In this document: positions 1-32,725 of the stretch, one piece after another
How the letters are laid out: every line of letters starts with the position of its first letter
How positions within the stretch are numbered: the stretch's first letter is position 1
NCBI GenBank assembly: GCA_023132255.1
Contig: JAGLYK010000009.1
Location: 1 to 32,725 of the forward strand
Length of the DNA: 32,725 nt
Source of the DNA: Candidatus Pacearchaeota archaeon
Lineage (GTDB): Archaea > Nanobdellota > Nanobdellia > Pacearchaeales > GW2011-AR1
Direction: 5' to 3'
The notes under the pieces: model-generated
Databases searched by the model: none
Seen by the model: the letters and a program-made list of their open reading frames with translations, nothing else
What the model was told of the DNA's origin: nothing
Made by a program: the position numbers and the translations under genes

Positions 1-775
1 ATTCCTAAAATCCAGAATATATTAAAAATATTTGAGCCAACAGAATTCCCAACTGCTAAACCTGTATCTTTTTTTCTTGCAGCAGTTATTCCTGTCATTA
101 ATTCAGGAAGCGAAGTTCCTATTGCAATAACCGTCGCTGAAATTAAAAATTCACTTAATCCAAATTGCTGGGCAATAAAAACAGCGCCGTCAACAACCCA
201 TTTTCCCCCAAAATACAAGCAAACTAACCCCCTAAAATCATCAAAGAAATTATCCAATTAGAATGCTTCTTTATCTCAAGCTCTTGATTATCTAATTGTT
301 TTTTACTTTTTTTAGCCAGCTCAATAGTATAATAAATAAAAATCCCAAAAAAACACAGCATAAGTAATCCGCTAACTCTTGTAAGAGAACTTAGATTTAT
401 TTTATCTATAAGAAGATAGTTTGAAACAATAAATAAAACAACAACAGCAAGCAATGCAAAAGGAATTTCTTTCCAGATTGTAGAACGCTCAATTTTAATC
501 GGGCAAATAATTGCAGTTATTCCAAGCACTAATAAAATATTTGCAATATTGCTTCCAATAATATTTCCAAATGCTACTTCTGTTGAACCTTTTAGCACAG
601 CAAGAATATTAACAATTAATTCTGGCATTGATGTTCCAAATGCAACAATAGTCAAACCAATAACTAATGTCGGAACTTTAAATTTTTGAGCAAGAGAAGA
701 AGAGCCTTCAACCAAAAAATCAGCACCTTTAATTAAAATACCTATCCCAATAACTAATAAAATATATTCTATCAT
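1..775 (-). pseudogene. CaCA-family Na+/Ca2+ antiporter-like membrane protein, frameshifted near 224-232 and truncated by window edge
   Basis: ORF 224..775 has the first alpha-repeat (GTSMPELIVNI...GNIIGSNIANILLVLG). After the stop at 224, shifting frame by one gives GGLVCLYFGGKWVVDGAVFIAQQFGLSEFLISATVIAIGTSLPELMTGITAARKKDTGLAVGNSVGSNIFNIFWILG, the second alpha-repeat. Confidence 0.8.
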
Positions 776-917
776 TAAATATTTAAGAATTAGCCAAATT
801 TAAAACTTTCGAATAAGTTTTTAAGCAAAACCCCTCTTGCAGAGGATTTCAGAATTCTTTTGTATTCTAATATTTATATACTGAAATATTTATAAATACT
901 AATTAACTAATTCTTTT

Positions 918-2900
918 ATGAAAAGAAGTGTCCTATTCAATATTTTAATTATATTCCTAATATCAATGCTTTTTGTTTATGCCCTCCCAGGTATAATTGC
1001 AGATGAAGTTGATGATAAAATAAATTCTGCATACACCTGTCTTGAAAATAGGGTAAAGGATAACTGCAATTCTCTTTCTCCTGAAGAAAAAATCTTCTCC
1101 TTGTTGGCAATTGAAGAATGTAAAGATGAAGTTATTGCTGATTCAGCAAATAATGAATGCTGGCCAAAATCTGGCTGCAGAATAAAAACAACTGCTCAGG
1201 CAGTTTTAGCTTTAGATAAAGTAGGAGTTAATGTAAGCAGTGCAACAACGTGGTTATTGTTGCAGAATGCAGTTCCTTCAGACATTGATTGGTACTTGGA
1301 AATAGAAAGCACAGGAGCAACAACATGCACAATAACTTATGACAGCAATTTTTATTCAGTAAGCATCGGAGCAGACAAAAAAATAAACACCGGAGCAGGA
1401 AGTTGCCTGAGTTTGTCTGAAACCCCTTTCGCAGATTATTGGTTAAAGATTTCTCCGACCTGTTACAACAAAGAGTTTGACATTTCTTGCAATCAATCAT
1501 TTCTTACAACATTGCTATACAAAAAATCAGACTCTCCTATAATTTATGTTTCAGACAAAACATCTTCTGCATCTGCCGACGGAGCAACAACAGAGAAAGT
1601 TGATTTCTCCTGCTTCAGCCAGGGAAGCTCGTGCGACTATGAAGCAAGTTTGTGGGCAGCATTTGTATTGAATTACCTAGGTGAAGACATTTCTTCTTAC
1701 AAGCCTTATCTTGTTACTATGGCAGAAGATAACCAGCAATACATTCCTGAATCATTCTTGTATTTAATAGAGCCTTCAGATACAAACTTCCGCACCATTT
1801 TATTATCAAAACAACAAAGCAGTAAGTGGTGGTCTGAATCAGGCGACAAATATTATGACACTGCTTTGGCATTGCTCCCTTTTCAAAATGAAAACCCTCA
1901 GGAAAAAACAAACTCCAAGAACTGGCTTTTAGATGTCCAGGATTCTGAAGGATGCTGGCAGGGAAATGTCCGGAACACAGCATTTATTCTGTATTCTATC
2001 TGGCCAGAATATTTTACACACACACCAACTACAGAAATTTGCGGGGATGGAAAAATAGAAGCCACAGAACAGTGTGAAGGTTCTAATTTAAATAATAAAA
2101 CCTGTATTGATTTAGGATATTCTGGAGGCAATTTATCTTGTTATCCTCCTGGAACAACAAATGAATGTAAATTTAATACAAGTGAATGTACTGGCCCAGA
2201 TGGAATTGATGATTGTGAAGATGTAGGAGGTTACTGCATTTTTGAAACAAGTTGTTTTGATATTGGCGGAAGTGAATTAAGTGCTTATAGTTTTAGTTGT
2301 TCTGGAACAAAAATATGTTGCGACAAAAGTCCGTCTTCAGAAACTTGCAGTGATATTGGTGGGGAAATCTGCGCTTCAGATGAGGAATGCAGTATAGCAA
2401 CTATTGAAACTTTAGATACTTATGATTGTTGCACGGGTTATTGTGAACCAGTTGCCGTTTCTCAATCAGAATGCGAATTATCTGGCGGAACTTGCAGAGA
2501 CTCTTGTTTAAGTGGTGAAGAAGAAAATTCAGACGAGTGTAATTATATTGGAGAGGTTTGCTGTGTTAAAGTAGCAACCACCGATGAAGGAGAAGATGAA
2601 GATAAAAGTTCCTGGTGGATTTGGATATTGTTAATATTAATTGTCTTGGTTGTGATAGGAATAATCTTCAGAGATAAATTAAGACCTTTTTGGTTAAGGA
2701 TAAAATCTAAATTCAAGAGAAAACCAAAAACTCCTCCTGGGTTTCCTTTAACAAGAACACCTATGAGAAGACCTGTGCATAGAATGGTTTCACCACCTCA
2801 TGCAAGAAGACCTTTGCCGTCAAGAAGACCTGTTCCAGCAAGAAAACCAAAATCAGAAGTAGACGATGTTCTTAAAAAATTAAAGGAGATTGGGAAATGA
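918..2900 (+). CDS. Secreted/membrane-anchored Cys-rich protein with alpha/alpha-toroid-like (prenyltransferase-like) N-terminal region, C-terminal TM helix and basic RRP-rich tail
   Basis: N-terminal signal-like hydrophobic stretch; Cys-rich modules; TM WWIWILLILIVLVVIGIIF followed by RRP repeats. Confidence 0.75.
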   Translation: MKRSVLFNILIIFLISMLFVYALPGIIADEVDDKINSAYTCLENRVKDNCNSLSPEEKIFSLLAIEECKDEVIADSANNECWPKSGCRIKTTAQAVLALDKVGVNVSSATTWLLLQNAVPSDIDWYLEIESTGATTCTITYDSNFYSVSIGADKKINTGAGSCLSLSETPFADYWLKISPTCYNKEFDISCNQSFLTTLLYKKSDSPIIYVSDKTSSASADGATTEKVDFSCFSQGSSCDYEASLWAAFVLNYLGEDISSYKPYLVTMAEDNQQYIPESFLYLIEPSDTNFRTILLSKQQSSKWWSESGDKYYDTALALLPFQNENPQEKTNSKNWLLDVQDSEGCWQGNVRNTAFILYSIWPEYFTHTPTTEICGDGKIEATEQCEGSNLNNKTCIDLGYSGGNLSCYPPGTTNECKFNTSECTGPDGIDDCEDVGGYCIFETSCFDIGGSELSAYSFSCSGTKICCDKSPSSETCSDIGGEICASDEECSIATIETLDTYDCCTGYCEPVAVSQSECELSGGTCRDSCLSGEEENSDECNYIGEVCCVKVATTDEGEDEDKSSWWIWILLILIVLVVIGIIFRDKLRPFWLRIKSKFKRKPKTPPGFPLTRTPMRRPVHRMVSPPHARRPLPSRRPVPARKPKSEVDDVLKKLKEIGK

Positions 2901-3079
2901 TTCACATAAGTTTAAGAAAACAAAGAGTATATGCAACAAGGACAGAGATAGAATATGTTACAAATGAATTAGGAAGACCCCTTAATTTATCTGATTTTAT
3001 TCCTGATAAAACAACAAGAGAGGAATATCTTGCTGAATGTGTTAATGCACAATTAGAAAGACTACGAAAAGAAAATTAA
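2897..3079 (+). CDS. Small hypothetical protein (60 aa) overlapping the upstream gene (ATGA)
   Basis: 4-nt overlap with upstream stop; soluble composition. Confidence 0.6.
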   Translation: MIHISLRKQRVYATRTEIEYVTNELGRPLNLSDFIPDKTTREEYLAECVNAQLERLRKEN

Positions 3080-3131
3080 AAAATATTCTAAAATAAATAA
3101 ATTATAAAAACCCTCTTTGTCTTATCCTCTT

Positions 3132-4583
3132 ATGAAAACAAGTGTTATTATTTTACTAATATTATTTCTGCCGATTATTTCAGCAGTTAATATTGACATG
3201 AAACAAGAATTTTCTCAGGGAGAAACATTCATGGCAAAAGTCTCAGGAAATTTTTTTGAGTCAATTACAAAGGAAAACATCTTTTTTTACAGAGGACATG
3301 TCAGACAACCTATGTCTGCTTTTGTCGCGAAAATAAATAATGACTTTTACATTTACGCCCAATTATCAGGAAAATCCCCAGATAATTATTCAATTGTCAT
3401 AAAAAATGTTAAGTATATAAAAGGAGGTTTGATTGTTGAAGAAGACCTCGCAAAATATTTTTCAATTTCCAGCAGCACAGCAGACTTTTCAATAGAGCAG
3501 GGATTTGTTATTACTAATGAAAACTTTTTTATTGAAATGGAAAACTTGCAGGAGTCTGAAATAGAGATTAGTGTGGATTCTTTAATTGAATTGAAAACAG
3601 AAGAGCCAATAATTTTAACATCAGGGGCAACAAAAAAGATTTATTTTTCAATAGAAAATACAAACTCAACATTTGAAATAATAAAATTAAGCACGGAAAA
3701 TTCACAATATGAAATTCTTGTTTCTGTGTTCGGGATAAATGGCGGAGATTTTGAATGTGTTGCTGATGATTCATGCAAGGACAACACTTGTATCGGAAGT
3801 ACATGCACAGACGATTGCGGGAATATTTATGACGGAGTTAAAGTTTGTGTTGAGGAAGATACTTGTGAAAATGTTGGAACATGCAAGCTGTCTTGTGATG
3901 AAGATTCACAAGACTTGGGAAAACTAGACTGTGGTTTTTTTTACACTTGTTGCCAGAAGATAACTGAAGAGCAAAAAAGTTTTAAATTTGAGCAGTCAGA
4001 ATTAAATGTTATTATGCCGACAAATTCCCACACAATAAGGGAAATTTATCTTTACAATACAGGAAATAAAACAATAGAAAATATTTCACTAAAAATTTCC
4101 GGAGAATTAAAAAATTACCTTGAACTTTCAACAAACAAAATTGATAAATTAAAACCAGACTCTAATATAAAAATTGAGTTGGAATTTTATTCATTTGATA
4201 AGGGGATTGATGTTCAGGGAAAACTAACTGCAAAAGAGCAAAATATTGTAACCTCTTCTGAAATTTTTTTAAATATAATCAGAGACCATGTCCCTGCAGA
4301 TAAATATGAATATTCTCCCAGCATTCAAACTCAAACCTGTGCAGAATTAAATGGAGAAATCTGCTCTTTAGATGAAAAGTGCGATACAGATTATGTTTAT
4401 GCAAAAGATGGCAAATGCTGTTTAGGAGAATGTGTGAAACAAGAACCAAGTTCAACAGGAAAAATAATTGGCTGGGCAATCGTCGGGATAGTGGTTGTTT
4501 TTTTAATTTGGTTTTTTAAAACAAAATATCGCGGAGCAAAAAAAGAAGTTGATTTGTTTAAGATTGGGAAAGCTAAGAAATAA
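3132..4583 (+). CDS. Secreted membrane-anchored Cys-rich protein
   Basis: Start chosen at ATG 3132 (MKTSVIILLILFLPIISA signal peptide); C-terminal TM IIGWAIVGIVVVFLIWFF; Cys module CAELNGEICSLDEKC...CCLGEC. Confidence 0.75.
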   Translation: MKTSVIILLILFLPIISAVNIDMKQEFSQGETFMAKVSGNFFESITKENIFFYRGHVRQPMSAFVAKINNDFYIYAQLSGKSPDNYSIVIKNVKYIKGGLIVEEDLAKYFSISSSTADFSIEQGFVITNENFFIEMENLQESEIEISVDSLIELKTEEPIILTSGATKKIYFSIENTNSTFEIIKLSTENSQYEILVSVFGINGGDFECVADDSCKDNTCIGSTCTDDCGNIYDGVKVCVEEDTCENVGTCKLSCDEDSQDLGKLDCGFFYTCCQKITEEQKSFKFEQSELNVIMPTNSHTIREIYLYNTGNKTIENISLKISGELKNYLELSTNKIDKLKPDSNIKIELEFYSFDKGIDVQGKLTAKEQNIVTSSEIFLNIIRDHVPADKYEYSPSIQTQTCAELNGEICSLDEKCDTDYVYAKDGKCCLGECVKQEPSSTGKIIGWAIVGIVVVFLIWFFKTKYRGAKKEVDLFKIGKAKK

Positions 4584-5024
4584 TCACTTATCCTCTTTCT
4601 TCTCCAAAACTTCCCTCAACTTTTTCTCTAAAATACCTTTTTCCATCTGGACTACCCTAGCTACTTCATCATATTTGTGAAGCCGTCTTGTAAGTTCGCT
4701 GAGAATATCTCCGTATTCATTGTTTGTTAAAATAATTGATTCAGGAGAAACAACTTCAACATGCGCAGGCATATACTTGAACATTAAAATCGCAAGCTGC
4801 AATGCCTCTTCAACTTCAATCTCAATTTCTGCAAAAGTCATGAAAAAATCTTTCCTGTCCTTCAGCTCTGTCGGTTCACTGATTTTTTTATTATTAATCT
4901 TAACACCTTCTTCATTACCCATCTCCTCAGTGATTTTCTCCAAAGTTTCTACTAAATGTTCTGCAGGCTTTCCAATAATTTCTAATATCATTACTGCTGT
5001 AATTTTTTTTGTTTCCATAATCAA
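4584..5024 (-). CDS. Conserved-looking hypothetical protein (146 aa), charged, possible coiled-coil C-terminus
   Basis: Long ORF, overlaps the start region of 5021..5587. Confidence 0.6.
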   Translation of the reverse strand: MIMETKKITAVMILEIIGKPAEHLVETLEKITEEMGNEEGVKINNKKISEPTELKDRKDFFMTFAEIEIEVEEALQLAILMFKYMPAHVEVVSPESIILTNNEYGDILSELTRRLHKYDEVARVVQMEKGILEKKLREVLEKKEDK

Positions 5025-5587
5025 TCAAACTCACTGCGAACTTTTCGCTTTTTTAAAATAAACAAAAATCCAAGCAAAACACAAAAACCAATAAATCCAT
5101 ATTTTGCCCAGTCGCTTTTGTCTAAATTTTTTTTGTCATCTTCACTTTTTATATCTTTGGTATCTAATGCACTCAGCTTGATAGTTTTTAATTCAGGATT
5201 TTTTTTACTTTGAATATCTCCAGACGAAATAATCAAAGACTCTGTTTCTTTCTCACTTATGCCCTTTAGGGTACCAACTTCCTCAACACTTACTTTTTCT
5301 TCATCTTCCTCTGCATCTTTTTTTTCTCCTTCTCCATCAACACACGCTAAACCCTGGTCCTTTATTTTTTGAAGAGTAACAGGCCCAATTCCATAAACAT
5401 TAATTAAATCATCCACAGAATCAAAAGGTCGCGTGTCAATTATTGCCTGCGCTTTCACAGGCCCAATCCCGCTCAACTCATCTAATTTTTCCAAGGACGC
5501 AGAATTCACATCAATCTGCCCGCTTTCACAAACAGCCAAAATATTCGTGAGCATCAAGACAATCAATATTCCAAACAGATATTTCAT
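5021..5587 (-). CDS. ComEA-like helix-hairpin-helix protein with signal peptide and C-terminal TM
   Basis: IDVNSASLEKLDELSGIGPVKAQAIIDTRPFDSVDDLINVYGIGPVTLQKIKDQG is a tandem HhH; hydrophobic ends. Confidence 0.85.
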   Translation of the reverse strand: MKYLFGILIVLMLTNILAVCESGQIDVNSASLEKLDELSGIGPVKAQAIIDTRPFDSVDDLINVYGIGPVTLQKIKDQGLACVDGEGEKKDAEEDEEKVSVEEVGTLKGISEKETESLIISSGDIQSKKNPELKTIKLSALDTKDIKSEDDKKNLDKSDWAKYGFIGFCVLLGFLFILKKRKVRSEFD

Positions 5588-5611
5588 AAAAAGTAGAAGA
5601 AATTAATGATT

Positions 5612-6106
5612 TTAAGTTTTGTTGTGCTTATCCCCATATTTCTCCACAAAATCAATATATTCAACTTGCCCTCTTTTCTCGGCTTTTTTTGCAATCCAGA
5701 TTTGTGAAAAAACTTTATTTTGCAAATACCACGCGCATTTTTCTTTTTCACTTTTATCTAACCAACCATCTCCCTTCACTTCAACTCCAATAACATCATA
5801 ACTCTCTTTACCTATCTTCTTAAATGCAATAAAATCTGGAAATCCTGAACTCATTCCAATAGGAATTCTTCTTTTCAATTGAGGATTAAAAACAAATTTG
5901 GGTTTTGCTGGGATTAATTTCCTTTCTTTTAAATCAACATTTTTTGTCCACTTGTCTATTATCCATCCATCTTCTTCTAATTTCCCTCTCACTTTCAACT
6001 CAAATCTGGCTCCTGCTGCTCTGTTTAATTTTCCTTGTTGGGATTTTGTTTTTTTTGGTTTATTAATTACAGAATTATCTTTCCTCTTTCCCCCCATGTT
6101 CATCAT
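5612..6106 (-). CDS. PD-(D/E)XK-like nuclease (Holliday junction resolvase/VRR-NUC-like)
   Basis: ARFELKVRGKLEEDGW...GFPDFIAFKK...VIGVEVKGDGW: E, PD and EVK motifs. Confidence 0.6.
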   Translation of the reverse strand: MMNMGGKRKDNSVINKPKKTKSQQGKLNRAAGARFELKVRGKLEEDGWIIDKWTKNVDLKERKLIPAKPKFVFNPQLKRRIPIGMSSGFPDFIAFKKIGKESYDVIGVEVKGDGWLDKSEKEKCAWYLQNKVFSQIWIAKKAEKRGQVEYIDFVEKYGDKHNKT

Positions 6107-6288
6107 AAGTCCCTCGCTTGCAGTGTTCTTCTTTTATTATCTTTTGCCCTCTCTATGGCATCCCTCAAAATTTCTTCAACTTTCCTTTCCAAAGCTATGC
6201 CAACTTCTTCAGCCACGCTGGAAACTGCATTCTCTTTATCCAGCTCTTTCACAACTTTTTTTATGTTAGATTTTACGATTAAAGTCAT
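6103..6288 (-). CDS. Short archaeal histone-fold protein
   Basis: NIKKVVKELDKENAVSSVAEEVGIALERKVEEILRDAIERAKDNKRRTLQARDL resembles histone alpha1-alpha2-loop2 with KRRT.qarDL. Confidence 0.65.
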   Translation of the reverse strand: MTLIVKSNIKKVVKELDKENAVSSVAEEVGIALERKVEEILRDAIERAKDNKRRTLQARDL

Positions 6289-6289
6289 T

Positions 6290-7774
6290 TTACTTTATTT
6301 GTTTTAATAATTTAATTACTTTTTCTTTGCCTATTGCTAAAATTAAACTAGCTAATCTCGGACCTTTTCCCTTGCCAATAATAATTAAATAAGCAATTCT
6401 AAAAAAATCAGTATTTTTTGTTCCGGCTTTTTCACAGACATTATAAAATTCATTAAATAATTCATCTTCTGTATAATTTTGTCTTTCTAAACTTTTTTTC
6501 AATTCAAGCATAGCGTCCTTATCTTTACCGCTTAATTTTATTTTTACTTTATCCTGAACTTTAAATTTCATATCTTTTCCTGCATATTTTTCCAGCCAGT
6601 TCCTGGCTTTTTCTGCCCTCTTTTTTCCAAGCCCGTTTAAATCCTTAGTTTTTCCTACCTGAACTAATGTAATTAAATGTCTAAAACTAATTCTTTTTGG
6701 CTGTTTTTTAGATTTATCTAATTTTGACATTTCATACATTCTTTTTTCCCGGGGATTGGCAGAACCATCATAATATTTTCTTTCCAGTGCATCAAAATCC
6801 TCGTATATTTTTATAACATCGTTATCAAAACTTATTGAAAATGCCGACTTTGGTTTTGTTCCGACAAATAAATATCTTAGAACTTCTGGTTCGTAAATTT
6901 CTTCAACATCATTTAATGTCAGGACATTCCCGGCAGAACTGCTAAATGCCCCGCCCCCTTTTATGCCAATCCATTCATAAAGCTGATACATCGGTGCATC
7001 ATGATTGTAAACTTTTTTCACGATTTCTTTTCCTGTGAAATAAGAACTTCCTGCAACACTATGGTCTATTCCACCTGGTTCAAAATCAACTTCTTCATAT
7101 TTCCACCTCATTGGCCAGTCAACCCTCCAACGCGCCTTCACAATTCCTTTTTTTCTAATATCAAATTTATTTTTAAACCCGCACTTGCATTCATATTCAA
7201 CTTCATAACTTTCCACAGATTTAACTTTCGTAGAATCCTTCTTACACTTCTCGCAATAAACTTCAATCGGATACCAATCTTTATTTAGAGGTTCTTTCCG
7301 ATATTTATTAAGTATTTTTATAATATCTTTTCTGCTGTCAATTGCTTTTTTAATTAATTTAGCATATGCACATTTTTTATACATAACACTCTGCCTAATA
7401 AATTCAGGTGAAATCCCAATTTTTTTCAACGAATCTTCAAATTCCTTTTCAAGATACTCTGCATAACTTCCTTTGCCTGATGGCGAAGGGATTTCACTTA
7501 AGGGCATTCCAATATATTTTTCATATTCTTTAGGAACTCCTTTAGGCACTTTTCGAAACCTGTCAAAATCATCCCATGAATAAATAAACCGAACTTTTTT
7601 TCCTTTTGATTCCAATGCCCTTGCAACCATGTCTGTTGTGATTACCTCACGAAAATTCCCAATATGAATCTGCCCTGAAGGAGTTATGCCCGACGCAACA
7701 ACATATATTTTTTTATCCTTGTTTACCTTAATAATGTCTTTTGCTAATTTATCTGCCCAAAAAAATTTTTCCAT
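6290..7774 (-). CDS. lysS: Lysyl-tRNA synthetase, class I
   Basis: VVASGITPSGQIHIGNFREVITTD (HIGH-like), GIKGGGAFSSSAGNVLTLNDV (KMSKS-like), class I LysRS architecture. Confidence 0.93.
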   Translation of the reverse strand: MEKFFWADKLAKDIIKVNKDKKIYVVASGITPSGQIHIGNFREVITTDMVARALESKGKKVRFIYSWDDFDRFRKVPKGVPKEYEKYIGMPLSEIPSPSGKGSYAEYLEKEFEDSLKKIGISPEFIRQSVMYKKCAYAKLIKKAIDSRKDIIKILNKYRKEPLNKDWYPIEVYCEKCKKDSTKVKSVESYEVEYECKCGFKNKFDIRKKGIVKARWRVDWPMRWKYEEVDFEPGGIDHSVAGSSYFTGKEIVKKVYNHDAPMYQLYEWIGIKGGGAFSSSAGNVLTLNDVEEIYEPEVLRYLFVGTKPKSAFSISFDNDVIKIYEDFDALERKYYDGSANPREKRMYEMSKLDKSKKQPKRISFRHLITLVQVGKTKDLNGLGKKRAEKARNWLEKYAGKDMKFKVQDKVKIKLSGKDKDAMLELKKSLERQNYTEDELFNEFYNVCEKAGTKNTDFFRIAYLIIIGKGKGPRLASLILAIGKEKVIKLLKQIK

Positions 7775-7804
7775 AATTAATAAAATAGAATTTAATTTAT
7801 ATAA

Positions 7805-8227
7805 TTATCTAAACACCTTCTTCTTAAAACCATTCTTCTCTAACTCTTCATTCAAAAGCTCGTCTGCAATCTGCTGAAACTTATTCCACCTGCTCACGCA
7901 CTTGTATTTCACAACTTTAAAATTCTCCTGTTCTTTCTGCACTTTCAAAAACAACTCCATCAACCGCGGATTTCGAACTTTATATTTCCCCAGCAATTGT
8001 TTAACAACCAACTCAGAATCCAAAATACAAGTCACCTCTTTTGTGTGCTTTGAAGCAAGCTGCAACGCCTTAATCAACCCTTCATACTCTGCAATATTAT
8101 TTGTCACATAACTTCCAACCATGCAACTATATTTCACAAGAATCTTTCCCTCCTTCCGAACTATCACTCCAATAGCCCCTGGCCCTGGATTTCCCCTTGC
8201 ACCTCCGTCAGAATTTGTGTATATCAT
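7805..8227 (-). CDS. rnhA: Ribonuclease HI
   Basis: IYTNSDGGARGNPGPGAIGVI, NNIAEYEGLIKAL, ILDSELVVKQL motifs. Confidence 0.92.
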   Translation of the reverse strand: MIYTNSDGGARGNPGPGAIGVIVRKEGKILVKYSCMVGSYVTNNIAEYEGLIKALQLASKHTKEVTCILDSELVVKQLLGKYKVRNPRLMELFLKVQKEQENFKVVKYKCVSRWNKFQQIADELLNEELEKNGFKKKVFR

Positions 8228-8309
8228 ATAAGAATAAATCTTGATTAATTTATAAAATGTTGGGATTTATTAACAATACATTTATAAGAAATTTAATCTT
8301 TAATTTATT

Positions 8310-8729
8310 ATGAAAAATAAGAAATTCTACCAAATACTCATTGTTATTTTGTTGCTTAGTTTAATTATATTAGTGGCATTGTTAAATAAACAGCCACAAG
8401 AAATAACTAATTTTAATGATTGTGCAAATGCAGGTTACCCTATTTTGGAATCTTATCCTCGGCAGTGTAAAACACCAGATGGCAGATTTTTTACTGAAAT
8501 AATTCCTCCAACAGAACTATCAGAAGATTTTTGCGGCCTATCCACTTACGGAAGTTGTTCCAGTGATTTTGATTGCATTAAAGGAGGTTGTTCTGGGCAG
8601 GTTTGTCAATCTAAAAATGAAGAACCAATAATTACAACTTGTGAATTTAGAGAATGCTATAATGCAGAAAAATATGATATGCAATGTAAATGTGTTAATG
8701 AAAAATGTCAGTGGAATCCAAAAGAATAA
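8310..8729 (+). CDS. Small secreted/anchored Cys-rich protein
   Basis: N-terminal TM; NFNDCANAGYPILESYPRQCKTPDGRFFTE motif; many Cys. Confidence 0.75.
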   Translation: MKNKKFYQILIVILLLSLIILVALLNKQPQEITNFNDCANAGYPILESYPRQCKTPDGRFFTEIIPPTELSEDFCGLSTYGSCSSDFDCIKGGCSGQVCQSKNEEPIITTCEFRECYNAEKYDMQCKCVNEKCQWNPKE

Positions 8730-8770
8730 TTTAAATTCTTATTTTCACTTTTGAATTTATCATTTGGGTT

Positions 8771-9046
8771 TTAAGAAACCCTTTCTGCATTAGTTATTAT
8801 CTTGTAAATTCCTTCTAAAAAATTATGATCAGGTTTTAATTTTTCATCTTCTGGGTTAACTCTTTCAAAAGTCTCATTTCCAATGTACCCCACAGGAGTT
8901 GTTGTCCCTTTTTTCACTATATGATTCAACTTTCCATCAGGAAGCTCGTCTGCAATTTCAAACTTCTTTGAGCGAGAGATTGCTCTCATAATTTTCCCTT
9001 CCTGCTCTAGGGTTATCCTTCCAATCAAAGAATATTTTAAATCCAT
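8771..9046 (-). CDS. Hypothetical protein (91 aa)
   Basis: ORF with plausible start and intergenic spacing. Confidence 0.55.
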   Translation of the reverse strand: MDLKYSLIGRITLEQEGKIMRAISRSKKFEIADELPDGKLNHIVKKGTTTPVGYIGNETFERVNPEDEKLKPDHNFLEGIYKIITNAERVS

Positions 9047-9099
9047 AAAAAATTATAGCACTTCCCCTTTAAATTAATTATTATCCTCTAAAATATATT

Positions 9100-9375
9100 T
9101 CAAATATGCAAAACCTTGAAAACTTTAAAATCCTGAAATTTCTCAGGCTTGATTTGAACATTCCGAATTTGCGCGTGCTTCGGCCCTTTTTCACACAAGT
9201 CAATCATTTTGTTAACATCATTACTATCACCTTCTAAAAAAACTTCAATCTTCCCACTATCCAAATTCCTGACAAAACCTTTTACATTGTATCTCTCAGC
9301 ATTTTCTTTCACAAACATCCGAAAAAAAACACCCTGCACAGTTCCATCAATATAAAGTCTTACAGATTTTTTCAT
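9100..9375 (-). CDS. acyP: Acylphosphatase
   Basis: VRLYIDGTVQGVFFRMFVKENAERYNVKGFVRNLDSGKIEVFLEGD. Confidence 0.93.
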   Translation of the reverse strand: MKKSVRLYIDGTVQGVFFRMFVKENAERYNVKGFVRNLDSGKIEVFLEGDSNDVNKMIDLCEKGPKHAQIRNVQIKPEKFQDFKVFKVLHI

Positions 9376-9376
9376 A

Positions 9377-9529
9377 TTATAAATTATCTAAAGGGCTTTT
9401 TATATTTTGTAGTTCTGAGTTTGTTACATGCGTGTAGATTTGAGTTGTTGAAACATTGCTGTGTCCAAGAAGTTTTTGAATGTGTCTTATGTCTGTTCCA
9501 GATTCAAGCAAGTGCATAAGAGAAAAATT
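9377..9529 (-). pseudogene. C-terminal remnant of a tyrosine recombinase (XerC/D/XerA-like)
   Basis: Minus-strand translation [50 protein letters not shown]; contains [20 protein letters not shown]; preceded in frame by a stop. Confidence 0.8.
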
Positions 9530-9588
9530 TTAAGAAAAAGAAAGATTTATTAATGTTGGTTAAAAATAGTATAATAAGGAGTAACAAA

Positions 9589-9786
9589 ATGAAAGAGCAT
9601 AAAGAATCAAGTGATTTTGTAAAACTTGCAGGAACTTTAGGAGGAATATTTCTATTAATAGTGATCGTGGTTCTTATATTTGCTAAAGAGATGCTAGTTT
9701 TTGTTTTGACCAATGTTGTTTGGGCTTTTGTCGTGCTTGGTATTGTCCTAGGAGCTTTTATGTCGAAAGCTAAAAAGAAAGAATAA
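9589..9786 (+). CDS. Small membrane protein
   Basis: ATG 9589 preceded by AAGGAG; two hydrophobic segments. Confidence 0.6.
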   Translation: MKEHKESSDFVKLAGTLGGIFLLIVIVVLIFAKEMLVFVLTNVVWAFVVLGIVLGAFMSKAKKKE

Positions 9787-9993
9787 ACAAAAAATCGTGG
9801 TCTCGCCGTTCAAACTCAAAAAATCTAGTATCTCATGCCTTCGCTATCGCTGACTACTTGATATAAATTTTTTGGTCTCACCACGTTCGACGAATATAAC
9901 GTGGCTTATGCGGAAACCTCATTGCACTTCAGTTTCCCAAATTTTCTTTCTGAAAACTTCTCATAATCCCAATGTTCAACTCAATTTTGCATT

Positions 9994-10260
9994 TCACAAC
10001 CCAAATGTCTTCTCAAATTCTTTAACCTGTGAATATTGCCTCAAAAAATCTTGGCCTTTTTTAGTTATCTTAATCAACGGCTTGTCAGAATCAGTATTTT
10101 CAATAAATTTTTTCTTGTAAAGTTCAGCAAGATACAACTTCATCTGGTTGTGAGAAAGATTCGCCCGATACATAATATGTGTTTTTTTAATCTCCCCCCC
10201 TCGCTCCTGAATAACTCTGAGTATGTCATAAATTATGTTTATTCTGGTTCTTCTTTCCAT
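9994..10260 (-). CDS. Archaeal winged-helix DNA-binding protein (HTH_45/ArnR1-like)
   Basis: IIYDILRVIQERGGEIKKTHIMYRANLSHNQMKLYLAELYKKKFIENTDSDKPLIKITKKGQDFL. Confidence 0.8.
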   Translation of the reverse strand: MERRTRINIIYDILRVIQERGGEIKKTHIMYRANLSHNQMKLYLAELYKKKFIENTDSDKPLIKITKKGQDFLRQYSQVKEFEKTFGL

Positions 10261-10927
10261 TTTTTGTAATCTTTATTATAAGAATCAACAGGGTTATATA
10301 ACTTGTCAATTGAATTATCTGGGCTGTAACATAAAAGTAACTCACTTTTGACAAAACAAACATGACCTGGCTTATTGCCAATAAAGACATAGCCAGAATA
10401 AATATCTGCGTGTTCGCGGATTTATTTTTTCTATAGACTTTAATATAATTTCTGGTTATCAACCCTAAAAATATCAATGCAGTCAGGTGATAAATGTAAT
10501 AAAAATTATGGCACATCACCGAAGCTATTATTATAAAATAACTAACAAGAACAAAATCTCCTGACAATTTTTTCAATGGAAGCCTGTAAATAATATACAA
10601 ACCAGATAATGTAAAAAGTCTTTCAAAGAAAAAACTAAGATAATAAATTATATCCACAGAACTGACAACCTGATAAGTTATAATCAGCCCCCCGATACTG
10701 CTTGTCAAAGTTGTGTCGTAGAATATTGCGAACTTTGTCAGAATTATAGAAAGTTCTGCAAGAGCAATCAAAAGAAATCCAATTCCTAAATATAATAATC
10801 TTTTATTTTTGTTTAGCTTGTAACTTTTAACTGAAAAAAGGAAAAATAAAAACAGAATAACAAAACTAAAAACATCAATAAGAACATCATGTCCGAGAAA
10901 CCAGTCAGGTGTAAACACAATCTTCAT
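10226..10927 (-). CDS. Multi-pass (about 7 TM) membrane protein
   Basis: Seven hydrophobic segments; 3' end overlaps the winged-helix gene by 35 nt. Confidence 0.75.
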   Translation of the reverse strand: MKIVFTPDWFLGHDVLIDVFSFVILFLFFLFSVKSYKLNKNKRLLYLGIGFLLIALAELSIILTKFAIFYDTTLTSSIGGLIITYQVVSSVDIIYYLSFFFERLFTLSGLYIIYRLPLKKLSGDFVLVSYFIIIASVMCHNFYYIYHLTALIFLGLITRNYIKVYRKNKSANTQIFILAMSLLAISQVMFVLSKVSYFYVTAQIIQLTSYITLLILIIKITKNGKKNQNKHNL

Positions 10928-11395
10928 ATTTTTATGAAGCGTTTTTATTTAAAAGTTTTGTGGAACTATGTTCTGGATTTGTGTTCTGGGCTTCTGTTTC
11001 ATAATTGATTTATAAGAGAACTTCTTAAGATTATTAAGTAAAATTAAATTTCATGTTTCCTAAAAAGAGGGGAGATTATAATCACCCCCCTTATAGGGGG
11101 CATAAACTTGGTGATGATAACTTATTCCTATGCAATTGACTTTCCGGGAAACTCACGACAGGAAATACTCTACGAACTTGGCTTGAATTATGAAGAAATA
11201 AATTTTATAATTAATTTACGGCAAAGAGAAGAACTTTTGGGGTTGAATGTTTAAGTTTTTTGTTGGTTTGATTTAGAATTCTGATTAAAAATAAAAACAG
11301 AAAATTGTCTGCCAAAAAAAGAAAGTGAGTTTTTTTAGAAAATAGATAGTCGGCTTCGCCGAAAATGTTTTAAACAAACATCTCTTTAATTTTTT

Positions 11396-11614
11396 ATGGA
11401 TAGCCCACTATTAGATTCAATAAAAAAACATTTTCCAAAATTCATCAAAAAGATGAAATGGTGGCTTATCTTCGGATTTTTATTTTCTGGATTAACTAGT
11501 TTAAGTAGTTCCGAAGGAGATTTTGTAATTTTTCTTTATACTTTTTTACCTTATCTTTTAGGTTTTTCTATTGCTTTAATAATTGTTTATTATTTTAAAT
11601 ATGGAAGTAAGTAG
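11396..11614 (+). CDS. Small membrane protein (72 aa)
   Basis: Two TM segments; directly upstream of 11617..12096. Confidence 0.55.
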   Translation: MDSPLLDSIKKHFPKFIKKMKWWLIFGFLFSGLTSLSSSEGDFVIFLYTFLPYLLGFSIALIIVYYFKYGSK

Positions 11615-11616
11615 AA

Positions 11617-12096
11617 ATGCCAAACTGGAAAACAAATTTTAATTCTTACCGTATGAATGTAGGAAGAAAAGCCGAAAATTTAATTAAAGAGATGATGGAA
11701 GAACTTGGTTTTATAGTTGTTCCTTTTGGTTATGAATATCTCACGCCCGAATTTGCAAATAGAAAAAAGTTATTACAAGGAAAAGCAGGAGAATTTATTA
11801 GGGGGCTACCAGATTTTTTAATTATTGATAAACAAACCAATTTTGCTTATTTTATAGAAGTTAAATATAGGAGGAATGGAGAAATTGACCCTGAAGATAT
11901 CGCAGAAATTCCTGAATCGTGGGTTATTCTAGTTGAACGAGGGGCGATTTCAATTGCTAAAGCAGATTATGTAATTAATAATGATTACCATGAAGATTGT
12001 TTTAATAATTTAGATGTAAATTATAGTCCATTCCGAAATAAAAATAGAAATACTTTCTTAAAATATGTAAGAAAAACAAAAGAATTATTTGATTGA
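11617..12096 (+). CDS. Putative PD-(D/E)XK nuclease
   Basis: GRKAENLIKEMMEELGF...GLPDFLIIDKQTNFAYFIEVKYRRNG: E, PD and EVK motifs. Confidence 0.6.
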   Translation: MPNWKTNFNSYRMNVGRKAENLIKEMMEELGFIVVPFGYEYLTPEFANRKKLLQGKAGEFIRGLPDFLIIDKQTNFAYFIEVKYRRNGEIDPEDIAEIPESWVILVERGAISIAKADYVINNDYHEDCFNNLDVNYSPFRNKNRNTFLKYVRKTKELFD

Positions 12097-12189
12097 AAAA
12101 TCTTCTTTTTTAGAAAAAAAAAGCGTTCTCAAATCCCCCTCCTATCCAACTCATTAGTTCGCCGACGCTTCGGCGGACTTGAACTTGAC

Positions 12190-12804
12190 TTAAACTCCAC
12201 GATAGTCAAGTTCATTATTAACAATCACAACAACCTGCGATGCAAAATAAACTTTTCCACCAACACTAACAGAAATTGCAATTTTCTTCAGTCTTTTCAA
12301 TTCCTTCTTTGGCAAACCTTCCTGGTCTCCTAAAATAAAAACACAATCTTTTGGAATTTCAGCTTTCCGAATATCTTCACCTTTTTTATCAAGAATAAAG
12401 ATGCCCTCTGTGTTTATATTTCCTCTCACAGAGGGTACACCCTTGGGTGCCAACTCCTCAACAACTTTCAAAAAACTTTTTTTCTCAACAAAACACCCTG
12501 GAAAAACCTCGTGCTTTTCACCTTCTTTATATTTGTACAAAATCTTTTTGATTAAAGTTCCAACATCTTTTTTTCTAATCACAGTGTTTTCTTTCACCTG
12601 AATCTCAATATGTTTTGGAGGGTCAGGCATTCCATAAAAAACAAAATGAAACTTCACATCTGTCCGAAAATCATGCGACAAAAACAAACCCTGAATCAAA
12701 CTATGAATCGCAATATCCATTCTTCCAGCCCTCATCAAACTATTCTGGCTAAGTGCTTTTCCAGAGGTAACTGCATCTTTTGAAAAATATATAAAATGTT
12801 TCAT
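12190..12804 (-). CDS. trmY: tRNA (pseudouridine(54)-N(1))-methyltransferase
   Basis: AGRMDIAIHSLIQGLFLSHDFRTDVKFHFVFYGMPDPP...VFILGDQEGLPKKE typical of TrmY. Confidence 0.88.
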   Translation of the reverse strand: MKHFIYFSKDAVTSGKALSQNSLMRAGRMDIAIHSLIQGLFLSHDFRTDVKFHFVFYGMPDPPKHIEIQVKENTVIRKKDVGTLIKKILYKYKEGEKHEVFPGCFVEKKSFLKVVEELAPKGVPSVRGNINTEGIFILDKKGEDIRKAEIPKDCVFILGDQEGLPKKELKRLKKIAISVSVGGKVYFASQVVVIVNNELDYRGV

Positions 12805-12942
12805 CTTAAAATAAAGAATACAAATCTTTTAAAACTGTTTGTTCTCCGCATTTTTAATTAAATTATGGGATGGGAATATTCTGCTCCCTTTTTCTTTTTT
12901 TATCACCGCAAATTATTTATACTCTTTTCTTCTTATATAAAT

Positions 12943-14181
12943 ATGAAAAAAACAATAATAGCATTGTGCGTGATTTTTACCTTAATGATTTCTGTTGGAC
13001 TTGTGGTTGCAGGAAAGCAAACTAAAACAGAGAATGGGGACACTTACAGACATTTGATAAAGTCAAATAATGGTATGCTTAAGATAATGTATGGTGTTCA
13101 ACATAATTTTGATAAAGGATTTACAACAGATTTAACTCCAGGGCAATTAAAAGTATTAGAGAGATTTGGCGTAGAAGTAGAAAAAGTTGAGTTATATCAA
13201 ATTTTAGGAAAGCCAGTTTGTGGCAATGGCATAATTGAAGGAGGAGAGAAATGTGGTGAACCAGAATTGCCTGGGTGTCCAGAAGGGTATGTGTGTGAGA
13301 ACTGTAAATGTGTTGAAGAAACAACACTACCAACAAGAACTTGTGAACCTTCTACACAGACACCTTGGGGAATAGAAAAAGTAAATGGTGGTTCTGGTGG
13401 AGCAGGAATTAATGTTGCAGTTTTAGATACTGGAGTTTACAAAGACCATTTAGATTTGGATGTAAAATTATGCAAAGACACAACAAAAAGAGGAATCAAG
13501 AATGGTTGTAGTGATGGCAATGGACACGGAACACATGTAGCAGGAACAATTGCTGCAAATGGTGGTGGTGATAGTTTAGGAATATTGGGAGTAGCACCAG
13601 AAGCAAATCTTTGGATGGTTAAAGTTTGTGGACCATCTGGTTGTTGGACAGATGACATTGCAGAAGCAATAATATATGTAACTAACCAAGGAGCACATAT
13701 AATTTCAATGAGTTTGGGTGGGGATACACAAAGTTCTCTGATTAAAGATGCAATTGATTATGCAACTGAGAATGGTGTTTTAGTTATTGCAGCAGCAGGA
13801 AATGATGGTCCAGCAGATGGCAGCATTGATTATCCAGGAGCAAATATAAAAGTTATAGCAGTTGGAGCAATTGATATTAATGAAGCAATCCCCTATTGGA
13901 GTTCAAGAGGAGTGAATGATGGTGATTACATTATAGAAGAAAGAGAAGTTGAATTTGGAGCGCCAGGAGTTAGTGTAGAATCAACATGGAAAAATGGTTG
14001 TTATAATACTATTGGCGGAACATCAATGGCAACACCACATGTAGCAGGAATGGCAGCAAGTTTATGGCAAGGTAGTGCAGATACAACAAGAATTTATTTA
14101 CAGAATTTAGCAAAGAACCATGACTTATATACAACAGGTGATGACACTGCAACAGGATTTGGACTGCCAATAGCACCATAA
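12943..14181 (+). CDS. Secreted subtilisin-like serine protease
   Basis: Signal peptide from ATG 12943; catalytic motifs AVLDTGVYKDH, GHGTHVAGTIAA, GGTSMATPHVAGMAA. Confidence 0.95.
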   Translation: MKKTIIALCVIFTLMISVGLVVAGKQTKTENGDTYRHLIKSNNGMLKIMYGVQHNFDKGFTTDLTPGQLKVLERFGVEVEKVELYQILGKPVCGNGIIEGGEKCGEPELPGCPEGYVCENCKCVEETTLPTRTCEPSTQTPWGIEKVNGGSGGAGINVAVLDTGVYKDHLDLDVKLCKDTTKRGIKNGCSDGNGHGTHVAGTIAANGGGDSLGILGVAPEANLWMVKVCGPSGCWTDDIAEAIIYVTNQGAHIISMSLGGDTQSSLIKDAIDYATENGVLVIAAAGNDGPADGSIDYPGANIKVIAVGAIDINEAIPYWSSRGVNDGDYIIEEREVEFGAPGVSVESTWKNGCYNTIGGTSMATPHVAGMAASLWQGSADTTRIYLQNLAKNHDLYTTGDDTATGFGLPIAP

Positions 14182-14210
14182 ATTTATTTTTTATTTTTCT
14201 TTTTTTATTT

Positions 14211-15188
14211 TTATGGTTGCATCACAAACTCAGATTTTGCAAAAATATGTTCTCCTAAAATTGTTTTGTAAATTCCCACAAATTTATTTTCGCAAAAAAC
14301 AATAATAATTTTGTCTTTTGCCCCTAGTAAAAATCTTCGTCGAAGATTTTTCGGGGTACGCCTGTGGTGCTCAATTTTAACATTTTTCACTAAATCTTTT
14401 TCATAAATTGGCTTGCCTGTAAAAATTTGTTGAAGTCTGTCTTTTTTTATTTCAACAATAGGGTGCAGTTCAGAAATAATTTCCCCAGGAATTATAATCT
14501 TTCTTAACAATTTATCCTCTTCTTTTTTGTATTCCTCAACTGCTCTTTCAAAATCATACAAATTTACACTTGGATATTTTGCATTATCTTCTAAAAAAAT
14601 TCCTGCTCTCACCCGACGAAGTTCCAACATATGCGCTCCAACTCCTAACTCCTTTCCCAAATCATCAATCAGCTTCCGAATATAAGTTCCTCCTTCAACT
14701 TCTGCTCTAAACAAAATATTTTTTTCAGATTTTTCAATTAATTCAAACTTCTTAATTTCTCTTTCTCTTTCCTGCCTTTTCACCCGCGATTTTACAGGAG
14801 GAGTTTGCAAAATCTTTCCAGTAAACTTTTCTTTAATTACTTTCTTAATTTTATCCAAGGAAACATCTTTATGAATTCTCATTATTCCAACATACTCTTT
14901 ATCTTCTCCTAAAAAATATCCTGTAAGTTTGCAAGCTCTATTCAACGCAACAGGTAAGACCCCTGTGACTTTTGGGTCAAGAGTTCCAAAATGAGAAGTT
15001 TTCCTCAACCCTAAACTTTTTCTCACAAAATCAGAAACATTAAACGATGTTGGACCACTTGGTTTATCAATATTTATAATTCCAAATTCCAAAAGTTCTT
15101 TGGTTGATTTATTCTTTTTTAAATCTGCCAGTGAAAATCTTGTATTTTCTCCAATTGTTTTTTTTGATTTTATTTTTTCTATGTCCAT
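14211..15188 (-). CDS. tRNA/rRNA pseudouridine synthase, archaeal Cbf5/TruB family with PUA domain
   Basis: GIINIDKPSGPTSFNVSDFVRK...SHFGTLDPKVTGVLPVALNRACKL; start set to ATG 15188 because the longer ORF overlaps glmS. Confidence 0.92.
   Translation of the reverse strand: MDIEKIKSKKTIGENTRFSLADLKKNKSTKELLEFGIINIDKPSGPTSFNVSDFVRKSLGLRKTSHFGTLDPKVTGVLPVALNRACKLTGYFLGEDKEYVGIMRIHKDVSLDKIKKVIKEKFTGKILQTPPVKSRVKRQEREREIKKFELIEKSEKNILFRAEVEGGTYIRKLIDDLGKELGVGAHMLELRRVRAGIFLEDNAKYPSVNLYDFERAVEEYKKEEDKLLRKIIIPGEIISELHPIVEIKKDRLQQIFTGKPIYEKDLVKNVKIEHHRRTPKNLRRRFLLGAKDKIIIVFCENKFVGIYKTILGEHIFAKSEFVMQP
14321..14369 (-). repeat. Palindromic in-frame element, copy 1 (inside the Cbf5/TruB PUA region)
   Basis: cccctagtaaaaatcttcgtcgaagatttttcggggtacgcctgtggtg; near-identical to 25671..25719. 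Confidence 0.85.
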
Positions 15189-15241
15189 TTTGTGTATTTT
15201 AGTTCCACAATATTTATAAATCTTTAAAGAATTTTCAAATA

Positions 15242-17020
15242 ATGTGCGGGATAATTGGTTACTGGAATAAAGAATTAGAAGCATTCCCAATACTTCTTGA
15301 ATCTCTAAAAAAATTAGAATATCGAGGTTATGATAGTTTTGGCTTTGCAACATCTTTTGAAAATAAGTTACTTACAGAGAGACAAGTGGGAAAAGTAAGT
15401 TCTGCAAAATGCCCTATCTTACCAGGAAAAATAGGAATTGGGCATACGAGATGGGCAACGCACGGAAAAGTTACAGAAAAAAACACACATCCCCACAGAG
15501 ATTGTTCAGGAAAAATAGCAGTTGTTCACAATGGAATAATTGAAAATTTTCAGGAATTAAAAAATTCTTTATTGAACAAAAATCATAACTTCTTGAGTGA
15601 AACAGATACAGAAGTAATTTCTCATTTAATTGAAGAAAAACTTGAACAGGGAATGAATCTTAAAGATGCAGTTATAGAAATTGGTTCTTTGTTAAAAGGA
15701 AGGAACTCTTTTGTTGTTTTAAACTCTGAGACTAAAGAAATAATTGCTTTCAGAAAAGGTTCACCTCTTATAGTCGGGATAACAAAAGAAAATGGAACGT
15801 CTGAAGTTTTTATTGCATCAGATATCCAAGCATTTTTAGATAAAACAAAAAAGGTAATGTATTTGGATGATAATCAGATTGTAATTATAAAAGAAAATCC
15901 GGAGTTTTATAATGTTAAGACAAAAGATAAAATAGAAAAGAGATTAATTAAGATTGCTTTAGATACGAAAGATGCTGAAAAAGGAGATTATTCTCATTAC
16001 ATGTTAAAAGAAATTATGGAGCAAAAAGAAACTTTGGCAAAGGCGATTAATCAAAATGATAAAGATCTTATGCATGTATCTCAAGAAATTAATAATGCAA
16101 GAGGTGTGTTTTTTGTTGGGTGTGGAACAGCTGCGAGGGTTTGCCACACAGCAGAATATATTTTTTCCAAAATCGCAGACAAGCATGTTAATTTTATTCC
16201 TGCTTCAGAGTTTGAAAACTACAAACACTTTTTGCTTCCGGAAACTTTAGTAATTGCAGTTTCACAAAGCGGAGAAACAGCAGATGTATTAGAAGCTTTA
16301 GAAATCGCAAAACAAAGAGGCTCTAAAATTATTTCAATAATTAACACCCAGAGTTCTTCAATAGACAAAATTTCTGATTACACTTTTTTAATAAAAGCCG
16401 GACCTGAAAAAGCAGTTGCCTCAACAAAAGCAACAACTTCTCAGATTGTTGTTTTAATTTTACTGGCTTATGCTTGCGCAGGAAAATTAAAAGAAGGAGA
16501 GAGATTTTTAATTGATGTTGCCGGAAAAGTAAACGATATGCTAAATCCCCGCTATGAGGAGCACATAAAAAAACTGGCAGAGATAATTTATCAAAGAGAA
16601 AATATTTTTATTATAGGAAGGGGTATAAATTATCCAATGGCTTTAGAATCTGCAATTAAGATTATGGAAGTGAGTTATATTCATGCACAGGGTTTTGCAG
16701 GAGGGGAATTAAAACACGGGCCAATTGCCTTAATAGAAAAAGCCACACCTGTTATAGTTTTAGTGGCAAACGACGACGTCAGACAGGAAATAATAAGCAA
16801 TGCAATAGAAGTAAAATCCCGGGGAGCTTATGTTATTGGTGTCTCCCCTGAAAACAACCCAATCTTTGATTATTGGATAAAAACCCCTGATGTAAACGGG
16901 GAAGCCTCATCAATAATTAATTTAGTCGCTGTTCAACTTCTGGCTTATTACCTGGGAATTTTAAGAGGACATGATGTTGATTATCCAAGGTCTTTAGCAA
17001 AATCAGTTACTGTTAAATAA
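15242..17020 (+). CDS. glmS: Glutamine--fructose-6-phosphate aminotransferase (isomerizing)
   Basis: MCGIIGYWN...LEYRGYDSFGFAT; GHTRWATHG; SIS domains with SQSGETADVLEAL and C-terminal DYPRSLAKSVTVK. Confidence 0.96.
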   Translation: MCGIIGYWNKELEAFPILLESLKKLEYRGYDSFGFATSFENKLLTERQVGKVSSAKCPILPGKIGIGHTRWATHGKVTEKNTHPHRDCSGKIAVVHNGIIENFQELKNSLLNKNHNFLSETDTEVISHLIEEKLEQGMNLKDAVIEIGSLLKGRNSFVVLNSETKEIIAFRKGSPLIVGITKENGTSEVFIASDIQAFLDKTKKVMYLDDNQIVIIKENPEFYNVKTKDKIEKRLIKIALDTKDAEKGDYSHYMLKEIMEQKETLAKAINQNDKDLMHVSQEINNARGVFFVGCGTAARVCHTAEYIFSKIADKHVNFIPASEFENYKHFLLPETLVIAVSQSGETADVLEALEIAKQRGSKIISIINTQSSSIDKISDYTFLIKAGPEKAVASTKATTSQIVVLILLAYACAGKLKEGERFLIDVAGKVNDMLNPRYEEHIKKLAEIIYQRENIFIIGRGINYPMALESAIKIMEVSYIHAQGFAGGELKHGPIALIEKATPVIVLVANDDVRQEIISNAIEVKSRGAYVIGVSPENNPIFDYWIKTPDVNGEASSIINLVAVQLLAYYLGILRGHDVDYPRSLAKSVTVK

Positions 17021-17728
17021 TTAAATTTCCCCTCTCAAATACTTTTTCCGTTTCTCTTCCTCAAACCTCTCAATTGCATAACGCAACATTGTCCTCGGCA
17101 TATTTTTATAATGCTGTCTCAAAAAATTTTCCTCAACTTCTAAATCCCGTTTTCCAATTTCTCTCAACATCCATCCAACAGCTTTATGAATCAAATCATG
17201 TGTGTCATTGAGCAATAATTCAGAAATTGCAAGCGCATCCTCAAACTTTTCTTTTTTAATAAATGTAAAAGTAGAAATTATTGCAATTCTTTTTTCCCAA
17301 AGATTTTCTGATTGAGCTAATTCATACAAAATATTTTTTCTTTTCTCAAATAAAAAATCCCCCACAATTTTTGGAGCACTCAAATCAACCAAATCCCAGT
17401 TATTTATATTCTGAGTATTTTTCAAATAAAAATTAAAAACATTCCCTTTATTTTCTTCATTAGATTTTTTATATTTGTCAGCCAAGATAAATAAAGCAAC
17501 TGACCTATAATCATGTATTTTACTATTTAATAATTCCTGAAGTTTGTATAAATTTAACCCAGAATATTTTTTTGCAATCTTTCTTTGCACAGGAATTTTT
17601 ATCCCAAGAAAAACATCCCCCTCACCTGTTTTAAAAAACTTTTGGAGAATTTCTGCTTGTTCAGGATTTGATGCATTTTGGAGTTCTTTAATTAAATTGC
17701 TTAACATAATTTTACTAGAATTGTTCAA
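17021..17728 (-). CDS. AlkD-family DNA alkylation repair (HEAT-repeat) protein
   Basis: GVFLGIKIP-like VFLGIKIPVQRKIAKKY, NWDLVDLSAPKIVG, HKAVGWMLREIGKRD, MPRTMLRYAIERF. Confidence 0.88.
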   Translation of the reverse strand: MNNSSKIMLSNLIKELQNASNPEQAEILQKFFKTGEGDVFLGIKIPVQRKIAKKYSGLNLYKLQELLNSKIHDYRSVALFILADKYKKSNEENKGNVFNFYLKNTQNINNWDLVDLSAPKIVGDFLFEKRKNILYELAQSENLWEKRIAIISTFTFIKKEKFEDALAISELLLNDTHDLIHKAVGWMLREIGKRDLEVEENFLRQHYKNMPRTMLRYAIERFEEEKRKKYLRGEI

Positions 17729-17751
17729 TATAAAAAGTTATTAGGTTTCTT

Positions 17752-18324
17752 TCATTTCTCCAGCGCCTTCCTAACTGGCTGAGTTTTCTGCTTTTTCATC
17801 CCGCCAACCTCGTGTTTTATTTGTTTCGCTGCAGCTTTTCCTCTTTGCTTTCCAGCCTCGGCAACTGCTGATGTTTTTTCTTTTTCTTCTTTCTTCTTCT
17901 CTTCATCTGGTTTTTCAACTTTAGCTTCACTAACTTTCTCTGCCTTCTCTTGCTTTTTCTTTTTCCCAACTTCTTCAGCAGCTTTGCTTAACTTTTCTTC
18001 CCTCAACTTCTTAAACTTTAATTTATCAGGATAATCTACAAGTTCAACTCTCACAACATCTCCCTGCTTCACAGCCTTAACTTTAATTTTCACAGGTGGC
18101 TTTTTAATTCCCCTAAACCACATCTGTTCATTTAAATATTTGTCAATTTTAATCTTGCTCAAGTCTCTGTCTCTAATTTTCATGTGTTTCATTAAAAACT
18201 CCTTAATTGTCTTAATTGCCTTCGGAGTTTTTTTGTAACAAGGAACAGCTCTGCCCTTTTTTCTAAGTGGAATAATATATTCTCTTTCTAATTTCTCTGT
18301 TTTAGTTTCTGTTTTTTTTGCCAT
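17752..18324 (-). CDS. rpl31e: Ribosomal protein eL31 with long Lys/Glu-rich C-terminal extension
   Basis: REYIIPLRKKGRAVPCYKKTPKAIKTIKEFLMKHMK...LNEQMWFRGIKKPPVKIKVKA; extension after about residue 105. Confidence 0.88.
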   Translation of the reverse strand: MAKKTETKTEKLEREYIIPLRKKGRAVPCYKKTPKAIKTIKEFLMKHMKIRDRDLSKIKIDKYLNEQMWFRGIKKPPVKIKVKAVKQGDVVRVELVDYPDKLKFKKLREEKLSKAAEEVGKKKKQEKAEKVSEAKVEKPDEEKKKEEKEKTSAVAEAGKQRGKAAAKQIKHEVGGMKKQKTQPVRKALEK

Positions 18325-18325
18325 T

Positions 18326-18613
18326 TTAAATTTCAATTAATTTATACTTTGGATTTAAATTGTTTACTATTTTTTCTATTTCACTTTCACTCCCAGAAAT
18401 AAATAAATTATCAACGATTAAATCTCCATTTTCTTTAATTTTATTTTCAAACATTAAAGCTGCACCATCTTCAAGATTATAAATTGCTAAAGATGACTTA
18501 TTTATTGGAGGAGTTCTAGCAAGGTAATCCATTTCTGCTCCAAGTTTACATAATTCTACTACTAATTTTACTTCACTTGTTTTATTTTCTAGCGAGTATT
18601 TTTTTGTTGCCAT
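18326..18613 (-). CDS. Small hypothetical protein in ribosomal protein cluster
   Basis: Located between eL39 and eL31; shares DNLFISGSESEIEKIV with VINGSETDLMKKLI of 18809..19075. Confidence 0.65.
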   Translation of the reverse strand: MATKKYSLENKTSEVKLVVELCKLGAEMDYLARTPPINKSSLAIYNLEDGAALMFENKIKENGDLIVDNLFISGSESEIEKIVNNLNPKYKLIEI

Positions 18614-18614
18614 T

Positions 18615-18818
18615 TTATCCAAAATGCGACTTTCTCTGCCGCCTGGGTTTAATATGTAATTTAGTTCTTCTCCACGAACGCCTGTGTTTTGTCATAGCAG
18701 ACGGATGAACCCTTTTGCCCATGCCATACTTTCTAAGCACAGCCCAGACAGGCGCCCACTTTGTCTTTCGCGCTTCTTTCGCAAGTTTTGTTTTTTTAGC
18801 TTGATTTTTTATTCCCAT
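18615..18818 (-). CDS. rpl39e: Ribosomal protein eL39 (extended C-terminus)
   Basis: KKTKLAKEARKTKWAPVWAVLRK...HRRSWRRTKL. Confidence 0.85.
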   Translation of the reverse strand: MGIKNQAKKTKLAKEARKTKWAPVWAVLRKYGMGKRVHPSAMTKHRRSWRRTKLHIKPRRQRKSHFG

Positions 18819-19075
18819 TTTATATTCAAACCTCTTCCCTTTAATTCTTCTTGAATTAGTTTCTTCATTAAATCTGTTTCACTTCCATTAATAACCATTC
18901 TATTACCCTTCTCAAAATATATTGCAGTTGAATCTAAAAAAGGTGAATCAATAGAACATTTTCCTTGTCCTCCAGCATAAGCACTTACAAATGTCCCAGA
19001 ACTCAAATTTAAAAAACTTAATGAAATTTGTTTTAATTCTGGTTCATTCCCTTTAAGTTGATATTCTCTAATCAT
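18809..19075 (-). CDS. Small hypothetical protein in ribosomal protein cluster
   Basis: ORF overlapping eL39 and abutting eS19. Confidence 0.65.
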   Translation of the reverse strand: MIREYQLKGNEPELKQISLSFLNLSSGTFVSAYAGGQGKCSIDSPFLDSTAIYFEKGNRMVINGSETDLMKKLIQEELKGRGLNIKWE

Positions 19076-19497
19076 TCAATTCCCTCCATAAATTCTTTAC
19101 CCTTTTGAGTTAATTGTCTTCCGGGTTTTTTACTTCGAACACCTCTCACAACTTTTGCAATTTCTGTAAAACCTGCAGAATCTGCCTGCTGAAGAATTAC
19201 ACGGATTATTTTCCCTCCTGCTTTTTTAAATTTCTCTGGTCGCATCCCTCTGTTTTTCTTGCTCCCATACTTTGTCCTCAGCCGATTTACCCCAACAATA
19301 TTTTTTTTATAAACCTGCTTCAAAATACTCGCAGCCCTCTTGTGCCAAAAATCACGGTCGTCAATTGGCCTCTCTTTCGCAGGACTTGACTTCACAAAAC
19401 CTGCCCACTCTGGCTCTTTAAACTCAGGAACTTTTTTCAAAGCCTCAGCTAATTTCAAATTATATTCCTGTGCAGGTAATTCAAATATTGAACTCAT
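19072..19497 (-). CDS. rps19e: Ribosomal protein eS19
   Basis: ERPIDDRDFWHKRAASILKQVYKKNIVGVNRLRTKYGSKKNRGMRPEKFKKAGGKIIRVILQQ. Confidence 0.95.
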   Translation of the reverse strand: MSSIFELPAQEYNLKLAEALKKVPEFKEPEWAGFVKSSPAKERPIDDRDFWHKRAASILKQVYKKNIVGVNRLRTKYGSKKNRGMRPEKFKKAGGKIIRVILQQADSAGFTEIAKVVRGVRSKKPGRQLTQKGKEFMEGIE

Positions 19498-19576
19498 CTT
19501 ATGACCATCCCTTTCGGAATTAGACTGGTTAAAACCATTTAGTCTGAAAATAAAGAAGAATTTGGGTTTATAAAAC

Positions 19577-19819
19577 TTATCCCCTCACTTTTCGCCACCG
19601 CTTCAAAACAATTGTGTACCCAATATTTCGTGTAGTATAATTTTTTCCTAACTTTTCAAGAATTTCCTCAGAAATCTTTTTCAACTCTTTTCTATCACGA
19701 CAGCAACTTTTCAAAACAGAAACTTTTACATTTTCAAATTTTTTAAAATGGTCTTGCAAAGTTTTCAAAAAATTTTCAGTCAGACCTTGTTTTCCTAATT
19801 GTATGTTTGCTACTGGCAT
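19577..19819 (-). CDS. CRM-domain (YhbY-like) RNA-binding protein
   Basis: LGKQGLTENFLKTLQDHFKKFENVKVSVLKSCCRDRKELKKISEEILEKLGKNYTTRNIGYTIVLKRWRK. Confidence 0.75.
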   Translation of the reverse strand: MPVANIQLGKQGLTENFLKTLQDHFKKFENVKVSVLKSCCRDRKELKKISEEILEKLGKNYTTRNIGYTIVLKRWRKVRG

Positions 19820-20253
19820 TTTTGTTTTTTTCTAAATTTTTTTAATTGTTCTTTCCAAATCTTTTTTTCCCGAGGAGTAGCTTTTCTAATCATATGTATA
19901 TAATCAGAAGTTTTTAATCTTTCAACTTTTAATGGTTTAATTGATTCCTTAGAAACCCATTGCCAATTATCAATCTGTTTAAATGTTTTTGAAGATAATT
20001 TATAGAGGTAAAAGTATTTTTGTTTAGGCCAACCATTAAATATGGTTCCTATTACTTTTCCCTTTGGGAAGTTTAATCTAGAACCCCTCACACCTTTTTG
20101 GTGTAAAATCGCCATAACAATAGACCTCTCTTTGATATTTGTTACATAAATTCCAATTTGTCTCTCTTCTTTATTTTTTAATGAAAATGCTTGCTTGGAA
20201 ATTAATTTATTTTTTTTAATCTGACTTCCATGCCAGAGATATTTTGGTTTCAT
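19810..20253 (-). CDS. Hypothetical protein with ADP-ribosyltransferase-like YLWHGS start (tentative)
   Basis: MKPKYLWHGSQIKKNKLISKQAF...IGIYVTNIKERSIVMAI. Confidence 0.5.
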   Translation of the reverse strand: MKPKYLWHGSQIKKNKLISKQAFSLKNKEERQIGIYVTNIKERSIVMAILHQKGVRGSRLNFPKGKVIGTIFNGWPKQKYFYLYKLSSKTFKQIDNWQWVSKESIKPLKVERLKTSDYIHMIRKATPREKKIWKEQLKKFRKKQKCQ

Positions 20254-20262
20254 TTTTTCATT

Positions 20263-21024
20263 TTAAATTTTAATCCTCCTTAAATCTTTTGCGATTATTA
20301 CTTTTCCTTTATAATTTTTTTTAACATCTTTTTTAACTTTTGATAAATATGCATTCGCAACATGCGTAATTATGAGATTTTTTACATTTGATTCTAAGGC
20401 AATTTTTCCAGCTTCTTTTCCAGTCAGGTGATTTTTTAAATTCCATGTTTTAGGAGCAGTTGATTCTATAATCGCCAAATCCACATTCTTACAAGCATGT
20501 TTTAAACCTTCACAATAAGAACTATCTCCAGAATAACAAAGTGATTTGTTTTTTATTTCAATCCTATAAGAAAGAGAATTTATTTTTCCATGTTTAACTT
20601 TAAACGCTTTTATTTTAAAACATCCAATCTTCAGATTATCTTTAATTTCATTCACTTTAATTCTATGAAGATTTTTATGCTTCTCTATATGAAATGTTTT
20701 TAACATATTTTGCATGTCTCTTTTAATTCCTATTGGACCATAAATAAAATATTCCTTTTTCAGGTTTTTCTTTTCTGGTGCATCGAGGATAAACTGAATA
20801 AAAGAAGCCAGTTCAGTAGAATGGTCTGTATGCATGTGGGAAATAAATATCTGATTAATTTCGTAAAGGTTTATTTTTAATTTTAATAAATTTCTTATTG
20901 CCCCTCTCCCAAAATCAAAGACAATCTTTTCATTATCATTTTCTATTAAATAACTAGAACAAGTTCTTTTTAATTCTGGCACAAAAGTTCCAGAACCTAA
21001 AATAGTTAATTTCACTTTCCCCAT
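20263..21024 (-). CDS. Metallo-beta-lactamase fold hydrolase, RNase Z-like
   Basis: TILGSGTFVPELKRTCSSYLIE, FISHMHTDHSTELASF, SLCYSGDSSYCEGL, HLTGKEAGKIA. Confidence 0.85.
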   Translation of the reverse strand: MGKVKLTILGSGTFVPELKRTCSSYLIENDNEKIVFDFGRGAIRNLLKLKINLYEINQIFISHMHTDHSTELASFIQFILDAPEKKNLKKEYFIYGPIGIKRDMQNMLKTFHIEKHKNLHRIKVNEIKDNLKIGCFKIKAFKVKHGKINSLSYRIEIKNKSLCYSGDSSYCEGLKHACKNVDLAIIESTAPKTWNLKNHLTGKEAGKIALESNVKNLIITHVANAYLSKVKKDVKKNYKGKVIIAKDLRRIKI

Positions 21025-21386
21025 TTTTTCAAAAACTCCTGAATTTCTTCTTTTTTTATTTTTATCTTTTTAATTTTCTTCACCCCAAAAGTTCCTGTTT
21101 TCATTCCAAAATTTTTGTAAATATTTTTTCCCTTGAACCTATGCACAATTACATCTGACTTATTTTTCTTCCAATCCTTGCTATATGCAGCACAAAATAT
21201 CGCAGCATCTTTTATATCCCCTTTTCTTGCTCTGCCTTTAATATTTACAAACCCGCTTCCAACAGAGTCAGTGTGAAAAACTTCTTCATTGTCCTGAACC
21301 TGCTTCACAAGCTCCTCGTTGTTCACAGCATTTCTGCCGCCAAAAATCATTGTACCTCTGTCTGTGATTATTTCTCTGAATTTCAT
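21012..21386 (-). CDS. Stand-alone NFACT-R (DUF814) domain protein
   Basis: GGRNAVNNEELVKQVQDNEEVFHTDSVGSGFVNIKG...DIKDAAIFCAAYSKDWK. Confidence 0.8.
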   Translation of the reverse strand: MKFREIITDRGTMIFGGRNAVNNEELVKQVQDNEEVFHTDSVGSGFVNIKGRARKGDIKDAAIFCAAYSKDWKKNKSDVIVHRFKGKNIYKNFGMKTGTFGVKKIKKIKIKKEEIQEFLKKWGK

Positions 21387-21387
21387 T

Positions 21388-22068
21388 TTAAACTAAATCC
21401 CTCACACCCTTTTTAATTTTTCTCTTATGCCCAAAAATAAATGCAACAATGAGCCATATCATAATTAAACTGAATAAGAATAAAGGACTTTCTAATTTTT
21501 GTTTTGCAAATGTGGAGAATATAGAAAGCATATAAGCCAAAAATAATCCATAAGGAATCATAAAAAAAGGCACATAAATAAATCTCCAAGGATTTTTCTT
21601 TTCTAATCCTTCATTAAAAAAATAAAATGCCAATAAATTAGGATGCAGCATAGAAATAGCCAAGCCTCTGCTAACTTTCTTTTGCATAATTAATTTCTTT
21701 TCTTTTTTAAACACAATATGTCTGCCCAGCCAATAATTTATTATCGCTGTTAATGTTAATGTAAATGCAACAATTATACTTATTGTTAAAAGAGAAATAA
21801 AACTGCCATCTGATAAAAAAACAGCGAGGGCAACTATAAATGAACCAGGGACATAAAGTCCTAAATACACAATGCTTTCTGCAAATGTTGCAATAAAAAG
21901 TCCAATAAACCCATAATTATTATATAACTTTTCTAAGAAAAATACAATTTCAGTTGGCGGAGGAATTATATTTAAATTCCACAAAATAAAAGCAGTTATA
22001 TAAAATAATAATGCAGTTAAAGGTAGTTTAGGAATTGCCTTCCAAATTTTCATAAATAAAAAAAGCAA
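21388..22068 (-). CDS. DedA/VTT-family membrane protein
   Basis: GLFIATFAESIVYLGLYVPGSFIVALAVFLSDGSF; multiple TM segments. Confidence 0.7.
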   Translation of the reverse strand: MLFLFMKIWKAIPKLPLTALLFYITAFILWNLNIIPPPTEIVFFLEKLYNNYGFIGLFIATFAESIVYLGLYVPGSFIVALAVFLSDGSFISLLTISIIVAFTLTLTAIINYWLGRHIVFKKEKKLIMQKKVSRGLAISMLHPNLLAFYFFNEGLEKKNPWRFIYVPFFMIPYGLFLAYMLSIFSTFAKQKLESPLFLFSLIMIWLIVAFIFGHKRKIKKGVRDLV

Positions 22069-22069
22069 A

Positions 22070-22513
22070 TTAGGTTTTTATATGTTTCAACCTCTCATCA
22101 ACAATCTTCAAACACTTCCTCTGATTTGGCCAATGAAGTTTTTTTATTGCTTTTTCAAGATCAAGCCATTTGTAATCAGAATGTTCTAATTTATCTAATA
22201 TTATTTTCTTTTTCTTTACCTCAACAGCGTATAAGGAATAGGTTTGTCCAATAAATCCTTTTCTGTCTGGGAATTTTTTGTTATATTTAAATTTCCCAGA
22301 AATCTTAATTTTCTTTATTTTAATCGGGACTAAACCAGTCTCTTCTTTTATCTCTCTTTTTACAGTTTGCTTTTTACTCTCAAAAAATTTCCTACCTCCC
22401 TTTGGAAATTCCCAGCCTTTCCAGTGAAGTTTTCTTTTTAAGAGAAGATAATAAATTTTTCCTTTAACTTTTGTGTAAGTTATTATAAAAACTGATTTGC
22501 GATATTTTTTCAT
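22070..22513 (-). CDS. Nudix hydrolase
   Basis: Nudix box GGRKFFESKKQTVKREIKEETGLV. Confidence 0.93.
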   Translation of the reverse strand: MKKYRKSVFIITYTKVKGKIYYLLLKRKLHWKGWEFPKGGRKFFESKKQTVKREIKEETGLVPIKIKKIKISGKFKYNKKFPDRKGFIGQTYSLYAVEVKKKKIILDKLEHSDYKWLDLEKAIKKLHWPNQRKCLKIVDERLKHIKT

Positions 22514-23265
22514 TTTTTAGCCAATATCATAAACCTACCTGTTTCAAATTTTAATTTACCTTTTTTTTCTAATTTAACTTGTAATTTCTTTAGATATTTA
22601 ATATGTGTTTTAACACTAAATCCATTTACTATCCAAGGAATAGCTTTTAGATAATATACTATTGCACCAACATCTTTGAAAATCCTCTTCCCTGCCCATT
22701 TTTTACTTTTAATAATTTTAAAACCTTCTTTTGAAAGTTGTTTACTATACTTCCTTAATGTTATATCACTAAATTTCCTTTTTGCTTTGAATTCTTTAAC
22801 AAGATCTTGCGAATCTTCCGCCCCAGTAACTTGTTGTGTAAAGAATACTCCTCCATTTTTTAAAATTCTATATAATTCTTTTGCATTCATAGCACCATGC
22901 CTATTTAACACAAGATCAAATTCTTCATTTTTGAAAGGAAGTTTGGAGCCTCTACATTCCACGACTTTTACACCTAAAGGATTAAGTTTTCTTCTTGCAA
23001 TAAGTATGTTGGGTTTATATCCTTCATATGCTACAGCTTTTTTTGGAAAAGGTTTAAGAGAGGAAAAGATTTCTCCACCCCCGGTTTCCATGTCTAAAAC
23101 AGATTTTGATTTTTTCATAAGTTTTTTAGCTATTTTTATATAGTCCCAAGGAGGTGTTTGTTCAATCATTCTTCCTTTGAGGTAAGAAAAATTCCATCCT
23201 TTAAAAACCGCTTTCTCATCTTTTTTCCAGTTTTCAATTTTAGAAATCACTTCACACTCCCCCAT
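22510..23265 (-). CDS. SAM-dependent class I methyltransferase
   Basis: SVLDMETGGGEIFSSL...VAYEGYKPNILIARRKL...GSKLPFKNEEFDLVLNRHGAMNAKELYRILKNGGVFFTQQV. Confidence 0.88.
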   Translation of the reverse strand: MGECEVISKIENWKKDEKAVFKGWNFSYLKGRMIEQTPPWDYIKIAKKLMKKSKSVLDMETGGGEIFSSLKPFPKKAVAYEGYKPNILIARRKLNPLGVKVVECRGSKLPFKNEEFDLVLNRHGAMNAKELYRILKNGGVFFTQQVTGAEDSQDLVKEFKAKRKFSDITLRKYSKQLSKEGFKIIKSKKWAGKRIFKDVGAIVYYLKAIPWIVNGFSVKTHIKYLKKLQVKLEKKGKLKFETGRFMILAKK

Positions 23266-24512
23266 TGTTTTAAAGCCTCTTCAAGTTCAACATGTGTCTT
23301 TGCATATTCTTTCAAAGATTTTTTCTTTAAAACAGCATCAACTGCCTGACGCATTGCAATAGCTCCTGCTTCTGTTCCGAATTTATGCCCGTGAATTCCT
23401 CCACCTGCCTGAATCACTAAATCCTTCCCAAGATTCTTAATCAAAAATGGAATATGCCCCGGATGCAACCCTCCGGACGAAACACCTAAAACAGGTTTAA
23501 TGTTTTCCCATTTCTGTTCTAATCTTTTTTTAGTTGCTTTAACTTTTTTCATTTCAATATCTTCTTTAATTTCTTTAATTTCTTTAATCTTCCCTTCTAA
23601 CTTCCCAATTCCTGTTCCAATATGAATCTGGTCAACCCCAATCAGCCTCGCAAAATCTGCAATAACCATCATTGAAATTCCGTGCTCAGGATTCCTAGTA
23701 AAAGCAGCATGCATTGCCCGATGCGCATGAATCGCCATCTTGAAATTCGCCTCCCGCAAAGTCTGCAAAGCTGCCCAACCAGAAGTCAAAATATCAATCA
23801 TCACATACTTGCCCCCCTGCTTTTCAACCAACTGCGCACGTTTAATCATCTCTTTTGTTTCTGCAGTTACATTCACTAAATAAGCTTTTTTTTCACCTGT
23901 TTCTTTTTCAGCTTTGTCAGCCATCTCCAAAGTCTTGCTCAATCTTTTTTCAAAACTATTAAATTTCTGCGACGCCAAATTCTCGTCGTCCTTCACAATA
24001 TCACAACCTCCTTTCCAGGACTCATAAGCACTCTGCGCATGCTCCTCCTCATTCAACCCCAACTTCGGTTTTATAATTGTACCAACCAACGGCCTTGTTT
24101 TAATTTTCATCATTTTTCTAATACTCTCTATGCCGTATTTTGGTCCAGAAAAACTTTTCAAAATTGACTTGGGAAAACTCACATCTTCCAGCCGAATTGA
24201 CCTGACTGCTTTCATGCCCATTATATTTCCTGCTATCGACGACAAAATATTCGGAACATTATCTTTCTCAAACAAGTCCTGAGGATAAGCAATCTTCACC
24301 CAATTACCACGAATGGAAAAAACCTTTGCCTTTAATTTTTCAACATAATCTACTTTACCTCTCGCAACTTTTGTCCATGTTCCAACACTGCTCTCCAACG
24401 CAACAGTATTCGCTGCTTTTTCCAAAGAAATTTTATTTGGCATAATTTTAAACAAACAAATCAAATCATTCTTCGGCTTATATTTCAAATTTATAAATTC
24501 AAATTTTTTCAT
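23247..24512 (-). CDS. rbcL: RuBisCO large chain, form III-like
   Basis: ALESSVGTWT, GTIIKPKLGL, GGCDIVKDDENL, HAHRAMHAAFTR, QIHIGTGIGKLEG, GVSSGGLHPGHIP, QAGGGIHGHKFGTEAGA; expected catalytic residues present. Confidence 0.95.
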   Translation of the reverse strand: MKKFEFINLKYKPKNDLICLFKIMPNKISLEKAANTVALESSVGTWTKVARGKVDYVEKLKAKVFSIRGNWVKIAYPQDLFEKDNVPNILSSIAGNIMGMKAVRSIRLEDVSFPKSILKSFSGPKYGIESIRKMMKIKTRPLVGTIIKPKLGLNEEEHAQSAYESWKGGCDIVKDDENLASQKFNSFEKRLSKTLEMADKAEKETGEKKAYLVNVTAETKEMIKRAQLVEKQGGKYVMIDILTSGWAALQTLREANFKMAIHAHRAMHAAFTRNPEHGISMMVIADFARLIGVDQIHIGTGIGKLEGKIKEIKEIKEDIEMKKVKATKKRLEQKWENIKPVLGVSSGGLHPGHIPFLIKNLGKDLVIQAGGGIHGHKFGTEAGAIAMRQAVDAVLKKKSLKEYAKTHVELEEALKQWGSVK

Positions 24513-25138
24513 TTTTCCTTAAAAATTTCTTTTAAATTAAAGTGATTATAATCAAAAACCCCTTTTATTTTATTTCTGATGCATAAAAGAAGAGCAACAC
24601 CAATAAGTCCCATCACCCCAACTGCAACAAAAACTGAATTAAAACCAAATTGAGTAACTGCCAATCCCCCAATTGCAGCTGTAATTCCCATTCCTATGCC
24701 ATACGCAGTAGCATCTAAACCCCATTCAGTTGCTTCTTTTCCTTTGTCAATATGTCTTGTAAAAATCGCAGCCCAGCCAGATAAACTCATGCCCATTCCT
24801 ATTGCATAAATTGTTTGTAAAACATAAATGTGCCATGGAAGTTTAGAGAAAATATAACCAAAAGGCACCAACGCTGCAATCAAAAGTCCAATTACAAGGA
24901 AAAAATAATCATCTTTGTCGCCCTTATGATTATCAAGGAACATCCCAATTGGAACTCTTAAAACAGATTTTAATATCCAATAAATAGACGACGCTATACC
25001 TGCGACAATAATAGTTCCGCCCTGAATATTATCCATAATAAAAATCGCAAAAATTGGCGTGATTAAACCCCATCCAGAAAAAAATACTAAGTCACTTAAG
25101 ATTAAGTATTTGACAATTTTATTAATTTTTAAATTCAT
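24509..25138 (-). CDS. Half-size MFS-like transporter (about 6 TM)
   Basis: SDLVFFSGWGLITPIFAIFI...LKSVLRVPIGMFLDNHKGDKDDYFFLVIG (MFS loop2-like motif); ends after about 6 TM. Confidence 0.7.
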   Translation of the reverse strand: MNLKINKIVKYLILSDLVFFSGWGLITPIFAIFIMDNIQGGTIIVAGIASSIYWILKSVLRVPIGMFLDNHKGDKDDYFFLVIGLLIAALVPFGYIFSKLPWHIYVLQTIYAIGMGMSLSGWAAIFTRHIDKGKEATEWGLDATAYGIGMGITAAIGGLAVTQFGFNSVFVAVGVMGLIGVALLLCIRNKIKGVFDYNHFNLKEIFKEK

Positions 25139-25142
25139 TTTT

Positions 25143-25337
25143 TCACCATTTTTTATTCAAGTTTTTTTCTTTATCTTGAATTTTCAATCTTTGTTCAACA
25201 TTATAATAAAGCTCTCCATCTTTTCTATAAAGATTTTGATATATGCTTACAAGTTCTTTATTACTATCCATAAATTCTGCATCACCCTGTTTAATTAATT
25301 GTTCTATTTCATTTATTGTGAATTTAAGTTCAAACAT
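25143..25337 (-). CDS. Small hypothetical protein (64 aa)
   Basis: ORF tightly packed between cysS and MFS-like gene. Confidence 0.5.
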   Translation of the reverse strand: MFELKFTINEIEQLIKQGDAEFMDSNKELVSIYQNLYRKDGELYYNVEQRLKIQDKEKNLNKKW

Positions 25338-25338
25338 T

Positions 25339-26751
25339 TTACAATTTTTTTATTTTACTTCCTCCACCAACATCTTCAACACTAAAACCTAATTTCTTAA
25401 TTTTATTTCTTAATTCATCTGCTTTTTTAAAATCTCTTTTCTTCCGGGCATCTTCTCTTTCTTTGACTAATTTTTTAACATCATCTGGGATCTTAATTTT
25501 TTCCTTTTTCAACAAATCCAATCCAAAAACTTCATCCATCTTTTTTATTGTCTGAATTTTTCCAACTGCCTTTTCATCACGAACCAATTTCCACAAGACC
25601 TGTAAAGCCCGGGGGGTATTCAAATCATCATTAATCGCAGTTTCAAATTCTTTCAAATATTCTTTATTTGCCCCTTGTAAAAATTTTTTTCTAAAATTTT
25701 TCGGGGTACGCCTGTGGTGTTTTTTATCTTCTTTTAATTCTAAGATTATGTTTTTCAATCTTTGATAAGCATTTTTTGCAGAGCTTAACTTCTTCTCACT
25801 AAAAATTAATTTTTTCTTGTAATGTGTCAGCAAACACAAATATTTAAATTCAAGAGGCTTAAATCTTTTTCTTTCTAATTCAGAAAGTGTTAAAATATCT
25901 CCTGAACTTTTTGACATTTTGCCTTTTTCAAGAATAAGATGGTTTGAATGCAGCCAGTAATTTACCCAGGGTTTTTTCCCAGTTGCAGATTCTGATTGTG
26001 CAATTTCATTTGTATGATGAACAGGAATATGATCTATTCCTCCTGTGTGAATATCAAATTGTTCTCCTAATTCTTTTATAGACATGGCAGAACATTCTAT
26101 ATGCCAGCCAGGAAACCCAACTCCCCAGGGAGAATTCCATTCCTGCTGTCTCACTCCTGGCTTCTCAGAAAACTTCCAAAGAGCAAAATCTGTTTTATTT
26201 TTCTTCCCCCCAAATTTAATTCTTTTGGCTTTTTTCAATCCTTTAATATTCAAACGAGCAAGTTTTCCGTAATCTTTTAATTTAGAAGTATCAAAATAAA
26301 TCCCGTCAGAAGTTTTGTAAGTATAACCTTTTTCTTCAAGTTTTTTTACTAATTCAATTTGTTCCCCAATATATTCTGTTGCCCATGTCCATTTGTCAGG
26401 CATAGTAAAATTTAGTTTTGTTAAATCATTTTTAAAAGCATCAAAATAATGCCGCGAAATTTCTTTTGCAGTTTTTCTTTCTTTCTTTGCAGCCTTCTCA
26501 ATTTTGTCCTCTCCCTCATCAGCGTCAGAAGTCAAATGCCCGACATCAGTAACATTAATAATATGCTTCACATTATAATTATTAAATAAAAGAATTCTCT
26601 TAAGAATATCTTCAAAAACATATCTTCTTATATTTCCAATATGCTGATACCAATAAACTGTGGGACCGCAGCCATACATTCCAACAAAGTTTTTCCTAAT
26701 CGGTTTAAACAACTCTTTTTTCCTCGTTAATGTATTATATAATTTTAACAT
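25339..26751 (-). CDS. cysS: Cysteinyl-tRNA synthetase
   Basis: MYGCGPTVYWYQHIGNIRRYVFEDIL, INVTDVGHL, GWHIECSAMS, HHTNEIAQSE, KMSKSSGDILTL. Confidence 0.96.
   Translation of the reverse strand: MLKLYNTLTRKKELFKPIRKNFVGMYGCGPTVYWYQHIGNIRRYVFEDILKRILLFNNYNVKHIINVTDVGHLTSDADEGEDKIEKAAKKERKTAKEISRHYFDAFKNDLTKLNFTMPDKWTWATEYIGEQIELVKKLEEKGYTYKTSDGIYFDTSKLKDYGKLARLNIKGLKKAKRIKFGGKKNKTDFALWKFSEKPGVRQQEWNSPWGVGFPGWHIECSAMSIKELGEQFDIHTGGIDHIPVHHTNEIAQSESATGKKPWVNYWLHSNHLILEKGKMSKSSGDILTLSELERKRFKPLEFKYLCLLTHYKKKLIFSEKKLSSAKNAYQRLKNIILELKEDKKHHRRTPKNFRKKFLQGANKEYLKEFETAINDDLNTPRALQVLWKLVRDEKAVGKIQTIKKMDEVFGLDLLKKEKIKIPDDVKKLVKEREDARKKRDFKKADELRNKIKKLGFSVEDVGGGSKIKKL
25671..25719 (-). repeat. Palindromic in-frame element, copy 2 (inside cysS)
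   Basis: ccccttgtaaaaatttttttctaaaatttttcggggtacgcctgtggtg; near-identical to 14321..14369. Confidence 0.85.
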
Positions 26752-26785
26752 AGTAAATATAAGAAAACCTAATTTAAAAATCTAA

Positions 26786-27340
26786 TCAACAAATTGCAGA
26801 ATTCAATGTCCCCACATGTTTGATGTCAATATAAGAAATATGCGTTTTCTTATTCAAACCATTGTCTTCCTCTATTTCTATCTTTAAATTTGTGTCAGAA
26901 ACTTCTTTTGGAATATCTAAAAGCAAAACAGTTACTGTTGTTTGTCCCGGGGAAACAGCCCCGTTCCAACCCTCATCTAAAATCCAATTTCTAACAGTAT
27001 TTGTCGGAACTCCTCTCAAGCTTTCTATATTTTTTATTCTTAATTTATAATCTGTTTGAGTATCAGTATTTATTATGCACACAATTTGCCTTCTTCCTCC
27101 GTCGCCTAATGTTATTTCATGACCTGATTCTCCCATGCATCTTACCCCATAATTATCAACCCCAAACAAACCCTTGACTTCATTTTTAACGCTTTCACTT
27201 ATTTCTTCAGTGAGAGTTATCCCGGAACACATAATAGTTCTGATAAGATACATCCCCATAACCAACACAACCATAAGGAGAGCTATAGTTACAATAGTTC
27301 CAATGCTCATCTCCATTGCACCTGTTTTTTTGTTAATCAT
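26786..27340 (-). CDS. Pilin/archaellin-like secreted protein with N-terminal hydrophobic helix
   Basis: KKTGAMEMSIGTIVTIALLMVVLVMGMYLIR followed by beta-rich ectodomain. Confidence 0.6.
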   Translation of the reverse strand: MINKKTGAMEMSIGTIVTIALLMVVLVMGMYLIRTIMCSGITLTEEISESVKNEVKGLFGVDNYGVRCMGESGHEITLGDGGRRQIVCIINTDTQTDYKLRIKNIESLRGVPTNTVRNWILDEGWNGAVSPGQTTVTVLLLDIPKEVSDTNLKIEIEEDNGLNKKTHISYIDIKHVGTLNSAIC

Positions 27341-27341
27341 T

Positions 27342-27629
27342 TTATATGGCGGGGAAATTTTGAATTTGTTCTTGTATTATTGGAACAAGATATTTAATAA
27401 ATATTACCATAAACACAATTCCCAAGATTATTCCGACGATATTCACAATAATTCCTGCTTTTCCAATTTTAGTTGGATTATTTTTTTGCTGCATCCTTGA
27501 AAACACAAGCCCGACAATCCCAAGAAGAATCCCATTGTTCCCCATAAAAATAATACTTAATATACCTAGTGTAAGACCTATAATCCCAAAAGATTCATTA
27601 TTAAATTTTTTACTCACCTTCTTTTTCAT
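27342..27629 (-). CDS. DUF4190-like small membrane protein
   Basis: GIIGLTLGILSIIFMGNNGILLGIVGLVFSRMQQKNNPTKIGKAGIIVNIVGIILGIV. Confidence 0.75.
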   Translation of the reverse strand: MKKKVSKKFNNESFGIIGLTLGILSIIFMGNNGILLGIVGLVFSRMQQKNNPTKIGKAGIIVNIVGIILGIVFMVIFIKYLVPIIQEQIQNFPAI

Positions 27630-27669
27630 AATTAAACTAATAATTTTGATTTTATAAATGTTTTTGAAA

Positions 27670-27741
27670 TGGGACGGGTGGGAATCGGACCCACGACACC
27701 ATGATCTTCAGTCATGTGCTCTCCCACTGAGCTACCGTCCC
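27670..27741 (-). tRNA. tRNA-Phe (anticodon GAA)
   Basis: Minus strand GGGACGGTAGCTCAGTGGGAGAGCACATGACTGAAGATCATGGTGTCGTGGGTCCGATTCCCACCCGTCCCA folds as cloverleaf; anticodon loop CTGAAGA. Confidence 0.95.
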
Positions 27742-27820
27742 TTAAGAAAGAATATAGTTATAGTTTTTTAAATGTTTAGAATTAATTATTAATAATTTTT
27801 TGCTTACCAGAACATCAAAG

Positions 27821-28083
27821 TTATTTTTTATTTAGAAAATTAATTGCTTCAGATACTCTCCGATCAATTCTCTCTTCATCACCAAGTAATTTTTCAATCC
27901 TGCTAGGATCTTGTTTCAATTCTGACACTCTATTTCTAATCTCTTTAATGGAGCCATTATATTATACTGCTCTTTTACAAGTCCTGGAAGTCCATTAGAG
28001 GTGTATTGATGAGCAACATAGTTTCCAAACATTAAAATCATTCCCGCAATTTCTTCAATTTGTTTAGGAGTATATTTTTCCAT
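27821..28083 (-). pseudogene. Small gene apparently split by a frameshift
   Basis: Frame A from ATG 28083: MEKYTPKQIEEIAGMILMFGNYVAHQYTSNGLPGLVKEQYNIMAPLKRLEIECQN*; overlapping frame B continues EIRNRVSELKQDPSRIEKLLGDEERIDRRVSEAINFLNKK* to 27821. Confidence 0.5.
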
Positions 28084-28265
28084 AATTCTTTATTACTCGT
28101 GGTTATTTAATTATTTTACTATTTGAATATATACTTTAATTTTTTAAATCCCCCCCACAAAATACTAATTGAATAATTGTCTGCACGCGATTTTCGTTGA
28201 GTGGTGAAAAGAAATCGCTTCATCGCAAAAGAAGGGAAGGAGTGTGAGAGGAAACCGCTTAGGTT

Positions 28266-28601
28266 TCCTTCAAAGTTGGGAATAGGCCAGATTCTGTAGT
28301 TCGCTGAGGCCTCCTTCTTCGGAGGTCATGCCCCTATAAAAGGGGCCAGACCGAACTTGTTAACATTCAACTATGCGTCTTTAAGACTTGCACTGACCGA
28401 GATGCTCGTTTCATCAAATCTCTCGCTTCGCAGTTCCACACAAGTTTCATAACTCAACGAGAGCTGTGGCGTTTCTGTAACAGAGCTTTGCCTCACAGCA
28501 ACCAGGATTTCCCTGACAGTCTTTATAGTGTCCGGACCTTCCTCAGAACTTAGAAATCATATCCTGACTTCTTGATAATCTAATATCAAAGTCCCGAAGT
28601 T
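28266..28601 (-). ncRNA. rnpB: RNase P RNA (archaeal)
   Basis: Minus-strand CR-I-like GAGGAAGGTCCGGACAC (near 28555) and CR-V-like ACAGAATCTGGCCTATTCCC (near 28280) can form P4; CTTCGGGA / TCCC...GAAG can form P1. Confidence 0.85.
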
Positions 28602-28697
28602 AACTACCTAACTTACAAAAATATTTAGAAGAAAGGGTTTAAAAGTTTTTGCTTTTGCAAAAACTTTTGCTGAAAAATAAATTAAAAAATTTAAATC

Positions 28698-28901
28698 CTA
28701 TTTCTTTCTATGATTAATTATCGCACCAATTGCTACAATAACCAAAATTGCAGGGAACCAAGGGAAACTAAAACTTGTTCCTAACCAACCCATATCATTC
28801 ATAAACCACACACCAGCAAGAACCAAGACAACCCACCAAAAAGTTGGAAATCCTTCGCTCCAATTACAGCGCACTTCTTTTTTTGCCATGTTTGTCACCA
28901 T
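28698..28901 (-). CDS. Small membrane protein
   Basis: Hydrophobic segments after short charged N-terminus. Confidence 0.6.
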   Translation of the reverse strand: MVTNMAKKEVRCNWSEGFPTFWWVVLVLAGVWFMNDMGWLGTSFSFPWFPAILVIVAIGAIINHRKK

Positions 28902-28979
28902 TTTAATTAAAAATAATAGTGTTAAAGTTTTTTTAAATGTTTCTGAAAAATTTAAAAACCAATTTTTCTTTTTGTTTTC

Positions 28980-29537
28980 ATGAACAAAAAATTAGTAATC
29001 TTTATAACTATCGCAATTTTAATAATTGCATCTTGGATGATATTTAAAATGGATAATTCAACAAAAATAAAACTTGAAACAAATTATGGAGATATCGTAA
29101 TTAATCTTTACAGCGATATGCCTCTAACAACAGGCAATTTCAAAAAATTAGTTGAAGAAGGTTTTTACAACGGAATTTTATTTCACAGAGTAATAGATAG
29201 TTTTATGATTCAAGGCGGAGACCCTTTAACAAAAGACCCAACTAAAAAAGCACTTTGGGGAACAGGAAGCTCAGAAAACATTCAGGATGAATTTACCCAT
29301 GCTGGCGGAAACAAAAATAATCAATACACAATCTCAATGGCAAATTCAGGACCAAACACAGGCTCAAGCCAGTTTTTCATAAACTTAAACAATAATAATT
29401 TTCTTGATACAAAACACCCTTCTTTTGGAAAAGTTATTGAAGGCATGGATGTCGTTGATAAAATTGCAAAAGTTCAGACAGACGCAAATGACTGCCCTTT
29501 GCAGGAAGTTAAAATAATCAAAGCAAGTATTTTATAA
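28980..29537 (+). CDS. Cyclophilin-type peptidyl-prolyl cis-trans isomerase with N-terminal signal/TM
   Basis: NFKKLVEEGFYNGILFHRVIDSFMIQGGDP...ISMANSGPNTGSSQFFINL. Confidence 0.95.
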   Translation: MNKKLVIFITIAILIIASWMIFKMDNSTKIKLETNYGDIVINLYSDMPLTTGNFKKLVEEGFYNGILFHRVIDSFMIQGGDPLTKDPTKKALWGTGSSENIQDEFTHAGGNKNNQYTISMANSGPNTGSSQFFINLNNNNFLDTKHPSFGKVIEGMDVVDKIAKVQTDANDCPLQEVKIIKASIL

Positions 29538-29554
29538 ATTAATTAAATTAAAAA

Positions 29555-29692
29555 ATGAAAAACCCAAAAGTTGTAATTTTTTCTTTAATTGCCTTAGGAT
29601 TTCTCGCTCTAACTTTTTTAGTTGACTGGCTCTTTATTATTCCAGCAGTAATTCTGCTTTATCTAAATCAGAGAGAGTTGATGAAAAAATAA
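29555..29692 (+). CDS. Small membrane protein (45 aa), below ORF-track cutoff
   Basis: MKNPKVVIFSLIALGFLALTFLVDWLFIIPAVILLYLNQRELMKK*. Confidence 0.5.
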   Translation: MKNPKVVIFSLIALGFLALTFLVDWLFIIPAVILLYLNQRELMKK

Positions 29693-29893
29693 TTATTTCA
29701 AATAAACTCTGTAGATAGGTCTTGCAGCAAATATCACAAAAGCCGCAAAAAAATACCACGGATTCACAGAGTGCACCCAGTTCATTGCTGCTGGCCAGAT
29801 TGTTATAACAAACAAAACAAAAGCTACTACAGACCACTTGGTCAACGCAATATCCCCTCCATCCATTTTCTTAACTTTCTTATCAAAAAACAT
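29693..29893 (-). CDS. Small membrane protein
   Basis: TKWSVVAFVLFVITIWPAAMNWVHSVNPWYFFAAFVIFAARPIYRVYLK. Confidence 0.6.
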   Translation of the reverse strand: MFFDKKVKKMDGGDIALTKWSVVAFVLFVITIWPAAMNWVHSVNPWYFFAAFVIFAARPIYRVYLK

Positions 29894-29990
29894 TTTCCAC
29901 CTCCTTCAGAAAACAAGAAAAAAGATTATATAAATCTTTCAAAAAAAAAATAAAACAAAAAATTAAAAAAAATAAACCATCTATCTTAAC

Positions 29991-30290
29991 CTAAAATCTT
30001 CTTTCACGATTAAAATTACTTCTTGGTCTTTGTGGCTTCTTGTCTGGGTCAAATGGCTGTGCTTCATTAACTTTCAGATTTCTTCCTTCAATTTCTTTGT
30101 CATTCATTTCAGAAATTGCTTTCTTCGCACTTTCATCGTCCTTAAAAGTCACAAATCCAAATCCTTTTGACCTGCCTGAATGTTTGTCCGAAATAACAGT
30201 TGCTTCTTCAATCTCACCATAAGATGAGAAAAGCTCAGTTAATTTCGCATGGTCAACACTCCAAGGCAAATTCCCTACATAAACTTTCAT
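29991..30290 (-). CDS. RRM-domain RNA-binding protein
   Basis: RNP2 VYVGNLPW, RNP1 KGFGFVTF; Arg-rich tail; AGGAGG upstream of ATG. Confidence 0.93.
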   Translation of the reverse strand: MKVYVGNLPWSVDHAKLTELFSSYGEIEEATVISDKHSGRSKGFGFVTFKDDESAKKAISEMNDKEIEGRNLKVNEAQPFDPDKKPQRPRSNFNRERRF

Positions 30291-30458
30291 ATTCTTTTCC
30301 TCCTTGCACTTATATCTTAACTCTCAGAATTAGTCCGAACAAATCTTATCTAACCTAACAGTCTAAAATAAAGAATAAGTGGGGCTTTTAAATGTTTCGG
30401 GAGGGGAATTTTAGGCAAAAAATCAACCAAAACATTTAAATACATATGACAATTATCT

Positions 30459-30800
30459 ATGTGTATGAATATTAGTAAGAAAGACTTGTTAAGAATCAAT
30501 CACGGATTTGGAGGAAATCTAAGAAGTGACTCTAGTCTTGACTTTGCATTTGAAAGAGTGGAAGATAAGAAACTCGGAGATTACAAAAAATTAGCTTATT
30601 TGCTGAGAGCAATTTTAGTTGACCATCCTTTTTCAGATGGAAACAAGAGAACTGCAATGTTCTTGACTTTTGCTTTTGCAAAAGAAAACAAAAAGGAAGT
30701 AGAAAGAGATTTACTTATCCATCATATAACTTCAATAGCAAAGAGAAATATTCAGGAAATTAGAAATATTGAATGGAGATTAAAAAATGCAATCAAATGA
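30459..30800 (+). CDS. Fic/Doc-family protein (short, Doc-like toxin candidate)
   Basis: Fic motif HPFSDGNKRT. Confidence 0.88.
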   Translation: MCMNISKKDLLRINHGFGGNLRSDSSLDFAFERVEDKKLGDYKKLAYLLRAILVDHPFSDGNKRTAMFLTFAFAKENKKEVERDLLIHHITSIAKRNIQEIRNIEWRLKNAIK

Positions 30801-30993
30801 AATAAAAAAGATATTGAAAGAGAACAAAGAAGCTTTTGAAATTCTTGAAAACTACGACAAGACTCACGAGCTTCCGTTCCAAAGAAAAAGAATTGACATA
30901 ACTTTGTCAGTGGCAACTATAAATAAATTAAAAAAATTAAAAGAAAAAACAGGAAAACCAATTTCACAGATTATTGAGGAGAAGATTGGGTAA
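30787..30993 (+). CDS. Ribbon-helix-helix antitoxin-like protein
   Basis: KRIDITLSVATINKLKKLKEKTGKPISQIIEEKIG; overlaps the Fic gene by 14 nt. Confidence 0.7.
   Translation: MQSNEIKKILKENKEAFEILENYDKTHELPFQRKRIDITLSVATINKLKKLKEKTGKPISQIIEEKIG
30958..30989. repeat. 32-bp direct repeat, copy A (3' end of RHH gene)
   Basis: ccaatttcacagattattgaggagaagattgg, identical to 31616..31647. Confidence 0.93.
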
Positions 30994-30995
30994 AT

Positions 30996-31529
30996 TTATA
31001 TTTTAATTTCTTCAATAAATTTTTCATTTATTGTTTTTGTTTCAGAAGCCACATTTTTCAAATGATAAGAAATCATTTTATTATTTCCAATTGCAACATA
31101 AATTATTTTTTTTGCAAATCTTTTGATTGTGGCTTTCACTGCCCCTGAAAAATCGCCGTCGTTTGAAATAAGAAATGCCTCATCATAAATATCTGCTTGT
31201 GCATCTAAAACCAAATCAAGTGCTAAATTAACATCTGTTGCTTTTTCAACAAAATAAACTTTTCCATCACGTTTTCTTTTTTCAAGTCTCCCGAAAATAA
31301 TTTTTAGGTTTTTAATTTCTCTGAGTTTGTCAAAAAAACTTTGTTGTTCGGCATACATTTTTAGATTACTTAATTGCTGAACAGGAGAAATATAATATTT
31401 TATTGCAATTAAATTATTTTCCTCTGCTAATTTTTTACAAAACTTTTCAATATCAATTTTACATTTAAACTTATTTTTCACAGAAAAATAAAAATTACTT
31501 CCGTCAATATAAATCACAATTTTTTTCAT
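30996..31529 (-). CDS. NYN/LabA-like PIN-fold nuclease (DUF88 family)
   Basis: MKKIVIYIDGSNFYFSVKNKF...KATDVNLALDLVLDAQADIYDEAFLISNDGDFSGAV; start set to ATG 31529. Confidence 0.85.
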   Translation of the reverse strand: MKKIVIYIDGSNFYFSVKNKFKCKIDIEKFCKKLAEENNLIAIKYYISPVQQLSNLKMYAEQQSFFDKLREIKNLKIIFGRLEKRKRDGKVYFVEKATDVNLALDLVLDAQADIYDEAFLISNDGDFSGAVKATIKRFAKKIIYVAIGNNKMISYHLKNVASETKTINEKFIEEIKI

Positions 31530-31615
31530 TATAAAAAGAAAGCATGGGGTCCGTGAAGATCCCATGGACTTAATTACATTTACTAACAATAAAGAGTATT
31601 TATAGTTTTTGGAAG

Positions 31616-31647
31616 CCAATTTCACAGATTATTGAGGAGAAGATTGG
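31616..31647. repeat. 32-bp direct repeat, copy B
   Basis: ccaatttcacagattattgaggagaagattgg, followed by aagatag (reads ...EEKIGR*). Confidence 0.93.
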
Positions 31648-31723
31648 AAGATAGGAAAGGGTTTTAAATATTTTGGAAAGGGGAATTTGCCCGATGCTGT
31701 TGCGAGATTAGATAGTATTGTTA

Positions 31724-32215
31724 TCAATCAGGAATATAATTTATGTTTAATCCATTTTTTGGAAATCTTGCAGTTAAATTGTTTTTAATTATATACTTTC
31801 CAAAATCTACGATAGATAAAGCCATGGATTTTTCCCAACCATAAATTGGGATTCCTTCTCCTTTACCTAGACCTGGATGAAACATGACCCATACAGAATG
31901 TTCTAATCCTTTTATTTTATCTCTTTCATGCTCCCAGTACATACCCTTATTAATTTGAACTCTTCCAGTTTTAGAATCATTCTCAAACAAATAACATGTT
32001 CCATTATTAAAAGTCCCTTTCAGATGCCAAGATTTATCTGGATAATCTTCTTCGGTAAATGCTTCCCTTGCCTTTCTAAACAATTCATCCTGATTTCCAT
32101 ATAATAAAACTGGCCAATTATCATAAATTTTAAATTCATCAGATAACAACCTCTCAATATCATTACATTTTTCTAATTCATTCAAATATTCTTTTAGTGA
32201 TTTTTTTCTTTCCAT
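31724..32215 (-). CDS. Hypothetical protein (163 aa)
   Basis: Long ORF with plausible start, no recognised domain. Confidence 0.65.
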   Translation of the reverse strand: MERKKSLKEYLNELEKCNDIERLLSDEFKIYDNWPVLLYGNQDELFRKAREAFTEEDYPDKSWHLKGTFNNGTCYLFENDSKTGRVQINKGMYWEHERDKIKGLEHSVWVMFHPGLGKGEGIPIYGWEKSMALSIVDFGKYIIKNNLTARFPKNGLNINYIPD

Positions 32216-32275
32216 TTTATTTTTACCAGAACTCTTTTTCTAAATTTATATCAAACAAAATAAGCAGTAGAAGTC

Positions 32276-32294
32276 ATCTATCTAAAAGATAGAT
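32276..32294 (-). terminator. Perfect 7-bp hairpin downstream of 23S rRNA (terminator or processing stem, tentative)
   Basis: ATCTATC-TTTTA-GATAGAT on minus strand, just past the 23S 3' end. Confidence 0.4.
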
Positions 32295-32314
32295 TTGTTT
32301 TTAATTCTTAGAAT

Positions 32315-32725
32315 AATACAAAGAGGCTATTAGTAGTTCTATGCTGAAATTGTCGGCGAACCTTCAATCTTACACAAGAACTCTATCAACGTCATCTTCT
32401 TTGACGGCCTTAATTGTCTCGTTTTGCGGATGGCTTCGAGCTTAGATGCATTCAGCTCTTATCCACACAATGCGTAGCTATGCAGCCTGCTAATAACAAC
32501 TGCTCACCAGAGGCATCCAAGTTTCGTTCCTCTCGTACTGAAAACTCGTTCCACTCAGACAATAACACACCTAGTAGATATCATACAAACTGTCTCGCGA
32601 CGTTCTTAACCCAGCTAACGGTCCCTTTTAATACGTGAACTACGGCACCCTTGCACGCTTCTGCACGCGCAGGATAGGGAGAGCCGACAGCGGTGTACCA
32701 AACCTCCCCGTCAATTCGGACTATC
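32315..32725 (-). rRNA. 23S rRNA, 3' portion (truncated by window edge)
   Basis: Minus strand contains sarcin-ricin loop CAGTACGAGAGGAACGAAAC and upstream conserved helices; 3' end position approximate. Confidence 0.95.

Follow-up and report, generated by a model that had tools for sequence, protein, structure and literature searches.

A 51-nt segment that occurs twice in the 32,725-nt stretch of Pacearchaeota DNA analysed here (the window) most probably represents a mobile element, dispersed and non-autonomous, in which two hairpins abut, and is best seen as selfish DNA pre-adapted to coding sequence. The element is multicopy and polymorphic between congeneric genomes. Its copies are inserted cleanly at R^A, nest within one another, conserve their pairing and have frame-neutral lengths. 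All the genomes behind these results are MAGs.

Results

Copies of the element in the window

We observed both copies at the places given by the original prediction, in Cbf5/TruB and in the cysteinyl-tRNA synthetase (CysRS), and both genes are supported by Pfam (Table 1). The two copies are read in the same frame and have a self-complementary middle with compensation, as had been described. The length had been given as 49 bp, but closed hairpins and empty sites set it at 51 nt for each copy. In the sense direction both read CACCACAGGCG-TACCCCG-[arm-loop-arm]-AC[T/A]AGGGGCA. A third member of the family, located in TrmY, had been overlooked, as had the wider family. Each of the three host genes in the window serves tRNA modification or tRNA charging.

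Table 1. Element copies, their hairpins and their host genes in the window.
Feature	Position	Strand	Support
Element copy 1, 51 nt, 17 codons, peptide HHRRTPKNLRRRFLLGA, in Cbf5/TruB	14319..14369	-	covariance model R1 76.2 bits, E 4.1e-19
Head hairpin of copy 1: sense CACC-ACA-GGCG; other strand CGCC-TGT-GGTG with G.T pair	14359..14369	-	
Main hairpin of copy 1: TA-CCCC-G-AAAAATCTTC...GAAGATTTTT-ACTA-GGGG-CA	14319..14358	-	
Host gene, Cbf5/TruB family pseudouridine synthase; copy 1 near the C-terminal (PUA-like) end	14211..15353	-	PF01509, PF16198
Element copy 2, 51 nt, 17 codons, peptide HHRRTPKNFRKKFLQGA, in CysRS	25669..25719	-	R1 74.7 bits, E 1.1e-18
Head hairpin of copy 2	25709..25719	-	
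Main hairpin of copy 2	25669..25708	-	
Host gene, cysteinyl-tRNA synthetase; copy 2 just upstream of the DALR domain	25339..26751	-	PF01406; DALR_2 from residue 378
Element copy 3, 48-nt subfamily CACCCAAGGGTG-TA-CCCTCTGTG...CACAGAGGG-CA, peptide APKGVPSVRGNINTEG, in TrmY	12402..12449	-	
Host gene, TrmY-type SAM-dependent RNA methyltransferase	12190..12804	-	PF04013

The constant 18-mer CGGGGTACGCCTGTGGTG had two matches in the window, while 0.00 were expected from shuffled sequences. With up to three mismatches allowed, it had 10 matches in the 625-kb genome and none in the reversed control. The stems in the window folded better than shuffled sequences (z = -3.7 and -3.1, window plus strand). 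The window also contains archaeal LSU rRNA and RNase P RNA. An ORF at 23247-24512 (-) has, by eye, the look of an archaeal RuBisCO large subunit.

Copy number and distribution

Our searches give a lower bound of at least 20 copies in the 625-kb host genome. A relaxed pattern had 13 matches in this genome, 12 in a congener and none in the control. Covariance model R1 matched 28 of the 207 genomes of the order (approximately 22 of them firmly), all belonging to one family, and the highest number of matches in a genome was 24. When 85,462 prokaryote genomes were scanned with the main-form pattern, 30 contigs were returned, all of them titled Pacearchaeota, Nanoarchaeota or "archaeon" MAGs. The same pattern had no match in 2.9 million viral contigs. 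A viral vehicle was therefore rejected; the lone match to the head sequence, in a GC-rich phage, had no second hairpin and was judged to be due to chance.

We also used a scanner for two abutting hairpins with TA-CC...GG-CA. It detected 88 sites in the fetched loci and two in the reversed control, and as many of these loci were picked for carrying copies, the figure is no genome-wide density. Further copies, which the original prediction had proposed to look for, were thus found genome-wide by the 18-mer, by the pattern and by the covariance model. The outcome named there as contrary, no further copies together with the same segments in orthologues of distant relatives, was not what we observed.

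Architecture, covariation and subfamilies

The element consists of a head hairpin of 11-14 nt (CACC..GG[T/C]G) and a main hairpin, TA-CCC...GGG-CA, with no nucleotides between them. The form of the main hairpin is TA-CCCY-...-RGGG-CA, and its stem is variable and covarying. Among the variants of the head were CACC-ACA-GGCG, CACCC-AA-GGGTG, ACAC-TTC-GTGT and others. The termini are common to all subfamilies and the stems are not. Simple copies detected by the double-hairpin scanner were 39-54 nt long, mostly 39, 45, 48, 51 or 54 nt; the 39-nt family was recovered by this general scanner.

A covariance model had been proposed as a check, and once built it showed stems that covary strongly. In the main hairpin (alignment A1), 10 of the 16 pairs vary on both sides, and double-changed cells numbered 67 compared with 14 after shuffling. 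Pairing in A1 amounted to 98.1% and dropped to 55-60% once the partners were slid by one or two columns. The copies are not independent, so the statistics of covariation, and those of polarity given below, are approximate.

In every copy, the antisense strand has G.T at pair 2-42 where the sense strand has A.C. The search pattern leaves pair 6-38 free, and there 14 copies have G.T on the antisense strand and none shows the converse (two-sided p = 1e-4 assuming independent copies, which they are not). Folding was stronger on the strand complementary to the mRNA (-19.4 vs -15.2 and -15.1 vs -10.0 kcal/mol). Two features point to this strand as the one that folds, as DNA or as RNA; antisense-strand folding is suggested because of the G.T polarity at pairs 2-42 and 6-38.

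Smaller modules were observed inside other elements. Module M (CACC..GGTG-CGAGAA-CCTC..GAGG, 30 or 42 nt) sits in frame between the TA and the CCC of other elements (L073, L223, L197-L204, and L218 compared with L210). Matches resembling M numbered 22, compared with three in the control; 19 of them were in sense open frames and none in antisense ones. Module N (a hairpin plus ATGACCTC..GAGG) was seen within other elements or genes (L021, L067 on the minus strand near 1880, L205, L209 and L229), and it measures 33 nt in the single case that has an insert-free congener. Genome G171 differs from the other genomes: its copies, up to 24 in number, have a longer head (CACCACCATTGGCG, 54 nt) and many of them lie in spacers (L044, L055, L058, L063, L065, L068). 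No Rfam match above the gathering score was found at the element, and its identity as an Rfam family, a tRNA or an attC-like site was rejected for want of a match.

Host genes, reading frame and orientation

Sense frames of at least 120 codons held 68 of the 87 non-redundant scanner matches, and the sole antisense case was an unrelated chance match. The hosts include synthetases (CysRS, LeuRS, GluRS/GlnRS, MetRS, PheRS-beta and an Ile/Leu/Met/Val-type synthetase), GatA, GatB/E and GatD, and Kae1, at three sites in three genomes. Further hosts are Trm5, TYW1, TrmY, an Elp3-like radical SAM protein, Dph2, a PP-loop protein, TopoI, the PolD large subunit, TFE and ribosomal proteins. Spacers and short frames held most of the copies that had no long frame, and no recognised gene is split by any of these.

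All 57 screened copies in clear genes were sense, in frame and stop-free, while stop codons alone predict 54% sense; because open frames served to select the genic set, the count of in-frame copies is to some extent circular, and the empty-site cases are not affected. A target resembling R^AAA is 3.7-4.8 times commoner on coding strands. The mean hydropathy of the sense peptides in use was -0.95, compared with +0.10 for open antisense frames. Stops, target skew and peptide polarity account for most, perhaps not all, of the sense bias. After stops and target skew, 82% sense would be expected and the observed 57 of 57 still has p of approximately 1e-5; therefore selection or a further mechanism must add to the bias.

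Compensatory changes were present between orthologous copies. Two T-A pairs were replaced by C-G in the T2SSF gene of two congeners, and one pair changed in GluRS/GlnRS of two genera.

Empty sites, nesting and insertion target

The MetRS genes of congeners differ by exactly 48 nt, which is the element (..G^AAAATAA..). In GatE the congeners differ by 51 nt and the flanks are equal in length. For GatA, TrmY and Elp3, one congener of the two has no insert; a few additional bases are present at TrmY and Elp3. A shortened remnant is kept in the CCA-transferase gene of one congener. In PheRS-beta, different subfamilies of 39 and 51 nt occupy the same nucleotide in two congeners (L297 of G000 and L056 of G001), which may reflect either cassette exchange or a hot spot.

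Nesting was observed as well. An outer copy holds a 45-nt copy within its loop (G000:C5, G001:C1), and removing the inner copy restores the usual 40-nt outer form. Length differences between orthologous copies were due to inserts of 18, 30, 33 or 42 nt, each length being divisible by three.

The alignment of CysRS lacked 17 aa in the congener and in most relatives, and among the aligned orthologues only G004 has the insert; G172 and G100 also have one at this site. The copy in the window is simple, those of G004 and G172 contain module M, and that of G100 contains another short module. The proposed comparison with relatives thus showed the CysRS insert to be lineage-specific. The Cbf5 site is a variable loop with other inserts in relatives, and therefore its empty-site case is weaker than that of CysRS, MetRS, GatE or Kae1. 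The PUA loop of Cbf5 in relatives can carry another type of insert with a common TTCGTCCAAGC[G/T]TGGCCAAA (L131, G001:C15, near 170-260; L112, G015, near 2180-2240). Contig C23 of G001 stops within a copy of the 51-nt type at this same loop; given the other insert type there, G001 seems to hold two strain versions.

Solved structures, also proposed as a check, were informative for other hosts, whose homologues are free of the insert: the gap was exactly 17 aa in Kae1 (2IVN), 16 aa in GatE (2D6F) and 11 aa in TrmY (2QMM). CysRS structures had only short gaps at the insert site because the loop there is variable, and the alignment with Cbf5 structures reaches only up to the PUA region, so these two comparisons do not decide.

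The element is inserted at R^A. Among the 57 screened copies, R was at position -1 in 54 and A at position +1 in 48. The junctions were clean, with no detectable target duplication; an ambiguity of one A remains.

Search for the mobilizer

We examined Y1 transposases and reverse transcriptases across the 207 genomes and found neither a mobilizing enzyme nor an autonomous copy. Y1 genes were present in 12 of the 28 genomes with the element and in 68 of the 179 others (Fisher p = 0.68, genomes incomplete). A motif scan of the nine Y1 loci above the cut-off in 16 genomes saw no element-like ends, and the lone element-like stretch in the loci scanned, in G135, lay at a good distance from the Y1 gene. 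The one IS200-type Y1 transposase gene of G000 (L270, approximately 1280-1890, G000:C18) is flanked by hairpins of its own, which do not resemble the element. The Y1 transposase of the host was rejected as the mobilizer, as its terminal hairpins differ from the element ends. Reverse transcriptase was also rejected: none was found in G000 and G001, and it was not enriched in element genomes (8 of 28 vs 76 of 179, p = 0.21).

Discussion

The reading of these segments as mobile elements, put forward in the original prediction, is supported by the genome-wide copies, the lineage-specificity of the CysRS insert, the empty sites in congeners, the covariation and the insert-free structures. The element would move as folded single-stranded DNA, more likely as the strand complementary to the mRNA, and the enzyme that mobilizes it would act in trans. 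The survivors in genes would be the copies that leave the reading frame intact and contribute a polar loop. Judging from the conservation of frame, the sense frames probably encode short polar stretches rich in Pro, Gly and Lys, translated as surface loops. Persistence in essential genes may be explained by a length that is usually a multiple of three and by short, polar sense peptides. The compensatory changes in orthologous copies may stem from template-switch palindrome correction or from conversion by other copies, rather than from selection on RNA.

We considered whether the hairpins are skipped instead of translated, that is, excised from the mRNA by the tRNA splicing endonuclease like bulge-helix-bulge (BHB) introns, or hopped by ribosomes. 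Stable hairpins of approximately 50 nt within essential genes would fit this, as would the compensatory changes at orthologous sites (T2SSF of two congeners, GluRS/GlnRS of two genera), and Cbf5 pre-mRNA is an intron carrier in Crenarchaeota. However, skipping would require neither that clear genic copies be stop-free and in frame, nor that nested inserts come in multiples of three, nor that frame-less copies lie mostly in spacers without splitting a recognised gene. The structure is also weaker on the mRNA strand (-15.2 vs -19.4 kcal/mol), and the internal loop of 1 vs 4 nt is not the two 3-nt bulges around 4 bp of a BHB intron, so that we regard skipping as quite improbable. Very improbable, in our opinion, is the local generation of palindromes, in which replication template switching makes and perfects hairpins at prone sites without transposition: a local process spreads no sequence genome-wide, while here conserved termini and whole 39-, 48- and 51-nt families occur near verbatim at unrelated loci. 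Such a process would nevertheless improve stems to perfection and produce compensatory changes in orthologous copies, and several sites do carry different inserts in different genomes.

The inserts might instead be adaptive or domesticated, as regulatory hairpins or as functional loops of tRNA-related enzymes, and be kept by selection. Host genes tend towards tRNA and translation functions, those of the window being all of this kind, and certain sites are retained from one genus to another (CysRS in four genomes, GluRS/GlnRS in G000 and G014). Against this, presence is patchy even among congeners, the position of the insert can differ inside a single protein family (three sites for Kae1 in three genomes), one site can carry unrelated subfamilies (PheRS-beta) and copies are found in spacers too; we therefore think domestication improbable. 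The peptides of Cbf5 and CysRS do resemble each other, because both copies are in the same frame. The chance that this likeness is ancestral or coincidental is negligible, as it is refuted by the copies in unrelated genes, other frames and spacers, by the empty sites and by the controls.

Beyond the preferred reading as selfish mobile DNA, a dedicated Pacearchaeota system might move folded single-stranded double-hairpin cassettes directionally into coding strands (at R^A) and might swap cassettes at occupied sites. The 51/54-, 48- and 39-nt forms and modules M and N would then be selected for translation and would continually add loops to essential, mostly tRNA-related proteins. We put this forward as speculation, possible and somewhat doubtful.

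In-frame coding palindromes have hitherto been treated as peculiar to Rickettsia and its relatives. The system described here is archaeal, presumably independent and much shorter, and with its empty sites in congeners, nested copies and covarying stems it means that the phenomenon is not limited to one bacterial lineage. Its precise boundaries and target rule make the question of how such elements move testable. It offers a concrete route for reduced genomes to gain new peptide segments in essential enzymes, and it will confuse the annotation and structure prediction of DPANN proteins.

Comparison with known systems

We found no precedent from archaea in general or Pacearchaeota in particular in the open-access literature, which was the coverage of the search. 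The parallel with Rickettsia palindromic elements (RPEs), drawn in the original prediction, holds for the way the element works and not for membership. RPEs (Ogata et al. 2000, 2002) are described in PMC10969869 as elements of approximately 150 bp in ten families that form in-frame fusions. Like them, the element is palindromic, multi-family, non-autonomous and presumably translated, has no known mobilizer, and occurs as an in-frame insertion in numerous unrelated and often essential genes of a reduced genome (PMC10969869). It differs from these bacterial elements in being archaeal and 39-54 nt long, in its CACC..GGYG-TA-CCC..GGG-CA ends, in its two abutting hairpins and in its self-nesting (PMC10969869). 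An RPE would be expected to measure approximately 100-150 bp and to have a Rickettsia host, whereas the rRNA and RNase P of the window are archaeal and the element was found only in Pacearchaeota/Nanoarchaeota-type MAGs. Since length, architecture and host differ from the RPE description, we do not file the element as an RPE.

In Nematomorpha mitochondria, perfect inverted repeats of up to 284 bp lie within protein-coding genes, according to PMC6649704. The likeness to that account is in the inverted repeats within coding genes; here they are short dispersed copies of consensus families (PMC6649704). REP/BIME sequences are short imperfect palindromes of 20-40 bp with GTAG or CGTC tags and RAYT Y1 transposases (PMC3733652). 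The element resembles them as a short imperfect palindrome with one structured strand, and differs in that it has no GTAG or CGTC at the hairpin foot in alignment A1 (PMC3733652). It is also mainly genic, while REPs are extragenic, and no association with Y1 was apparent in the incomplete genomes compared.

Hairpins of approximately 50 nt inside open reading frames are known from the mitochondrial byp elements of yeast and the hop of phage T4 gene 60. In contrast to these, the element keeps frame and a stop-free reading in clear genic copies, and therefore bypassing is not needed. MITEs derived from IS200/IS605 (palindrome-associated elements) have terminal hairpins, cause no target duplication and prefer a site 5' of the insertion. 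The element is far shorter than these MITEs and has no likeness to the ends of the Y1 element present in its host. Its clean junctions and its insertion at R^A agree with their lack of target duplication and their 5' site, and the IS200/IS605-derived MITEs are the nearest mechanistic model.

Follow-up and report, generated by a model that had tools for sequence, protein, structure and literature searches.

The analysed window, a stretch of 32,725 nucleotides from the genome of a DPANN archaeon, harbors a perfect 32-bp direct repeat, with positions 30958-30989 being identical to 31616-31647 in the comparison of the window sequence. A single gene lies between the two copies (30996-31529, minus strand), which encodes a protein with a NYN domain. 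The features at this locus are as follows:

30459-30800, plus strand: Fic/Doc-family gene with the motif HPFSDGNKR, first gene of the putative target operon (Pfam Fic, 3.3e-8)
30787-30993, plus strand: RHH (CopG-like) gene, putative insertion target, ending with PISQIIEEKIG and a stop codon (Pfam RHH_1, 6e-4, just under the cutoff)
30958-30989, plus strand: left copy of the 32-bp repeat, within the 58-bp stretch 30932-30989
30996-31529, minus strand: gene of a predicted NYN-domain nuclease, 177 aa (Pfam NYN, PF01936, 2e-18)
31537-31577, minus strand: conserved 5'-leader hairpin of the NYN unit (AATTAAGTCCATGGGATCTTCACGGACCCCATG; covariance model R1, 56.2 bits)
31597-31604, minus strand: TATA-like box of the NYN unit (CTATAAAT), assigned by inspection of the sequence only
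31616-31647, plus strand: right copy of the 32-bp repeat, which together with AAGATAG restores an RHH end (EEKIGR and a stop codon)

The identity between the two copies extends to 34 of 35 bases (30955-30989 versus 31613-31647), and the chance expectation for an exact 32-bp repeat in the window is about 1.5e-9. While the left copy forms the end of the RHH frame, the right copy with the adjoining AAGATAG would give an alternative end of the same protein, and either copy is followed by a stop codon in frame. No further copy of the 32-mer was found in the same genome (625 kb, 39 contigs) at up to three mismatches. An assembly artefact, which would have undermined the preliminary description of this locus, was ruled out as the source of the repeat, because the independently assembled sister species (L044/L056) shows the same layout. 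The perfect repeat around a cassette carrying only the NYN gene, as given in the preliminary description, is confirmed. RNase P RNA and tRNA-Phe are encoded on the same contig, which also includes the 3' terminal part of an archaeal 23S rRNA gene at 32310-32725. Besides that, two TATA-like stretches with GGGGAATT, which are 73% alike, are located before the Fic gene (30382-30411) and just right of the right copy (31658-31687). The latter is about 95% conserved in the sister species despite being non-coding, and is possibly a small RNA gene or a promoter.

The Fic/Doc gene additionally matches TIGR01550, with a score below the cutoff of that model. Homologues of the RHH gene are present in 22 of 92 relative genomes, and an overlapping Fic gene is located just upstream at 14 of the 19 RHH loci of relatives. 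Based on this recurrent overlap, the insertion target is a conserved Fic-RHH operon, encoding a putative type II toxin-antitoxin pair. The ends of the RHH proteins vary among relatives (EEKF, EECVN, EEKIGAG and others). At about 20 RHH loci of relatives, no NYN gene follows the RHH gene. The empty site that had been proposed as a check was not found at the exact locus of the window, because the gene downstream of the insert is confined to the genus, of which both known species carry the insert.

The NYN protein of the window matches PF01936 with 67.7 bits (cutoff 24.2), and NYN is the only Pfam family above its cutoff; no known homing endonuclease fold family was matched. The AlphaFold model (pLDDT 88) shows a PIN-like fold with clustered acidic residues, and the acidic residues D9, D99 and D124/D126 are conserved. 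The best fold matches in the PDB are VPA0982 (2qip, E 1.2e-12) and the NYN domain of MARF1 (1.5e-5). Judged by profile and fold, the gene product is a NYN-domain nuclease with predicted activity, which has the fold and three acidic active-site positions in common with VPA0982, MARF1 and CRISPR-associated NYN proteins (PMC11346440). In contrast to other NYN/LabA-like nucleases, it consists of a bare NYN domain, is sporadically distributed and is preceded by a conserved RNA leader. The PADLOC model HEC-09, a candidate defence gene, matches 173 residues of the protein with 91.5 bits; this candidate is Hma-embedded, whereas neither a Hma system nor another defence operon is present here. Comparison with the sister species (dN 0.068, dS 0.57, dN/dS 0.12) indicates that purifying selection acts on the NYN gene. 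Its close relatives share 65–88% identity (E <1e-65) and form a group clearly separated from the next members of the family (about 1e-40), and most genomes lack NYN. No match was obtained among viruses or phages as carriers of the NYN gene, and the only plasmid matches, at about 36%, are found in Leptospira.

A common organization was observed in front of the NYN gene. Across 16 loci, AATTAA(G/C) is followed by the hairpin about 15 nt before the start, and a TATA-like box is located about 30 nt upstream of the hairpin at most of them. The hairpin covaries strongly: in the alignment of the 16 loci, 96.3% of the cells are paired compared to 81.8% after shuffling, and 8 of 10 pairs show two-sided changes compared to 3.6 in shuffles. 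The covariance model, applied to 92 genomes, matched six NYN genes of the close set. In addition, beside tRNA-Val, G040 carries a hairpin followed by no more than the first codons of NYN, and it also has a weaker solo hairpin, while a solo hairpin precedes a PIN-type toxin-antitoxin pair in G025. These hairpins without a full NYN gene are decayed copies of the unit. As the hairpin is near-exclusively linked to NYN genes, the leader most likely controls NYN or is processed by the NYN protein. It matches no Rfam family and represents an additional small RNA motif linked to a single nuclease family. At the same position, many of the more distant NYN paralogues (L009-L022, L072-L090) feature a different conserved hairpin in the leader (AUAUACNCCCC..UUGC..GCAA), apparently a second such motif associated with NYN genes.

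While the search of the genome for the 32-bp site remained negative, the search for the NYN gene elsewhere was successful: the unit of TATA-like box, hairpin and NYN gene is found in at least 17 DPANN archaea, where it occupies unrelated sites. Its content is constant across the 16 loci compared, whereas the flanks are unrelated. Copies are intergenic, adjoin tRNA-Val, are enclosed by 12-bp repeats or, in two species, reside in a 23S group I intron. Two cases allow a comparison of occupied and empty sites. Between G051, which carries the unit, and G428 of the same genus, which lacks it, the difference is a clean block of 732 bp without duplication; this block includes a decayed 3' half of tRNA-Val, like that in G347. 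Genome G365 also carries the unit, where G422, G427, G278 and G414 of the same genus have a short intergenic gap, and here a 12-bp repeat is found at both edges (chance expectation about 7e-4 in the edge windows). Loss of the unit in G428 and in the relatives of G365, instead of gain, is possible. The duplication lengths at the unit (58/32, 12 and 0 bp) are inconsistent, and therefore not every insertion makes one. In three genera, the tRNA-Val gene or its decayed 3' half lies tail to tail with the unit. The tRNA-Val remnant downstream of NYN in L063 is significant; a remnant upstream of it was dropped, as it scored no better than shuffles. A long duplication around NYN in G016 (L049) was unusable, since the flanking gene belongs to a multi-copy family there. 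Among the copies of the unit, we found no terminal inverted repeats, common ends or target duplication of fixed length; no recombinase is encoded in the cassette or near any copy inspected, and the RHH end, the G365 repeat and the tRNA-Val and intron flanks share no core site.

In GW2011_AR19 (L058) and B62T1B5 (L059), the NYN gene is embedded in the gene of the 23S rRNA and shares its strand. In the latter, a local RF00028 search detected the two halves of a group I intron flanking NYN, with 30.8 and 28.3 bits (E 9e-6 and 5e-5); both scores are under the gathering score of 50, and the intron was missed by the default full search. By inspection of the preceding exon (TAAGGTAG), the intron site corresponds to L1931. 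In the folding of L058/L059, the last codons of NYN make up P8 together with the sequence that immediately precedes the unit. An archaeal survey of group I introns found that all Pfam-matching intron ORFs are LAGLIDADG genes (PMC6125680), and the NYN-bearing intron of JWKY01000014 is absent from the table of this survey. Our search of the literature on NYN in connection with homing endonucleases or group I introns retrieved no report of NYN in such an intron. With their position in a 23S group I intron, the two close NYN relatives resemble archaeal rRNA group I introns with LAGLIDADG genes (PMC6125680) and CPR rRNA insertion sequences (PMC11270868), whereas the NYN copy of the window lies outside any intron. 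The AR19 contig also contains the catalogued L2593 intron IA3.4. The NYN gene of the AR19 intron is interrupted by an insert of about 53 bp (L058:2102-2155), which could fold into a long hairpin and carries CGAGT at each end, and another loop of this NYN-bearing intron contains a second small ORF of 69 aa without a Pfam match (L058:1737-1946).

The sister species G001 (L044/L056), the sole other species of the genus compared, shows the same order of RHH gene, NYN gene on the opposite strand, RHH 3' end, downstream gene and 23S. Its right copy comprises 58 bp (L044:5071-5128) and matches window positions 30932-30989 with one difference, which speaks against the 32-bp core site suggested in the preliminary description. 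Since the right copy of the sister is 58 bp long, the duplication was probably at least 58 bp originally, and the 32 bp of the window would be the remnant of a trimmed right copy and not an att core. Two independent insertions with different duplication lengths represent a possible second reading. In G001, the Fic gene is lost and a dispersed 67-bp palindromic repeat (L044:4342-4408), present in 13 copies in G001, 8 in G000 and 10 in G017, breaks the left RHH end. Consequently, the proposal that the insertion rebuilt a functional RHH end fails in the sister, and a rebuilt end maintained across both species is not supported. The identity between the two species forms a mosaic, with 95–100% at the NYN 3' end, 72–92% at 31110-31616 and mostly 93–98% in the flanks. 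This suggests later (allele) exchange between the species, or possibly two independent insertions at one site, but is weak evidence because the baseline DNA identity of the two species is 80–94%. For the same reason, we did not accept as proof of homing that NYN diverges faster than its flanks: measured against the baseline, the flanks stand out by an unusually high similarity.

How did the NYN gene come to lie between the two copies? With a high degree of confidence, we attribute the layout of the window to an insertion and not to a local duplication. That a unit containing only the NYN gene inserted in the RHH 3' end and duplicated part of it, as first proposed, is borne out by the RHH loci of about 20 relatives without NYN and by the occurrence of the unit in unrelated contexts. 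Local duplication would mean that NYN already lay beside the RHH gene and that the RHH end was copied across by tandem duplication or gene conversion. It would explain why the repeated part comprises the RHH end only, and rearrangements did occur nearby in the sister, where Fic was lost and the 67-bp repeat inserted. However, NYN lies beside RHH in no other searched genome, the NYN unit moves alone elsewhere, and the right copy runs into the plausible, natural-looking end EEKIGR, as insertion predicts. We consider this explanation very unlikely.

As to the mechanism of insertion, break repair is somewhat favored over a recombinase. A rival reading of the cassette is a minimal non-autonomous element, integrated by a tyrosine recombinase acting in trans, for which the RHH 3' end would have served as the att site to give attL and attR. 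As with integrative elements at gene 3' ends, a direct repeat is present here at such an end, with an in-frame stop on both sides, and the tail-to-tail position of the unit to tRNA-Val or its decayed 3' half in three genera recalls a classical integrase target. Yet integrative elements differ by their recombinase, fixed ends and constant repeat, while here the repeat length varies, the 58 bp of the sister do not fit a fixed core and the site pair is single-copy in the genome. As we observed neither a recombinase near the inspected copies nor a shared target, shared ends or a fixed duplication length, integration by a tyrosine recombinase is not supported and appears unlikely. It is equally doubtful that NYN is a homing-type DNA endonuclease or nickase cutting its own target and spreading with or without a host intron, which would make it, with its RNA leader, a new self-spreading DPANN family comprising free-standing genes and a 23S intron ORF. 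The unit does occupy the position of a homing endonuclease in group I introns (P8 loop, L058/L059), optional free-standing copies lie between conserved genes (G051/G428, G365), and the divergence mosaic inside the cassette is in line with this. But the sites of the free-standing copies share no sequence, the intron copies may be passengers, and the NYN enzymes tested so far are RNases (PMC11346440).

The best explanation is probably that the NYN gene is a free-standing, mobile nuclease gene, which entered the RHH gene at its 3' end, and that break repair duplicated the target. The mobile unit would comprise its own TATA-like box, the structured RNA leader and the NYN gene, and would have inserted tail to tail near the RHH 3' end of the Fic-RHH operon in the ancestor of the genus. 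A staggered or processed break, filled in during repair, would have duplicated at least 58 bp of the target. The RHH gene would still terminate in the left copy, as a stop codon is provided immediately by the insert, and the right copy would represent the displaced old end. Later, the right copy would have been trimmed to 32 bp in the window species, and the left copy of the sister hit by the dispersed repeat. Both this mechanism, in place of a recombinase, and the order of events are inferences. That the NYN protein itself makes the break is speculative; a role in DNA mobility would be hypothetical, because known NYN enzymes cut RNA (PMC11346440).

Free-standing homing endonuclease genes such as SegF and F-CphI spread by intronless homing (PMC6083498). 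The NYN units resemble them in that a single nuclease gene is optionally present between conserved genes and has relatives in group I introns, but NYN is outside the listed homing endonuclease families and the copies have no common target.

NYN proteins are familiar as RNases with roles in housekeeping, CRISPR and defence. The NYN subfamily described here behaves like an optional gene that moves, is preceded by a covarying leader RNA and takes the homing-gene slot of archaeal group I introns, which raises the question of whether the nuclease spreads its own gene or is cargo.

A further, near-identical palindromic repeat of 53 bp is present in the window at 14316-14369 and 25666-25719, in frame in the essential genes truB and cysS, where it encodes HHRRTPKN(L/F)R..FL.GA in both. 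Many more copies are found in the genome of the sister species, and a similar repeat is located about 50 bp downstream of NYN in L057.
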